Shown in pieces: positions 1-64,000 of a stretch of 64,000 nucleotides of DNA. Within the stretch, counting starts at the first letter, position 1. Each line of letters begins with the position of its first letter. The DNA lies in contig CALXNZ010000005.1 in NCBI GenBank assembly GCA_944389885.1, positions 1 through 64,000 of the forward strand, written 5' to 3'. The notes beneath the pieces are model-generated. The model was not told the DNA's origin and did no database searches. It saw only the letters and a program-made list of their open reading frames with translations. Both the position numbers and the translations under genes were made by a program. The DNA comes from an uncultured Opitutales bacterium. GTDB lineage: Bacteria > Verrucomicrobiota > Verrucomicrobiia > Opitutales > Intestinicryptomonadaceae.

Positions 1-23
1 CTCGTGGAATGCGGGGTGAATCT

Positions 24-137
24 ATGAAAGGCAAATCTAAAAAATCAACCTATTCCACAACCTTTGGTGTTGACCCAATAAGTGTGGCGGCGCAAAGATT
101 GAATGAAAAGCGCATTGGAAAAATGAAATTATTTTGA
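24..137 (+). CDS. small basic protein or C-terminal end of a longer gene
   Basis: A 37-codon frame opens with ATG at 24 and ends with TGA at 135-137. The product is basic and lysine-rich, with the central motif TTFGVDPISVAAQRLNEKR. The same frame stays open to the left edge of the window, and another ATG lies at 9, so this may be the end of a longer gene. A weak purine stretch (GGGGTGA) precedes the ATG at 24. I recognise no family. The conserved-looking FGVDP segment and a clean stop before an AT-rich spacer make it more likely real than chance. Confidence 0.35.
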   Translation: MKGKSKKSTYSTTFGVDPISVAAQRLNEKRIGKMKLF

Positions 138-236
138 ATGGAAATTATTCGGCGAAAGTTTATCGCATATTAGACGGTGCGCGTGGCGCCTTGCGCCGCA
201 ACTTTTGCAATATTGCATTCCACCCCGGAGAAAATA

Positions 237-310
237 TCGGGCCGCCGAGGATCGAACTCGGGACCTCTTGCACCCCATGCAAGCACGCTACCAGACTGCG
301 CTACGGCCCG
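237..310 (-). tRNA. tRNA-Pro(GGG)
   Basis: Read on the minus strand, this gives a full cloverleaf. A perfect 7-bp acceptor stem pairs 304-310 with 238-244. The D arm contains GCGCAGTCTGGTAGCG, the anticodon stem is CTTGC/GCAAG around loop ATGGGGT (anticodon GGG), and the T arm is CCGAG-TTCGATC-CTCGG. The discriminator is A at 237. CCA is not encoded, so it must be added after transcription. Confidence 0.97.
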
Positions 311-326
311 TAAAAAAAACGAGAGC

Positions 327-354
327 AATATAGGCCGAACTTTTGCTTTGGCAA
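327..354 (-). promoter_or_regulatory. candidate promoter of tRNA-Pro
   Basis: On the minus strand, TTGCCA (349-354) and TATATT (327-332) are separated by 16 bp and lie just upstream of the tRNA 5' end at 310. This fits a housekeeping sigma factor promoter. Confidence 0.5.
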
Positions 355-561
355 GCTTTTTTACTGGCGCTTTTTATCGCCATATAAATTCGGCATTTTA
401 AGACTCAAAAAATTTCCGTGGAGAGGATTCTTGCGCAGGGGGCAAGCCCTTTTGGTTATCTATTTTAAATTTCCCCAAAATTTATATTTTGAAAAATTTT
501 TAGCGGCATCTATTCGCTGTCTGTTGCCGCTATCGGCGGAGCTTGCATGGCGCATTTCAAA

Positions 562-600
562 TTGCAAAAAACTTCCCCGGTTTAAAGCAAGGGAAGTTTT
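562..600 (-). terminator. rho-independent terminator after the GH97 gene
   Basis: AAAACTTCCC (568-577) pairs perfectly with GGGAAGTTTT (591-600) around a 13-nt loop. On the minus strand the stem runs into a T-tract (complement of 566-571), about 30 nt past the GH97 stop. Confidence 0.75.
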
Positions 601-629
601 GAAAAGACGCCGGATAAAGAATAAGATTT

Positions 630-3062
<2,433 letters not shown>

Positions 3063-3557
3063 TTAAAACATTCCCCTGTCGCGCATGAGATCTACGACAT
3101 TCTGGGGAATAAAATTTTTGACGCGTTCTGCGGAATAGTCGGCGACCTGCCTTATCAAGGTTGAGCTGATATAAAAATATTTGGGACTTGGCATCAGAAA
3201 TATAGTTTCTACGTTTGCGTCGAGATGGCGGTTCATCTGGGCAAGTTGAAACTCGAAATCAAAATCCGATACCGCACGCAAGCCGCGAATGAGGGCGGCC
3301 GCATTATGCGCTTTTGCAAAGTCGACAGTGAGCCCGTCAAACGGGAGAACGGTGGCCCTTGTAAGGTCGCCTATATTTTCGGAAATTAGGCGCACCCTGG
3401 TTTCAAGGTCAAAAAGCGGGCGCTTTTGAGGATTTGCCGCCACAGCCACTATCACGCGGTCAAACATATTTAGAGCCCTGTTTAAGACGTCCAAGTGCCC
3501 GTAGGTGACCGGATCAAATGTGCCGGGATATATTGCGGTGCGTTCGACTGTTTTCAT
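3063..3557 (-). CDS. coaD: pantetheine-phosphate adenylyltransferase
   Basis: Cytosolic enzyme that joins ATP and 4'-phosphopantetheine to give dephospho-CoA, the penultimate step of coenzyme A synthesis. The nucleotidyltransferase motif TFDPVTYGH lies near residues 12-20 and the C-terminal ISSTLIR motif is present. Length is 164 residues, normal for the family. ATG at 3557 is chosen because it gives the typical [14 protein letters not shown] start. A longer frame to 3611 uses TTG, adds 18 atypical residues and would run into the pgsA control region. The gene is divergent from pgsA with only 63 bp between starts. Confidence 0.97.
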
Positions 3558-3620
3558 TATGGGTTTATATATTGCGGAAAAGTCTTGTAATTTTTGCAAT
3601 CGGCGCAACACTTTTTAGCA

Positions 3621-4211
3621 ATGAATCTACCGAATGTTTTAACAGTGTGCAGGGTGGTTTTTACCTTTCTCTCGGTGGTTTTGCTTTGCCTGAATTTCCG
3701 GCTTACGGCGTCGGCGGCGTTTGTGATATTTACCGTCGCGGGGGCGACAGACTGGTTCGACGGTTATATAGCAAGAAAATGCGGAGCCGTGACGACTTTC
3801 GGGAAATTTATGGACGCCCTTAGCGATAAGATCATGGTGGTGACGATGTTTATGGTTTTATTCGCCCTCAATCTTTACGGGAAATGGATTTATGTGGCGC
3901 TCCTTCTGGCTGTTTTATCGGTGACCCGCGAGTTTTTTGTAAGCGGTGTGAGAATGTTGGCGGCTAAAGAGGGCGTTGTATTGGCCGCTGAAAAAATGGG
4001 CAAATATAAGGCGGCTCTGCAAATGTATTCAATAGGGGCAATCTTGTGCGCCCACGCTGTGAATATGGATTTTGAGGCTCCAAATAGTCCTCTGTATATG
4101 TTCGCGTTTTATTCCGGATTGGCGGCGTTTATGCTTTCGACCGTATTGTCCGTATGGTCTGGCATCTCATACGGCGTTCGCTACGGCTATCTTTTCCTCA
4201 AAAAAACATGA
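3621..4211 (+). CDS. pgsA: CDP-diacylglycerol--glycerol-3-phosphate 3-phosphatidyltransferase
   Basis: Inner-membrane enzyme that makes phosphatidylglycerophosphate from CDP-diacylglycerol and glycerol 3-phosphate. It has several hydrophobic helices and the complete CDP-alcohol phosphotransferase signature D-x2-DG-x2-AR-x8-G-x3-D-x3-D (within DWFDGYIARK and GKFMDALSD). ATG at 3621 gives the family-typical MNLPNVLT start. A TTG at 3594 could extend it by nine residues. The last four bases overlap pgpA, so synthesis and dephosphorylation of the lipid are translationally coupled. Confidence 0.97.
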   Translation: MNLPNVLTVCRVVFTFLSVVLLCLNFRLTASAAFVIFTVAGATDWFDGYIARKCGAVTTFGKFMDALSDKIMVVTMFMVLFALNLYGKWIYVALLLAVLSVTREFFVSGVRMLAAKEGVVLAAEKMGKYKAALQMYSIGAILCAHAVNMDFEAPNSPLYMFAFYSGLAAFMLSTVLSVWSGISYGVRYGYLFLKKT

Positions 4212-4708
4212 CGCTTCGTAAAAAATTCTATCCGTGGGCATCGGTTCTGCCAAAAAAATTCAGCGTGACGTGCGCCACCCTTTTTGGACTCGGAAATTTA
4301 TCCGCTCCCGGAACTTGGGGTTCCGTTGTGGGGATTCTATTTTATTGCCTGTTCTTTCAGGGAATGCCGATTTTTAGATATGCGGTTTTCGCTCTCTTAG
4401 TAGCGTATATCGCAATAGGAATATGCGACGCCGCAGAACGCCATCTGCAAAAACGCGATCCCCGCGAGATTGTCCTCGACGAGTTTGTCGCCGTGCCCAT
4501 ATGTTTTCTTCCCATTACTGTCCATTACTTTAACGGGTGGTGGATTTTTGCGGGGTTTCTCTTGTTCAGGATATTGGATATAAAAAAGCCCTTGTGGATA
4601 AACGATATGCAAAGCTTGGAAGGCGGAGCCGGGTGTGTGATGGACGACGTCATCGCGGCGTTGGCGGTGGCTTTGGCAATGAATTTGTTGGCGATAATCA
4701 TACAATAG
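4208..4708 (+). CDS. pgpA: phosphatidylglycerophosphatase A
   Basis: Removes the phosphate from phosphatidylglycerophosphate to give phosphatidylglycerol, the step after PgsA. Family landmarks are present: the N-terminal SAPGTWGS segment, DPREIVLDEFVA in the middle, RILDIKKP, and GGAGCVMDDVIA near the C-terminus. About 166 residues with several membrane helices, as expected. The start ATG overlaps the pgsA stop as ATGA, which decides against an upstream frame beginning at 4154. Confidence 0.95.
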   Translation: MTLRKKFYPWASVLPKKFSVTCATLFGLGNLSAPGTWGSVVGILFYCLFFQGMPIFRYAVFALLVAYIAIGICDAAERHLQKRDPREIVLDEFVAVPICFLPITVHYFNGWWIFAGFLLFRILDIKKPLWINDMQSLEGGAGCVMDDVIAALAVALAMNLLAIIIQ

Positions 4709-4874
4709 CCGGTTTGCGGATTCTGACTTTGAATTTTATCGGCTGAGCATGGCGCATAGGGAATTTTTTATTTTTACATTATATCGGGTGTAAGTTTTAG
4801 AAAACCTATAAAAACAGAAAAAAAAGCTTGTCAGGAACCAAGTAGTATTTAAATTGGCTTCCTTAATTTAATTC

Positions 4875-4946
4875 GGGTCGCTAGCTCAATGGTAGAGCAG
4901 TTGCCTTTTAAGCAATTGGTTCGGGGTTCAAATCCCCGGCGACCTA
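4875..4946 (+). tRNA. tRNA-Lys(TTT)
   Basis: A 72-nt cloverleaf. The acceptor GGGTCGC pairs with GCGACCT (one G-T pair at the end), the D arm is GCTC-AATGGTA-GAGC, the anticodon loop CTTTTAA has anticodon TTT, and the T arm is CGGGG-TTCAAAT-CCCCG. The discriminator is A and CCA is not encoded. It lies alone between pgpA and the helicase gene. Confidence 0.97.
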
Positions 4947-5208
4947 TTTCTTCGTTTTAGTTTATCGCCGCGGCAAGGCGAAAAGTTTTCTTAAAATACG
5001 CGGCCAATATTTGCGATTCTTGAGCAGGCGGTTTTTATTCGGAATAATGTCCTTCTGAATAAGCCATAGAAAATATTTTGGAGCGGTAATGGTTAATCCC
5101 AAATGGTGGAGCCAATCCGCATTTAATGATTCCGCCCGGCATATGTCGATTTAAATTGTTCGCGCCTTTACGAGGCCGCCTTAAAACGTCGGAATCCGCA
5201 AAGCGCTC

Positions 5209-7926
5209 CTATATTCTTTTTGCCAGGCTCGATTTCTCTCTTTTGAAACTTGACGAGTAAGAGGCTCCCTTTGCCTTCAGCAATAGTTTTCTGCCCTCGA
5301 TATTTCTCGTATATACAATATCGCAATCTCCAACGTATTTGCGCCACAATCCGGCGAATATCTCCACGGTTTCGCGCTTTGTGGATATGATAGACGGCAC
5401 CGCGTGGTAGTCGGTCTGGCGGAGATTTTTCCAAGTCTGGCGCCGCACTAATATATAGCGTGGATTCTCAATCGGATCCAGAATCTCGCGAACCGCGTTC
5501 ACAACCGCCGAAGTCTCGTCTTGCGGCAAGTTGGATACGCGCAGAATAGTAATTTCATTTGTTGATTCCGACTTTATTCTGACGGCATTTAAGCGCGTTT
5601 TTACAATATCTATTGCGTACAGGGTTTCGAGAACCGTTCGGGTAATTTGTTTTATGCATTTATTTGGATTGCCGCAGCGCAGCCACATTAGAACAGGGCG
5701 GAATGAGCAATACGCAAAAAACGCAAACGCCGCGGACAATCCAAAAATCCCCGCAAAACGCAATACGCTTCCGTAGGCGATGAGCGCAATAGTAGCGTAT
5801 GCTGAAAGTACGTACGATAAGTTCGCGGACGATAAAAATGTATTTTCTATCTTTTTGAAGGACAATTCGCTCTTTAAGGTTGATTCAGGATTGTCATACG
5901 GATCGTCAAACCCGTCCTTCCATGCCTTCTTTATAGCGGGCAGGTTGGTCGAATCCCTTAGTGAGCGCGCGTTCCATGAAGGCGGAATATTGCGTCTGGA
6001 AAGCAATCCCTTTATGTCCAATATTCTGGAAATTCCGCTTGTAATTACAGTTGGGTTTGAGAGGGACGGAGCTTCAAATCCTTCAAATCGCCTTGTGAGT
6101 GTCATAAGGTCGTGAAGGTAGTCGTCGCTGCCAAAAAGCTCGGATTCGGAAATTGATGTCTTGGGGAGAATAGCTTTTAGGGATTCGGCAAAGTTTAGGA
6201 ACTTTATCGTGCAAAGGTGCCATATGGTGGCGACTTTTTCAGGATTTTTTTTGTCCACTCTAATAGCTCTTCCCCTCATCTGGTTTGAGAGCATATATGA
6301 CTTTATCGTACTCGAAAGAATGAGGGAATTTATACACGGGGCGTCCCAGCCCTCTCCAAGAAGCGCTTGGGTCCCGACGAGAACCGTGATTTTTCCGGAC
6401 TCAAAAAGCGATGTCACTACTCCCACGGCTTTGTGCCTTGCGCTTTCATTCAGATTTATTTTGGCGTATCTATGGTCGAAATCTAAAACCTTTAGCGAAA
6501 TTCCACCGTTCAATTCCGGGGATTTCGCCGCTATTTCGGCGCATTCGCGCGGGAGTATGACGACTGATCCAGTAAGAACCGCCAGCCTTATATTTCCAAA
6601 ATCGCGCTTCCTTAGCGTCTCGAAAATAGGGACCACTCCAAAGCGGGTTATTTGGGAATTCAATGCCTCCGCCCTTATGTAGTCGGCGAGAATCAACATT
6701 CTCAAGTTCTCTCCGAAAGCCGAACTTTGCGCGGCAACTATCGACTCTATGGCGTCGAGCTTTCCGAGGCTAAAGGCGCACATTTTTTTAATCCTGTCAT
6801 TCTCTCCCAGGGAAAATTTTTCCGCGCGGATTAGACCTGCCTTTTCCGCGGCTTTCCTTAGTTCCGATATTTCGGAGCTTGCGCAGCTGAAACGCTCGCG
6901 CAGCCCGAAAAACAGCCCGTTTATGAGCGGGTTTACATCCGCTAAGGAGAAATCTTTTAGGCGCAAATATTTTACTCCAAATATTTCATAGAGCTTCGTG
7001 TTGGGTTGTATCCCGAACATTTTTAGATATGAGAGAAGCGCAAGAAAGAAATCGGGGTTGTCGAAAATAGCCTCTATTTGAGCCTGCGCGTCGGAAATAA
7101 TTTCCGCGCGCGCGAGCGCGTTTGCCAGCTGTGTATTCTGAAAAAACTCTTTTACGAAGTCTGACAATACGCGGTCGCGTTTTTGTGCCGCGAGCTTTTC
7201 GGATTCACGCAGTTCGGAAAAATAAATGAAATCCTGATGCGGGCATAGGTCTGCGTTCTTTACAAGTTCGGGGACGGATATGCTCGCGTCTATGGGACCG
7301 CAGAGGGCCTCATATCTTTTCCATTCTTCGTATTCCACGTCGAATGGAGGTGTGGCTGTGAGCGACACTATTTTGGGCGACAGCTTTTCACACAAGATGT
7401 TTAAGACTTTCCACCACTCGTTTCTGAGATGGTGGGCTTCGTCGAGGCATAGGATTTCTATTTGCGCGCGCTGTAAGATTTCAACTGTCCGCTCTACTTT
7501 TGACTTGTCAATGCGGGTCTTATAAAGCGGCGATTTGCCGGAATTTTCCTCCGCCCCGGAATTGTCTAAAATTTCTTCGCCTCCGCAGAACGCGGCTAAA
7601 AGAGCCTGGTAAGTGCTTATTGTAATCTCCCGCGGCTCGTTTATGGAAAATGATATTATTGATTTTGCATCGTCTGCGTTTTTAAGAAAAGCTTTCCGAA
7701 TGCGTTCTTCCCATTGATTGCGGATTGTTATTGTGGGGGCAAGTATGAGGGTTGGGAGGTCGAGCCTGGCGATGATTTCCACTCCGAGAGTTGTCTTTCC
7801 CGCTCCGGGCGCGGCAACTACATTGACTTTCTTGTCCGACAAATGCGTGTTTAGGCTTTCCAACACGTCTTTTTGGTAGTTTCGCCATTCGTATTTAAAG
7901 CGTAATTTGTCGCGCAAGATTCCCAT
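5209..7926 (-). CDS. large DEAH-type superfamily 2 helicase with internal membrane segments
   Basis: A 905-residue ATP-dependent helicase or translocase of the Type III restriction/SSL2-like group. Motif I is APGAGKTT (39-46), motif II LDEAHH (161-166), motif III SLTATPP (188-194), motif V GTQALLGEGWDAP (518-530) and motif VI QMRGRAIR (549-556). A helical insertion of about 200 residues separates the two RecA lobes. After the motor, residues about 704-741 contain two closely spaced hydrophobic stretches that look like a membrane hairpin, followed by about 160 soluble residues of unknown fold. No nuclease motif was seen. There is no restriction or methylase neighbour, so a defence role is only a guess. 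Its promoter must lie in the 198 bp after miaA, or it is read through from the nth-miaA operon. Confidence 0.85.
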   Translation of the reverse strand: MGILRDKLRFKYEWRNYQKDVLESLNTHLSDKKVNVVAAPGAGKTTLGVEIIARLDLPTLILAPTITIRNQWEERIRKAFLKNADDAKSIISFSINEPREITISTYQALLAAFCGGEEILDNSGAEENSGKSPLYKTRIDKSKVERTVEILQRAQIEILCLDEAHHLRNEWWKVLNILCEKLSPKIVSLTATPPFDVEYEEWKRYEALCGPIDASISVPELVKNADLCPHQDFIYFSELRESEKLAAQKRDRVLSDFVKEFFQNTQLANALARAEIISDAQAQIEAIFDNPDFFLALLSYLKMFGIQPNTKLYEIFGVKYLRLKDFSLADVNPLINGLFFGLRERFSCASSEISELRKAAEKAGLIRAEKFSLGENDRIKKMCAFSLGKLDAIESIVAAQSSAFGENLRMLILADYIRAEALNSQITRFGVVPIFETLRKRDFGNIRLAVLTGSVVILPRECAEIAAKSPELNGGISLKVLDFDHRYAKINLNESARHKAVGVVTSLFESGKITVLVGTQALLGEGWDAPCINSLILSSTIKSYMLSNQMRGRAIRVDKKNPEKVATIWHLCTIKFLNFAESLKAILPKTSISESELFGSDDYLHDLMTLTRRFEGFEAPSLSNPTVITSGISRILDIKGLLSRRNIPPSWNARSLRDSTNLPAIKKAWKDGFDDPYDNPESTLKSELSFKKIENTFLSSANLSYVLSAYATIALIAYGSVLRFAGIFGLSAAFAFFAYCSFRPVLMWLRCGNPNKCIKQITRTVLETLYAIDIVKTRLNAVRIKSESTNEITILRVSNLPQDETSAVVNAVREILDPIENPRYILVRRQTWKNLRQTDYHAVPSIISTKRETVEIFAGLWRKYVGDCDIVYTRNIEGRKLLLKAKGASYSSSFKREKSSLAKRI

Positions 7927-8124
7927 TTATTGCCACCGGTTCTTTAGGATATTTTTATGAGCGTGCTATTTGGCGCAATGCTGTAAGCGTTGTCCATTGT
8001 AAATTAAATGGCGCTGGCAGATGGCGCCTGTGACGGAACTGCATGCGGCATCTCTTTCGGAGGTCGGGGAGTGGAGGTGGGTGATATGCGGTATAAGCGG
8101 TTTACATCTCATGGATATAGGCTG

Positions 8125-8996
8125 TCAATGGTTGTGGAAAGGTATTTGCGTCCGCAGAAATTTGCGCTGTTTTTTTACAAGGGCTATTGTGTGCGCCGTA
8201 ATAGAATCGCGCAGAGCCGCAGTGTCGCGTTCTCCCGAAGAAATCCAATCTATTGTTTCACGGTATCCTATGGATTTGCTCGCAGATGGATTTTTAAGTA
8301 TGCCGGCGGAGATAAGGGCGCGAGTCTCTTCTATTATGCCGCGTTCTATCATTCCCGCGCTGCGCGCGGCAATTTTAGAATTTAAATCCGAGTCCGGCAT
8401 GTCGAGCATTATTATTTTGCGGGACAGCTCGCCGTAAGGGCAGGGCGATGATTCAAATTCCTCCCGCAATTTCGCCACCGTCTTGCCGCTTGCCATTACG
8501 CGTTCAAGAGCGTTCTTCACTCTGCGGGGGTTCATCATGTCGATTGACTCCGCCGCATTAGAATCGAGCTTTAACAGGGCTTCAGCAAGAGCCCTTACTC
8601 CTCCGAATTTTTCGGTGTCCGCGCATATCTTTTTAATTTCCGCGGGTATTTGTATCGAATCCGCTACGGCCGCAAACCACGATTTTAGGTAGAATCCGGA
8701 ACCTCCTGCTACAATGATATTCTTTCCGCGCGAACAAATGTCGGCAAGGGCTTCTTTTGCCAACTCTACATAGCGCGCTATATCAAATCCTTCGGATACG
8801 TCGGCGACGTCTATTAGATGATGCGGTATTTTTGCCCTGTCTTCCGCCGGCGCTTTGTCGGAGCCTATATCCATGCCTCTATATACTTGGACGCTGTCGC
8901 AAGATATGATTTCCGCGTTTTCGGCTAAGGCTTCCTCCATGGCGCGCCTTGTCTTGCCGCAACATGTGGGGCCGCTTATTATGGTTATTTGGGGAA

Positions 8997-9000
<4 letters not shown>
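8125..9000 (-). CDS. miaA: tRNA dimethylallyltransferase
   Basis: Transfers a dimethylallyl group to N6 of A37 in tRNAs that read U-starting codons. The P-loop GPTCCGKT lies at the N-terminus, followed by SCDSVQVYRGMDIGSDK (substrate-binding region), HHLIDV, and GGSGFYLK. Length is 291 residues from ATG at 9000. The longer frame to 9111 adds sequence that only mirrors nth in another frame. The start overlaps the nth stop as ATGA, so the two are coupled. IspH, which supplies the isoprenoid donor pathway, is encoded 7 kb away. Confidence 0.96.
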
Positions 9001-13483
<4,483 letters not shown>

Positions 13484-13685
13484 TCAAAATATTGCGGTGG
13501 AGTTGAGAAGCATAAGCGGTAGGGTTGCTCATTTTAAGAGACGCGGGGGCTGGCAAGTTTTACGTGCTGTTTTTTCGGGCGTCTCGAGAATTGAGGCATT
13601 GGGCTTTTTGCCGTCGCCTTAAAATGGAAAGTTAACAAAAATAAGTTTTGCCTTTTTTGGGATTTTCTAATTTTCCCTATATTAA

Positions 13686-15563
13686 ATGAGCCTTATTTTC
13701 CTGAACAGTGTATCCTTGCGCTACGGAGAGAAAGTCCTCCTCGATAAAGCCGATATGAATGTGGAGCGCGGCGACTCGATTGCTTTGGTTGGGCGCAACG
13801 GTTGCGGAAAGACAAGTCTGCTCAAGATAATCGCTGGAATATCGGAGCCAGACGAAGGTTCCGTGGAACGGATGAGGGGCGTAAAAATAGCTTATATGCC
13901 GCAGGAGGTTCCCGAAGGCCTTTCGGGGTCTGTGTATTCTGTCGTCGGGAAAGGAATGGGAAAGTCGGGACAAATTGCGGCGGAATACCGCGAAGCGTTG
14001 TCGTGCGCAGAAAGGGAAAATTCTGACGGGAAAAGTTTGGAAATCTTGTCGCACGAAATGGAGAATCTGAACGCATGGGGAGTATCGGCAAAGATTTCGG
14101 AAATTATTGCCCGTCTCGAGCTTGAGCCTGATATTGAAGTTTCGGAAATTTCCGCCGGACTTAAACGGCGTGTGCTTTTAGGTCGTGAACTCGCCTCTAA
14201 TCCGGACGTGCTTATGCTTGACGAGCCTACAAACCATATGGACATAGACTCTGTGGTTTGGCTCGAGCGCTTTCTGAAATCCTGCGGAAAGACATTGATA
14301 TTTGTCTCGCACGACCGCTCTTTTCTGCGGAATCTTGCCACGAGGGTTGTCGAGGTTGACAGGGGAAGCCTCATATCTTTCGATTGCGGGTTCGACGCCT
14401 TTGAAAAACGCCGCGATGAATTGTTGGAGGCCCAGGCTCGAAACGATGCGGCTTTTGATAAAAAGCTTATGAAGGAGGAGGCTTGGTTGAGAAGGGGCGT
14501 TAAGGCCAGAAGGACGAGAAATGAAGGCCGCGTTAGAGAGCTGTTGCGCCTGCGCAAGATAAGGGCGGCGCGGCGCGACCGTCCGGGGACGGCGGAGTTT
14601 TCCATAAGCGATTCTTCGGCGGCCGGCGAAAAAGTCATGGACGTCAAAAATATTTCGGTGGAGCTTGGTGGACGCCGCATAATAGACGGATTTTCAACAA
14701 CAATATACCGGGGCGATAAGATAGGCATAATAGGGCGCAACGGAATAGGAAAGACAACACTTCTTAACGCCCTATTGGGGCGCGTCAAACTTTCCGGCGG
14801 AAGCGTCGGACTGGGAACGCGGTTGCAGGTGGCGTATTTTGACCAGCTGCGCGAACGCCTCGATCCTAAAATCCGCCCTTTCGATTTTATCGGGGAAGGG
14901 TCGGATTATGTGAGCGTGGTTGGGGACAGGCGCAGCGTAGTCGGGTATTTGCAGGATTTTTTGTTTGAGCCCGCCCAGATTATGGGAGAGATAGGAATGT
15001 TGTCGGGCGGCGAACGCAATCGGCTGATGCTGGCCAAACTATTTACGTCGCCCGCAAATCTGCTCGTTCTCGACGAGCCCACAAACGATCTCGATATGCA
15101 GACTATAGAGATGCTCGAAGCCGCCCTCGTATCTTTCAAGGGCACGGTGTTGCTTGTATCTCACGACAGGACCTTTCTCAACAATATAGTGTCGGGTGTT
15201 TTCTGCTTTGAGGGTGGCGGGAAGATTGCAGAGCTTGTAGGGGGATATGACGAGTGGGAACGCTATAGAGCAGCCAAGTCCGCCGCACCCGTCCCGGCTC
15301 AATCTGTAAAAGTCGGCAATGCCGGAGCGCCGCGTCGCAGCGGAAAACTTTCTAATAAGGAGCGCGAAGAACTCGCCAGAATTCCCGTGGTAATAGAAGA
15401 ACACGAGCGCGAGAGGGCGGAGCTTGAGGAAAAGCTTGCCGATACGGATTTTGTGACGCGCAATTACGGGGAACTCGAAAAAATAAACGCCCGCCTTGAG
15501 GAGATGGCCGCAGAGGACGAGGCAATGTTTGCTCGGTGGCAGGAACTCGAGGAGAGATCTTAG
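13686..15563 (+). CDS. uup: ABC-F ATPase, Uup type
   Basis: Soluble duplicated ABC ATPase of the ABC-F group, which acts on ribosomes or, for Uup, also on branched DNA; it is not a transporter because it has no membrane helices. Walker A motifs are GRNGCGKT (36-43) and GRNGIGKT in the second half. Both Walker B motifs read LDEPTN. The first signature is degenerate (ISAGLKRR), the second is LSGGERNR. The inter-domain linker has the Uup hallmark RRGVKARRTRNEGRVREL, and a charged coiled coil of about 80 residues forms the C-terminus. ATG at 13686 sits close behind TATATT, suggesting a very short leader. Divergent from the beta-galactosidase. Confidence 0.9.
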   Translation: MSLIFLNSVSLRYGEKVLLDKADMNVERGDSIALVGRNGCGKTSLLKIIAGISEPDEGSVERMRGVKIAYMPQEVPEGLSGSVYSVVGKGMGKSGQIAAEYREALSCAERENSDGKSLEILSHEMENLNAWGVSAKISEIIARLELEPDIEVSEISAGLKRRVLLGRELASNPDVLMLDEPTNHMDIDSVVWLERFLKSCGKTLIFVSHDRSFLRNLATRVVEVDRGSLISFDCGFDAFEKRRDELLEAQARNDAAFDKKLMKEEAWLRRGVKARRTRNEGRVRELLRLRKIRAARRDRPGTAEFSISDSSAAGEKVMDVKNISVELGGRRIIDGFSTTIYRGDKIGIIGRNGIGKTTLLNALLGRVKLSGGSVGLGTRLQVAYFDQLRERLDPKIRPFDFIGEGSDYVSVVGDRRSVVGYLQDFLFEPAQIMGEIGMLSGGERNRLMLAKLFTSPANLLVLDEPTNDLDMQTIEMLEAALVSFKGTVLLVSHDRTFLNNIVSGVFCFEGGGKIAELVGGYDEWERYRAAKSAAPVPAQSVKVGNAGAPRRSGKLSNKEREELARIPVVIEEHERERAELEEKLADTDFVTRNYGELEKINARLEEMAAEDEAMFARWQELEERS

Positions 15564-15717
15564 ATATTGGCAAAATGTTGATAAAATTCTGAAAATACCA
15601 GAAAAGACTGTTTTGCCCTCAAAATTTTGTTGCCATAAAATAAAATGACTTTTTCTTTTATAAAGGACGCCCATAATATGTCCGCGAAAAACGGCAGAGC
15701 GTCTTTTTATTTTCCCC

Positions 15718-16608
15718 ATGAAAGTAATCAGAGCAAAGAGTGCAGGTTTTTGCTTTGGCGTTAAGCGCGCCATAGACATAGCCGAGAAGTGTGCCGAAAA
15801 CGGCGCCAGAAAAGTGTTTACCGACGGCCCCCTCATACACAATCGCCAGATGATGGAGCGCTTGCGGGAATACGGCGTGCACGAAATTGGAGACTACAAA
15901 AGCGAAGGCTCTATAGATGGAGAAATAAAATCGCTGGGGAAAGGTCTTGCGCCCGATAGTTCAGTACTGGTTTTTAGGGCGCACGGAGTCTCCCCGGAGC
16001 GCCGGGAATATTTGCGCTCACTCGGGCTGCCCTGTAAGGACGCTACATGTCCCGACGTGGGAAAAATAGCAGGCGTCATAAAAATGCACGCAAATCGGGG
16101 CTATACGATAGTTATAGTCGGAGATCCGGACCACCCCGAAGTCATAGGCCTTTTGGGATACGCCAAGAGCGGAAACGGCTATGTGGTTAAAAATAAGGCC
16201 GATATAGACGCCCTCCCCGATATAAGCGGGGATATTTGCATGGTGTCGCAGTCCACCATGTTTACCGACGACTATCGCGAAATATCGGAATATTTTAAAA
16301 AGAGGTTCCCTCGGACTCTTGTAATAGACACCATATGCGGCGCCACTAAAGAGCGCCAGAAAGACGTTCAAGTTCTTGTCGAGAACGGGGCGCAAGCCAT
16401 AGTGGTGATAGGCGGGAAGCATTCGGCAAACACCGTGAAGCTGGCCATAATGGTAAAGCGGACGGGATTGCCTTGCTTCCATATCGAAACCCTCAAGGAA
16501 TTGGATCTGAGCGCCGTGAAAAAATTCGACATCATAGGGGTCACTGCCGGGGCATCTACTCCCGGATTCCTCATAGACGAGGTTTGTTCAGCTTTGGAAA
16601 AACTTTAA
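15718..16608 (+). CDS. ispH: 4-hydroxy-3-methylbut-2-enyl diphosphate reductase
   Basis: Last step of the non-mevalonate isoprenoid pathway: an iron-sulphur enzyme that reduces HMBPP to IPP and DMAPP. Cys12 in AGFCFGVKRA, the cysteine in KDATCPDVGK and that in DTICGATKERQ are the three cluster ligands. The histidine motifs IHNRQ and FRAHGVSP are present. 296 residues, full length. It is followed after 13 bp by the large lipoprotein gene, with no terminator seen between them. Confidence 0.97.
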   Translation: MKVIRAKSAGFCFGVKRAIDIAEKCAENGARKVFTDGPLIHNRQMMERLREYGVHEIGDYKSEGSIDGEIKSLGKGLAPDSSVLVFRAHGVSPERREYLRSLGLPCKDATCPDVGKIAGVIKMHANRGYTIVIVGDPDHPEVIGLLGYAKSGNGYVVKNKADIDALPDISGDICMVSQSTMFTDDYREISEYFKKRFPRTLVIDTICGATKERQKDVQVLVENGAQAIVVIGGKHSANTVKLAIMVKRTGLPCFHIETLKELDLSAVKKFDIIGVTAGASTPGFLIDEVCSALEKL

Positions 16609-16621
16609 TTTATCATACGCG

Positions 16622-18979
16622 ATGAAACATCTTATATACAGGCTTTTTACAATATCCTTATGCGCGCTGTGCGCCGGAGCCCTGACGGTTTCGTGCACGG
16701 ATTCAAAAGAGAAAGAGCGCTTGGAGCGCGAGGCAAAGCTCGCCGCCCAACGCGAGGCCGACGCCCGCGCGGAAAAGCAGGCGGCCGAGATGGAGAAGCT
16801 TCGCAAAGCCGACGAGGAGGCTGCCAGAAAGGAACAAGCCGAACTTGACAAGGGGCCTATACAGGATAAGCATTTTTTGAGCGTCAATATGCCTACCGGT
16901 CCTGTGAATCGCGGAGATTTGATTGAAGCGTATGTGGATTTGGCGGTCCCGTTTGAGAATCCTTTCGACCGTTCGTCGATACATGTTGACGCGTACATAT
17001 CCGGAGATTCCAACGGGGTGAGCGTTGAAAAGAGCTTGTTCTTTATAGGGGGAGACTCCAAAAAATCGACTTGGAAGCTTATGTATTTGCCGCGGAAATC
17101 CGGCGACCTAAAATTTACATTCAGCATTCGTTCCGGAAACAACTCATACGTTTCCCTTGAATACCCGCAAGCCGTCGGAAAATCCAAAAATTCTCCCGTT
17201 TATAAATTCTCCAAAAAATCTCTCTGGGCTTTCGAGAATGGAAACGACGAATCAATGCGCGTCATAGCGGCGAATTTCCCCCTAAATATCGACATGGAAA
17301 AGAGCGAAAAACTTTTGCGCGCCGCGAAAAATTCCGGGGCAAATGCAATAGTATTGCGCCTTGAAGCTCCCATGTGGCTCATTGTGGCGGAAGATACCGC
17401 CAATCAAAAGGCCGGGCAGCCGAATATCGCCGCCTTTGAAAAAGTGGAAAATATTATGGACGAGGCAAAGAAGCTCGGCCTCTACACCATATTGAACTTC
17501 TCAAGCGGCAAATCCTTCGAGAAAAAAAATTACGCCTCGACATATTTTGCAAAGAGCGGAATCGCCCCGAAACAAAAGGATTTCTTCGAGTCGCAAGAGG
17601 CTAAATCCGCATATATAAACGTCCTAAACTATGCGGTGTCGCGCTTTGGGTCGCGCCCCGACCTGTTGGCGTGGTTCGTGTTCGACGGAATCGACGGAGT
17701 TGATATTGACAACTTGGATCTTCGCACATCCTGGCTCACTGAAATAAGCACTGCCGTGAAAGACGCCGACGCGGATATATCGCATCCGTCCATATTGTCG
17801 GCAAAAACTTCCAGCGAACTCGAATTCTTATGGGGCGGGGATATTTGCGATGTCTTGGCCTTCGATTTGACTGATAAGAGAGACTTCTCAAATGCGGTGG
17901 ACTCACATTCGGATTTCTTTACCAAGCGCTACCGCAAGCCCGTGGCGGTATCGAGCTTCGGGCTCCGCGATCTATTTAGGGAGGAGTCCAATATATTTAT
18001 AAGAAATACGCTTTGGGCGTCTCTGTTTACGCGTACCCCAATGCTGGCGGTTGCGGATTTGTCGGACGAATCAATGCGCAATTCCACATTGGAGGCAATC
18101 CGCGAAGTGTCTGAATTTCAGGGCAAGTTCATAAGCGGAATGAAGTCGCCAAAGGTTCTTCAGCTTCCGGACAAGGTCGTCCAGAAGGCCGCCAAAGCTT
18201 CGGAGGACTTTATATTTGTCCAGCCGGCATTTTCCGAGACATACCTCTCACGCGAATCCGCCAACGACTACGCAAGGCTCGATATAGACGCCACCGGCAC
18301 AGTTCTCAAAAACTCCATGCCTGAAATATTGCAAAAGGGCGCAATAGTCTATCTGAATATAGACGGCGTTCCCAACGATAAATGTTCATTCAATTTTGAG
18401 GTTCCGTTTTTGAGCAAAGACGGCGAAATCAAGTTTGAAGTTGTAGCCGAGGAGCGCGAGCCCAAAACTATAGTTTGCTCTTCAAAAGGGGCAAAAAAGG
18501 ACTTTGTGTTTAACGGGACAGAAATGGCCTTGGTAAATAAGACATTTTCTATTCCGCTCGAAAAAGGCGACAACAAATTCACAATACAGATAGAGGGCAC
18601 AGACAATGTAAAAGCATATGTCTGCAATTACAGAATAGACGGCATGGGGTCCTTTAAAGGTTTTGCGGGAGTCACCGTGCGCGGAATATCGGGGAGCGGC
18701 GATACAAAATACGCCTTGTGGTTTAAGCGCACAGGTATGGACGCATATAATTTCGGCAAGTATAAGCTTGCATCGAGAAACATTGGAAATTTAAAGGCTT
18801 TTGACTACCAACTGAAAGTGGGCAAGCCAAATGCCGCATACAAGGTGGTCTGGTGGAATACGCGCGCCGGAGCCGAATTGGTTTCTGGCACCATCAAAAG
18901 TTCCGCGGATTCCACTTTAAAATTGCGCGTGCCGCCTTTTAAGACCGACATCGCATGCTTCATAGAGGAAACCAAGTGA
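16622..18979 (+). CDS. large lipoprotein with coiled coil and TIM-barrel-like domain
   Basis: Unrecognised exported protein of 785 residues. A lipoprotein signal peptide ends at LTVSC (Cys25). Residues about 29-75 are an alternating Glu/Lys/Ala/Arg coiled coil, probably a stalk. A beta-sandwich follows (about 85-185), resembling the DUF5060-type domain that precedes glycosidase barrels. Residues about 200-510 have the alternating pattern of a TIM barrel (ANAIVLRLEAPMW, GLYTILNFSSGKS, LLAWFVFDGIDG). A beta-rich C-terminal part (about 540-785) contains LWFKRTGMDAYNFG. No classical catalytic acid pair could be assigned. It sits between ispH and gspG, 38 bp before the latter, and may serve glycan binding or the pseudopilin system. 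Confidence 0.75.
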   Translation: MKHLIYRLFTISLCALCAGALTVSCTDSKEKERLEREAKLAAQREADARAEKQAAEMEKLRKADEEAARKEQAELDKGPIQDKHFLSVNMPTGPVNRGDLIEAYVDLAVPFENPFDRSSIHVDAYISGDSNGVSVEKSLFFIGGDSKKSTWKLMYLPRKSGDLKFTFSIRSGNNSYVSLEYPQAVGKSKNSPVYKFSKKSLWAFENGNDESMRVIAANFPLNIDMEKSEKLLRAAKNSGANAIVLRLEAPMWLIVAEDTANQKAGQPNIAAFEKVENIMDEAKKLGLYTILNFSSGKSFEKKNYASTYFAKSGIAPKQKDFFESQEAKSAYINVLNYAVSRFGSRPDLLAWFVFDGIDGVDIDNLDLRTSWLTEISTAVKDADADISHPSILSAKTSSELEFLWGGDICDVLAFDLTDKRDFSNAVDSHSDFFTKRYRKPVAVSSFGLRDLFREESNIFIRNTLWASLFTRTPMLAVADLSDESMRNSTLEAIREVSEFQGKFISGMKSPKVLQLPDKVVQKAAKASEDFIFVQPAFSETYLSRESANDYARLDIDATGTVLKNSMPEILQKGAIVYLNIDGVPNDKCSFNFEVPFLSKDGEIKFEVVAEEREPKTIVCSSKGAKKDFVFNGTEMALVNKTFSIPLEKGDNKFTIQIEGTDNVKAYVCNYRIDGMGSFKGFAGVTVRGISGSGDTKYALWFKRTGMDAYNFGKYKLASRNIGNLKAFDYQLKVGKPNAAYKVVWWNTRAGAELVSGTIKSSADSTLKLRVPPFKTDIACFIEETK

Positions 18980-19017
18980 AACTCGCGCGCTTTTTGCGCG
19001 TTTAAGGACTTAAAGAC

Positions 19018-19455
19018 ATGAGAAAGCAACAGTCAGGTAAAAATCGCGCCGGAATGCGCGCCGCATTCACACTAATAGAAGTTCTGCTTGCAATAGCGAT
19101 GATTTCGCTGTTGGCTTTTATAGTCGTCACAAACGTTGATAAAACGCTGACGGGAGGGCAAACTTCCATTACAAAGTCCTTCGTCAACGGTTCTCTGTCC
19201 ACTCCAATGATGACGTTCAAGCTTGCAATGGGGCGCTATCCCACTACCGAGGAAGGCCTGAATGCGCTATTGCAGGCTCCCGACGGCACCGAAGACAGAT
19301 GGACAGGCCCTTATGTTCGCGATTTGCCGAAAGATCCATGGGGAAATCCCTATCAATATGCGTGTCCGGCTACAAAGAGCAAGGACGGCTACGATATCTG
19401 GTCCATGGGGCCTGACGGGAAGAGCGGCACTGACGACGATATCGGGAATTGGTAG
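19018..19455 (+). CDS. gspG: type II secretion major pseudopilin
   Basis: The 145-residue product has the class III prepilin leader followed by FTLIEVLLAIAMISLLAFIVV, and the GspG-specific region RYPTTEEGLNALLQAP...GPYVRDLPKDPWGNPYQY, ending in the calcium-binding segment SMGPDGKSGTDDDIGNW. It is the main subunit of the periplasmic pseudopilus. The residue before the cleavage-site Phe is Ala rather than the usual Gly (MRAA|FTLIE). First of a plus-strand run of five pseudopilin genes. Confidence 0.95.
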   Translation: MRKQQSGKNRAGMRAAFTLIEVLLAIAMISLLAFIVVTNVDKTLTGGQTSITKSFVNGSLSTPMMTFKLAMGRYPTTEEGLNALLQAPDGTEDRWTGPYVRDLPKDPWGNPYQYACPATKSKDGYDIWSMGPDGKSGTDDDIGNW

Positions 19456-19624
19456 CCGGAAAAATATTCTGTTCTGGCTGTTTGGCAATTCGGTGCGGTC
19501 GGCGAAAGAGCGCGCGGTTTTTCTCGACTCCTGCGGCATTTCGTCAGAGGGGAGCTGCGGAAAATCTTGAGGTGCAAACTCGCCGTCGTAGGAGAATATA
19601 TTGCGGAGGGGTAAAGGAGCTGTT

Positions 19625-20185
19625 ATGCGAAAATCTAAATCCGCATTTACGCTTGTGGAAGTTATCATGGCCGTGGCCCTGATTGCAATGGGAACGGCTC
19701 TTGTGATGACCTTTTTGTTGCCCGATGGGGACTCTTTAAAAAGGCGTCCGCCGGATAGGGTATTGATGTCGGCGATAAAGGCGGCAAGGCTCGACGCTCT
19801 TAAGAGCGGGCGAGATTTGTCTTTGTATTACAATAAGCTGGGATATTTTTCTGTGTGCGACACTGAAACCGCCGTTGAAAAATTTAAATTATGGCTTAAT
19901 CCCAAAAAGAAAGACTTGTTTGAAAAGGCGGAAAAGGAAGGTTCGCATTTGGACGATTCCGATTTTCCAAACGATGTCGAGATAGAGTTTTACCAGATTT
20001 ATCCGGAGGTGGTTAGTTCGAGCATACTATCGTTTTCGGAAGAGCCTTTGAAGTGCCTCAGATTCTCCGCGGATTCGTCTATGACCCACGCTAAGATAGT
20101 AGTGCGCGACGGCGGCGGGGAAATTTTTTATGAGACGGATATATTTACCGGAACACTTATAAAAAGGGATAAAATAGATGGCTGA
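19625..20185 (+). CDS. minor pseudopilin, GspH position
   Basis: Prepilin-type protein of 186 residues with leader MRKSKSA and helix FTLVEVIMAVALIAMGTALV. Beyond the helix it matches no specific family, but gene order (second after gspG) and length fit a GspH-like minor pseudopilin. As in GspG, the residue before Phe is Ala. ATG at 19625 is chosen because AGGAG precedes it by a good distance and it gives a normal short leader. The 169 bp separating it from gspG hold no gene. Its 3' end overlaps the next gene by 8 bp. Confidence 0.8.
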   Translation: MRKSKSAFTLVEVIMAVALIAMGTALVMTFLLPDGDSLKRRPPDRVLMSAIKAARLDALKSGRDLSLYYNKLGYFSVCDTETAVEKFKLWLNPKKKDLFEKAEKEGSHLDDSDFPNDVEIEFYQIYPEVVSSSILSFSEEPLKCLRFSADSSMTHAKIVVRDGGGEIFYETDIFTGTLIKRDKIDG

Positions 20186-20654
20186 AGCGGGACTCAAATT
20201 TTGCCGCGGCAAGAGTAGGGCCGGATTTTCTCTCGTGGAAAGCGTCTTGGCGCTTTTTCTTTTTTCGCTCGCGGCGTATGTGATAGGCACGGCGTGCTAT
20301 AATTGCGTGTATCCTTTGGATATAAAAGATAAAGACGCCGAAAGCGATGTTGTCATAGACTTGGCGGTCAAGGCGATTCTCAACGTGTCCGACTATGATT
20401 CGCTCGACGACGGCGTTGATGTTGATACGCCAGATGGAGACACCCTGAAGGCTTATGCCGAAGCGGAGCCGACCCAGATACTTGATTTGTTCAGGGTTGA
20501 GGTGACTGTGACGGGCAAGGGTGTCGATAAATCTGCAACGTTGTTTGTGTCGCGCAAAAATTGGTACCAGCACACGGGCGACAGGGACGATTTGAAACAG
20601 GATAGGCAAGACTATCTCGAGGACTTGCGCAGCAAAAGATATTTTAACAGGTGA
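20178..20654 (+). CDS. minor pseudopilin, GspI position
   Basis: A 158-residue protein with leader ending in SRAG and helix FSLVESVLALFLFSLAAYVI, then a short soluble part ending in a charged tail. GspI of T2SS has this size and place in the operon. Its leader has canonical Gly at -1. It overlaps the previous gene by 8 bp and the next by 4 bp (GTGA), so translation is coupled along the cluster. Confidence 0.8.
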   Translation: MAEAGLKFCRGKSRAGFSLVESVLALFLFSLAAYVIGTACYNCVYPLDIKDKDAESDVVIDLAVKAILNVSDYDSLDDGVDVDTPDGDTLKAYAEAEPTQILDLFRVEVTVTGKGVDKSATLFVSRKNWYQHTGDRDDLKQDRQDYLEDLRSKRYFNR

Positions 20655-21346
20655 GAAAATTCTTTACATACGGGCTTAACCGGAGTGTCCGCAGCGGATT
20701 TACGCTTGTGGAGGTGCTGCTATCGCTCTCGATTTCGGCGCTTATTATGTTCGGGTGTTGCGCGTTGATGTTTGACATGGTTTCTTTATCGGAACATTTC
20801 GAGCGGGATTGGAGTTTCCGATCGCATGTGGACGGCGTTGAGAAATTTTTGCGCTCCTCGTTTATTTCTTCTAAAATAGACGATATTTCCGCGCTTGGGA
20901 CAGTGAGCCAAAAGAATTCTGCCGGAACTATTTATTTGGCGAAAGATCCCGAAGACGGCACTATGGGGGAGGATTACTTGGCGTTTGGGGTTGACGGCGA
21001 CCATCCGTTTTATCCGTCGCCTACGGTGTTTTCTCCTGCGAAAGTTTGTTTTCTGGAGTGGAAGGACGGCGAGGGTCTTTTTATAGTTTGGAGATTTATC
21101 GTTTCGGAATCCCGCAATTCCGAGCCCGCCGTTTATAAGGAGATTGTCTCAAAGTGGGTGGAAAAAGTAGGATACCTTTACTACGACGAGACAAAGGGGT
21201 GGGAAGAAGAAGACGAGATACGCTCCGATTCCGCGTCGGATTCCAACGTAATGCCTTCTTTTTTGAAGCTATATTTTAGGCGGGGAGATGAAACTTATGA
21301 ACGCATAATCTCGCTTGAGGGATTTGCAGATACCAGCAATACTTGA
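20651..21346 (+). CDS. minor pseudopilin, GspJ position
   Basis: 231 residues. GTG start overlapping the preceding TGA. Leader ends in VRSG, helix FTLVEVLLSLSISALIMFG. Size and order match GspJ, which with GspI and GspK forms the pseudopilus tip. The soluble part is acidic. The stop overlaps the TTG candidate start of the next gene. Confidence 0.8.
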   Translation: MRKFFTYGLNRSVRSGFTLVEVLLSLSISALIMFGCCALMFDMVSLSEHFERDWSFRSHVDGVEKFLRSSFISSKIDDISALGTVSQKNSAGTIYLAKDPEDGTMGEDYLAFGVDGDHPFYPSPTVFSPAKVCFLEWKDGEGLFIVWRFIVSESRNSEPAVYKEIVSKWVEKVGYLYYDETKGWEEEDEIRSDSASDSNVMPSFLKLYFRRGDETYERIISLEGFADTSNT

Positions 21347-22635
21347 TACAAATGGAAACAATAAACGGCAAACGAAATACCGGGCGATTTAAATCGAGAG
21401 CCGGGGGGGCGATTTTATTTGTTTTCGGGATTATTTTTGCGGCGTCGGTGTTAGTTGTAGGGCTTTTGGAGTATGCGGCTACGGAACTTGTGCCGCGGGC
21501 GTCGTCGAGATTTTCTCAGTCGATGAGACTGGACGCGTATTCTGCGCTAAACGCAGCCGTAGCTGTTTTAGCGGAGTATGAGTCTATAGACGGAGGCCTG
21601 TTTTCCATAGAGCAAGGCTGGGAGTATCCGCTTGGAGACGGGAGAACTCGGCTTCTGGACGAATCGGATGTTAAGAATAAAGCCGATCCCGAAGAGTATA
21701 TGCCCCCGGCCGAGGGCGAAGCTCCCAAGCCTCCGAAACCGGAGATATTTCCGAGCGGGAATGAGGTGGTTGTCAAGATTACCGACGAATGTTCAAAGCT
21801 TCCGCTTGCGGCTCTCGATACTAATGCGCTCTGCGCAATTTTTGAGGAAATGGGAGTTGGATCTTCTAAAGCGCAGGCTATGGCCGACTGCCTCAAAGAT
21901 TGGACGGACGCCGACGATGCCACAAGTATAAACGGCGCCGAATACGACGACTACGATTCAATGGAGGCCTTTCCCCCGAATAGGCCCTTGCGTTCTCTCA
22001 GCGAATTGCGCTATGTGCAGGATTTCGACGAATTTTTCGATGATGACGGCAATCCCAACGAATTATTTAAACGTTTTGCCGGCATAGTGTCGATTGACAA
22101 TTCCGAGAAGGTCAACCTCAATTCGGCTTCCGAAGACGTTTTGCTGATGATGATGGAAATTGAGGGCAAAGATTACGACAGCTCTCTGTACGATGCCATA
22201 CACGGCCGGATAGGTTCTGTGAGCGACGGGATAACGTGGGTTAAAAACTCCACTGAAGTGACGAATAGGGGGGCGAGGGATATGCCTTCAAGATTCGTGC
22301 AGTACACTTCAAGCCTTTTAAAGATAGAGGTATTTGTATCGCGTGGCGTGGCCAAATATTATCTATGCGCATATTACGGCTCCCAGATGCAGGCTGTGAC
22401 AACATCGGAAAGCGGTTCAGCATCGAACAATGCGTCGTCTAAGGGAACTTCCAATTCAAAGGGCACGAGCAACGCGAAAGCCCTCAACAATAAATCAAAT
22501 TCCACGGATACGTCTAAGGTTGCCACTAATGCGCAATCGTCTTCAAACAAGAATAATGCCCGCTCTAAAAATTCCGGCAACAATAAGAATTCTTCATCTC
22601 GCAAGCTTCTCAAGATAATAGAGGGCGGGCGTTGA
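21343..22635 (+). CDS. minor pseudopilin GspK-like, with Ser/Asn/Lys-rich tail
   Basis: 430 residues. A short leader ends in SRAGG and is followed by AILFVFGIIFAASVLVVGL. The motif EKVNLNSASEDVL near residues 250-262 is the typical GspK helix-hairpin-helix signature (NxNxA). GspK caps the pseudopilus and carries a large domain, as here. The last 75 residues are a low-complexity Ser/Asn/Lys tail that normal GspK proteins lack. The start is either TTG at 21343 (overlapping the previous stop as TTGA) or ATG at 21352. The gene ends 41 bp before the convergent mgtE stop. Confidence 0.82.
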   Translation: MIQMETINGKRNTGRFKSRAGGAILFVFGIIFAASVLVVGLLEYAATELVPRASSRFSQSMRLDAYSALNAAVAVLAEYESIDGGLFSIEQGWEYPLGDGRTRLLDESDVKNKADPEEYMPPAEGEAPKPPKPEIFPSGNEVVVKITDECSKLPLAALDTNALCAIFEEMGVGSSKAQAMADCLKDWTDADDATSINGAEYDDYDSMEAFPPNRPLRSLSELRYVQDFDEFFDDDGNPNELFKRFAGIVSIDNSEKVNLNSASEDVLLMMMEIEGKDYDSSLYDAIHGRIGSVSDGITWVKNSTEVTNRGARDMPSRFVQYTSSLLKIEVFVSRGVAKYYLCAYYGSQMQAVTTSESGSASNNASSKGTSNSKGTSNAKALNNKSNSTDTSKVATNAQSSSNKNNARSKNSGNNKNSSSRKLLKIIEGGR

Positions 22636-22676
22636 TATTTTTTGTTCCCGGCCTGCAAGCGTGGCCTGCATCTCGG

Positions 22677-24062
22677 CTACAATAGGAAAATTGCGCCGAG
22701 TCCGAGAAATATAAAGAAGCCTCCGGAATCCGTAAATCCGGTAGTAAATATTGAGGAGCCCGATGCTGGGTCGAGATTAAAACGCTTTAACGTAAACGGT
22801 ATAAAGCTTCCCATGAATCCTCCGAGGGACATGTTTATGACCATTGCCACCCAAACAACTATGGCAAAATCGAGTCTCCCCGTAGTCACCAACGCTATTG
22901 CCGCCCCGAAAAATCCTATTACCACACCGTTGATTAGACCCTTTAGGGTCTCGCGCATGCATACGCGCCGCATATCGAATATTCCGACCTCGCCAAGGGC
23001 GAGGCTGCGGACAGTCACTGCAAGGGTTTGAGCGCCGGTATTGCCTCCTATGCCCGCGATAATAGGCATGAATACGGCAAGTATAGGAAGTATTGCGATG
23101 TCGCTGTCGAACATTCCCACGACTGCCGATGCTATGAATGCGGTTATAAGATTCACGAAGAGCCACGGCGTGCGTTGTTTTATGCTTGTTCCTATAGGGT
23201 CGAATATGCCTTCGTCGGCTCCGGCTCCGACAAGCTTGTGCATGTCTTCTGTGCTTTCGTCGCGCAGAATATCTATTACGTCGTCGTGGGTAATAATGCC
23301 GAGCAATTCGCCGTCGGCGGCCACAACCGGAAGCGTGTGGAAATTTGTGTCGGCCATTATTTGGGCGACGACTTCCTTGTCCATAGTCGGATCCAGTATT
23401 CCTATGAGATTGGTGCACATTATTTCCGACACCAATGCGCCTTTTGGGGCAAGCAGCAGGCCTCTCATTGAGACTACTCCTTCTAAAGCTCCGCTCCCGT
23501 CAACGACATAGAGGTAGTAAATGTTTTCAAACTCGTCGCGCATTTTGCGGACTTCGCTTATGGCCTCGTCAACGGTTATATCGCTGCGCAGGGTCGCCAC
23601 ATGGGGGTTCATTATGGCGCCAGCAGTATCTTCCGGGTATTCCAAAAGTTCGCGTATATCTTCTGTGCTTTCGGGCTGGGCTTGTTCCATGCCTTCAAGC
23701 AGCCTGTCCCTATCTTCTTTTTCGAGCTCGCGGACGATGTCGGCGGCGTCGTCGGGTTCCATCTCGTTCAAAACGGATACGGCCCTATGCTGGCGCATTT
23801 CAGAAACGAGTTCCGCGGATTGTTCGGAATCCATTTCAGAAACGATTTCCGATGCCCGTTCGGGATCAAACTTTCTGAGAATATCGCGCTGGGTATCCAC
23901 GTCTAAGCGCGAGAGGAAAACTGATAGAACGTGTGGACTGGTCTTGAAAAGAAGCTCGTTGTCGATTTTATCGAGCTCCCTTTCTTCGGCGAGAACTACA
24001 AGATCGTAAAGCGAGTAGCCGCGTTCCGTTCCGGTCTCCAATGCGTTCGTATCTTCCGTCAT
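22677..24062 (-). CDS. mgtE: magnesium transporter MgtE
   Basis: Inner-membrane Mg2+ channel. Order: an N-terminal superhelical MgtE_N domain (about 25-140, containing EMDSEQSAELVSEM and EMEPDDAADIV), a CBS pair (about 145-270, YPEDTAGAIMNP and ITHDDVIDILRDE), a plug helix, and five membrane helices (about 295-461) with the conserved GIGGNTGAQTLAV pore segment. Acidic residues between N and CBS domains sense intracellular Mg2+. 461 residues, full length. No Mg-responsive riboswitch was recognised in the 260 bp upstream. Confidence 0.96.
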   Translation of the reverse strand: MTEDTNALETGTERGYSLYDLVVLAEERELDKIDNELLFKTSPHVLSVFLSRLDVDTQRDILRKFDPERASEIVSEMDSEQSAELVSEMRQHRAVSVLNEMEPDDAADIVRELEKEDRDRLLEGMEQAQPESTEDIRELLEYPEDTAGAIMNPHVATLRSDITVDEAISEVRKMRDEFENIYYLYVVDGSGALEGVVSMRGLLLAPKGALVSEIMCTNLIGILDPTMDKEVVAQIMADTNFHTLPVVAADGELLGIITHDDVIDILRDESTEDMHKLVGAGADEGIFDPIGTSIKQRTPWLFVNLITAFIASAVVGMFDSDIAILPILAVFMPIIAGIGGNTGAQTLAVTVRSLALGEVGIFDMRRVCMRETLKGLINGVVIGFFGAAIALVTTGRLDFAIVVWVAMVINMSLGGFMGSFIPFTLKRFNLDPASGSSIFTTGFTDSGGFFIFLGLGAIFLL

Positions 24063-24323
24063 TTTTTATGTGGAATTTTCAGGTTAATGTATTCAGAAAT
24101 TGGTTATACAAAAGCGACTTTGCAAGAATAATTTGCCTTCTATTAAAAGCTCTTTAGGTTTCTTGATAGGCTTTTTGTAAAAAAAACTTGTAAAAATCCA
24201 TAAAAAATCTTTTCATACAGAAAACAGAAGATCTTTGACAGGTATTTGTTGCGTATCGTTGGTGCGGCGAATCCCTATTAAAGATAAAATGTTTGGCGTT
24301 TATAAATTTTTATCAAAAATATT

Positions 24324-25037
24324 ATGAAAAACAAAAAATACTCCAAGGGTTTTACTCTCGTTGAACTGTTGATTGTTATAGCAATCATAGGTGTGCTTGC
24401 TGGTTTGCTTTATCCGGCGCTTGCAGGCGCTATGACTGAGAGCAATAAGATGAAATCTATGAATAACGCCAAAAATATTTCTACGGCGTGGATGACTGCT
24501 GTGCGTTCGGGGCGTTCGCATATGGTTGTAGGCAGAGACATATATGCATGGGCCGCCGAACTTGCGGAAAAGAATAAGGATATGAACGACGCCGCATTCT
24601 GGATTCTCGATTTTGACCTTCAAGTTATGGAAAAACTCGCCGAAGGAGCTTCAATGCCTCTCACAGTGGCGAATCGCACAGGCAATAACATGAGGGTGAA
24701 TCCGGAGTTTAAAGCTTTCCCAATCAGTTGGGAGGTTGCCAATAAAGCCGATCCGAATGGGCCGTCTAATGCTCCTTTGGTGTGGACCAGAGGCTTAAAA
24801 CCTTCCGGTGAATGGGATAAGAATGACGGCGTCTTTAAAGATGAAGGCGGTCATATCGCATTCCAGGACGCCCACGTTGAATGGTATCCGTCTCTGCGCG
24901 ATGAAAATCGCGTTGGTCTATTGAGAAAATACGGTGAAACAGAACGTACTTTCAATATATCGCAAGCGATTCGCGGCGGCACTCAAAATATCTTGAAGTC
25001 GGACGTGGGGCTGTCCGACGAGTATGAAGACGAATAA
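24324..25037 (+). CDS. stand-alone prepilin-type protein of the H-X9-DG-like group
   Basis: 237 residues. Leader MKNKKYSKG, canonical Gly at -1, helix FTLVELLIVIAIIGVLAGLLYPAL. Near the C-terminus, GGHIAFQDAHVEWYPS matches the processing-associated H-X9-DG type motif with the DG replaced by DA. Such proteins are present in many copies in Verrucomicrobia, Lentisphaerae and Planctomycetes; their function is not settled. It is separate from the gspG-K cluster, with its own upstream region (a TTGACA occurs at 24235 but without a good -10) and its own terminator. Confidence 0.85.
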   Translation: MKNKKYSKGFTLVELLIVIAIIGVLAGLLYPALAGAMTESNKMKSMNNAKNISTAWMTAVRSGRSHMVVGRDIYAWAAELAEKNKDMNDAAFWILDFDLQVMEKLAEGASMPLTVANRTGNNMRVNPEFKAFPISWEVANKADPNGPSNAPLVWTRGLKPSGEWDKNDGVFKDEGGHIAFQDAHVEWYPSLRDENRVGLLRKYGETERTFNISQAIRGGTQNILKSDVGLSDEYEDE

Positions 25038-25063
25038 TCGTTTCGGATTATAGCTCTTTAACT

Positions 25064-25100
25064 GTGGGACCGGCAGGAATGCCAGTCCCATTGTTTTATT
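25064..25100 (+). terminator. hairpin terminator after the pseudopilin gene
   Basis: TGGGAC (25065-25070) pairs with GTCCCA (25085-25090); the stem continues with GGC/GCC after one mismatch. TTGTTTTATTAT follows. Confidence 0.6.
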
Positions 25101-25282
25101 ATATCGGTCTTTACAGTTGATTGATATTTTGTAGATTTTGGAAATATTTGCAGGCATTTTATTGTCCCTAATGGCGTACGCACATTGGCGAGTGTAATTT
25201 ACTCCCATATCTGGCATAAGTTTTATCGCTTACTAAATAGTGAAAAACTTTGGAAAAATGCTGAAAAATTGCAATTTGGTGA

Positions 25283-25313
25283 TTGACATCTGAGGGAATG
25301 GTTTTAGTAATAT
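25283..25313 (+). promoter_or_regulatory. candidate promoter of the first PEP-CTERM gene
   Basis: A consensus TTGACA (25283-25288) is followed after 16 bp by TAGTAATATT. The best -10 guess is TAATAT (25308-25313). The ATG follows at 25323, so the 5' leader would be only a few bases. The arrangement resembles those at 33738 and 49909. Confidence 0.5.
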
Positions 25314-25322
25314 TATGTTATC

Positions 25323-26129
25323 ATGCGTGGACTTAATATTTTATTCCCCCTCTTTTCCTTTGCGTGTACAAGCTTTTCCTTTGCGAATGATTTTGTTTCC
25401 CTATGGGAGATGGATATGTCGCAGGAGAATTTTGGATTTACCCATAAGGGAGGAAGTATAATTGCCAATGAGAGCAATACGGCAGTAGGAACAACAGCCA
25501 GTTCTACAAATGCTACGGTTGGCGTGACGCTTGACTATTCTCCAATAGGCGGATTTGAATGGGGTAAGACAATCCTAAATATTTCCGGAGAGATAGATTT
25601 TACGGCGACAGCGGGTACATCGCTCGCTGAACAATGGATTGGCTTTGGCTTCAATAACTCTCCTTCTTCCAGCGCAAATGCAGGTTATCTTTTTGCGTGG
25701 CTTTCAGGGGACGGAAACCTGAGAATAAGTGTTTCCGGTTCTGGAAATCAGCAGGGAAGCTCTCAAAATCCAGACTTATCGGTAAAGGACAATGCTTTAA
25801 AAGTTTCCTACGAAGGGACAAAACTGTATTTCGATTATATGTATGACACCACTAAAGACGATACGTTTATGGAAGTGTCATTTGTATTCCGCGATGAGAG
25901 CGGTGAGATAATTTGCAGTAAGACCGGTTTGCTCAATGCAAATGGAGTAGATATAAGTAATAATTCTTTTGCCTCTTTTACCGCGACATTTACGGGTAAT
26001 TCTACAAGCCAGATAGACGGCTGGCTTAACGATTTGAGTATATCGGGAGTGAACATTCCGGAGCCCGCGCATTATGCGTTTTTCTTCGCGGCTTTGGCTA
26101 TTATGCTGATAGGCCGCAGAAGGCGATAA
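25323..26129 (+). CDS. PEP-CTERM surface protein, tandem copy 1
   Basis: 268 residues. A signal peptide (to about FSFA) is followed by a beta-rich domain of about 220 residues beginning DFVSLWEMDMSQ, and a C-terminal sorting signal: IPEPAHYA, a hydrophobic helix and RRRR. The PEP-CTERM tag is cut by an exosortase, after which the protein is shown on the surface or released. The folded domain has the look of a concanavalin-like sandwich, but its ligand is unknown. The copy at 26148 follows after 18 bp without its own promoter. Confidence 0.85.
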   Translation: MRGLNILFPLFSFACTSFSFANDFVSLWEMDMSQENFGFTHKGGSIIANESNTAVGTTASSTNATVGVTLDYSPIGGFEWGKTILNISGEIDFTATAGTSLAEQWIGFGFNNSPSSSANAGYLFAWLSGDGNLRISVSGSGNQQGSSQNPDLSVKDNALKVSYEGTKLYFDYMYDTTKDDTFMEVSFVFRDESGEIICSKTGLLNANGVDISNNSFASFTATFTGNSTSQIDGWLNDLSISGVNIPEPAHYAFFFAALAIMLIGRRRR

Positions 26130-26898
26130 ATTTTTTTAATAGTAGTTATGAAAAGTATTACCACATCTATTCTTGCTTCTCTTGCTTGTGCAACCCTTTC
26201 GTTTGCGAATGATTTTGTTTCCCTATGGGAGATGGATATGTCGCAGGAGAATTTTGGATTTACCTATAAGGGAGAAAGTATAATTGCCAATGAGAGCAAT
26301 ACGGCAGTGGGAACAACAGCTAATGCCACAAGCTCTACAATAGGCGTGACGCTCGATTATTCTCCAATAGGCGGGTTTGAATGGGGGAAAACAATCCTCA
26401 ATGTTTCCGGAGAGATAGACTTTACGGCAACAGCGGGAACATCGCTCGTTGAACAGTGGTTCGGATTTGGCTTTAATAATTCTCCTTCTACCGGTGCCAG
26501 TGGAGGTTATCCGTTTGCGTGGGTTTCTGGAGACGGAAATTTGCGAATAAGCGTTTCCGCTTCTGGAAATCAGCAGGGAAGTTCTCAAGATCCCGATTTG
26601 TCAGTGAGGGATGATGCCTTGAGAGTTTCCTACGAAGGGACAAAACTGTATTTCGATTATACGTATGACACCACTAAAGACGATACGTTTATGGAAGTGT
26701 CATTTGTATTCCGCGATGAGAGCGGTGAGATAATTTGCAGTAAGACCGGTTTGCTCAATGCAAATGGAGTAGATATAAGTAATAATTCTTTTGCCTCTTT
26801 TACCGCGACATTTACGGGTAATTCTACAAGCCAGATAGACGGCTGGCTTAACGATTTGAGTATATCGGGAGTGAACATTCCGGAGCCCGCGCATTATG
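25391..26898 (+). repeat. tandem gene duplication with an identical 236-bp block
   Basis: Positions 25391-26076 align with 26213-26898 at a constant offset of 822 bp. From 25841 to 26076 (copy: 26663-26898) the two are identical over 236 bp; a single difference (25840/26662) separates this from a further identical 37 bp. The middle part (about 25470-25800) differs at many third positions. Similarity stops abruptly inside the codons after PEPAHY. Confidence 0.95.
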
Positions 26899-26957
26899 TA
26901 ATCGTGTCGTGTCTGGCGGCGTTGGGATTTGCGTTTATGCGCCGTAGGAGACGATAG
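26148..26957 (+). CDS. PEP-CTERM surface protein, tandem copy 2
   Basis: 269 residues, the paralogue of the preceding gene with the same order: signal peptide, FVSLWEMDMSQ domain, IPEPAHY tag, hydrophobic helix and RRRRR end. The shared region aligns without gaps at an offset of 822 bp. The signal peptides and the hydrophobic tails after PEPAHY differ, while the domain 3' part is identical. It is probably cotranscribed with copy 1 and ends in a terminator at 26975. Confidence 0.85.
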   Translation: MKSITTSILASLACATLSFANDFVSLWEMDMSQENFGFTYKGESIIANESNTAVGTTANATSSTIGVTLDYSPIGGFEWGKTILNVSGEIDFTATAGTSLVEQWFGFGFNNSPSTGASGGYPFAWVSGDGNLRISVSASGNQQGSSQDPDLSVRDDALRVSYEGTKLYFDYTYDTTKDDTFMEVSFVFRDESGEIICSKTGLLNANGVDISNNSFASFTATFTGNSTSQIDGWLNDLSISGVNIPEPAHYVIVSCLAALGFAFMRRRRR

Positions 26958-26974
26958 TTTGTTGAATTTTTGTG

Positions 26975-27006
26975 GGCCGCCTTTTGCGAGGCGGCTCTTT
27001 TTTTGG
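26975..27006 (+). terminator. rho-independent terminator after the PEP-CTERM pair
   Basis: GCCGCCT (26976-26982) pairs with AGGCGGC (26989-26995) around a 6-nt loop, followed by TCTTTTTTT. Confidence 0.85.
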
Positions 27007-27218
27007 CTATTTTAATTTCGATGACTATTCCTTAGATGCGATAAAAAATGGGAAATTTCGCAATCATGAACGGACAAAGACAGTAAGTTTCTTTATATCG
27101 CGGAAGCTTTCGATTGTGGACATTATGAATAGTAAAAGCAGAGGACTCTTGTTGTAGAGCCGGGTTAAATTTCAGTACGCGAAAAATCGAAAATCTTAAA
27201 TAAACTTTAAATATTTAC

Positions 27219-27250
27219 CAAAAAAAGGCCGGTATTTTTGAACCGACCTC
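27219..27250 (-). terminator. hairpin terminator after the six-hairpin glycosidase
   Basis: AGGCCGGT (27226-27233) pairs with ACCGACCT (27242-27249) with one mismatch. On the minus strand a T-tract (complement of 27220-27227) follows. Confidence 0.6.
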
Positions 27251-27280
27251 TGAAAATATTTTGTTTTAATTGGAGTTGGG

Positions 27281-29455
27281 TTATTCGTATTTTGGAAATC
27301 CCTCGGCTTTGACTTTCCAGTTTCCGTCGCGGGGAAATCCGAGGTATTCGTTGTCGAATTCGTCGGAATCGGCGCCTTCCCAGCCTCCAGCCATCATTGC
27401 AACGGCTGTAAGAAATCCGCCATTTGAAGGGAAATAGGGGCACGGCCCGCCTGTGGCGATTCCGTGTTCATCGAATTGGAATTTTTGGGTCGGGTGTAGC
27501 AGCATTGAAATGGCGAGCTGGCTATTTCCGGTTCTTGCGGCAGCCATGGCAAGCATGGGGAAATCCCAGCCCCAGCATCTTTCAAAATGCCATTTATGGC
27601 ATATCTCTTCGAGGGTTCTCTTAAATGTATTCCTATCCACTCCGTCCCCGGGGAGCATTCCCAGGGTCCCGATTAGAGCAGGGTGTTCGTAATTGAATTT
27701 TGTCCACATGTTGGGAATGCCCTCGTATCTGACATATAGCCCATTTTCAACAGGAAGGGGCGCCAATCCGTCGAGCACCGTTCGCCATTTCTCATTTTCC
27801 GGCATTCCCATGCGTTCGAGCCATTTGAGGGCCGTGCGCAAACCGTATCGCCAGTATGACAATTCAAACGTGGGGTTGCGCGTTTCGAGGCAATCGGTGC
27901 TTTCGGATACTACGGTTATCGGCGGTTCGAGATTGTAAATTCGGGTTTTGGGGTCGAGCACGGGGAAGTCGGCCATAAATTCGGCAGTTTGAAAAACAAC
28001 ATCTTTCCATTTATCGAGAGTCTCTTTAGTCGGATTGAGCCTGTATGCCTGTTCGGCAAAATAAATAGGATGGGGTTGTTGCCATAGGAGAGTTGAATGT
28101 ATTATATGCGGCCATTCCGAAAAACTATTGGCAGTACATTTCGGCCAGCGGGCTCCGGCGTACCCTTGTCCCTTTGCTCTTTCGATGGCGTCAGGAAGGT
28201 ATTTGCGGAATACGTCAAGTTGTTTTTCGGCAAGTTCTGGGCGCCCCCATGCCCCGAAGTGCACAGCATGCCACCATATCATTTCGTAGTGGAATCTTCC
28301 GTGCCAGCTGTTGCTTAGAAGCCCGCTCTCTTGGGGCGGCAGGGAACCGCATTCTTGCACCCGCATAAGATATAACGAAAGTATGACGCGGCGCTCAAGT
28401 TCGCGCCAACGCGGATCAATGCTTTCCGACAAGTCTATGGCTGCTCCGCTCTCCCAGTATTTGCGCCATTCTACTTCACTGCGGGCGAGAGTTTCCTCGA
28501 ATAGAGGAAGTTTCTTCATGGCTTCAGGGAGTTCCGATTTTGAAAAATCGCAGGAAAATGCGAGAGTGTCGGATTTAGGCTCAAGCACAAATTTATGCGG
28601 GTCTTTTGTGTCGGGTTTGAATTCCGCAGGATTCTGCCAGTTTATATTCACAAAGTATTTTAAGTCGTCGGCGGTGCGCTTTATTTCCGCGCCAAATGGC
28701 GTTTTGACAAACTCGGATTTGTGGGCGGAGGGCTTGTTCCAGTCTCCTATAAATTCTTGAAATTCCTTGGGATCCCCGTAGGGAAATGCAAAAAATACTT
28801 TAATTTTCCCGTCTTTCAGAAGGGGCGAAATTATTTTTATAGATATTGTATCCCTGTCGGGATTGCAGATTGTCGTCACGCGAACGGGTTTGCCGTCAAC
28901 TGAAAATGAGCTTTCTGCGATGCCGGTGTAAAGGTTTATTGTCTGTGAGGAGTTTTTGATGTCGGACAATGCGGCGGGTTTACCGTCGGACTTCACGATT
29001 TCCAAGCCAATGCGCCCAAGGTTGAAAGCGTGCGGATTGCACTTTAGCCATTCGGCCATTTCCATCTGCTCGGGGCTTTGTTGGGGCGTAGGCGTAGATT
29101 CGCGGTAGGTCTTTGAATAGTGCCGCAGCGACTTTTCAGAGCAGGGATATACAATGTCGCGGCCATTGGTTTTTATCTTAAATCCCTTAAAATCTTTGTA
29201 TGGATTTACGCCTTTTGGCATGGGCAAAGAGTGCCAACCCCAATGGGACATAGTGTTAAAAGGTATGAATGTCTGCAGCCCGGTAATGTCGAAATTGAAG
29301 GTGAACTCTCCATTGCCTACCTGCGAGGGGGATTCCGGGCGAACTTGGTTCAATTCCGGATTATGGCGTTCTACAACGGCTTTTCTATCTATCTTGGCTT
29401 CTGCTTGCAGGCACAAGGCGATAATTGCAGACAAAATCGTAAAATATTTTAACAT
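27281..29455 (-). CDS. secreted six-hairpin (alpha/alpha)6 glycosidase-like protein
   Basis: 724 residues with a signal peptide ending near LQAEA. An N-terminal beta-sandwich (about 35-320) is followed by a helical-toroid domain (about 340-690), with the aromatic and acid-rich segments WHGRFHYEMIWWHAVHFGAW, YAGARWPKC and WPHIIHSTLLWQQPHP typical of clan GH-L-like six-hairpin glycosidases (GH65/GH95 relatives). The acid in the HYEMIW segment is a candidate catalytic or binding residue. Family and substrate are not certain. It is a single-gene unit, divergent from the esterase gene at 29621, so a shared control region of 165 bp is possible. Confidence 0.72.
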   Translation of the reverse strand: MLKYFTILSAIIALCLQAEAKIDRKAVVERHNPELNQVRPESPSQVGNGEFTFNFDITGLQTFIPFNTMSHWGWHSLPMPKGVNPYKDFKGFKIKTNGRDIVYPCSEKSLRHYSKTYRESTPTPQQSPEQMEMAEWLKCNPHAFNLGRIGLEIVKSDGKPAALSDIKNSSQTINLYTGIAESSFSVDGKPVRVTTICNPDRDTISIKIISPLLKDGKIKVFFAFPYGDPKEFQEFIGDWNKPSAHKSEFVKTPFGAEIKRTADDLKYFVNINWQNPAEFKPDTKDPHKFVLEPKSDTLAFSCDFSKSELPEAMKKLPLFEETLARSEVEWRKYWESGAAIDLSESIDPRWRELERRVILSLYLMRVQECGSLPPQESGLLSNSWHGRFHYEMIWWHAVHFGAWGRPELAEKQLDVFRKYLPDAIERAKGQGYAGARWPKCTANSFSEWPHIIHSTLLWQQPHPIYFAEQAYRLNPTKETLDKWKDVVFQTAEFMADFPVLDPKTRIYNLEPPITVVSESTDCLETRNPTFELSYWRYGLRTALKWLERMGMPENEKWRTVLDGLAPLPVENGLYVRYEGIPNMWTKFNYEHPALIGTLGMLPGDGVDRNTFKRTLEEICHKWHFERCWGWDFPMLAMAAARTGNSQLAISMLLHPTQKFQFDEHGIATGGPCPYFPSNGGFLTAVAMMAGGWEGADSDEFDNEYLGFPRDGNWKVKAEGFPKYE

Positions 29456-29551
29456 ATGTTTCTCCTCCTGTTGAGCGATTGCGGCTCTTTTTTTTATTTA
29501 TATTTGTTTGGGTTTCATTTTGTCAAGTTAGATGTTTTGTTGGATTTTGTA

Positions 29552-29614
29552 GCTTTCTTTTAATGTTGAAGGATTATGAATGTGTCTATAATTATATTCC
29601 AATTAAAAGAAAGC
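29552..29614. repeat. 13-bp inverted repeat around the esterase promoter and RBS
   Basis: GCTTTCTTTTAAT (29552-29564) is repeated as its exact reverse complement at 29602-29614. A TATAAT lies between the arms at 29587-29592, and the right arm ends 6 bp before the esterase ATG. This could be a paired operator or an RNA hairpin that hides the ribosome-binding site. Confidence 0.7.
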
Positions 29615-29620
29615 GAGTCG

Positions 29621-31195
29621 ATGAGAGTAATTGTAAAAATTTTTTCGATTTTGTTGAGTTTAGTTTCCGTGTACGCGGAAGTTAAAATGCCGAAGATATT
29701 TTCCGACGGCATGGTGTTGCAAAGGGATATTCCCGTAAAAATTTGGGGCGAAGCCGAACCTAATTCCGGGATAGAGGTTTGCTTTAACGGACAAGCTCTC
29801 ACAACTAAAACTTCCGCTTCTGGCAAATGGAGCGTTTTTTTGGAGCCTATGGGGGCGAGCAAGAAACCTGAAATTATGGCTGTACTTGAAAACGGGAAAA
29901 ATGCAAAAATTATAAAGGACGTTCTTGTGGGCGAAGTTTGGATTGCGTCCGGACAGTCGAATATGGAGCTTCCGCTTTCCATGTGCGATTCCTCAGCCGC
30001 AGTGAGGGAGAGGGCCGATTATCCTATGATTCGTTATTTCTATCAGCCGCAAGTGATATCCAGAACGCCCCAAAAAGATTCTCCAAAAGGCTCGCATTGG
30101 TTTGCATGCACGGGCAGGAGCGCACAGCATATGAGCGGGGTGGCCTTCCATTTCGCGGAGGCCCTCATGAAGGATTTGGACGTTCCGGTTGGCATATTGT
30201 ATTCGGCGAGCGGAGCCACTGAAATGGCGGCGTGGCTGCCTTTGGAATATGCGTCCAAATCTTCCTATCTTGAAAAATATATCTCGGATTTTCTAAAAGA
30301 AGTTGCGGGCTATGATGCAAAAGCTTACCAAAAGGCCCTTGCCGAGTACAATCAGCGGACTGCCGAGTTCGAGAAAAAATGCGAGGCCGCAAAGAGAGAA
30401 AATAGAAAGGCGCCAATACGCCAATGGGACGATTTGCCTCCGAATGAGGTGTCGCCGCGACTCCATTTTAAGAGCCCGACTTTCCATTACAACACGACAA
30501 TATCTCCTATTGTGGGATATGGGATTCGCGGAGTGATATGGTATCAGGGCGAGGCGGATTCCCGCGATAATAAACGCGGAGAATTTGCCAGAACCTTTAA
30601 AATACTCGTAGATTCATGGCGGGGGCTTTGGAATATGCCGGAAATGCCGTTCTTGTATGTCCAGTTGGCGTCGTTTGCTTTTGAGGGCGACGCGGACGGC
30701 GATAAATGGGCGCAGACAAGATGGATTCAATCGCAGTGCCTGAAGGAGATTTCCCATTCTGGCATGGCCAACATAATAGATACGGGTTTGAAGGACAATA
30801 TACATCCGACAGATAAGGAAACCGTCGGGTTGCGTCTCGAAAAAATTGCATTGAAAGATGTGTATGGCAAAAAAGGAATATCAGCCTACGGGCCGGCGTT
30901 TAATAAAGCCAAATATTTTGACGATAAAGTGGAATTGCTATTTTACACTTTCGGAGGAAAACTTACCACGAAAGGCGAGCCGCGCGGATTTGAGCTTAAA
31001 ATAAACGGCAAATGGGAAAAGGGAATTCCCGAAGTAAAGGGAGCGCGTAAAGTTGTCGTGCGGAGGATTTCCAATGATGGGAAGATTGAAGGCGTGCGCT
31101 ATCTCTGGAAAAATTGGGCATCGCCCGACGTGTGGCTCTACAATGATGATTCCCTCCCGGCCCTGTCATTTATAAACGAGCGCGCTCTCCATTAA
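29621..31195 (+). CDS. secreted sialate O-acetylesterase, SGNH type
   Basis: Hydrolase that removes acetyl groups from sialic acids or related sugars, here exported (signal peptide MRVIVKIFSILLSLVSVYA). SGNH landmarks: GQSNMELPL (block I with the nucleophile Ser), IWYQGEAD (glycan esterase block III), and DNIHPTDKET (block V with Asp/His). It starts with a small beta domain (GMVLQRDIPVKIWGEA). 524 residues. ATG at 29621 is chosen because it starts the signal peptide; the frame is open to 29576 but the extra 15 residues overlap the promoter. Its stop lies 17 bp from the convergent yraN. Confidence 0.93.
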   Translation: MRVIVKIFSILLSLVSVYAEVKMPKIFSDGMVLQRDIPVKIWGEAEPNSGIEVCFNGQALTTKTSASGKWSVFLEPMGASKKPEIMAVLENGKNAKIIKDVLVGEVWIASGQSNMELPLSMCDSSAAVRERADYPMIRYFYQPQVISRTPQKDSPKGSHWFACTGRSAQHMSGVAFHFAEALMKDLDVPVGILYSASGATEMAAWLPLEYASKSSYLEKYISDFLKEVAGYDAKAYQKALAEYNQRTAEFEKKCEAAKRENRKAPIRQWDDLPPNEVSPRLHFKSPTFHYNTTISPIVGYGIRGVIWYQGEADSRDNKRGEFARTFKILVDSWRGLWNMPEMPFLYVQLASFAFEGDADGDKWAQTRWIQSQCLKEISHSGMANIIDTGLKDNIHPTDKETVGLRLEKIALKDVYGKKGISAYGPAFNKAKYFDDKVELLFYTFGGKLTTKGEPRGFELKINGKWEKGIPEVKGARKVVVRRISNDGKIEGVRYLWKNWASPDVWLYNDDSLPALSFINERALH

Positions 31196-31212
31196 AAATT
31201 ATGGGGAATCAT

Positions 31213-31608
31213 TTATCTGCGGAATCCGACGTTTGCAAAATGGCGTATATCCACAATGTCTTTGCCTTCGCAATCCACTTCAATAACATCGTATCTCCAT
31301 GTCCGGGCCGATATGCGCTTCAGGTATGCCCGGGCTCCCTCCCTAATTTTTGAAAGTTTCCGCGGAGACACCGCCGCGTAATAGCCGTTTACAAGAGCTC
31401 CCGGACGCCGCGTCTTTACTTCAGCAAAAACGACGATTTCCCCCAACTGGGCTATGATGTCTATTTCGCAGCGGCGATACCGCCAGTTGCGCTCTAAGAT
31501 TTTGTACCCATTCTTTGCGAGAAATTTTGCGGCTGCTTTTTCTCCGGCTATTCCGGAATCGCGGGTCGGATTGCTTTTTCCGAAAAATTTTAGGATAAAT
31601 TTAAACAT
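31213..31608 (-). CDS. UPF0102 (YraN-like) putative nuclease
   Basis: 131 residues of the YraN family: a small restriction-endonuclease-like fold of uncertain role, linked to DNA recombination or transformation in some species. G-x-x-GEKAAAKFLAKNGYKILERNWR at the N-terminus, CEIDIIA and VFAEVKTR supply the expected Glu/Asp/E-x-K residues. Divergent from alr with 62 bp between starts. Confidence 0.93.
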   Translation of the reverse strand: MFKFILKFFGKSNPTRDSGIAGEKAAAKFLAKNGYKILERNWRYRRCEIDIIAQLGEIVVFAEVKTRRPGALVNGYYAAVSPRKLSKIREGARAYLKRISARTWRYDVIEVDCEGKDIVDIRHFANVGFRR

Positions 31609-31670
31609 TTTTGAAAATTCTGTTGACTCTTGCGGGCGTCGGCAAAAGCTTCGCTTAAACGGGATTTAAA

Positions 31671-32750
31671 GTGGACACTTCATTGGCAAGATCTTGGATT
31701 GAAATAGATTTTAATAGGCTCGAATCGAATGTGCGCAACATTAAAGCGAGCCTGCCTAAAGGAATAAAATATGTATGCGTGGTTAAGGCCGACGCCTATG
31801 GGCACTGTATGCCTCAAGCTCTTGTGCGCTTCCTCCGCGGAGGGGCGGACGCTTTTGCCGTTGCGAATCTGTACGAAGCCTCGCGCGTGCGTGAGGTTGT
31901 GTCCGACAAGCCTGTTCTCGTGCTAAGCCCAATACTGAAAGAAGAAAGGCCGCTTGTCTTTGAATTTGGAGCCACTCCGTCGGTGTCGTCCGCAGACGAA
32001 GCGGAGGCCTTCTCAAATCTGGCAAAGGAAAGGGGAATGAGGCTAAATGTGCAGATAAAGCTCGATACGGGAATGGGGCGCGCCGGCGTCAGATATGAAA
32101 TAGCCGATGATGTTATACCCAAAATATTGGCTTTTGACGGAATAAAGGTCTCCGGAATATTTTCGCACTTGTCAAGCGCCGATAGCGACCCCGAATACAC
32201 GGAAAAACAATTCTCGATATTTAAAAGAGTGGTGGCCAAGTACGGCAGCCCGGATATGCTGATTCATCTGCACAACAGCGCGGCTCTGCAATTCGTAAAA
32301 GTGGAGCCGCCATTTAACGCGGTGAGGGTAGGCCTTATCCAGTACGGCATAAACCCGCATGAAGATCCCAAAGCCGTTTATCGGGGAATCGATATAAAGC
32401 CGGTTCTCGAATTTAAGTCGCGGGTGCTGGCGGTGTCGCGCAGAAGCGACGGAAGCGTTATTGCGAGCGTCGGGGCCGGATACGCCGACGGCGTTCCGTC
32501 CGGATTTAATTCCGACGCCCGCGTTCTTGTAAACGGAATCCGCTGCCCAATAGAAGGCAAGGTCGGCTTGGACGAAACCGTAATAAACATCTCAAATGCC
32601 GGGGAAGTGAATGCGGGGGACGAAGTCGTTTTTATAGGGGAACAGAAAGGCGCGGAAATATCGCTTGTGGATTATAGCAAATGGACTTCGCGAATTCCCT
32701 GGGAAACAATGGTTGCAATACCTCGCCGCGTAAAGAGAGTTTTGAAATAA
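31671..32750 (+). CDS. alr: alanine racemase
   Basis: PLP enzyme that interconverts L- and D-alanine for peptidoglycan. The PLP lysine lies in VVKADAYGHC near residue 41, and the second catalytic tyrosine region reads GAGYADGVPS near residue 266, where the usual text is GYGDG. 359 residues, full length, starting with GTG at 31671. Followed by metF after 65 bp. Confidence 0.94.
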   Translation: MDTSLARSWIEIDFNRLESNVRNIKASLPKGIKYVCVVKADAYGHCMPQALVRFLRGGADAFAVANLYEASRVREVVSDKPVLVLSPILKEERPLVFEFGATPSVSSADEAEAFSNLAKERGMRLNVQIKLDTGMGRAGVRYEIADDVIPKILAFDGIKVSGIFSHLSSADSDPEYTEKQFSIFKRVVAKYGSPDMLIHLHNSAALQFVKVEPPFNAVRVGLIQYGINPHEDPKAVYRGIDIKPVLEFKSRVLAVSRRSDGSVIASVGAGYADGVPSGFNSDARVLVNGIRCPIEGKVGLDETVINISNAGEVNAGDEVVFIGEQKGAEISLVDYSKWTSRIPWETMVAIPRRVKRVLK

Positions 32751-32815
32751 GGCTCTGAAAATCGCCCTGAAATGAATTGACCTTTTAGTCTTATTTTGAG
32801 AAATATACGCCATAT

Positions 32816-33700
32816 ATGCAAAAACAGGACAATATAGCCGAGAAATTTTGTGCTGGCAAAACGGTGTTTTCAGTAGAATTTTTCCCCCCGAAAACCGAGG
32901 AGGGCGCGCGACAAATGCTGCGTACGGCCGATAGGCTGAGAGGGCTTTTACCCGATTACGTGTCAATTACTTACGGCGCAGGAGGTTCTTCCCGCGAGCG
33001 CACGGTGGAATACGGCGGAATCTTGCGCAACGTATTCGGCTTTAATGTAATGCCGCATTTGACGTGCGTGGGACATTCAAAGTTGGAAATATCGGAAATG
33101 CTGAAAAAATATTCCGAGAGCGGCTTCAAAAATATAATGGCTCTGCGCGGCGATCCCCCAAAGGACTCTCCCGAATTCGTCCCAAATCCCGACGGTTTCA
33201 AACATGCGTCGGAATTGATAGAATTTGTAAAATCCAATTTTCCGGACTTTTCAATAGGTTGCGCCGCATATCCCGAAAAACATCCGGAAGCTACGTCTCT
33301 CGACGCCGATATAGATAATCTCCAGAAAAAAATCGACGCCGGAGCCGATTTCATGATTACGCAGATGTTTTTTAACAATTCCCATTTTTTCAATTTCAGG
33401 CAAAAATGCCGCAAGAGGGGAATTTCTAAGCCGATAATAGCGGGAATTCTTCCGGCTCTCTCGTATAAACAGGCCCTCAATTTTAGGAAAATGAGCTCCT
33501 CGGAAATTCCCGATGAACTCTTGCGGCAACTTTCAGCGGCAGAAGATGACGCAGATGCGGCCCTCATAGGCTTGGAATGGGCGGAACGCCAACTTGAGGA
33601 GCTCCTGGCCGAAAATGTGGACGGTATTCACCTCTATATATTGAATCGCGCCGAAAGCGCCTTGAAACTGTCGCGTCTTTTGCGCGGGCGACACTCTTAG
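32816..33700 (+). CDS. metF: methylenetetrahydrofolate reductase
   Basis: Reduces 5,10-methylene-THF to 5-methyl-THF for methionine synthesis; flavin-dependent TIM barrel. Landmarks: SVEFFPPKTEEG with catalytic Glu, VSITYGAGGSSRERT, PHLTCVGHS, ALRGDPP and ADFMITQMFF. 294 residues, normal length. No SAM riboswitch was recognised in the short upstream gap. Confidence 0.96.
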   Translation: MQKQDNIAEKFCAGKTVFSVEFFPPKTEEGARQMLRTADRLRGLLPDYVSITYGAGGSSRERTVEYGGILRNVFGFNVMPHLTCVGHSKLEISEMLKKYSESGFKNIMALRGDPPKDSPEFVPNPDGFKHASELIEFVKSNFPDFSIGCAAYPEKHPEATSLDADIDNLQKKIDAGADFMITQMFFNNSHFFNFRQKCRKRGISKPIIAGILPALSYKQALNFRKMSSSEIPDELLRQLSAAEDDADAALIGLEWAERQLEELLAENVDGIHLYILNRAESALKLSRLLRGRHS

Positions 33701-33737
33701 AGCTTCTTGTCTTGAAGTTAATTTTTAAATTAAGTCC

Positions 33738-33792
33738 TTGACTGTTTGATGGTTTTATTTAATTATAAACTCCGATCTCAATCGAATGATTG
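33738..33792 (+). promoter_or_regulatory. candidate promoter and palindrome of the PEP-CTERM gene at 33820
   Basis: TTGACT (33738-33743) is followed after 16 bp by TAATTATAAA (33760-33769). Downstream, CAATC-GAAT-GATTG (33779-33792) is a perfect inverted repeat near the expected start site and may be an operator. Confidence 0.45.
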
Positions 33793-33819
33793 TATAAAAC
33801 CATGAATGTAGGATACTGT

Positions 33820-35394
33820 ATGTCAAAGTTGCTCGCTACTCTTGCAATTTCTTTGCCTTTTGCCTGTTTTGCGGCTGATGTGGACAATTATTGGTTGGCA
33901 GAGTCCGGGAAAACTTCCTATGGAACGGCGACTTCATGGAGTCTCGACCATATGCCCACCATATCTGAGAATGCTATAATAGACCCTCATAGCACGCCTT
34001 CGGGGACGCAAAATATAGATCCGTTTATTGTCTTCGCAACAGGAGAAACCAGCACTTATACCGCGGGAAATCTGATTATCCAAAATGTTTACAAAACCGT
34101 GGACGGAGAGGACAAGACGTTTAGCCTTCATCTGAGAATGAATTCCGGCACTCTTAATGTAAACGGAGATCTCAATAAAATAGGCGGCAAGTACGACGGA
34201 AACGTGGTTATTGGGGTAAATACTACGGCAGGAAGCCAGGCTACTGTAAAGATTGCCAATGATATAAATCTCGGCTCAATCGACGATGTAAGATATACCA
34301 CAGCAAATTATCTTTCATTTGGAGGGAACGGTTCGTCTGATTTCGTCGGTTATGGCGGCATAAAATCCCTGACTGTGGGCGGAAATATAAATATCTACGG
34401 CAACAAGGTGCTCGTGATGAATGTGGGGACAACCGGCGGAACTGTTGAATCTCCGGACGTCGTCATAGGCGGCGTGGTTGAATTGACCAGGTATAATTCG
34501 TCGGGAGCCGATATGGGGTCGCCTACTTGGTTTACAAACAGCCGCGGATATAGCGCCTATTCAAAAGATTCCTCCCAGACCATGGAGGAAAATATGAAAG
34601 TTTCCCAGGAATTGAATACGGTGATATCTCTCGGTGGATTAAAGGGAGATCAAGGATTAGTTTGTACGAGAACGAGCATTCTCGTTGACGGCGTGCAGTA
34701 TTGGGGCAAAGGAAATACTACCCTCGTGTTTACAAATAAAGCTGGCACGGAATGTTTTTACGGCGGTACTTTTAGGGATAGGAATGATATGTCGGACGGC
34801 GGAACTTCCCAAATGAGCGTAATAATGAATGGAGAGGGCACGCAATTTCTGGCTATGGACGGCAACTCCTATATAACTGGCGATATTACCGTAAACAGCG
34901 GAACCTTGCTGCTCAGAACCTCTACCGGAAGTGCCACGACGGGAAATCTCTATCTCAACGGCGGAAAAGTAAGCGGCAACGGTAATCTTAGCGAAAGCTA
35001 CAGCCGCAGGGGGAATTTTGCATTCACAAATGTTTATTGGGGCAACGGTACCCTGCAAGTGGATATAGACGCTTCGGGAGTGGAAGTATTGAATATCTTT
35101 GGAGAGTTGATTGCCGTGACGGATCTCTTGAATGTCGAATTTACAGAGGAGTCGTGGGACTCGATTGTGGACGGAAAGCAATATACTTTTATATCATTTA
35201 AAAACGGAAATTCCGGGGAAATCACAGCGGATATGTTTGCGAGCAACGCTGCCGAATTTGGGAAAATAGCGGATTTCTCGGTCACCAATAGCGGGGTGTC
35301 GGTTTCTTTTGCCGCTATTCCGGAGCCTGCTCATTGCGCGTTGTTATCGGCGTTGTTTATATTGGCGCTTGTCGCGTTTATGCGCCGCAGATAA
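33820..35394 (+). CDS. PEP-CTERM protein with autotransporter-like beta-strand repeats
   Basis: 524 residues. Signal peptide MSKLLATLAISLPFACFAA. The long middle part is rich in Gly, Asn, Thr and Ser with repeated short strands (ITVNSGTLLLR, NLYLNGGKVSGNGN), the pattern of a beta-helix like autotransporter passenger domains. The C-terminus is IPEPAHCA, a hydrophobic helix and MRRR. ATG at 33820 is chosen: AGGA stands 7 bp before it and it begins the signal peptide directly. ATG at 33802 is an alternative. Role unknown; probably displayed or shed outside the cell. Confidence 0.85.
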   Translation: MSKLLATLAISLPFACFAADVDNYWLAESGKTSYGTATSWSLDHMPTISENAIIDPHSTPSGTQNIDPFIVFATGETSTYTAGNLIIQNVYKTVDGEDKTFSLHLRMNSGTLNVNGDLNKIGGKYDGNVVIGVNTTAGSQATVKIANDINLGSIDDVRYTTANYLSFGGNGSSDFVGYGGIKSLTVGGNINIYGNKVLVMNVGTTGGTVESPDVVIGGVVELTRYNSSGADMGSPTWFTNSRGYSAYSKDSSQTMEENMKVSQELNTVISLGGLKGDQGLVCTRTSILVDGVQYWGKGNTTLVFTNKAGTECFYGGTFRDRNDMSDGGTSQMSVIMNGEGTQFLAMDGNSYITGDITVNSGTLLLRTSTGSATTGNLYLNGGKVSGNGNLSESYSRRGNFAFTNVYWGNGTLQVDIDASGVEVLNIFGELIAVTDLLNVEFTEESWDSIVDGKQYTFISFKNGNSGEITADMFASNAAEFGKIADFSVTNSGVSVSFAAIPEPAHCALLSALFILALVAFMRRR

Positions 35395-35430
35395 CTCGTT
35401 GCCTTTTTGAGCAATTCCATTCTTCAAAAT

Positions 35431-35471
35431 TCGGGCGGAATGTTTTTATAATATCCCGCCCGATATTTTTA
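35431..35471 (+). terminator. hairpin terminator after the PEP-CTERM gene
   Basis: TCGGGCGG (35431-35438) pairs with CCGCCCGA (35456-35463); TATTTTTAT follows. Confidence 0.65.
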
Positions 35472-35642
35472 TAGTCCGTGAAGCGCCTAAGTGTAAATGC
35501 CTCCAACTTTCATATTGCTCTTTGCTTCTCAAAACTCATATTGCCGCAATCTTTTGTTTCTAAAAACTGCCTTCCCAAATGGTTCCCTCCGGCCCTTCCA
35601 TTATTATAAAACGTCTTTTTAGGGTTGGTCGAATATATATGT

Positions 35643-35672
35643 AAAAAGGCTCCGATGTTTTATCGGAGCCTT
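35643..35672 (-). terminator. rho-independent terminator after pfp
   Basis: A perfect 11-bp stem AAGGCTCCGAT/ATCGGAGCCTT with loop GTTTT (35646-35672). On the minus strand the stem runs straight into TTTTTAC. Confidence 0.88.
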
Positions 35673-35717
35673 GTGGTTTTTCGTTAAAATTTTATAATGA
35701 GGCTGGCAATCAAAAGA

Positions 35718-36920
35718 CTATTTGGCCTGGCCAATGGCTTTTAATAGCTCAACAAACCACGCCTGTTTGACGTCAAACGGCTTCCCTCCCTTTATGCGCT
35801 CAAATTCACATGCGCGGAGAATGTCGTTATTGTTTTCGTCGTGGCCTATGACTCCGCCCTCGCGGCGCATTGCGCACTCCACGGCAAGATCCGTGCAGCT
35901 CTTGATAAGGCGCAGATCGTCGGCGTTGGCGGCGGCGGCCCTCGCAAAGTATCCGCTCTTTTGCACCATAACCTTTTCGGCTCCCAACATTTCGGCAAAC
36001 TGTTTGCCGAACCATTTTCCGGGATTGACCGCGTCGAGCTTAACGTGTCCGAAAGCGTCGCGGGGAACTTCTTCTCCTCTGGCTTCCATTTCGGCCACTA
36101 TTGTTTTTACTCCGGCGCCCTCGGAAATGAAGATGTTTACGCAATCATTGGCGTCCATGACTTTCTTAAGCCTTGCGGCTTCTTCTTTTATGTCGAATTC
36201 GAGCTCGGGAATGTAAATTGCGTGAATGTCGCGGCGGGCTTTGGTAAGTCCGAGGCCGTCGGCGAATTCTTGGGTGTTGAGTATTTCCCTATATTTTGCG
36301 GCGGTTGCCGCCGTCAGCCAGCCGCAGTTGCGCCCCATGACTTCATGGATAATCAACATTCTCGGGTTGGCTCCGTTTTCCCCGACGATATTTTTAAAGA
36401 ATTTAGCCCCCTCTTCGGCGGCCGTCCATGCCCCGAGGCTCTGTCTGATTGGATAGACGTCGTTATCTATTGTTTTGGGAAGGCCTATTACGGTTAGTTC
36501 GTAATTATTTTCCTTTAAGAATTTTGCCAAATCGGCGGCTGCGGTGTTAGTGTCGTCGCCCCCAATGGTATGGAGTATGTCGACCCCGTCTTTCACCAGC
36601 TGGTCGGCGGCCACTTTTTGCGGATCTTGCCCTTCTTTTACAAGGCCGCGTTTCAGGCAGTCTTTTACATTTGTGAGCTTTACGCGGGAGTTGCCTATGG
36701 GCGACCCTCCGTAGCGATGCAAGAGATGGGCTTTCTTGCGCATTTCCGGGGTCACTTTTATGCTGTCGCCCTGAAGGAGCCCCTTGTATCCGTTTACATA
36801 GCATATTATTTCTATGCTCGGATCGATTTCAGTATAGCGTTCTATAAGACCGCCAATAGCGCTTGATAGGCATGGGGCAAGTCCCCCAGCTGTGAGAATT
36901 GCAACTTTCTTGGGTTTCAT
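35718..36920 (-). CDS. pfp: 6-phosphofructokinase, pyrophosphate-dependent type
   Basis: Phosphorylates fructose 6-phosphate in glycolysis. The motif GGDDTN (about residues 119-124) has Asp where ATP enzymes have Gly, and PKTIDND carries the Lys typical of PPi enzymes, so PPi is the likely phosphate donor and the step is reversible. MGRNCGWLTA, the substrate-binding region, is present. 400 residues. It follows rlmN after 78 bp and ends at a strong terminator, so it may be the last gene of the minus-strand run from 39667. Confidence 0.92.
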   Translation of the reverse strand: MKPKKVAILTAGGLAPCLSSAIGGLIERYTEIDPSIEIICYVNGYKGLLQGDSIKVTPEMRKKAHLLHRYGGSPIGNSRVKLTNVKDCLKRGLVKEGQDPQKVAADQLVKDGVDILHTIGGDDTNTAAADLAKFLKENNYELTVIGLPKTIDNDVYPIRQSLGAWTAAEEGAKFFKNIVGENGANPRMLIIHEVMGRNCGWLTAATAAKYREILNTQEFADGLGLTKARRDIHAIYIPELEFDIKEEAARLKKVMDANDCVNIFISEGAGVKTIVAEMEARGEEVPRDAFGHVKLDAVNPGKWFGKQFAEMLGAEKVMVQKSGYFARAAAANADDLRLIKSCTDLAVECAMRREGGVIGHDENNNDILRACEFERIKGGKPFDVKQAWFVELLKAIGQAK

Positions 36921-36998
36921 AAAATTGGACTTTTGAAATACGAAAGCCTACATATGCGAGGGCGTTCTGCAACAATTTTTTCTGGCGCGCGGATTTCC

Positions 36999-38072
36999 CT
37001 AAGGGTTTTTCTGTATGTTATCGGAAGTTTTTAGGGCAAGCTGACCGCACGCGGCGTTTATGTCGGAGCCTTTTTCGCGGCGCATTGTGTAGGAGACTTT
37101 GGATTTCTCGAGTATTTCCGCAAAAGCCGCCCGTCTTGCCGCTGTCGGCCGCCTCCATTCCAAGCCTTCCACTTTGTTGTATGGAATCAGATTTACATGG
37201 GCGTGCAGGCTCTTGGCTATTTTTGCAAGCTCTCCGGCTTGGGAACGGGAGTCGTTGACTCCGTCTATCATTATGTATTCGAGCGTAATCATTCTGCCGT
37301 TGCTTTTTGCGAAGGCATCTGCGGCCGGCAACAGCACCGAAAGCGGGTATTTCCCGTTTATCGGCATTATTTTAGAGCGTATTTCGTCGGTGGCTCCGTG
37401 GAGACTTATCGCCAATCTGTAGGGAAATTTTGATTTTGCAAGTTCGAGCAGGCGGTCGGCTATGCCGCAGGTCGAGACTGTTATGCGTCGGGCTCCAAAC
37501 CCGAATTTGTCGGAATCGTTGAATACGGAAAGGGCGCGGAGCAGGTTGTCCATATTCATTAGAGGCTCTCCCATGCCCATTACCACTATATTTTCAAACG
37601 CAAATTTCCCTCCCTTTTCGGCGAAGGGAAGGGCCTGGGATATTATCTCGCCTGCGCTTAAGTTTCTTACAAAGCCGCGCATTGTGGACGCGCAAAAACG
37701 GCAGCCGCAGGCGCAGCCTACCTGTGTGCTTACGCACAGCGTCTTGCGTATTTCCCCTCCTTCCGCCGGGGCTTCGAGCAATACGCACTCCACAAGATTT
37801 CCGTCGTGAAGTCTATGCAGAAATTTTCCGGTCATGTCGCCGTCTATGTTCCTGCCGAGAGTTTCGGTTTCAGAAAATAGAAAGGCGCCGGATAAGAAAT
37901 CACGCAGCTTTTTCGGAATTGTCGCCATGCCTTGGGGATCGAAAATTTTCATTCGATAGACGCAGTCGAAAATCTGTCTGGCCCTGTATTTTTCAAAGCC
38001 GCATTTCAACAATTCCGCTTGAAGTTCTTCAAACGAGAGCAGGAAAAACGATGGTCTTTTTATGTCCGGCAT
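36999..38072 (-). CDS. rlmN: 23S rRNA (adenine2503-C2)-methyltransferase
   Basis: Radical SAM enzyme that methylates A2503 of 23S rRNA and A37 of some tRNAs. The cluster motif CxxxCxxC is in GCACGCRFCAS, and GMGEPLMN binds SAM. STCGI and the C-terminal NAACGQL supply the two mechanistic cysteines. 357 residues. It starts 17 bp after the small lipoprotein gene and may be cotranscribed with it. Confidence 0.96.
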   Translation of the reverse strand: MPDIKRPSFFLLSFEELQAELLKCGFEKYRARQIFDCVYRMKIFDPQGMATIPKKLRDFLSGAFLFSETETLGRNIDGDMTGKFLHRLHDGNLVECVLLEAPAEGGEIRKTLCVSTQVGCACGCRFCASTMRGFVRNLSAGEIISQALPFAEKGGKFAFENIVVMGMGEPLMNMDNLLRALSVFNDSDKFGFGARRITVSTCGIADRLLELAKSKFPYRLAISLHGATDEIRSKIMPINGKYPLSVLLPAADAFAKSNGRMITLEYIMIDGVNDSRSQAGELAKIAKSLHAHVNLIPYNKVEGLEWRRPTAARRAAFAEILEKSKVSYTMRREKGSDINAACGQLALKTSDNIQKNP

Positions 38073-38089
38073 CGCCTATGTTCCGCGCG

Positions 38090-38320
38090 TTAGAAGCGTT
38101 CGGAAGTTTGCGGACGCCATGTGTCGCGGTCGAGGCGGCGGTTGTCTTGTTCTACGCGTTTTAGATAGCCGTCCGAAGTTCTGGTCTTGCCGGTTATAAC
38201 CGAACCTATCGGGGTTTCCCCGGCGTCTTCTCCGACACTTTCGGCAGCCGAACATGCCGCCAGAGCAAGCGCTGCCGGCAGCAATACGAGTACGGACGTA
38301 AGTTTGTGGAGTTTTTTCAT
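38090..38320 (-). CDS. small lipoprotein
   Basis: 76 residues. Lipoprotein signal peptide MKKLHKLTSVLVLLPAALAL with lipobox LAAC (Cys23), then a short polar, Arg/Asp-rich mature part (VEQDNRRLDRDTW). No family was recognised. It lies 14 bp after the 79-residue gene and 17 bp before rlmN on the same strand. Confidence 0.75.
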   Translation of the reverse strand: MKKLHKLTSVLVLLPAALALAACSAAESVGEDAGETPIGSVITGKTRTSDGYLKRVEQDNRRLDRDTWRPQTSERF

Positions 38321-38334
38321 AAGATGGCGTTTGT

Positions 38335-38574
38335 TTAGCGTTCCGATATAAATTTAGAGTCTATTATTATTCTGCCTTTAAAAGTCCATTTGAATGTACT
38401 CTTGCCGTCGGGCTTCTTGAATTTCATCTTTTCGAAAGTTGCGATTTTCCCGTTGGCTGAATCCAACACGGAATCGAAAGTGTCTTTCAGGAAAACTTTT
38501 GGATCGGGAAGTGCGGCGGCCGCGGATTCGAGTTGAGCCAACGATGGGGCATACTTTTGGTGTTCATTAGTCAT
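38335..38574 (-). CDS. hypothetical protein, 79 residues
   Basis: Unrecognised. An N-terminal helical half (SLAQLESAAAALPDPKVFLKD) is followed by a short beta-rich C-terminal half (KSTFKWTFKGRIIID). No signal peptide. Tight spacing to the CNNM-type gene upstream (37 bp) and the lipoprotein downstream (14 bp) supports a real gene in an operon. Confidence 0.65.
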   Translation of the reverse strand: MTNEHQKYAPSLAQLESAAAALPDPKVFLKDTFDSVLDSANGKIATFEKMKFKKPDGKSTFKWTFKGRIIIDSKFISER

Positions 38575-38611
38575 CTTTTCAATATCTCATATTTACGGCT
38601 TTTATTCAAGA

Positions 38612-39667
38612 CTATTTGCCCTGCCTTATGCTTTTATTGCCAGCCCGCCGGTGCCTGGCGAGCTCCCGCATATCTACGGCTACATCGTCAGTGTCGAATA
38701 TTTCCGATCCCAAAAGCTTCTCAAAAATATCTTCCAACGATATCACTCCGGTTAGTGATGAGAATTCGTCCACGACAATCCCTATTTGTTGGTGCTTTTT
38801 TATAAGTTGTTTTAATACCGAGAGCGCGCTTCCATTCTCCGGCACAAAAATTGCCGGAGATTTAAGGGTTGATATCCGCTTGGAGTCGAGGTCGTTTGCC
38901 TTGGCGGTTAGTATGTCGCGCCGCCTGACGACTCCCGTTATGTTGTCTATGGCGTCTTTATATACCGGTATCCTCGAGAATCCTATGTGGGGGTATTTCT
39001 CAAAAACTTCTCCTATTGTCATATCTTCGTCGAGCGCCATTAGCACTGTGCGCGGCGTCATTATTTCTGAAATCGCAACGTCGTCAAGCTCGAGGGAATT
39101 CGTAATCAAATCGCGTTCTTGCGAACTCAATAAACCGTCTTCTTCGCCTTTTTTAGCCAATAGGATAATTTCGTCGTCGCTTATGGAATTAGACTTGCTT
39201 TTAGAGGTTATTCTTTTGAGCGTCCAGCGCGTGAATCTCGATACCGGGAGCATTATTACCCTGAGCCAATAGAGGGGAAAAACAATAAAACTTTGCAGGT
39301 GCGGCCTGTATATTATTCCGAGGTTTTTGGGGAGTATCTCCGAGAAAAACAATATGGCCACGGTAAGGCACGCCGGAAATACGTAGGAGGTGTAGAATCC
39401 CGTGCCGAATATCGCCGCAAACATCGCCCCGGACAGGGTCGCCCCGAAGGTGTTGGCTATTGTGTTTGTTGTGAGTATTGCCGATGTGGTTTCGTCTATG
39501 TTGCGAACCATCATTTCGAGGAGTTCGCCCTTGCGCCTTGACTTTGTCTTTAATGTCTCTATCTCCACAGGTGTCGTGCCGAGTATCATAGCTTCCAACA
39601 TTGAACACATTGCGGATACCGAAAGCGTAAGGAGTACCGTTATTATAAGGTAAAGCATTTCCGTCAA
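38612..39667 (-). CDS. CNNM/CorC-type (HlyC/CorC, UPF0053) membrane protein
   Basis: 351 residues. An N-terminal DUF21 membrane domain of three to four helices with SMLEAMILGTTPVEI is followed by a CBS pair (about 200-320; MTPRTVLMALDED, FSRIPVYKD, VDEFSSLTGVISLEDIFE). The C-terminal CorC_HlyC domain of longer members is missing, since the protein ends about 25 residues after the second CBS motif. Members are linked to Mg2+/Co2+ efflux or sensing. First gene of the minus-strand run towards rlmN. Confidence 0.9.
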   Translation of the reverse strand: MTEMLYLIITVLLTLSVSAMCSMLEAMILGTTPVEIETLKTKSRRKGELLEMMVRNIDETTSAILTTNTIANTFGATLSGAMFAAIFGTGFYTSYVFPACLTVAILFFSEILPKNLGIIYRPHLQSFIVFPLYWLRVIMLPVSRFTRWTLKRITSKSKSNSISDDEIILLAKKGEEDGLLSSQERDLITNSLELDDVAISEIMTPRTVLMALDEDMTIGEVFEKYPHIGFSRIPVYKDAIDNITGVVRRRDILTAKANDLDSKRISTLKSPAIFVPENGSALSVLKQLIKKHQQIGIVVDEFSSLTGVISLEDIFEKLLGSEIFDTDDVAVDMRELARHRRAGNKSIRQGK

Positions 39668-39782
39668 ATTTTCCTATTTTTCCTATATTCTCTATGGGCA
39701 CTTTCAACATAAAAATTCCATTCGGTAAATTTGTGCTTGCCGTATGCTTGTCTTATATAGCATAATCGCGGCCATCTACCTA

Positions 39783-39932
39783 ATGAAATTACCCATGCGC
39801 ATCTTTATCTTGTTGGCGCTTTGCGTCATGTTGTCCGGCTGTGCGGCGGCAATTACGCCGCTTATGTTTATCGACAATTCGCAAATAGAGCCTGAACCGA
39901 CATGTCAGTTGGCTCAAAATTTGAATCTTTAG
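39783..39932 (+). CDS. putative very small lipoprotein
   Basis: 49 residues with a plausible lipoprotein signal: MKLPMRIFILLALCVMLSGCAAA, lipobox LSGC. The mature part has about 30 residues. Start is ATG at 39783 or 39795. It sits between two convergent or divergent larger genes without other support, so it is a moderate call. Confidence 0.45.
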   Translation: MKLPMRIFILLALCVMLSGCAAAITPLMFIDNSQIEPEPTCQLAQNLNL

Positions 39933-39958
39933 TTCCGGATATCAGGTATATCGCGGAA

Positions 39959-41683
39959 TTATTTAATTTCTACGGATACGGCTACGGGAAGTTCCGATTC
40001 GGCGATATTTTCGGGAAGCATAACCTTTATGCCGCGTTCAGACGCTCCGTCTTCTGCGTAGTCCCATTTCAGTATGCGCTTTGAATTTACCGTTTTTACC
40101 TTTGCGTTCTTAGGAGGAGTTATCTCCAAAAACACTTCTTTTGAAGGATTTGTTATTATCGCGTAGGCGGTATGCCCGTCTTTTGATTGGGTATAGGATA
40201 CTCCGCCTTTGGTGTAAGGAGCAAGCGGACGGGTTGCGTATATGGCGTCTCCGTACGATGAAAGCCAGTCGCCGATCTCTTCCAGACGCTGCCTTTGAAT
40301 TTCCGGAATCGCTCCTTGCCCGTCCAGATTTATTAGGAGAAGCAGATTCCCGCCGCGCGCGACAATATCGGCAAACATCGTTATAAATTCCTTTTCGGAA
40401 ATTACGTTTGTCTCGTCGTCCTGCCAGTTATTCCCGTAGGATTGGCTTATGCCGCGGCAGGCCTCCCAGGGGTGGTAGTTCTCTATATTTATACATTCCG
40501 ACGTATCGCCGAATTCGTCGGTATAAAAGTCTCCGCGCACTGTGCGAAGCCATTTGCGCGGGCGCTCTTTTGTGAACCTGCCTGCGATTTCGTCGGGCTC
40601 TCCCAATCCGTAGCGATCGTTTATTGCCACTGGTTTCTTGCTTACGTTATAGAAGTAGGCGGCTATATCGTATCCGCCGAGCTTGCTTGCTTTTTCGGCC
40701 CAGTCGGCGTCGTACCACAATATGTCGGGAGAATATTTGTCTATAAATTCTACGGCTTGGGGTATGATGTAGTCGCGCACAAAATCTTTTACCGCAACCT
40801 TGCCAGAGGCTTTATACTCCATAGCGGGGGAATACGGCACAATCTTATTCCACGAGCAGTTTGCAAGGTTGCCGTCTTTGTCTATTATGGGGTATTCCCA
40901 TTCGCTCAAACTGAAATAGAATCCGAATTTCATGTCGAGCTTGCGGCAGGATTTTTCAAGCTCTCCTACAATATCTCTTTTCGGGCCCATATCCATGGTG
41001 TCGCGGAAGGTGTATGAAGAAGGCCATAGGCAGAATCCCGAGTGGTGCTTCGTAAATGGTATTACATATTTTGCGCCGCAATCTTTAAAAAGTTTTGCGA
41101 GCTTTTCAGAGTCGTATTTTTTTGCTTTGAAGAGCGGAATAAAATGGTCGCGTTGAAAGTCCTCGCCCCAATTCTTTACATGGTAGCTGCGGTAGCCCCA
41201 GTATGGAGATTTATTGTCAAAATCGCTGTACATTCTCAGCTCGTACCAGTCGGGGTACATAGCTCCGCTCTCGCGTTTTGGAGCCCATGAAGCCAGGGAC
41301 CACAATCCCCAGTCCACAAAAATCCCAAACTTGGCGTCCTTGAACCACTCCGGGCATTTGTGCCAGTCGAGAGATTTCCCGTTTGGCTTCCACCTGCCTT
41401 CGGCGTTTATCGCGTCGACGCGCGACATCTCCTTTCGGGCTTTTTCCATTACGCTTTCCGAGTAGAGATCTTTCAGCTGTTTCAGGTCGTGCTTGTAGAG
41501 GACCGGTTTATATCCTTCCGGCCTGCGGAACTCGGCTGGCGCAAGGGGGTGTTCAGGCATCTTCTGCGATGCCTTGTCTAAAACCGTTTTTTCTCCGGGG
41601 GCGTTGGTCACCTTATTTTCTTCTGCGGCAATTGCCGATAGCGCGGCGATTGCAAGGAATATTATTGTGGCGTATTTTTTCAT
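39959..41683 (-). CDS. secreted alpha-L-fucosidase (GH29)
   Basis: 574 residues with signal peptide (MKKYATIIFLAIAALSAIAA). It removes alpha-linked L-fucose from glycans by a retaining mechanism. GH29 landmarks: WFKDAKFGIFVDWGLWS, YVIPFTKHHSGFCLWPS, and DILWYDADW holding the likely nucleophile Asp. A small C-terminal beta domain ends the protein. About 65 residues between signal peptide and barrel form an extra N-terminal segment. A class II aldolase that could act on fuculose phosphate is 6 kb away. Confidence 0.95.
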   Translation of the reverse strand: MKKYATIIFLAIAALSAIAAEENKVTNAPGEKTVLDKASQKMPEHPLAPAEFRRPEGYKPVLYKHDLKQLKDLYSESVMEKARKEMSRVDAINAEGRWKPNGKSLDWHKCPEWFKDAKFGIFVDWGLWSLASWAPKRESGAMYPDWYELRMYSDFDNKSPYWGYRSYHVKNWGEDFQRDHFIPLFKAKKYDSEKLAKLFKDCGAKYVIPFTKHHSGFCLWPSSYTFRDTMDMGPKRDIVGELEKSCRKLDMKFGFYFSLSEWEYPIIDKDGNLANCSWNKIVPYSPAMEYKASGKVAVKDFVRDYIIPQAVEFIDKYSPDILWYDADWAEKASKLGGYDIAAYFYNVSKKPVAINDRYGLGEPDEIAGRFTKERPRKWLRTVRGDFYTDEFGDTSECINIENYHPWEACRGISQSYGNNWQDDETNVISEKEFITMFADIVARGGNLLLLINLDGQGAIPEIQRQRLEEIGDWLSSYGDAIYATRPLAPYTKGGVSYTQSKDGHTAYAIITNPSKEVFLEITPPKNAKVKTVNSKRILKWDYAEDGASERGIKVMLPENIAESELPVAVSVEIK

Positions 41684-42111
41684 AAAAGGTAGCGAAAATC
41701 ATTTTGCGGGGCGGAAACAAAAACTAAACGGCCTGCTTTTTTATATCCCGCAAATCGGGGTATTGTCCCGATTCTTGAAATACTTCCGACTTCATGCGCC
41801 CGGCATCTCCGTGTTAGTTTATGCAAACCTCTCCCCTTTAACTGTTAACGATAACATAAAACGATTCCCTCCTTATTGTCAAGGATATTTGCCCTTTGCC
41901 TATCACCGGCGGAGCCCACAATTTTTTGTCCCCCGGACGATACGCTCCGACGGCGCAAAATATTTATCGAATTTTTGCCATTCTCAAATTAGGCGCAATT
42001 TCTTTCGCCCCTTGAAAATAAATATTAAGCGCATCTGAGTTTATTTTTTGAATTTACCCATGGAGCAAATTCCAGCCGCATTTGTAAAAAATATCTTTGG
42101 CGACTTTCTAT

Positions 42112-42131
42112 TGGCATAAGATATTATGCCA
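42112..42131. promoter_or_regulatory. perfect palindrome, candidate operator
   Basis: TGGCATAA and TTATGCCA, 8-bp arms around GATA, 231 bp upstream of the oxidoreductase. The size suits a dimeric regulator. Confidence 0.45.
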
Positions 42132-42256
42132 TTGGAAAGCTCTTGATTCATTTTAGCGGAGGGGAGAAATTTCTGCGAACTTTATCTTTTGCGGATTGTC
42201 GGAGCTTGTATAGTTTTGAAAATGTTGTACAAACAGTTTTTCGGTTTCAGATGAAC

Positions 42257-42299
42257 TTGACAAAATCCGGAAATATTTCAATATCGGCTCAAACGTTTG
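42257..42299 (+). promoter_or_regulatory. candidate promoter with LacI-type operator
   Basis: TTGACA (42257-42262) has AT-rich sequence 16-17 bp downstream (CAATAT), and CAAACGTTTG (42290-42299), a perfect palindrome with the central CG usual for LacI-family sites, lies at the expected start of transcription. A LacI-family regulator is encoded at 57349-58383. Confidence 0.45.
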
Positions 42300-42362
42300 C
42301 ATACGGCGCAAGTTTGTTTCGCCGCGCAATGCGCATGGAGTTGTATCAAATACTAAAATAAT

Positions 42363-43679
42363 ATGGACAGAAGAAATTTCTTAAAGAATTTGGGCAAGGC
42401 CGGAATTGCAGTCGGATTTCCGACAATAATTCCCGGTTCTGCTCTCGGAAAAGACGGCGCGGTCGCGCCAAGCGAGCGCGTGAACTTAGCGGCAATAGGT
42501 TTGGGTACGCAGGGTATATCAAATAACAAAAATTTCTTTTCAGATCCCCGCGTTCAACTTGTCGCCCTCTGCGATGTGAACAATACGGAGGGAAAACAAT
42601 ATTACGGGTATAAAAACAACGATACCCGCGGGTTGAGGCGCGCCAGAAAAGAGTTCGGCGAGAATATTCCCACTTATAACGATTTTAGGGAAGTGCTGGC
42701 GATACCCGGGTTGGACGCGGTGACCGTGGCCGTTCCCGACCATTGGCACGCCATAATGGGATTGGCTTGCGTGAGGACCGGAAAATCGGTTTACGGTGAG
42801 AAGCCGCTCACCCGCACCATACGCGAAGGCAAGGTTTTGCGCGATACTGTATTGGCATCGGGCTGCGTGTGGCAAACGGGGTCTTGGCAACGTTCTCTGC
42901 CGACCTTTGTTAGGGCCGCGGAACTTGTGCGCAACGGATATCTGGGGAGAGTCAGCAGGGTTAAAATCGGGTTGCCCTCCAACTTCGCCGCAGAGGTGCT
43001 GTCTCCCGAGCCGGTGCCGAAAGGCTTCGACTGGGAAATGTGGCAGGGGCCCGCGGAACGTTCGGCATACTACAATCCCCGCCGCACTTTTACGCGCTGG
43101 CGTGGAATATGCAATTATAGCGCGGGAAAAATAGCGGACTGGGGCGCCCACCATCTCGACATAGCCCATTGGGCTCTCGGCTACGATTCCACCGGGCCGG
43201 TCAAAATACTCCCTTCGGAGGTCGTCTATCCCAAAGACGGATTCTCGGACCAACCTCTTAAATTCCGCGTAAAACTCCAATATGCGGACGGCGTTGAAAT
43301 AGAGATGTCGGATATGAACCGCAATGGTGTCGAATTTTTCGGCTCCCGCGGAAAATTGTTTATCTCGCGCGACGCATTGTTCTCGGATCCGATAGGCATT
43401 GCAGATACCCGCATACTTCCAACGGAATCGCGCCTGTTCCCCGTCAGAAAGGGAAATCACTTTACGGCGTTTATCGACAGCGTCATAGACAGGCGCAAGG
43501 CGGTCACAGATATAGACATTGCCCACCGCAGCAATACCGGCTGTTTGCTTGGAGAAATAGCATACCGCTTGAATCGTCCAATAACTTGGGATCCCGTAAA
43601 AGAGGAAATCGTTGGGGACGAGCAGGCCGCGAGATTGTGCGACAGGTCTTACAGCGCTCCGTGGAGCCTTAACATTTAA
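42363..43679 (+). CDS. Tat-exported Gfo/Idh/MocA oxidoreductase
   Basis: 438 residues. A twin-arginine leader (RRNFLK) precedes the NAD(P)-binding Rossmann fold (NLAAIGLGTQG) and the family motif GEKPLTRTI. The C-terminal alpha/beta domain carries GKIADWGAHHLDIAHWALG. Such periplasmic oxidoreductases act on sugars or cyclitols; the substrate cannot be told. Followed by the repeat protein after 13 bp, suggesting one transcript ending at 45209. Confidence 0.92.
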   Translation: MDRRNFLKNLGKAGIAVGFPTIIPGSALGKDGAVAPSERVNLAAIGLGTQGISNNKNFFSDPRVQLVALCDVNNTEGKQYYGYKNNDTRGLRRARKEFGENIPTYNDFREVLAIPGLDAVTVAVPDHWHAIMGLACVRTGKSVYGEKPLTRTIREGKVLRDTVLASGCVWQTGSWQRSLPTFVRAAELVRNGYLGRVSRVKIGLPSNFAAEVLSPEPVPKGFDWEMWQGPAERSAYYNPRRTFTRWRGICNYSAGKIADWGAHHLDIAHWALGYDSTGPVKILPSEVVYPKDGFSDQPLKFRVKLQYADGVEIEMSDMNRNGVEFFGSRGKLFISRDALFSDPIGIADTRILPTESRLFPVRKGNHFTAFIDSVIDRRKAVTDIDIAHRSNTGCLLGEIAYRLNRPITWDPVKEEIVGDEQAARLCDRSYSAPWSLNI

Positions 43680-43692
43680 CGGGGATTTTATC

Positions 43693-45153
43693 ATGAAAAA
43701 ATTTTTTGCAATATTGTCGTTTGCCGCCGCTCTCACCTGCGCTTTCGGTTCGGATATAGACGATTTTAAAGCGTACGATTGCGGCAAGAGCCTTTCTTGG
43801 TTCTTTAATATGCGCTCTCAGTCAACGCGCTCCGACGCCGGCAAGCTGGAGGAAAAAATACTCGATGCCCTGCGCGAATCGCAAGTTTCCGACGAGGCTT
43901 TTCGCCTTGCGTGTAAAGTCCTAAAACCCATAGCCAGCTCCGATTCAATCGAAGTTCTGGCTAAATTTCTGGATTCGGACATTCGCGCTACCGCCGCCTG
44001 CGACGTGCTTATAGGCATAGATGATTCCGACGTGGACGAAGTCCTCGCGGAATCTTTAAAATCCGCCAAAGGGAAAGCCGCCATAGAAATAGTGTTTGCG
44101 CTTGGGGCGCGCGGGAACGACGATTCCGTGCCCGCGCTTGCTGAAGCCGCGGAATCTTCGGACAAGGATTTGTCGCTTTGCGCAGTGGCGGCATTGTCGA
44201 GAATAAAGGATTCTGCGGCTTTTGACGCGTTGAAAAAGATTGCGTCAAAAGACGACTACAGAAAGACGGCGGCGGTGCAGGGACTTTGCGCCAGAGCCGC
44301 CGAATTGGTGCGCGAAGGTGACAGATACGGAGCGGCGGAACTGTTGAAGTCGGTTCCCGAAGACTATTCGGAATCCATATGGATTCGCGGAGAACTCGCC
44401 GGGGACGGAAAAACCGAATATTTGGATTCGATAATAATATCCGGCGGAAAGAACGCCAAATATGCGGCTCGCGCGATGAGCGGCGTAAGGGCCTTTGAGA
44501 AGTCGGGCCTAATAATTTCAAAATTCGACTCTATGGACGACTCATCAAAGATTATGGCGATAGCGTCGTTTATGAATGCCGGAGACGTGAGGTTTTGGCC
44601 GACCATCGTGAAATGTCTCGACGCCAAAGATAAGAACCTTAAGTCCGAGGCCATTTACGCCGCGCGTTTCATATGCGCCGACGAGGCCTCTCTTTCAAAA
44701 ATATATTCCATATTCAAGGGTGGCGAAGAACCTTTTGCCTCTTTGGCCAGAGACGTATGCTTGGAAAATGCGAGTCTGGCTATGCCAAAAATTTTGCGCG
44801 ATGCGGAGCTAAAAGGCGATAGGACTGCCCAGGAAATTCTCATATTGCGCGGCGATACGGAAGCGCGTGATCGCCTGTGGAAAGAGTTCTTTGGTGATTC
44901 GACAAATCCCGCAGCCGCAAAACTTTTGGAAAATACCATAACTTACGGCGAGCTTGGGGCTTTCGCCTCAAAATTCAAAGAGGTTAAAGACCAAAAACTT
45001 CGCGGCGAGATGGCTAAAATTATAATAAAGAAACTCGCCAAGAGCAAGGACAACGGATTTATCCGTTCTGCGGCTCCCCAAATTCTTGAGGGCAATCTCT
45101 CAAAAGACACTCCGGAATATCAGTTGATAGCTTCAAAGCTAAAGCTTAAATAA
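43693..45153 (+). CDS. exported HEAT-repeat protein
   Basis: 486 residues with signal peptide MKKFFAILSFAAALTCAFG, then helical HEAT/PBS-lyase-like repeats of about 30 residues (VPALAEAAESSDKDLSLCAVAALSRI and similar). Such a solenoid usually binds a protein partner. ATG at 43693 is chosen because it starts the signal peptide; the frame is open back into the oxidoreductase gene. Its position suggests it works with the oxidoreductase. Confidence 0.82.
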   Translation: MKKFFAILSFAAALTCAFGSDIDDFKAYDCGKSLSWFFNMRSQSTRSDAGKLEEKILDALRESQVSDEAFRLACKVLKPIASSDSIEVLAKFLDSDIRATAACDVLIGIDDSDVDEVLAESLKSAKGKAAIEIVFALGARGNDDSVPALAEAAESSDKDLSLCAVAALSRIKDSAAFDALKKIASKDDYRKTAAVQGLCARAAELVREGDRYGAAELLKSVPEDYSESIWIRGELAGDGKTEYLDSIIISGGKNAKYAARAMSGVRAFEKSGLIISKFDSMDDSSKIMAIASFMNAGDVRFWPTIVKCLDAKDKNLKSEAIYAARFICADEASLSKIYSIFKGGEEPFASLARDVCLENASLAMPKILRDAELKGDRTAQEILILRGDTEARDRLWKEFFGDSTNPAAAKLLENTITYGELGAFASKFKEVKDQKLRGEMAKIIIKKLAKSKDNGFIRSAAPQILEGNLSKDTPEYQLIASKLKLK

Positions 45154-45176
45154 AGTAGCGCATAGAATTATAAAAG

Positions 45177-45209
45177 GGCGGAACTCTGCGCAGGGTTCCG
45201 CCTTTTTTT
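45177..45209 (+). terminator. rho-independent terminator
   Basis: GGCGGAAC (45177-45184) pairs with GTTCCGCC (45195-45202), followed by seven T. It closes the oxidoreductase/HEAT-repeat unit. Confidence 0.88.
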
Positions 45210-45340
45210 GTAGGATTTCCAAAAATTTGGGCTCCGCAAAATACCATTAGAAATAATTTATTCCAATTTTTAATATTTATAGGACGCAAAATTTTTTATA
45301 TTTTAATGGAATTGCATCGGATTTTGAAGGCATGTTTGGC

Positions 45341-46180
45341 CTATTGCACATTTGCTTTGGAATATTTATTTGAGAATAGCGATGCGATTTCCTCCGCGTC
45401 AAGGGCTCTGTCGTAAACTGATAGACTTCCGATTTTTCCGGTGAAAAAATTGCCCATGCCGTTTTTCAACATTACAGCGCCGACGGTGAAGTCCGAGCCG
45501 TTGTCGCCTATCCCAAAGGGGAAAAAATATGGGTTCTTCGACTGTCTAAGCCCTTCGGGAAATCCTGGAAATCCTTTTGTGTGGTCTATTAACTCGACGG
45601 GTCTGGAAATAAATTTGCCGTTCAAGTATGAGCGTATGTAAGAGCCGTCGTATGTAAAGGCCACAAAAGTCCATTTGTTCGGGGGGACCTCTTGCGGGCT
45701 CGCGGAGTAGTCTATGGAATATGGGAACGGAGGCGTGGCCTTGCCGGTTTTCGATATGTGGCCGCATACCTGGTTTGCGCCGTTATAGTGGGGCAGAGAT
45801 ACAAATAGGCCGTATTGGCGCAAGCCGCCGTCTTGGGTTTCATTCCACATTCCGCCGACGAATCCGATACCTTTTCCAGACCATTTTACCCACGCGGCGA
45901 CCGTGACAGCATTCGTCTTAACATTTAATCGACCGGTTTTTTCGTAAGGGATTTTGAGGTATGATTTTCCGTCGAGGACTACGGATTTGCCGGACACGGG
46001 GCCTTCCTGGGAGATTGTTATATCGCCGACCGCCTCAAGCGAGTATTTCCCGCATTCGGATTTTATTGTGCCGCCGCCGTATTTTGAAAAATCCCAAAAT
46101 GCAATGGGATTGTCGCTTTTATTGCAATCTTCGCTTGAGATGCATGCAGTGAGAAAAAAACACAATAGCAAAGCTTTCAT
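45341..46180 (-). CDS. LamG-domain lipoprotein
   Basis: 279 residues. Lipoprotein signal MKALLLCFFLTAC (Cys13), then a LamG/concanavalin-like domain (about 25-275) with SGKSVVLDGKSYLKIP, VAAWVKWSG, WTFVAFTYDGSYIRSYLNGKFI and IGSLSVYDRALDAEEIASLF. Likely binds glycans on the cell surface. ATG at 46180 is chosen because the frame further upstream (to 46465) overlaps the divergent PEP-CTERM gene and encodes nothing recognisable; ATG at 46198 is a minor alternative. Confidence 0.88.
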   Translation of the reverse strand: MKALLLCFFLTACISSEDCNKSDNPIAFWDFSKYGGGTIKSECGKYSLEAVGDITISQEGPVSGKSVVLDGKSYLKIPYEKTGRLNVKTNAVTVAAWVKWSGKGIGFVGGMWNETQDGGLRQYGLFVSLPHYNGANQVCGHISKTGKATPPFPYSIDYSASPQEVPPNKWTFVAFTYDGSYIRSYLNGKFISRPVELIDHTKGFPGFPEGLRQSKNPYFFPFGIGDNGSDFTVGAVMLKNGMGNFFTGKIGSLSVYDRALDAEEIASLFSNKYSKANVQ

Positions 46181-46261
46181 ATATCCGTATATGGCTGGCA
46201 TAAGTATATTTGCGGGTATATAAATATCCATAAAATAAAATACTTTCAGGTCAAGAAAATG

Positions 46262-46293
46262 TTGACAAGTGGAGAAATTATAGTGTATATAAT
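46262..46293 (+). promoter_or_regulatory. candidate promoter of the PEP-CTERM gene at 46314
   Basis: TTGACA (46262-46267) with TATATA 18 bp or TATAAT 20 bp downstream (46286-46293); ATG follows about 20 bp later. Confidence 0.5.
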
Positions 46294-46313
46294 TTTCTGA
46301 ATATAGATTCTTT

Positions 46314-47384
46314 ATGAAAAAATTTACCCCGATAGTTTTTTTACTTTCAACATTTGCAGTTTCATACGCGGTGGAACTCCCAACAGTAATAGTGGGCGGT
46401 GGCAGCGAGTTCATGGAAATAGACGATGCTGTGGATCCCGGAGTAATAACTGTGACAACCGGCACTTGGGATCAATACGCAGGAGTTGAAGGCGGCTCCA
46501 TCACTTACAATTTTTCGCAGTCAGGTACTTATGAGAGTATCAAATCTTTTACTGTAAGTAGCGATTTTGAGATAAAGAGCGTGTTCACCATAAATTTTGA
46601 CAAGCCTAACGGATATGATAATCGCAACCAGTTTGAAATGACTGTAAGCAAGGGCGCTACTTTGACATTGGACAATTTGAATGTTGTGCCTGATCCTACT
46701 ATGACTTCGGACTTTTCGTCAAATTATATTTGTATTTATGGTGGAGGGACGAAGATAATAGATACGTCTAATTACGGAACTATAAACGCCCTCTTGCAAT
46801 TAACCGGCGGCGTATTCACGAATAAAGGAGATTTGAATTTAGGTTATCTCAAGACTGCAGATGCTGCAAATAATCCTTCGACCATAAGCCTGGGCGGTAA
46901 TTTGACTGTAAGAGGCTATTACTGTAATTATGGTGGAGGCATCACAAATTTTAATTTGAACGGTTACGATTTCAATCTTACTGATGTGGTAAATTTTGAG
47001 TCGGATAGCGCAAAAACCATAAATATTTCCTTCGGAAATGACGCCAATGGCGATGGTGTGGTCGTTTATGCAATAAATAGTTTCAACGAAGGGCAGAGTA
47101 CTTTCTCGAGCGCAACGTTTGTCTTTAAGGATTACGATCCATTGACGGATTTGGTATTGGTTAAGACGGCTCTCTCCGATCCCGATTCATTCTTCGTATT
47201 TGAAGGCTATGAGGGAACGTCGGTAAGTTCCAAAGTATTGACTGAAGAAGACACTATAGATTTGCAAATAGATTCTTCTTATGCCGGGTACACTTCGTAC
47301 TATGTGATTCCTGAGCCTGCGGCGCTATCGGCAATGTTTGCTTTTGCGGCGTTGGCGATGGTGTTTTTGAGAAGAAAGAAATAG
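46314..47384 (+). CDS. PEP-CTERM beta-rich surface protein
   Basis: 356 residues: signal peptide MKKFTPIVFLLSTFAVSYA, a Gly/Asn/Thr-rich beta domain (LQLTGGVFTNKGDLNLGYL, TISLGGNLTVRGYY), then VIPEPAALSA, a hydrophobic helix and LRRKK. It resembles the protein at 33820 in style but not closely in sequence. Own promoter and a strong terminator, so it is a single-gene unit. Confidence 0.85.
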   Translation: MKKFTPIVFLLSTFAVSYAVELPTVIVGGGSEFMEIDDAVDPGVITVTTGTWDQYAGVEGGSITYNFSQSGTYESIKSFTVSSDFEIKSVFTINFDKPNGYDNRNQFEMTVSKGATLTLDNLNVVPDPTMTSDFSSNYICIYGGGTKIIDTSNYGTINALLQLTGGVFTNKGDLNLGYLKTADAANNPSTISLGGNLTVRGYYCNYGGGITNFNLNGYDFNLTDVVNFESDSAKTINISFGNDANGDGVVVYAINSFNEGQSTFSSATFVFKDYDPLTDLVLVKTALSDPDSFFVFEGYEGTSVSSKVLTEEDTIDLQIDSSYAGYTSYYVIPEPAALSAMFAFAALAMVFLRRKK

Positions 47385-47402
47385 CGGGCAACGCATTTTA
47401 AT

Positions 47403-47439
47403 AAAAAAGGCGGCGCAAAATTTGCGCCGCCTTTTTTTT
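47403..47439. terminator. bidirectional rho-independent terminator
   Basis: AAAAAAGGCGGCGCAAA pairs with TTTGCGCCGCCTTTTTT around one A. A- and T-tracts flank both sides, so it serves both the PEP-CTERM gene and the convergent aldolase gene. Confidence 0.93.
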
Positions 47440-47453
47440 ATGTTAAATGCAGC

Positions 47454-48200
47454 TTATGCTTGATGTATGAATCCGATAGATTCGCGTATGGAAAGCAACT
47501 CTTTCATCTTTTCTTGTGAGAATTGTAGAAATCCTCCAAGCTGAAGGGCGAGCATTGAAGTGTGGCAGTGGGCTTCTACATTTTCCATTTTCCAGAATGC
47601 GGTTTCAATGTCGGACGCCCAGGTCATTACTCCGTGGTTTACCATGAATACGCAATCATGGGTCTTGCCTATTCTGCCGACTTCTTCAGCCATTTGTTTC
47701 GTGCCGGGCGTACCGTAATTTGCAAGTCCCACTTGGCCTATGAATATTTCGCTCTCCGGATTGACGCAGCGCGGGGGCGTTTTGCCCGCGAGTGCGTAGG
47801 CGGTGGCGTGCGGAGGGTGGGCGTGGCAGCAAGCCTTTGCAAGCGGCTGGCGCTTCATTATCTCAAGATGGGCAAAAACTTCGCTCGTGCGCTTCCGGGA
47901 TCCGGCAATCTGGTTGCCTTCCATATCAACAAAGCACATGTCGGAAGGGCGCATAAAACCTTTGGATATCATTGTAGGCGTGCATAAAACTATGTTTTCG
48001 GCAACGCGCACGCTAAAATTTCCGCCGTTGCCGTCATTGAAATTCTTTGAATACGACCTCTTGCCGAGCTCGCAAATAAGTTTCTTTAATCTCTCTATAT
48101 CTTTGGACTTAAAGAATGCTTGAACTTGCGCGTCATCGTCGAGCGCTATTTTTGCATTCCATTTGAATTCCTTATCGGGTACTTTATATTCTCTTTTCAT
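47454..48200 (-). CDS. class II aldolase/adducin family protein (FucA-like)
   Basis: 248 residues. Zinc-dependent aldolase fold: GNGGNFSVRV (phosphate-binding region), HAHPPHATA and MVNHGVMTW (zinc histidines), and SEIFIG with an acidic residue in the usual place. Closest known roles are L-fuculose-phosphate or L-rhamnulose-phosphate aldolase; the fucosidase nearby favours fucose use but does not prove it. ATG at 48200 is preferred over 48293, which adds a hydrophobic 31-residue stretch unlike the family. Divergent from proS. Confidence 0.85.
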   Translation of the reverse strand: MKREYKVPDKEFKWNAKIALDDDAQVQAFFKSKDIERLKKLICELGKRSYSKNFNDGNGGNFSVRVAENIVLCTPTMISKGFMRPSDMCFVDMEGNQIAGSRKRTSEVFAHLEIMKRQPLAKACCHAHPPHATAYALAGKTPPRCVNPESEIFIGQVGLANYGTPGTKQMAEEVGRIGKTHDCVFMVNHGVMTWASDIETAFWKMENVEAHCHTSMLALQLGGFLQFSQEKMKELLSIRESIGFIHQA

Positions 48201-48361
48201 TGTTGATTTATGTTGGAATATTTTCCTTTTTCCTTTCAAATATCCCAAAAAAGTCAATAAAAAACAATAAAAGTCAACTAAAAAATAGGTCAAAATAGAA
48301 TTTTTTATAACTTGAAGCCCGAATGTAAATTGTGCATATTAGCGTAAAAATAAATGTCGAT

Positions 48362-49861
48362 ATGGCAAAAGAGAAGAGAACAGCAATAACTCCCACACGC
48401 GCCCAAGATTATCCCGAGTGGTATCAACAGGTCATAAAGGCCGCCGAACTTGCCGAAAACAGTCCCGTAAGAGGCTGTATGGTAATAAAGCCCTGGGGGT
48501 ACTCCCTTTGGGAAAATATGCAGGGTGTTCTCGATAAAATGTTCAAGGATACCGGGCATACAAATGCGTATTTCCCGCTATTCATTCCCGTGAGCTACTT
48601 GGAAAAAGAAGTCGAACATGTTGAAGGTTTCGCAAAGGAGTGCGCGGTGGTGACACATTCGCGCCTTGAATTGAATAAAGAAGGCAAACTTGTGCCGTCT
48701 TCGCCCCTTGAAGAACCTTTGATAGTGCGCCCAACTTCCGAGACTATAATAGGCGAAATGTATTCGCGCTGGGTGCAATCTTATAGGGATCTGCCGCTGT
48801 TGATAAACCAGTGGGCAAATGTTGTGCGCTGGGAAATGCGCACGAGATTATTCTTGCGCACAGCGGAGTTCCTGTGGCAGGAGGGCCATACCGCCCACGC
48901 AACAAAAGAAGAGGCGGAGTCTGAAACAATGAAAATGCTCAGGGTGTATGAAGACTTTGCCCAGAACTATATGGCAATGCCCGTAATATGCGGTAAGAAG
49001 ACCGAATCTGAGAAGTTTCCGGGAGCTGTTGATACGTATTGTATAGAGGCAATGATGCAGGATAAAAAAGCTCTCCAAGCAGGCACATCGCACTTTTTAG
49101 GACAGAATTTTGCCAAAGCCAGCCAGATAAAATATCTGTCGGAGAACGGAGTGCAGGAATATGCGTGGACAACCTCTTGGGGAGTTTCTACACGCCTCAT
49201 CGGAGGCTTGATTATGACCCATTCCGACGACGACGGCTTAATGCTTCCGCCGCGGCTCGCCCCTTTGCATGTGGTCATACTGCCCATTCTCCACAAAGAA
49301 GAAGAACGGAAATCCGTAATGGAATATTGCCAAAGGCTCAAGGCGGACATCTCTTCCCAGAAATATTGCGAAGCTCCCGTTCGCGTTGAAATAGATTCAA
49401 GGGACCTGCGCGGAGGGGACAAAATGTGGAACTGGGTGAAGAAAGGAGTCCCGCTGCGCATTGAAGTAGGGCCGCGCGATATTGCCTCCGATTCGCTGTT
49501 TGTGGCCACCCGCCACGATTCGTCAAAAGCCCCGATTTCTCGCGCTGAATTTTTGGACACCCTGCCGCAAAGGCTCCAGGCAATTCAGGACGCAATGTTT
49601 GCCAAGGCAAAAGCTTACAGGGACGCCTCTACGGTGTCGATAAATTCAAAAGAGGATTTTTATAGATTTTTTGAGGGAGAGTCTGGCGGAGGTTTCGCAT
49701 TGGCGCATTACGACGGCAGCGAAAAGGTCGAAGATATGCTGCGCAACGATTTGAAAGTGACAGTGCGCTGCATACCCTTCGACGGCGACAAAACCCCCGG
49801 CACCTGTATTTTTACCGGGAATCCCTCTGCTCAAAGGGTCGTATTTGCTAAATCTTATTGA
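48362..49861 (+). CDS. proS: prolyl-tRNA synthetase, archaeal/eukaryote-like short type
   Basis: Class II synthetase that charges tRNA-Pro. About 499 residues, without the large editing insertion of the E. coli enzyme. PTRAQDYPEWYQ at the start, GCMVIKPWGYSLWENMQ, VRPTSETIIG (motif 2 area) and TSWGVSTRLIGGLIMTHSDDDG (motif 3 area) are those of the archaeal/eukaryotic-like branch also found in some bacteria. ATG at 48362 (MAKEKRTAITP) is chosen over the one at 48332. Its substrate tRNA-Pro(GGG) is encoded at 237-310. Confidence 0.96.
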   Translation: MAKEKRTAITPTRAQDYPEWYQQVIKAAELAENSPVRGCMVIKPWGYSLWENMQGVLDKMFKDTGHTNAYFPLFIPVSYLEKEVEHVEGFAKECAVVTHSRLELNKEGKLVPSSPLEEPLIVRPTSETIIGEMYSRWVQSYRDLPLLINQWANVVRWEMRTRLFLRTAEFLWQEGHTAHATKEEAESETMKMLRVYEDFAQNYMAMPVICGKKTESEKFPGAVDTYCIEAMMQDKKALQAGTSHFLGQNFAKASQIKYLSENGVQEYAWTTSWGVSTRLIGGLIMTHSDDDGLMLPPRLAPLHVVILPILHKEEERKSVMEYCQRLKADISSQKYCEAPVRVEIDSRDLRGGDKMWNWVKKGVPLRIEVGPRDIASDSLFVATRHDSSKAPISRAEFLDTLPQRLQAIQDAMFAKAKAYRDASTVSINSKEDFYRFFEGESGGGFALAHYDGSEKVEDMLRNDLKVTVRCIPFDGDKTPGTCIFTGNPSAQRVVFAKSY

Positions 49862-49908
49862 GGATTCCGCAGATACATCTCGATCCATTCTGGAGGAGGA
49901 GAAATTTT

Positions 49909-49940
49909 TTGACAATGGCATTTTATCGTGTAGTTAATAC
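49909..49940 (+). promoter_or_regulatory. candidate promoter of the PEP-CTERM gene at 49967
   Basis: TTGACA (49909-49914), then 16 bp, then TAGTTAATAC (49931-49940), the same layout as upstream of 25323. Confidence 0.5.
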
Positions 49941-49966
49941 TATTTAAGGGAAAGGTATTTTTTACT

Positions 49967-50752
49967 ATGTTTGGTCTTGATAAAAAATTTCTTGTTGCGA
50001 TGTCCGCTTTTTTGGCGGCGCTTTCGGTCTCCGCATTGGATTACAGTACTTTGTGGGAATTGGATATAGGCGATAGTTCCTACGGTTATGTCAACTCTTC
50101 TAATTTGGCTACGAGCGGAGACGGATTAACGGTGGGGACGGAACTGAATACTACAGACGGTTTGGGAAATGCCGAACTTTATTGGCCAAATGTCGGGACT
50201 GTGTTTGAATGGGGCAAAACTATAATAAAAGTTTCCGGAACTCTACAATTTGAGTCATCTCCCGGAGGGTGGTTCGGGTTTTCGTTTAGCCAAAATTCTA
50301 ATGTAGATATGGCTTATAACGGCTACGGATTCTTGTTTTTTACCGGTTCTGGAAATGTAAAAGCATTCTTGGACGATAGCAAAACAGAAACATGGCTCGT
50401 GTCCGATGTAGCTATAAAAGATAAAATAGAGACCGGTAATACATTCTCCTTCGAGGTCACATACGATTCAACACAAAGCGATACTGCCCTCGTGGCAACT
50501 TTGAATATATATGATGCGGACGGCAATGCCGTATTGAATGATCCAAAGGTATTTCAGTATGTAAACGAGGGATTGAATACGGAAACTTTCGACAATATCT
50601 TGACCTCCTTTAGGGCGTCGGAAACTGAGACTTGCAACGGTTGGCTGGAATCGTTTAAAGTGGAGGCGGCAGTGATTCCAGAGCCTGCGGCACTTTCCGC
50701 TTTATTTGGGGTTGTTGCACTATTCCTTGCCGTTTATAGAAGAAGACTGTAG
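49967..50752 (+). CDS. PEP-CTERM surface protein, dispersed paralogue of the tandem pair
   Basis: 261 residues. Signal peptide to about SVSA, then YSTLWELDIGDSSYGYV and FEWGKTIIKVSG, which match SLWEMDMSQENFGF and FEWGKTILNVSG of the genes at 25323 and 26148, and the tag VIPEPAALSA with hydrophobic helix and RRRL. Overall identity is clearly lower than between the tandem pair, so it is an older copy. Ends at a strong terminator. Confidence 0.85.
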   Translation: MFGLDKKFLVAMSAFLAALSVSALDYSTLWELDIGDSSYGYVNSSNLATSGDGLTVGTELNTTDGLGNAELYWPNVGTVFEWGKTIIKVSGTLQFESSPGGWFGFSFSQNSNVDMAYNGYGFLFFTGSGNVKAFLDDSKTETWLVSDVAIKDKIETGNTFSFEVTYDSTQSDTALVATLNIYDADGNAVLNDPKVFQYVNEGLNTETFDNILTSFRASETETCNGWLESFKVEAAVIPEPAALSALFGVVALFLAVYRRRL

Positions 50753-50766
50753 GGCGCGCCGTTTTT

Positions 50767-50802
50767 TTGCGCCGCCGCATTGTGTGGCGGCGCAATCTTT
50801 TT
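50767..50802 (+). terminator. rho-independent terminator
   Basis: TTGCGCCGCC (50767-50776) pairs perfectly with GGCGGCGCAA (50786-50795), followed by TCTTTTT. Confidence 0.9.
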
Positions 50803-50965
50803 ATATAATGCCAGCACTCTCTAAAATAAAAACTTGATTTTGTAAGATGCTTATTTACAGGTAGTTTATTATGCAAGCAGGACGGCTGTAATAGAAAAAT
50901 GTTTGACTTGCGCTGCGCTTTTATTATTTGTGGCGGCTTTTACTGAAAATCAAAGGCAAAAACCT

Positions 50966-51331
50966 ATGTTTTTACAAATGCTGAAAGCCAAAATCTTGCG
51001 CGCCGAAACGACCGACGCGCGGATTGATTATGAAGGTTCGCTCGCGATAGACGAAGACCTCATGGACAAGGTGGGAATCTTGCCTTATGAGAAAATTCTC
51101 GTCGGCAACATAAGCAATGGCGAGCGCTTTGAAACTTATGCAATACCCGCTCCGCGTGGAAGCAAAATGTTTTCCGTGCGCGGAGCCGCCGCCCATTTGG
51201 GTAAAGTCGGAGACCTTCTCGTCATTATGTGCTTCGCATATGTAGAAGACAGCCAAGTGAAAAACCTTCGCCCACGCACTATTACGCTGGCGGAGAAAAA
51301 CTCGAAAATAATAAAATCTTTAAATGTTTAA
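50966..51331 (+). CDS. panD: aspartate 1-decarboxylase precursor
   Basis: Makes beta-alanine for pantothenate and CoA (coaD is at 3063). The proenzyme cuts itself between Gly24 and Ser25 in YEGSLAID to create the pyruvoyl group. With ATG at 50966 the cleavage pair falls exactly at 24/25 as in E. coli, which supports this start over the frame from 50903. 121 residues, full length. Confidence 0.95.
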   Translation: MFLQMLKAKILRAETTDARIDYEGSLAIDEDLMDKVGILPYEKILVGNISNGERFETYAIPAPRGSKMFSVRGAAAHLGKVGDLLVIMCFAYVEDSQVKNLRPRTITLAEKNSKIIKSLNV

Positions 51332-51390
51332 ATAGTGGCCGTTAAAAATGCGGCCTCGTTTTTTATTTTAAACTTAAACCCACACAAAAT

Positions 51391-52470
51391 ATGTCATACA
51401 AATTATTCATACCAGGTCCCATCGCCGTATCGGAAAAAACATATAAGGCGATGACCACTCCCATAGTCGGCCATAGAAGCAAAGACTTCACCGCGATAAT
51501 AGACAATGTGGAACCGCGCATGCAAAAGCTGTTTTACACGCAGGATCCTGTTTATCTGAGCACGAGTTCCTCATGGGGAGTTATGGAGGGCGCCGTCCGC
51601 AATGTTTGCAACAAGGGCGTTTTAAATGTCGGAAACGGCTCCTTCTCCGATAAGTGGTATGACGTGTCAAAACGTTGCGGCAAGAATGCCGGTTTTCTTT
51701 CTTTTGAATGGGGAAAACCCATAGATCCGGAAGCCCTCGAAAAAGAGCTTTCCACAAACAAGTACGATTCCGTGACGCTCATACATAACGAAACCTCGAC
51801 TGGCACTATGAGCAACCTGCAGGAGGTTATGGCGGTTGTCAGAAAGTTTGAAGACGTGATTTCCATAGTTGACACTGTCAGCTCGTTTTCGGCTCTCCCG
51901 ATTAAGAAAGACGAGCTTGGCATTGACATTATGATTACGGGTTCGCAAAAGGCCCTGGCATGCCCGCCCGGACTCTCATTTATAAGCGCCTCCAAAAGGG
52001 CCCACGACCGCGCGGAAAAAACCGAGGGCAGGGGATATTATTTCGACCTCATAGAATTTAGAAAAAATATGGAAAAGTCGATGACGCCTTCGACTCCCGT
52101 AATACCTTTGATAAATGCCCTAAGAAGCAAGCTTGACGATATAGACGCCGAAGGCCTCGAAGCCCGCTACGCCCGCCATGCGCTAAATAATAAGATAGTT
52201 CGCGAATGGGGATATGGGCACGGATTTAAACTATTCCCCGAAGAAAAATACGGTTCAGTTTCCCTGAACTGCTTCGAGAATACGCTCGACGTGGATCTTC
52301 CCGCACTTTTGGCCGAACTGAAAGAACGCTTCCACATGGTGTTCGACGGCGGCTACGGAAAGCTCAAAGGAAAGACTTTTAGAATATCAAACATGGGAGA
52401 CGAAACTCCGGATACCATGCGCGAGCTTCTAAACAATATAGACGCAATCCTTCCCCAGTACATAAAGTAG
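51391..52470 (+). CDS. class V aminotransferase (alanine/serine--glyoxylate type)
   Basis: 359 residues, PLP-dependent. LFIPGPIAVSEKTYKAM and HRSKDF at the start, VDTVSSFSALPI holding the PLP Asp, and Lys187 in TGSQKALACPPG. The family includes serine-pyruvate, alanine-glyoxylate and 2-aminoethylphosphonate aminotransferases as well as distant SerC-like enzymes; which substrate applies is not clear. It starts 59 bp after panD and ends 99 bp before topB. Confidence 0.88.
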   Translation: MSYKLFIPGPIAVSEKTYKAMTTPIVGHRSKDFTAIIDNVEPRMQKLFYTQDPVYLSTSSSWGVMEGAVRNVCNKGVLNVGNGSFSDKWYDVSKRCGKNAGFLSFEWGKPIDPEALEKELSTNKYDSVTLIHNETSTGTMSNLQEVMAVVRKFEDVISIVDTVSSFSALPIKKDELGIDIMITGSQKALACPPGLSFISASKRAHDRAEKTEGRGYYFDLIEFRKNMEKSMTPSTPVIPLINALRSKLDDIDAEGLEARYARHALNNKIVREWGYGHGFKLFPEEKYGSVSLNCFENTLDVDLPALLAELKERFHMVFDGGYGKLKGKTFRISNMGDETPDTMRELLNNIDAILPQYIK

Positions 52471-52569
52471 TGGTTGTGGCGTTTCTTGGCCGCGCATTGC
52501 GCATTTTATATCGGCGCACGCGGCCATTGTTTTATCGATTTTCCGGCGTTTAACAATTTCAGGGAACAG

Positions 52570-55038
52570 ATGAAAAAACTTATCATAGCGGAAAAACCGT
52601 CGGTTGCCGCCGACATCGCAAAAGTTCTTGGCAAAGCCAAGAAATTTGAAGAGTATTACGAGAACGATGATTATGTCATAAGTTCGGCCCTCGGGCATCT
52701 TGTGGAGTTGAACATGCCCGCCGACATAGACAAGAAATATGCAAGATGGTCGCTTTCCAATCTTCCGATTATACCCTCAAAATTTAAGCTGAAACCGATA
52801 GAAAAGACCAAGAAGAAACTGCAGTCGCTCAAGCAGCTGATGTCGAGAAAGGATATAGACGGCGTCATAAATGCGTGCGATGCAGGGCGTGAAGGCGAGC
52901 TTATCTTTACATATATCTACGAGATTGTGAAATGCAAGCTGCCGCGCCAAAGGCTCTGGGTGTCGTCGATGACTCCCTCCGCCATTCGCGAAGCTTTTGA
53001 AAACCTGAAATCCCAAGAGCAGATGGAGCCCCTTCAAGATGCAGCCAGATGCCGCAGCGAATCCGACTGGCTTGTGGGCATAAACGGCACAAGGGCGATA
53101 ACAAGCCGCATGTACGGCTCGCGCGGCAAGCATTTGGCAAGCGTGGGCAGGGTGCAGACTCCGACCCTTTCAATGATTGTTTCGCGCGAAAGGGAAATAG
53201 AGGGTTTCAAGTCTCGCCCATATTGGAAAGTGGTGGCCAAATTTGACGTTGCTAACGGCCCTTACGAAGGCGTCTATCAGCGTCTGGATTATAAGGCGTC
53301 CGAAAAGAATCCTCTGGATAAGGCTGATCGCATTTGGCAGCATTCCGATGCGGAGTTGGTGTTGAACGCAGTGCGTTCTATTGGTGTTGGCGAGGCGTCC
53401 GACAAACGTACCTTGTCGAAGCAGGTTGCTCCCCGGCTTTATGATTTGACATCGCTTCAACGCGAGGCCAACAACAAGTATTCTTTTTCGGCGGGCAGAA
53501 CTCTCAGCATAGCGCAGGCTCTCTATGAAAAACATAAGATGATTACATATCCGCGCACGGATTCTCGCGCCCTTCCGGAAGATTATCGCAATGTGGTGGC
53601 GAATACTTTGTCCGTGCTGGGAGAACCTTATTCCCGATATGCGAAGATTGCGCTCGACGGAGATTATGTGGCAAAAGCCGGCAAGCGCATATTCGACAAC
53701 AAGCAAGTCAGCGACCACTTCGCCCTCATTCCAACCGAAATAACCGGAAAGAAACTCAACGAGGACGAGCAAAAAATATATGATATGATAACGCGCCGCT
53801 TTATAGCGGCATTCTTCCCGGAAGTCCAGTATGACGTCACTGTGCGCACGACTGTCGTTGGGCCTCATGTATTTAAAACCGAAGGAAAGGTTTTGCGCGT
53901 GTCCGGCTGGTTGGACGTCTATGAGAAGTCTAATTCCGACACACCCTCTTTGCCTCCTTTGGTTTCGGAGCCGGAATCGGCAAAGCTTGCTGGGGCAAAA
54001 CTTAAAGAGGAAGCCACAAAGCCTCCGGCCCGCTATACAGAAGCTACTCTTCTCTCCGCTATGGAAGGGGCGGGCAAGCTTATCGACGACGAAGAACTTG
54101 CCGAAGTAATGTCGGATAAGGGGCTCGGCACACCGGCAACCCGCGCCCAGATAATAGAAACTTTGATTGCCCATAAATTTGTTGAGCGCAATCGCCGCGA
54201 GCTTGTTCCTACCGCTCGGGCTGACAGCTTGATAAGATTTTTGGAGGTTTTGTCAATCGATGCCCTTACTAGTCCCGCAATGACGGGTGAATGGGAACAG
54301 AAACTGCGCCTCATAGAGCGCAGCGAGATGTCGAGGGAAGATTTCATGAACGGAATAGAAAAAATGACCGCCGAAATAGTGGATAAGGCCCGCAATTTTG
54401 CGGAGGACTCCGTAGAGGCGAAAACTACGGACATACCTTCGCCTATCGACGGAACCATGCTGGTGGAAACTTTCCGTTCATATAGGTCCGCAGACGGAAA
54501 ATTTATAATATACAATACTATAGGCAATAGGCAAATTACCAAAGAAGAAGTGCGGGAATTGGTGACAAAAGGTAAAGTTGGGCCGCTCGACGGTTTCAAG
54601 AGCAAGCTCGGCAAGCCTTATAGCGCCACGCTGCGCCTCGACGAAAATTATGCCGTGCGCTTTCAATTCGGCGACAGTCCGAACGAAACCGCGCGCCCGG
54701 CTGAGGATTTGTCCGAGGCTCCCGTTGTAGGTAGATGCCCAAAATCGGCAATGGGATTGTGTTCGTGCAAAGACGGGGAGCTTGTCGCAACCCCTACTTC
54801 CTATGTCTGCCGTTCGCCTTCAAATAGTGATAAAAAATGCTCCTTCAGACTCGGCAAGGTAATGTTGTCGCACACTATAACGCAGGCGGACTTAGACGGG
54901 CTTATAAACACAGGAAAGACTCCAATGATAGACGACTTCATATCGAAGCGCACAAAGAAGAAATTTTCTGCCGTCTTGGCCCTCGATCCTGCGGGAAGCA
55001 TAAAATTTGAGTTTGCCCCCAGAAGAAAGCGCGATTAG
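52570..55038 (+). CDS. topB: DNA topoisomerase III-type (type IA)
   Basis: Type IA topoisomerase that decatenates or relaxes DNA through a 5'-phosphotyrosine. Toprim domain at the start (LIIAEKPSVA with Glu7; NACDAGREGELIF). The active-site tyrosine lies in MITYPRTDSRALP. Two C-terminal repeat modules (about 590-820) carry NTGKTPMIDDFISKRTKK. 822 residues. ATG at 52570 follows AGGGAACAG and begins the family-typical MKKLIIAEKPS; the frame open to 52474 is rejected. Confidence 0.94.
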   Translation: MKKLIIAEKPSVAADIAKVLGKAKKFEEYYENDDYVISSALGHLVELNMPADIDKKYARWSLSNLPIIPSKFKLKPIEKTKKKLQSLKQLMSRKDIDGVINACDAGREGELIFTYIYEIVKCKLPRQRLWVSSMTPSAIREAFENLKSQEQMEPLQDAARCRSESDWLVGINGTRAITSRMYGSRGKHLASVGRVQTPTLSMIVSREREIEGFKSRPYWKVVAKFDVANGPYEGVYQRLDYKASEKNPLDKADRIWQHSDAELVLNAVRSIGVGEASDKRTLSKQVAPRLYDLTSLQREANNKYSFSAGRTLSIAQALYEKHKMITYPRTDSRALPEDYRNVVANTLSVLGEPYSRYAKIALDGDYVAKAGKRIFDNKQVSDHFALIPTEITGKKLNEDEQKIYDMITRRFIAAFFPEVQYDVTVRTTVVGPHVFKTEGKVLRVSGWLDVYEKSNSDTPSLPPLVSEPESAKLAGAKLKEEATKPPARYTEATLLSAMEGAGKLIDDEELAEVMSDKGLGTPATRAQIIETLIAHKFVERNRRELVPTARADSLIRFLEVLSIDALTSPAMTGEWEQKLRLIERSEMSREDFMNGIEKMTAEIVDKARNFAEDSVEAKTTDIPSPIDGTMLVETFRSYRSADGKFIIYNTIGNRQITKEEVRELVTKGKVGPLDGFKSKLGKPYSATLRLDENYAVRFQFGDSPNETARPAEDLSEAPVVGRCPKSAMGLCSCKDGELVATPTSYVCRSPSNSDKKCSFRLGKVMLSHTITQADLDGLINTGKTPMIDDFISKRTKKKFSAVLALDPAGSIKFEFAPRRKRD

Positions 55039-55055
55039 CTGCCGATAAAATTATC

Positions 55056-55095
55056 AAAAAAGGCGGAAGTTCTTCTGAAAAATTCCGCCTTTTTT
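55056..55095. terminator. rho-independent terminator after topB
   Basis: AAAAAAGGCGGAA (55056-55068) pairs with TTCCGCCTTTTTT (55083-55095). The A-tract on the left would also serve the convergent VOC gene. Confidence 0.9.
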
Positions 55096-55126
55096 AGCGC
55101 ATATAAAAATGTCTATTTATAGCGCC

Positions 55127-55441
55127 CTATTTTGTCTGCATGAGCTCTATCGGTATCCCGTCCTCCTCTATAAAGGCGGCTACGACATTCGGCAGGGGCT
55201 CAAAAGGCGGAATCAATACTTTTGCCCCTTCGAGTTCGGCCTTAATATCATCTACCATATATGCTATATGGGTGGATTCTTTTACAATTTCCGGCATGGG
55301 GCATTCCGGCTCAAAATATAGAAATTCTATATTGTTTTTTGTGTCGGCCGGATCTGTGATATATAGCCTTGAACCTTCTAAATAAAGGCTCTTGGCGGGT
55401 TTTTGTTTTACTGGAATTCCGATATGGGCAAGCGTTCTCAT
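55127..55441 (-). CDS. VOC (glyoxalase/bleomycin-resistance fold) family protein
   Basis: 104 residues, a single VOC module pair: LAHIGIPV at the start, NIEFLYFEPE, HIAYMVDDI, and the end IPIELMQ with the metal-ligand Glu. The substrate is unknown; small stand-alone VOC proteins include epimerases and glyoxalases. Flanked by the topB terminator on one side. Confidence 0.85.
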   Translation of the reverse strand: MRTLAHIGIPVKQKPAKSLYLEGSRLYITDPADTKNNIEFLYFEPECPMPEIVKESTHIAYMVDDIKAELEGAKVLIPPFEPLPNVVAAFIEEDGIPIELMQTK

Positions 55442-55554
55442 ATGGGTTTATTATTTAAGCGGAGTTTACTTTTTCAAGTTTTTTGTCTTTAGAGTTTTGA
55501 TAAAAATGGAATTTTATCTTGAAAATCCGGGCGCAGATTTTCATACTTTAAAAA

Positions 55555-55560
55555 AGGAGG
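55555..55560 (+). promoter_or_regulatory. strong ribosome-binding site
   Basis: AGGAGG eight bases before the ATG of the oxidoreductase gene at 55569. Most genes here lack so perfect a Shine-Dalgarno sequence. Confidence 0.8.
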
Positions 55561-55568
55561 AATAAATA

Positions 55569-57014
55569 ATGATGTTTGGTAGAAGAAAGTTTATAAGGGA
55601 TTTTTCATTGGCTACGGCAGGATTTGCCATTGCCCCAAATTTATTGAGGGGAGATGACGATGAAGCCTCAAAACTTCCCGAGAGCAGAAAGATATTTAAA
55701 GGTGGCGGAGAACCTGTGAGACTTGGTTTTGTCGGCACTGGGCTCATGGGTGGAGAAAATATGCGCCAATTTAAAAGGTTGGGGCAGCTTATATCCGCCT
55801 ATTGCGACGTGGATACCAAATACGGCTTCGGGAATGCCCGCAAATTTGCCGAAAAAGGCGCGCCGTATTTTGTAGATTACAGGGAGATGTTTGAAAAAAT
55901 GCGCGGCAAGTTGGACGGCATCGTCATATCCACCCCCGACCACTCGCATTACGCCGCCGCAATTTGCGCTTTGAGACACGGATTTCCAATATATCTTGAA
56001 AAGCCGATGTGCCATACGATATGGCAGATACGCGAATTGGCAAAATTCGCCAAAGAGCGCAATTCCATAACCCAGATGGGCAATATTGTTCATGCCGGCG
56101 ACGGCATAAGAATTTGTTGGGAATGGATAAACGCCGGCCTTATCGGAAAAGTCCGCAGAGTGGTAATATGGACGGATAGGCCGCTTTCCAAATACTGCAA
56201 TCAAAGGCCCGGAGCCTATCTTAGCTGGCCTCCTTCCGAAGAAGTTCCTCCGGAACTCGATTGGGATAAATGGCAGAACGTGGAGAGCGTTCAGGGATTC
56301 TCGAGCAAACTACACCCGTTGAATTGGCGCAGATTCTGGAAATATGGAACTGGTTCGCTGGGAGATATAGGTTGCCATATGCTCGATGTCCCAATATCCG
56401 CGCTCGAACTTGGCTATCCTAAAAAAGTCGTCGCGCGGAGCAGGGGCGTCACGGAAATATCCGTTTCGCTTCAGGATAATGTGACCTATTATTTTGAGAA
56501 GTCTTCGCAGGGAGTTCCGGTCACGATTGATTGGTATAGCGGCTTCCTCAAGAAGGGCGCAGACGGAAAATATGAAAAGGATTACGACCAATCTTTCCTC
56601 CCTCCGCTTCCAGACCAATATTTGGCCCGCGGCAAAGGTTATGAAGACCTCTCCGACAACGGAATGTTCATCATAGGCGACGAGGGCGTTTTGTATTCTC
56701 CGACAATGCATCTATTCGGGAAACCGGTTTTGTTATCCGGCAAAAAGTTTAATCCGCGGGACATTGCCGCCTCAAAGCCGAGAATACGCCAGGGCGATTT
56801 AAGGCTCAACTTTGTCGACGGCATACGCGGGGACGTCGCGAAAACATGTTCCAATTTTGAGGAGGCAAAAGTTCTTACGGAAATCGTAGCATTGGGGAAC
56901 TTGGCATTGCAACTTGGAGAACCCATAGTTTGGGATATTAAAAATATGAAATGCGTAGGCCTTGAAAGAGCCGACGCCCTCATAAAGACGCCCATGAGAG
57001 ACGGCTGGTGCTAA
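55569..57014 (+). CDS. Tat-exported Gfo/Idh/MocA oxidoreductase, second copy
   Basis: 481 residues. Twin-arginine leader GRRKFIRDFSLATAGFAIA, Rossmann motif RLGFVGTGLMG, family motif YLEKPMCHTI, and the C-terminal domain with TGSLGDIGCHMLDVPISALELG. It is a paralogue of the protein at 42363 but distant. It lies next to a convergent LacI-family gene. The substrate is unknown, probably a sugar derivative outside the cytoplasm. The second ATG at 55572 is an alternative start. Confidence 0.92.
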   Translation: MMFGRRKFIRDFSLATAGFAIAPNLLRGDDDEASKLPESRKIFKGGGEPVRLGFVGTGLMGGENMRQFKRLGQLISAYCDVDTKYGFGNARKFAEKGAPYFVDYREMFEKMRGKLDGIVISTPDHSHYAAAICALRHGFPIYLEKPMCHTIWQIRELAKFAKERNSITQMGNIVHAGDGIRICWEWINAGLIGKVRRVVIWTDRPLSKYCNQRPGAYLSWPPSEEVPPELDWDKWQNVESVQGFSSKLHPLNWRRFWKYGTGSLGDIGCHMLDVPISALELGYPKKVVARSRGVTEISVSLQDNVTYYFEKSSQGVPVTIDWYSGFLKKGADGKYEKDYDQSFLPPLPDQYLARGKGYEDLSDNGMFIIGDEGVLYSPTMHLFGKPVLLSGKKFNPRDIAASKPRIRQGDLRLNFVDGIRGDVAKTCSNFEEAKVLTEIVALGNLALQLGEPIVWDIKNMKCVGLERADALIKTPMRDGWC

Positions 57015-57348
57015 TCCCTGTAAGGCTTGGGTGCTTCCGCTTAACTTTGCGATGCGATACCGATAAGCGTCTTGTCTATTCGTCCCGATAAAACAAGTGG
57101 AAATTTTTACAGCGCGAAATTGATTTTCTAATTGGCGCCCATGTTGCGCGTCGAAATTTTTTTGCCCGGCTGAAGCGCGGAATTCCGCCATGTTAGACGG
57201 CGCGCATGGAGGCCATGGCGGGAAATTTTCAATAGCGGGCGGAATTGCAATGTGTCGCGGGCTTGGCGCGTTGATGGATTTTCGATTCCTGCATGCCGCC
57301 ATGGATTGGCCGCCAATCCTTCAAGGAGCGTTTGATTATTGCGCCATA
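57015..57348. other. convergent intergenic region with a hairpin
   Basis: About 330 bases between the oxidoreductase and the lacI-like gene. CCGCCATG and CATGGCGG (about 57186-57222) form an inverted repeat with a 20-odd base loop but no T-tract. Otherwise nothing was seen. Confidence 0.5.
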
Positions 57349-58383
57349 TCAGACGGAACCGCGAAGATTCTGGAGGATTTCCAAATCCAGAATTTTAGGC
57401 GTTGATATCCGGCCTGTTATTTGCGCCAATAGAAGTTCGCAACACTTTGCGGCGAAGACTTTGCTGTCGGCGCCTATGGTGCTGAGCGGCGGGTCGAAAA
57501 ATTCGGGATTGGAATTGTCTCCTATGCCGATTACGGCGATGTCTTGGGGTATCTTTCTTCCGCTCTCTTTTATCGCTTTGTAGGCGCCCTCCGCAAGGGA
57601 GTCGGTGACCGCGAAAAGCGAATCTATATTGGCAGAGCCGCCCAAAAATTTAGACATTGCCTTATAGCCGGCCTCCGCCGAGAGAGATGGCGCGCTTATC
57701 ATTGTGACAGTGTCGGAATCGGCTCCGGTGAGGAATCCTTCTATGCGCGTGCGGGTGAGCTGCGTCAGGGGCTTTCCGTATATTATACCAAAATTTTTGC
57801 GTCCGCATCTCTTGAATACTTCATACACGGAAAATCCGTGGGAGGGATCGTCGACAACGCCGGAGTATCCGTCTATCTTTCTCCCGGCCAGAACGCAGGG
57901 ATATGACAGTTTGGCCGAGCGTAGAAACTCGTCGTCTTCGCGCGTTGTATTGGCTATTATTGCCGCGTTAAAGTTGTCTCCTGATATTATCGACGGTTTT
58001 TCCGACAGTTTTCCCGCCCGGTAAAGCTCAAATACTATTGAAACGTCGAAACGCTCAAATATTTCAGGGGTTGCGTCAACGGCATTCCGCATTTCAAACA
58101 GGAATCCGGTTATAGGGTTTAATGGGGCTTCGTAGGTGCTTAATACGGCCAGCATCAGCGGCGTTTTCATGCTTTCGCCCCTACATAGCCTGCGCGCTCC
58201 CAAGTCGGGCATATATCCCAACTTTATTGATGTTTCGCGTATCTTTCGCACGGATTCGGCCGATATGCGCCTCTCTTTCTGCCTGTTTTGCAGCACTGCC
58301 GAAACCGCGCAAACCGAGAGATTGCAGGCTTTAGCTATGTCTTTTATCGTAACCCGCCTTCTTTTATTGCGCGCGCCGTCCAT
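57349..58383 (-). CDS. LacI-family transcriptional regulator
   Basis: 344 residues. The N-terminal helix-turn-helix RVTIKDIAKACNLSVCAVSAVLQ (about 10-32) has the LacI signature, and the hinge GYMPDLGARRL follows. The rest is a periplasmic-binding-protein-like sensor (FGIIYGKPLTQL, SLFAVTDSLAEGAYKAI, IAVIGIGDNSNPEFFDPPLSTI). It probably responds to a sugar. It is divergent from the pentapeptide-repeat gene (84 bp apart) and convergent with the second oxidoreductase. Confidence 0.94.
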   Translation of the reverse strand: MDGARNKRRRVTIKDIAKACNLSVCAVSAVLQNRQKERRISAESVRKIRETSIKLGYMPDLGARRLCRGESMKTPLMLAVLSTYEAPLNPITGFLFEMRNAVDATPEIFERFDVSIVFELYRAGKLSEKPSIISGDNFNAAIIANTTREDDEFLRSAKLSYPCVLAGRKIDGYSGVVDDPSHGFSVYEVFKRCGRKNFGIIYGKPLTQLTRTRIEGFLTGADSDTVTMISAPSLSAEAGYKAMSKFLGGSANIDSLFAVTDSLAEGAYKAIKESGRKIPQDIAVIGIGDNSNPEFFDPPLSTIGADSKVFAAKCCELLLAQITGRISTPKILDLEILQNLRGSV

Positions 58384-58414
58384 ATTCTTAAATTCGTTAA
58401 AAATTGTTTTTTTT

Positions 58415-58432
58415 GCAACACAAAACTGTTGC
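58415..58432. promoter_or_regulatory. inverted repeat in the lacI-like/pentapeptide intergenic region
   Basis: GCAAC (58415-58419) and GTTGC (58428-58432) around 8 bp, midway between the two divergent starts. A possible autoregulatory site of the LacI-family protein. Confidence 0.35.
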
Positions 58433-58467
58433 CGCCATGAAAGTGCGGAGTATATCTTGGCATTTCA

Positions 58468-59379
58468 ATGAAATTTAAATATTATAAGGTGCTTTCGGCG
58501 GAATCACTCTCCCCCTCGACGAGGTTCGACTACGGCCCGTATTTGCCCGCCGATGGGAAACCCGGGAAATGGCTTCCTAAAATCCCGAATGCAAAATTGA
58601 GGCAAGAGGGATATTACGCTTCGCGGTATTGGAACTTTTGGTATGTGGAGGGCGGCAGAATTTTCGAGGTGGAATTGAGGGGCGTTTTGCGGGGCTCCTC
58701 TTGCGGAGTGGAAAAACAGGTTTGCGCGGAACAAATGCGCCTGCTTAAGGACGTCACTGAGGAGCTGCTCCCCATGCTTAAGTCTGGAAATTTATGCGGC
58801 AATTCTACATCAAACAATACCGGCTTGTTGAATACGGGGTCTGGAAACATAGGTTCTTCCAACGCCGGAGACTTCAATCTCGGAAGTCGGAATACGGGCT
58901 CCCTGAACGACGGCGATTTTAATACGGGAGATTCAAATACGGGTATGGACAATGTCGGAGATTTTAATTCGGGCAGCTCTAATAGCGGGTCGGGAAATAA
59001 AGGCCACCGCAATAGCGGCGATTGCAATATAGGCTCTTATAATAGCGGCTCAAACAATGTAGGCAACTTCAATAGCGGTTCTTTTAACAAGGGCAATGGC
59101 AATGTAGGCAAATGGAATATCGGAGATTATTGCTCGGGGTTTTTCAATACGCAATCCCATGCCGCTTTCATGTTTAATAAGCCGACCAAATTCACCCAGA
59201 ATTCTGTAAAATTGCCGCGTTGGCTCAATTTCGCAAATTGTAAAAATGCCTTTGAAGCAGCTCCGGATTCCGAAATAGAGGATACACTCTTACTCCCGAA
59301 CTTCGATTTCCAAATTTTTTTCAAAATTACGGGAATTTCAAAATCCGATTTTGAGCGCAAACTTCGTCGAAATTTGTAA
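58468..59379 (+). CDS. asparagine/glycine pentapeptide-repeat protein
   Basis: 303 residues, no signal peptide. Domain 1 (about 1-105): GKWLPKI, EGYY, IFEVELRG and a following VEKQVCAEQMRLL recall a domain found before such repeats in phage and environmental proteins (from memory). Domain 2 (116-230): 23 consecutive pentads with the pattern x-N-x-G-x, for example FNTGD, SNTGM, FNSGS, the Pentapeptide_2 type known from mycobacterial PPE-MPTR proteins, predicted to form a right-handed beta-helix. Domain 3 (231-303): a short cap with FMFNKPTKF and KLPRWLNF. Function unknown. It ends at a terminator and starts 84 bp from the divergent lacI-like gene. Confidence 0.85.
   Translation: MKFKYYKVLSAESLSPSTRFDYGPYLPADGKPGKWLPKIPNAKLRQEGYYASRYWNFWYVEGGRIFEVELRGVLRGSSCGVEKQVCAEQMRLLKDVTEELLPMLKSGNLCGNSTSNNTGLLNTGSGNIGSSNAGDFNLGSRNTGSLNDGDFNTGDSNTGMDNVGDFNSGSSNSGSGNKGHRNSGDCNIGSYNSGSNNVGNFNSGSFNKGNGNVGKWNIGDYCSGFFNTQSHAAFMFNKPTKFTQNSVKLPRWLNFANCKNAFEAAPDSEIEDTLLLPNFDFQIFFKITGISKSDFERKLRRNL
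58813..59157 (+). repeat. 23 in-frame 15-bp repeats
   Basis: Each 15-bp unit encodes x-Asn-x-Gly-x. Codon use for Asn (AAT/AAC) and Gly (GGC/GGG/GGA/GGT) varies between units, so the array is not a fresh DNA duplication but an old, protein-level repeat. Confidence 0.9.
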
Positions 59380-59401
59380 GATGCGATTTTTATATGCGCA
59401 A

Positions 59402-59434
59402 AAAAAATGGGATTGCTAAGCAATCCCATTTTTT
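59402..59434. terminator. bidirectional rho-independent terminator
   Basis: AAAAATGGGATTGC pairs with GCAATCCCATTTTT around TAA. It lies between the convergent pentapeptide-repeat and TetR-family genes and can serve both. Confidence 0.92.
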
Positions 59435-59436
59435 AG

Positions 59437-60162
59437 TCAGATGCGTTCTTCTGGAGGCGTGAACACCCATTTCTCCGGTCCGCTCATTTGCGAGGGAAGG
59501 GGAAGCCCGGTTGAAAAACAGCATATTTTGCACGCCCGCCGAACATAGGATTCCAAAAATTCTTCGGAAAATTTCTTCTCTCCGGTATGGGATAATATCA
59601 TTTTTTCAGTATATACCGGATAAAGTATCATAGCGTAAAAGAAATGATCCCACCAGAAGAAATCTGTGTCGGTAATTTTCGGGTTGAATTTTCTCATCAG
59701 GGGGAACCCTTTAGATATGGCTTCGGTTCCCATCTTTTGCACAAGGGCGTTGGCCTCCTTAGTTCCGTCGGTGAGGAGCGCTATCATCATGCCCGATAGG
59801 CAATTCATGCGTTTCCTCCCTCCAAAGAGCGCATGTATTACGGCGTTAAACGTATCGTATATGGCGTTTGAAATCGATTGAGGATCGTCTTCTTTTAAAT
59901 TCTCAAAAGCGTCGAAAAGCGAGTATAATTTGAGATTGTCGAAAATATGATAGCGGAGTGTTTCTTTAAAAAGGTTTTCTTTTGAGCCAAAGTGATATAT
60001 CAAAGCACTCGGTTGCACATTCGCCTCTTGGGCTATATCTCTTACTGTGGTGCCATTGTAGCCGAGCTTTGCAAAACATTTTCCCGAAGCCTCGAGCAGC
60101 TGAAGCCTCTTGCGTTTGCCTTGCGCATTGGAACCGCGTTTCTTATGTAATTTTCTTGCCAT
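59437..60162 (-). CDS. TetR/AcrR-family transcriptional regulator
   Basis: 241 residues. The N-terminal HTH region reads LLEASGKCFAKLGYNGTTVRDIAQEANV and SALIYHFGSKENLFKE, as in the CerR/DUF1956-like TetR branch. The helical ligand-binding domain follows (about 75-215). It begins with a very basic leader (MARKLHKKRG). It probably regulates itself through the palindrome at 60219. No efflux gene is adjacent, so its target is not evident. Confidence 0.93.
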   Translation of the reverse strand: MARKLHKKRGSNAQGKRKRLQLLEASGKCFAKLGYNGTTVRDIAQEANVQPSALIYHFGSKENLFKETLRYHIFDNLKLYSLFDAFENLKEDDPQSISNAIYDTFNAVIHALFGGRKRMNCLSGMMIALLTDGTKEANALVQKMGTEAISKGFPLMRKFNPKITDTDFFWWDHFFYAMILYPVYTEKMILSHTGEKKFSEEFLESYVRRACKICCFSTGLPLPSQMSGPEKWVFTPPEERI

Positions 60163-60218
60163 AAATTATCCCTTTTTCACAAAAAATCGATATTTTTGTA
60201 TTAAAAAATAAGGTTTTC

Positions 60219-60235
60219 TTGAATGGAACGTTCAA
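60219..60235. promoter_or_regulatory. candidate TetR-type operator
   Basis: TTGAA-TGGAACG-TTCAA, an inverted repeat 57 bp upstream of the TetR-family ATG. On the minus strand it overlaps TTCAAG, a possible -35, with TACAAA 17 bp further down. Confidence 0.45.
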
Positions 60236-60326
60236 TATTATCGTAAAAACAAAATAGTCAAGAATCTATTTAGTGCTTTTGTGGTAATTTATGGTAAAAC
60301 GAATACGAGTTTGGCGGGATAAATGT

Positions 60327-61925
60327 TTATAATTGGTGTTTCTGCTTATAGACTTTTGGACTGATGCCAAGCTTGGCAATCTTATAATTTAGTATGCGTC
60401 TGGAAACCGATAAATGCCTTGCGGCAGCGGCGGCATTCCCGCCGTGGGCGGCAAGCACTTCCACTATTATTTCCCTTTCAAAATTTCCGACAAGTTTTTC
60501 AAAGTCTATAGGGAGATCGGCTCTCAGCTTGGAAGTGTTTGTGGATTGGGGGGTTTGCAGAGAAGGTGGGAGGTCTGATTCTGAAACAGTGCGGTCGGCG
60601 GATATTAGAACCGCCCTCTCTATGCAGTTTTCAAGCTCTCGTACATTGCTCGGCCAATGGTAGGCAGAAATCATATTGGCGGCGGCGGCGCTTATTGTTG
60701 TCACTTTCTTATCGTGCAGACGGGCGTATTTTTGCAGAAAGTATTTGGCCAATGCGGGAATGTCCCTGCGCCTTTTTCTAAGAGGCGGAATGGATATTGT
60801 AAAACGCGTGAGCTGGTAGTAGAAGTCCTGGCGTATTATATTGTCGCGCAGACGCGATTCCAAATCTCCGCAGGTTGAAGTTATTATGCGGGCGGACGAA
60901 TGTAAGTCGCGCTCTCCGCCGACTCTCCTGTAAATTCCGTCGCGCAGAAGCCGCAGGAGTTTGAGTTGAAGGGCTTGTCCTATTAATCCCATTGCGTCGA
61001 GATATACCGTGCCGCTGCCTATCTTTTCAAGAACTCCCTCGGTTATGGTGCCGTTCTTCTCCAAGCCGAATAGTTGGGCTTCTATGGTTGAGTCGTGCAT
61101 GGCCGCGCAGTTGAGTATTTCCACCGGCCTGCCGCGCCATTTCGGAGAGTTTGTGATGGCTCTCATCGCAAAGTCTTTTCCCGCCCCGACTTCGCCCCTT
61201 ATCATGACGTGTATGTCTGAGGCTCCAGCTTGCGCTATCTGTTCATATACTTTTAGCATGGCCGCGCAGCTGCCTATTGCGTTTTCGGGGCGCAATTCCG
61301 ACTCTATGCGCGAGCGCAATTCGCGGTTTTGGGCGTCCAGCCTCTCGTTCTCGGCCATGTCGAGATAGAGTACGGAAACGGCTTCCGCTATTACGTTGGC
61401 TACCGTCTCCAGCAATTTTAAACAGCGGTTTAACGACTCCCTGTCGGGATTTTCCCTGTCTATGCTCAAAGTTCCTATAACGCCTTCGCGGGTGCTTATG
61501 GGAACGCATATAAAAGCTGTCTTTGTATGGCCCACATCGCGCGACATAGTGCGGTTTAAGAAATCGGGAGATTTTGATATGTCGGGAACTACCCTTGAAA
61601 CCCCGCGCTTGGCGACGTCGCCGGTCACGCCCTCTCCCATTCTATAAACTCCGCGCTTGCGCTCGTCCTCGCTGAGTCCGTGGGAGGCTATTATCACAAG
61701 CATATCCCCGTTGCGCAGAGTTATTGTCCCGCGCGTCAGATTCATGCGCGCATTCAGAATATCCAAGGTGTTGCGCAAAAACGTGGGAACCTCTTTTACG
61801 CTTACCGACGCCCGGCTTATATCGTGTAATACGCTCGCGGCCAAGCGCAGCATCGAGTTTCCGCGCGAATCGTCGGCTTTGCGCCCGGCGCCTGAAGATT
61901 CAGAGCGTTTCCGCCCCGGACTCAT
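60327..61925 (-). CDS. NifA-like regulator, degenerate AAA+ (no GAFTGA)
   Basis: 532 residues with the layout of a sigma-54 activator: a GAF domain (about 45-185), an AAA+ domain (215-445) and a Fis-type HTH (about 475-520, [24 protein letters not shown]). Walker A reads RGEVGAGKD (243-251). In the place of [22 protein letters not shown] (285-300) has neither the motif nor its Phe-Thr. Walker B is TVYLDAMG (306-313) with Ala where the catalytic Glu belongs. [10 protein letters not shown] is normal. It likely binds DNA and perhaps ATP, but should not remodel sigma-54 polymerase in the usual way. Its start overlaps the HAD gene's stop (ATGA). Confidence 0.88.
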
Positions 61926-62965
61926 TTTTGCCTTCCTTTCCCGAAGAGGTCGTCTTCTTCGGCTATGGGTTTTGCCTCAACGGAAAATGCGGTGTGAAGA
62001 TGTCGCGGTACTTCTCCAAGGCGCGATTCAACGGCATCGGCGACATCTTTTACAATGCGGTCGCACAATTTTCCAACGTGCATTTTCAACCACATCGCAG
62101 TGGGGGTATCGGACCGGTAATCGTTAGCGCCGTATGCGTCTATTCTGCCATTTTCAAGCAGCATATCGTTCTGGGCGAACTCGTCTTTCTTGTGCGGAGT
62201 ATATACGGCAAACGCTTTGCCTCCGCCCCGCCGAACCACTGAAAATACCGGAACATCGCTGGGGCCATCGGCTATGTATATCATGTTGCGTATCGGTATG
62301 CGCCTGTCCTCGGGGCGTATGCGGGCGTTTACATTTATGGCGGGATTCTTGTTAGTGCCTTTATTTATTTCAAAAATGAAGCGGGTCTTTATGGTGTTGT
62401 CAACTATCACCCCTATCTGGTTTATCTGGGTCGAGAGCGCTCCCATATCGAATTCGGGCTGCCGCGAAAAATACGGAGGGAAAGGCTCCTCGACAAACTC
62501 GCATCCGAATATTCCGTCCACATACGGCGCTATTTTTGAGCCGCGTATCATTTCGGCGAGACCGGTGCTTACTATGTAGTGTTCCAGTTTTATGTCGAGT
62601 TTGCGGTAGGCGTCTTCGGAGCGCGTGACGGCTTTTAACTCTTCAAATAATTCAGGTATGCCGTCGCAAAACTCCAGCCTCGAGCCGAGTTGCCTTAGCT
62701 TTGCATTGCTCAGGCCCTTCATATATCCGCTCTTCACAAAACTGAGAAGATGGTTCAAGTAAACGGTTTCGGGAGAAACATTGATGCCGCGTTTGGCGTA
62801 TAAATCCGGCAACATATTTACTTCCCGCCAAAAGAGTTTTTCGTCTATGCCGTATTCGGCGAATATGGGGGTCTGCATATAGCCCTTGATAAGTGTCTTG
62901 TCGAAGTCCCAAATACAGGCTATTATATGTCTGTCCCTTAGAGATGTGTCTTGCCCCTCGTTCAT
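61922..62965 (-). CDS. HAD-superfamily hydrolase (putative phosphatase)
   Basis: 347 residues. Motif [11 protein letters not shown] (about 19-28), motif II YIVSTGL, motif III lysine region and motif [17 protein letters not shown] identify an active HAD phosphatase with a helical cap (about 30-105). The roughly 60-residue C-terminal extension ([23 protein letters not shown]...) is helical. The substrate is unknown. Coupled to the NifA-like regulator by a 4-bp overlap; 130 bp and the eno terminator separate it from enolase upstream. Confidence 0.88.
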
Positions 62966-63046
62966 AACGCGAATATTTACGATTTTTTACTTGCCCGCAA
63001 TATTTTAATTTTGTCTGTGTAATGCCTCCATATCCATATATATTCA

Positions 63047-63075
63047 AATAAAAAAAGGAGAGGGATTCCTCTCCT
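63047..63075 (-). terminator. rho-independent terminator after eno
   Basis: AGGAGAGG (63056-63063) pairs with CCTCTCCT (63068-63075). On the minus strand it runs into TTTTTTTATTT. Confidence 0.88.
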
Positions 63076-63097
63076 AAAGCGGCGCATATGGCGCATT

Positions 63098-64000
63098 TTA
63101 TTGTATATAACCGTAGCAGGCGGTGGCGCCGAGGTATTCTTCGATTCTCAGAAGCTGATTGTATTTTGCGAGCCTGTCGCTCCTGCTCATAGAGCCAGTC
63201 TTGATTTGTCCGGCGTTTAGGGCAACGGCGATATCGGCTATTGCGGTATCCTCCGTCTCTCCCGAGCGGTGGGATATTATTGTGCCGTATGAGGCTCTCT
63301 TTGCCATTTCCACGGCATTGCAAGCCTCTGTAAGAGTCCCTATTTGGTTTACTTTTACAAGTATCGCATTGGCTACGTTCTCAATTATGCCCCTGCGCAG
63401 AAATTCGGTGTTTGTGACGAATAAATCGTCGCCCACAAGCTGCACGGAATCCCCCATAGCGATAGTAAGCTCCTTCCAGCCAGTCCAGTCGTCCTCGGCG
63501 CACCCGTCCTCTATCGAGCTTATAGGAAATTTTCGGCACAATTCCTCCAGATAACTCACCATCTCCGACGATGTGCGTTTGGAACCGTCCGATTTGGAAA
63601 ATATGTAGCGGCGCTTTTGGGAATCGTAGAATTCGCTCGAGGCTATGTCGAGAGCTATACTTATGTCTTTACCCAATTTGTATCCGGCGTCCTTTACGGC
63701 TTTGGCTATACATTCAAGGGCGTCGCAATCGCCTTTTAGCTCAGGGGCAAATCCTCCCTCGTCGCCTACCGCGGTGGATAGATTTCGCGCCCTCAATACT
63801 TTCTTAAGCTCATGGAAAACTTCCGCCCCCATCTGTACTGCTTCGGAAAATGAGGCAGCGCCGTCGGGCCTTATCATAAATTCCTGAATGTCCACAGGGG
63901 CGTCGGAATGGGCCCCGCCGTTTATGACGTTCATCATAGGTATTGGCAGCACCCTCGCGTTTGAACCGCCAAGATACCTAAAGAAAGGAATCTTCAGCGC
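63098..64000 (-). CDS. eno: enolase, C-terminal part (cut by window edge)
   Basis: Glycolytic 2-phosphoglycerate dehydratase. 300 codons are visible, with the frame open to base 64000, so the N-terminal third lies outside. Visible landmarks: [68 protein letters not shown] with the catalytic Lys, and [10 protein letters not shown]. An internal ATG at 63952 is not the start. Confidence 0.97.

Follow-up and report, generated by a model that had tools for sequence, protein, structure and literature searches.

How can two neighbouring genes be identical over 236 bp and clearly diverged on either side? The question is raised by pep1 and pep2, a tandem pair of putative PEP-CTERM genes in the genome of an uncultured Opitutales bacterium of the family Intestinicryptomonadaceae (assembly GCA_944389885.1). 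All coordinates given without a contig name are positions in the window, the 64,000-nucleotide stretch of contig CALXNZ010000005.1 that was analysed here (positions 1 to 64,000, forward strand). The mosaic had previously been taken to point to either gene conversion or selection for variable parts. We read the pair as an old tandem duplicate that has undergone recent short-tract gene conversion at both ends of its mature domain, with a probability of roughly 0.87.

The gene pair and its predicted products

The genes pep1 (25323..26129, + strand, 268 aa) and pep2 (26148..26957, + strand, 269 aa) are separated by an 18 bp spacer after the pep1 stop codon, align in register when shifted by 822 positions, and share 85% amino acid identity. 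The first was assigned from the ORF list, weak PEP-CTERM profile matches and a genome-wide PEP-CTERM scan, the second from the ORF list and comparison with its paralogue. A predicted intrinsic terminator with a 10-bp stem and a T run, recognised by consensus match only, follows pep2 (26974..26997, + strand). Together with the short spacer, this terminator suggests that pep1 and pep2 form a single transcription unit. A genome-wide search recovered two copies of this gene, both full-length and open, and no silent partial copies; the true copy number could exceed two.

In the ORF translations, the N-terminus of each product is hydrophobic and closes with FANDF; it is followed by a beta-rich body, the motif IPEPAHY, a hydrophobic stretch and a terminal RRRR. 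In an AlphaFold2 model, helices are found at residues 5–17 and 249–268. The TIGR02595 profile scores pep1 at 16.2 bits and pep2 at 16.0 bits (cut-off 16), while the PF07589 match, at 13.9 bits, is below its cut-off of 20.7. As most of the ~31 PEP-CTERM candidates found in the genome-wide scan also score under the Pfam cut-off, the PEP-CTERM identity of the pair would lean partly on context. The same genome contains two exosortase matches (PF09721) above cut-off, at C2:258645-259481 and C21:22955-23722.

The model, which was built from four sequences (pLDDT 63, pTM 0.64), is a beta-sandwich. In a Foldseek search, the pep2 model came closest to legume lectins (E about 1e-6 (9e-07), probability 1.00, TM 0.45/0.51), which likens it to the L-type lectin or concanavalin A-like fold. 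Unlike in an established L-type lectin, the TM-scores are below 0.5 by query length, the likeness is confined to a predicted fold of low pLDDT, and a PDB sequence search returned no match; a weak DOMON match is below cut-off. The mature domain is thus tentatively described as a lectin-like beta-sandwich, an assignment kept as a lead only because model confidence is low.

A mosaic of identical and diverged segments

The identical block was found exactly where it had been reported, at 25841-26076 and 26663-26898. It sits inside a longer near-identical block (25802..26076, + strand; partner 26624-26898), in which 1 of 275 positions differs, at 25840, with no synonymous difference. A second near-identical block is located towards the 5′-end (25380..25486, + strand; partner 26202-26308), with 2 differences in 107 positions, none of them synonymous, and an identical run of 63 bp at 25380-25442. 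These 5′ and 3′ blocks are regarded as probable conversion tracts 1 and 2, respectively. Between them lies a diverged middle (25487..25801, + strand; partner 26309-26623) that differs at 57 of 315 positions (18%). Its divergence is even, the longest identical run being 21 (P = 0.58), and its edges are clean. When the 67 mismatches of the pair were shuffled, none of 100,000 arrangements contained a run of at least 236, the longest being 141, and a 78-codon run was likewise seen in 0 of 100,000 codon shuffles.

The two ends of the genes are diverged as well. Upstream of the 5′ block, the second half of the predicted pep1 signal-peptide region (25355..25379, + strand; partner 26177-26201) differs at 7 of 25 positions, and the sequence further upstream aligns poorly. 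The original prediction had placed the start of the pair at 25391; the pair is real, but its homology begins earlier, with ungapped identity at the 822 offset from about 25355. Downstream of the 3′ block is the diverged PEP-CTERM membrane tail (26077..26126 in pep1, + strand; partner 26899-26954), which is homologous between the copies with a 6-nt difference in length. The tails had been described as differing completely after PEPAHY, which proved too strong: an alignment of the 50- and 56-nt ends needs just one or two short gaps, and its score was reached by 0 of 2000 shuffles. The tails are diverged homologues that have a hydrophobic segment, AAL and RRRR in common. Their difference is most simply explained by weak constraint and a position outside the converted tract, with no sign of a swap. 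A tail exchange with another PEP-CTERM gene was considered and found to be unneeded, as the tails align beyond shuffled expectation, and the PEP-CTERM genes compared included no apparent donor.

Counted by segment, synonymous changes are distributed unevenly. Among codons encoding identical amino acids, the two flanking blocks have 0 synonymous differences in 118 and the middle has 32 in 84 (Fisher p = 9e-15). Both blocks have a dS of 0 and the middle a dS of 0.79 (95% bootstrap 0.48–1.36), while the signal peptide and tail together have a dS of 1.77 (0.66–3.2), which does not differ significantly from that of the middle (p = 0.11). A recent simple duplication of pep1 and pep2 is ruled out by this unevenness. 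The middle, with a dN of 0.084 and a dN/dS of about 0.1, is under purifying selection, so protein-level selection for variability is disfavoured and the second of the two earlier suggestions is not supported. For the signal peptide and tail, a dN/dS of about 0.26 would fit hydrophobic segments that are less tightly constrained.

The history would have begun with an old duplication of a gene encoding a surface or secreted substrate of exosortase, reaching a synonymous divergence of about 0.8 or more. Recent homologous recombination between the neighbours, in the form of a non-reciprocal and presumably RecA-dependent repair, would then have replaced two short pieces of one copy by the sequence of the other, about 107 bp where the mature domain begins and about 275 bp where it ends. 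The middle, the signal peptide and the membrane tail, untouched by conversion, would have kept their old divergence, and the signal peptide and tail are the most unlike, probably as constraint acts on no more than their hydrophobic and basic nature. We infer conversion in one or two events rather than crossing-over via an intermediate copy. If the dS of the signal peptide and tail truly exceeds that of the middle, then the middle itself may have been converted earlier.

Donor and recipient would not be distinguishable in data from this one genome, as the nearest paralogues are just 25–30% identical and no orthologue of the pair was found in 14 genus genomes, 19 family genomes or two wider genome-contig scans. 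The paralogue at 49967..50752 (+ strand), which shares the same architecture at 28–29% amino acid identity, serves as a distant outgroup. In an alternative that we consider quite unlikely, the duplication was recent, the identical parts are the duplicate proper, and one copy received its middle from a now absent or foreign relative of the gene. The data do tell which segments are alike and not which moved, and the even divergence and clean edges of the middle would fit an imported piece. However, no donor was detected in the 19 family genomes or in genome or viral collections, the viral scan yielding no orthologue, and the genome itself holds no third close copy able to supply the middle. A recent duplicate should also share its signal peptide and tail, yet these diverge most, so that at least three imports would be required.

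Other tandem pairs in the genome and in relatives

Two other tandem PEP-CTERM pairs of the same genome display a similar pattern, which, together with the contrast in dS between flanks and middle, supports gene conversion, the first of the two earlier suggestions. The pair on contig C9 (C9:32407-33861 and about 34571-36037) contains a 73-codon identical block with 0 of 72 synonymous differences vs. 115 of 262 elsewhere. Its upstream copy (L079, G000:C9, 8572-10038) has an in-frame TGA at codon 50, just past the signal-peptide region, in place of the TGG of its partner; apart from this codon, the frame stays open. From its sequence, this copy may be a recent pseudogene, a silent donor, or the product of a sequencing error.

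In the pair on contig C26, three identical runs (41, 18 and 25 codons) stand out from strongly diverged surroundings; dS is saturated in the segments that separate the first of them from the other two. The second copy of this pair is cut at the contig end (G000:C26:11329-11645) and seems to resume at C4:1-534, where at least the first 60 bases match copy one on C26 exactly before divergence sets in again. For the gap of about 385 bp, the simplest inference is a run of identity longer than the assembler could resolve. Contigs C26 and C4 are apparently neighbours that were split within a tandem PEP-CTERM pair and could be placed side by side. No identical block was observed in an old tandem pair on C2 (45% amino acid identity), as expected where homology is too low to recombine.

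Shorter patches without synonymous differences, chosen as the longest run per pair, are found in pairs of relatives: L088, L090 and L074 of genome G001, a three-contig genome with contigs of 1.77 and 0.85 Mb, and L097 of genome G012. Synonymous differences number 0 of 30 in the patch vs. 84 of 285 in L088, 0 of 24 vs. 82 of 242 in L097, and 0 of 18 vs. 68 of 117 in L074. The patches in L097 coincide with the signal peptide and the PEP-CTERM tail, the reverse of the arrangement in pep1 and pep2. L090 resembles a gradient more than a block, and domain-wise divergence may be partly responsible. A control search of 592 kb for tandem pairs outside the PEP-CTERM family with at least 35% identity yielded one pair (43% identity) with no block, which is too small a sample to call PEP-CTERM pairs special in conversion.

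The slot adjoining the mgtE and prepilin-like genes (window 25050-27250) is also occupied by PEP-CTERM genes in relatives G006, G012 and G001 (L066, L067, L074, L075), which resemble pep1 and pep2 at most in the tail. In G010, a glycosidase gene directly follows mgtE. The slot is possibly an exchange spot for PEP-CTERM genes. Tandem repeats of about 72 bp, about 92% alike, are found between the PEP-CTERM genes and mgtE in L074 (G001:C2, 9117-9811). A one-contig member of the genus (G004) gave zero exosortase, PEP-CTERM and MgtE matches, although its stored sequence may be unreadable.

The recurrence of mosaics in three pairs of predicted surface proteins, and a partner copy on C9 that could be a silent donor, might be attributed to diversifying selection or to a programmed, silent-cassette-style variation that shuffles the middle. 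With a middle that is conserved at the protein level, two copies and no array of silent fragments, and tract positions that vary between pairs, this is very unlikely. Still less probable, and highly implausible in our view, is an assembly artefact, in which parts of a single gene, or of the alleles of two strains, became duplicated or collapsed during short-read assembly. The assembly comprises 27 contigs and does seem to be broken within the similar C26/C4 pair. With 18% of positions different in the middle and a still larger share in the tails, the copies are most unlikely to be alleles of one gene, however; both frames are open and under purifying selection, and the path through the 236-bp repeat (A-R-B-R-C) has a single order. 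A local assembly error is further made unlikely by the like mosaics of other pairs in the genome and in relatives, including weaker ones in the megabase-scale contigs of G001 (L088, L074). A few remaining differences within the blocks may have been smoothed out in assembly, but assembly cannot plausibly have made a dS of 0 from 0.8. That purifying selection on protein or nucleotide sequence keeps the flanking blocks identical without recombination is scarcely conceivable: constraint is plausible for blocks within the mature domain, but synonymous changes are absent from them altogether, their DNA is unconserved in paralogues, an Rfam search of the identical block gave no match, which rejects an RNA element, and the ORF list contains no antisense ORF over 25802-26076.

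Comparison with known systems

Recent gene conversion at both mature-domain ends of an old duplicate would involve no new mechanism; conversion among neighbouring bacterial paralogues is a well-documented process. It does make whole-gene identity unsafe for dating such duplicates. Recurrent segmental conversion is also a simple possible reason for the tangled trees of PEP-CTERM families and for assembly breaks at these genes. A more far-reaching reading is that the tandem exosortase-substrate genes of the genus are a diversification system, a permanent reservoir of surface-protein segments kept in regular exchange by short-tract conversion, which homogenises the mature domain in some pairs and the signal and anchor ends in others, with broken copies perhaps acting as silent donors. 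We consider this unlikely.

The pilE/pilS system of Neisseria is the type of silent-cassette antigenic variation. It resembles the present case in the segmental gene conversion of surface-protein genes. Unlike pilE/pilS, pep1 and pep2 have no expression-site and silent-locus arrangement, no array of fragments and no sign of variability selection.

The substrates of the PEP-CTERM/exosortase (EpsH) system occur as many diverse members per genome and have undergone rapid, lineage-specific expansion (PMC1569441). With a putative signal peptide, a C-terminal PEP motif, a hydrophobic helix and a basic end, pep1 and pep2 resemble them. Among the papers covered by our literature search, none joins PEP-CTERM proteins with gene conversion. 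The closest parallel concerns another protein family: gene conversion between the tandem genes PE_PGRS17 and PE_PGRS18 of Mycobacterium tuberculosis was shown by comparing many strains (PMC1762029). Unlike these, pep1 and pep2 are known from one genome, follow another sorting route, and have no PGRS-type repeats. In both cases, neighbouring duplicates belong to a large expanded family, and linked differences move as a block between the copies.
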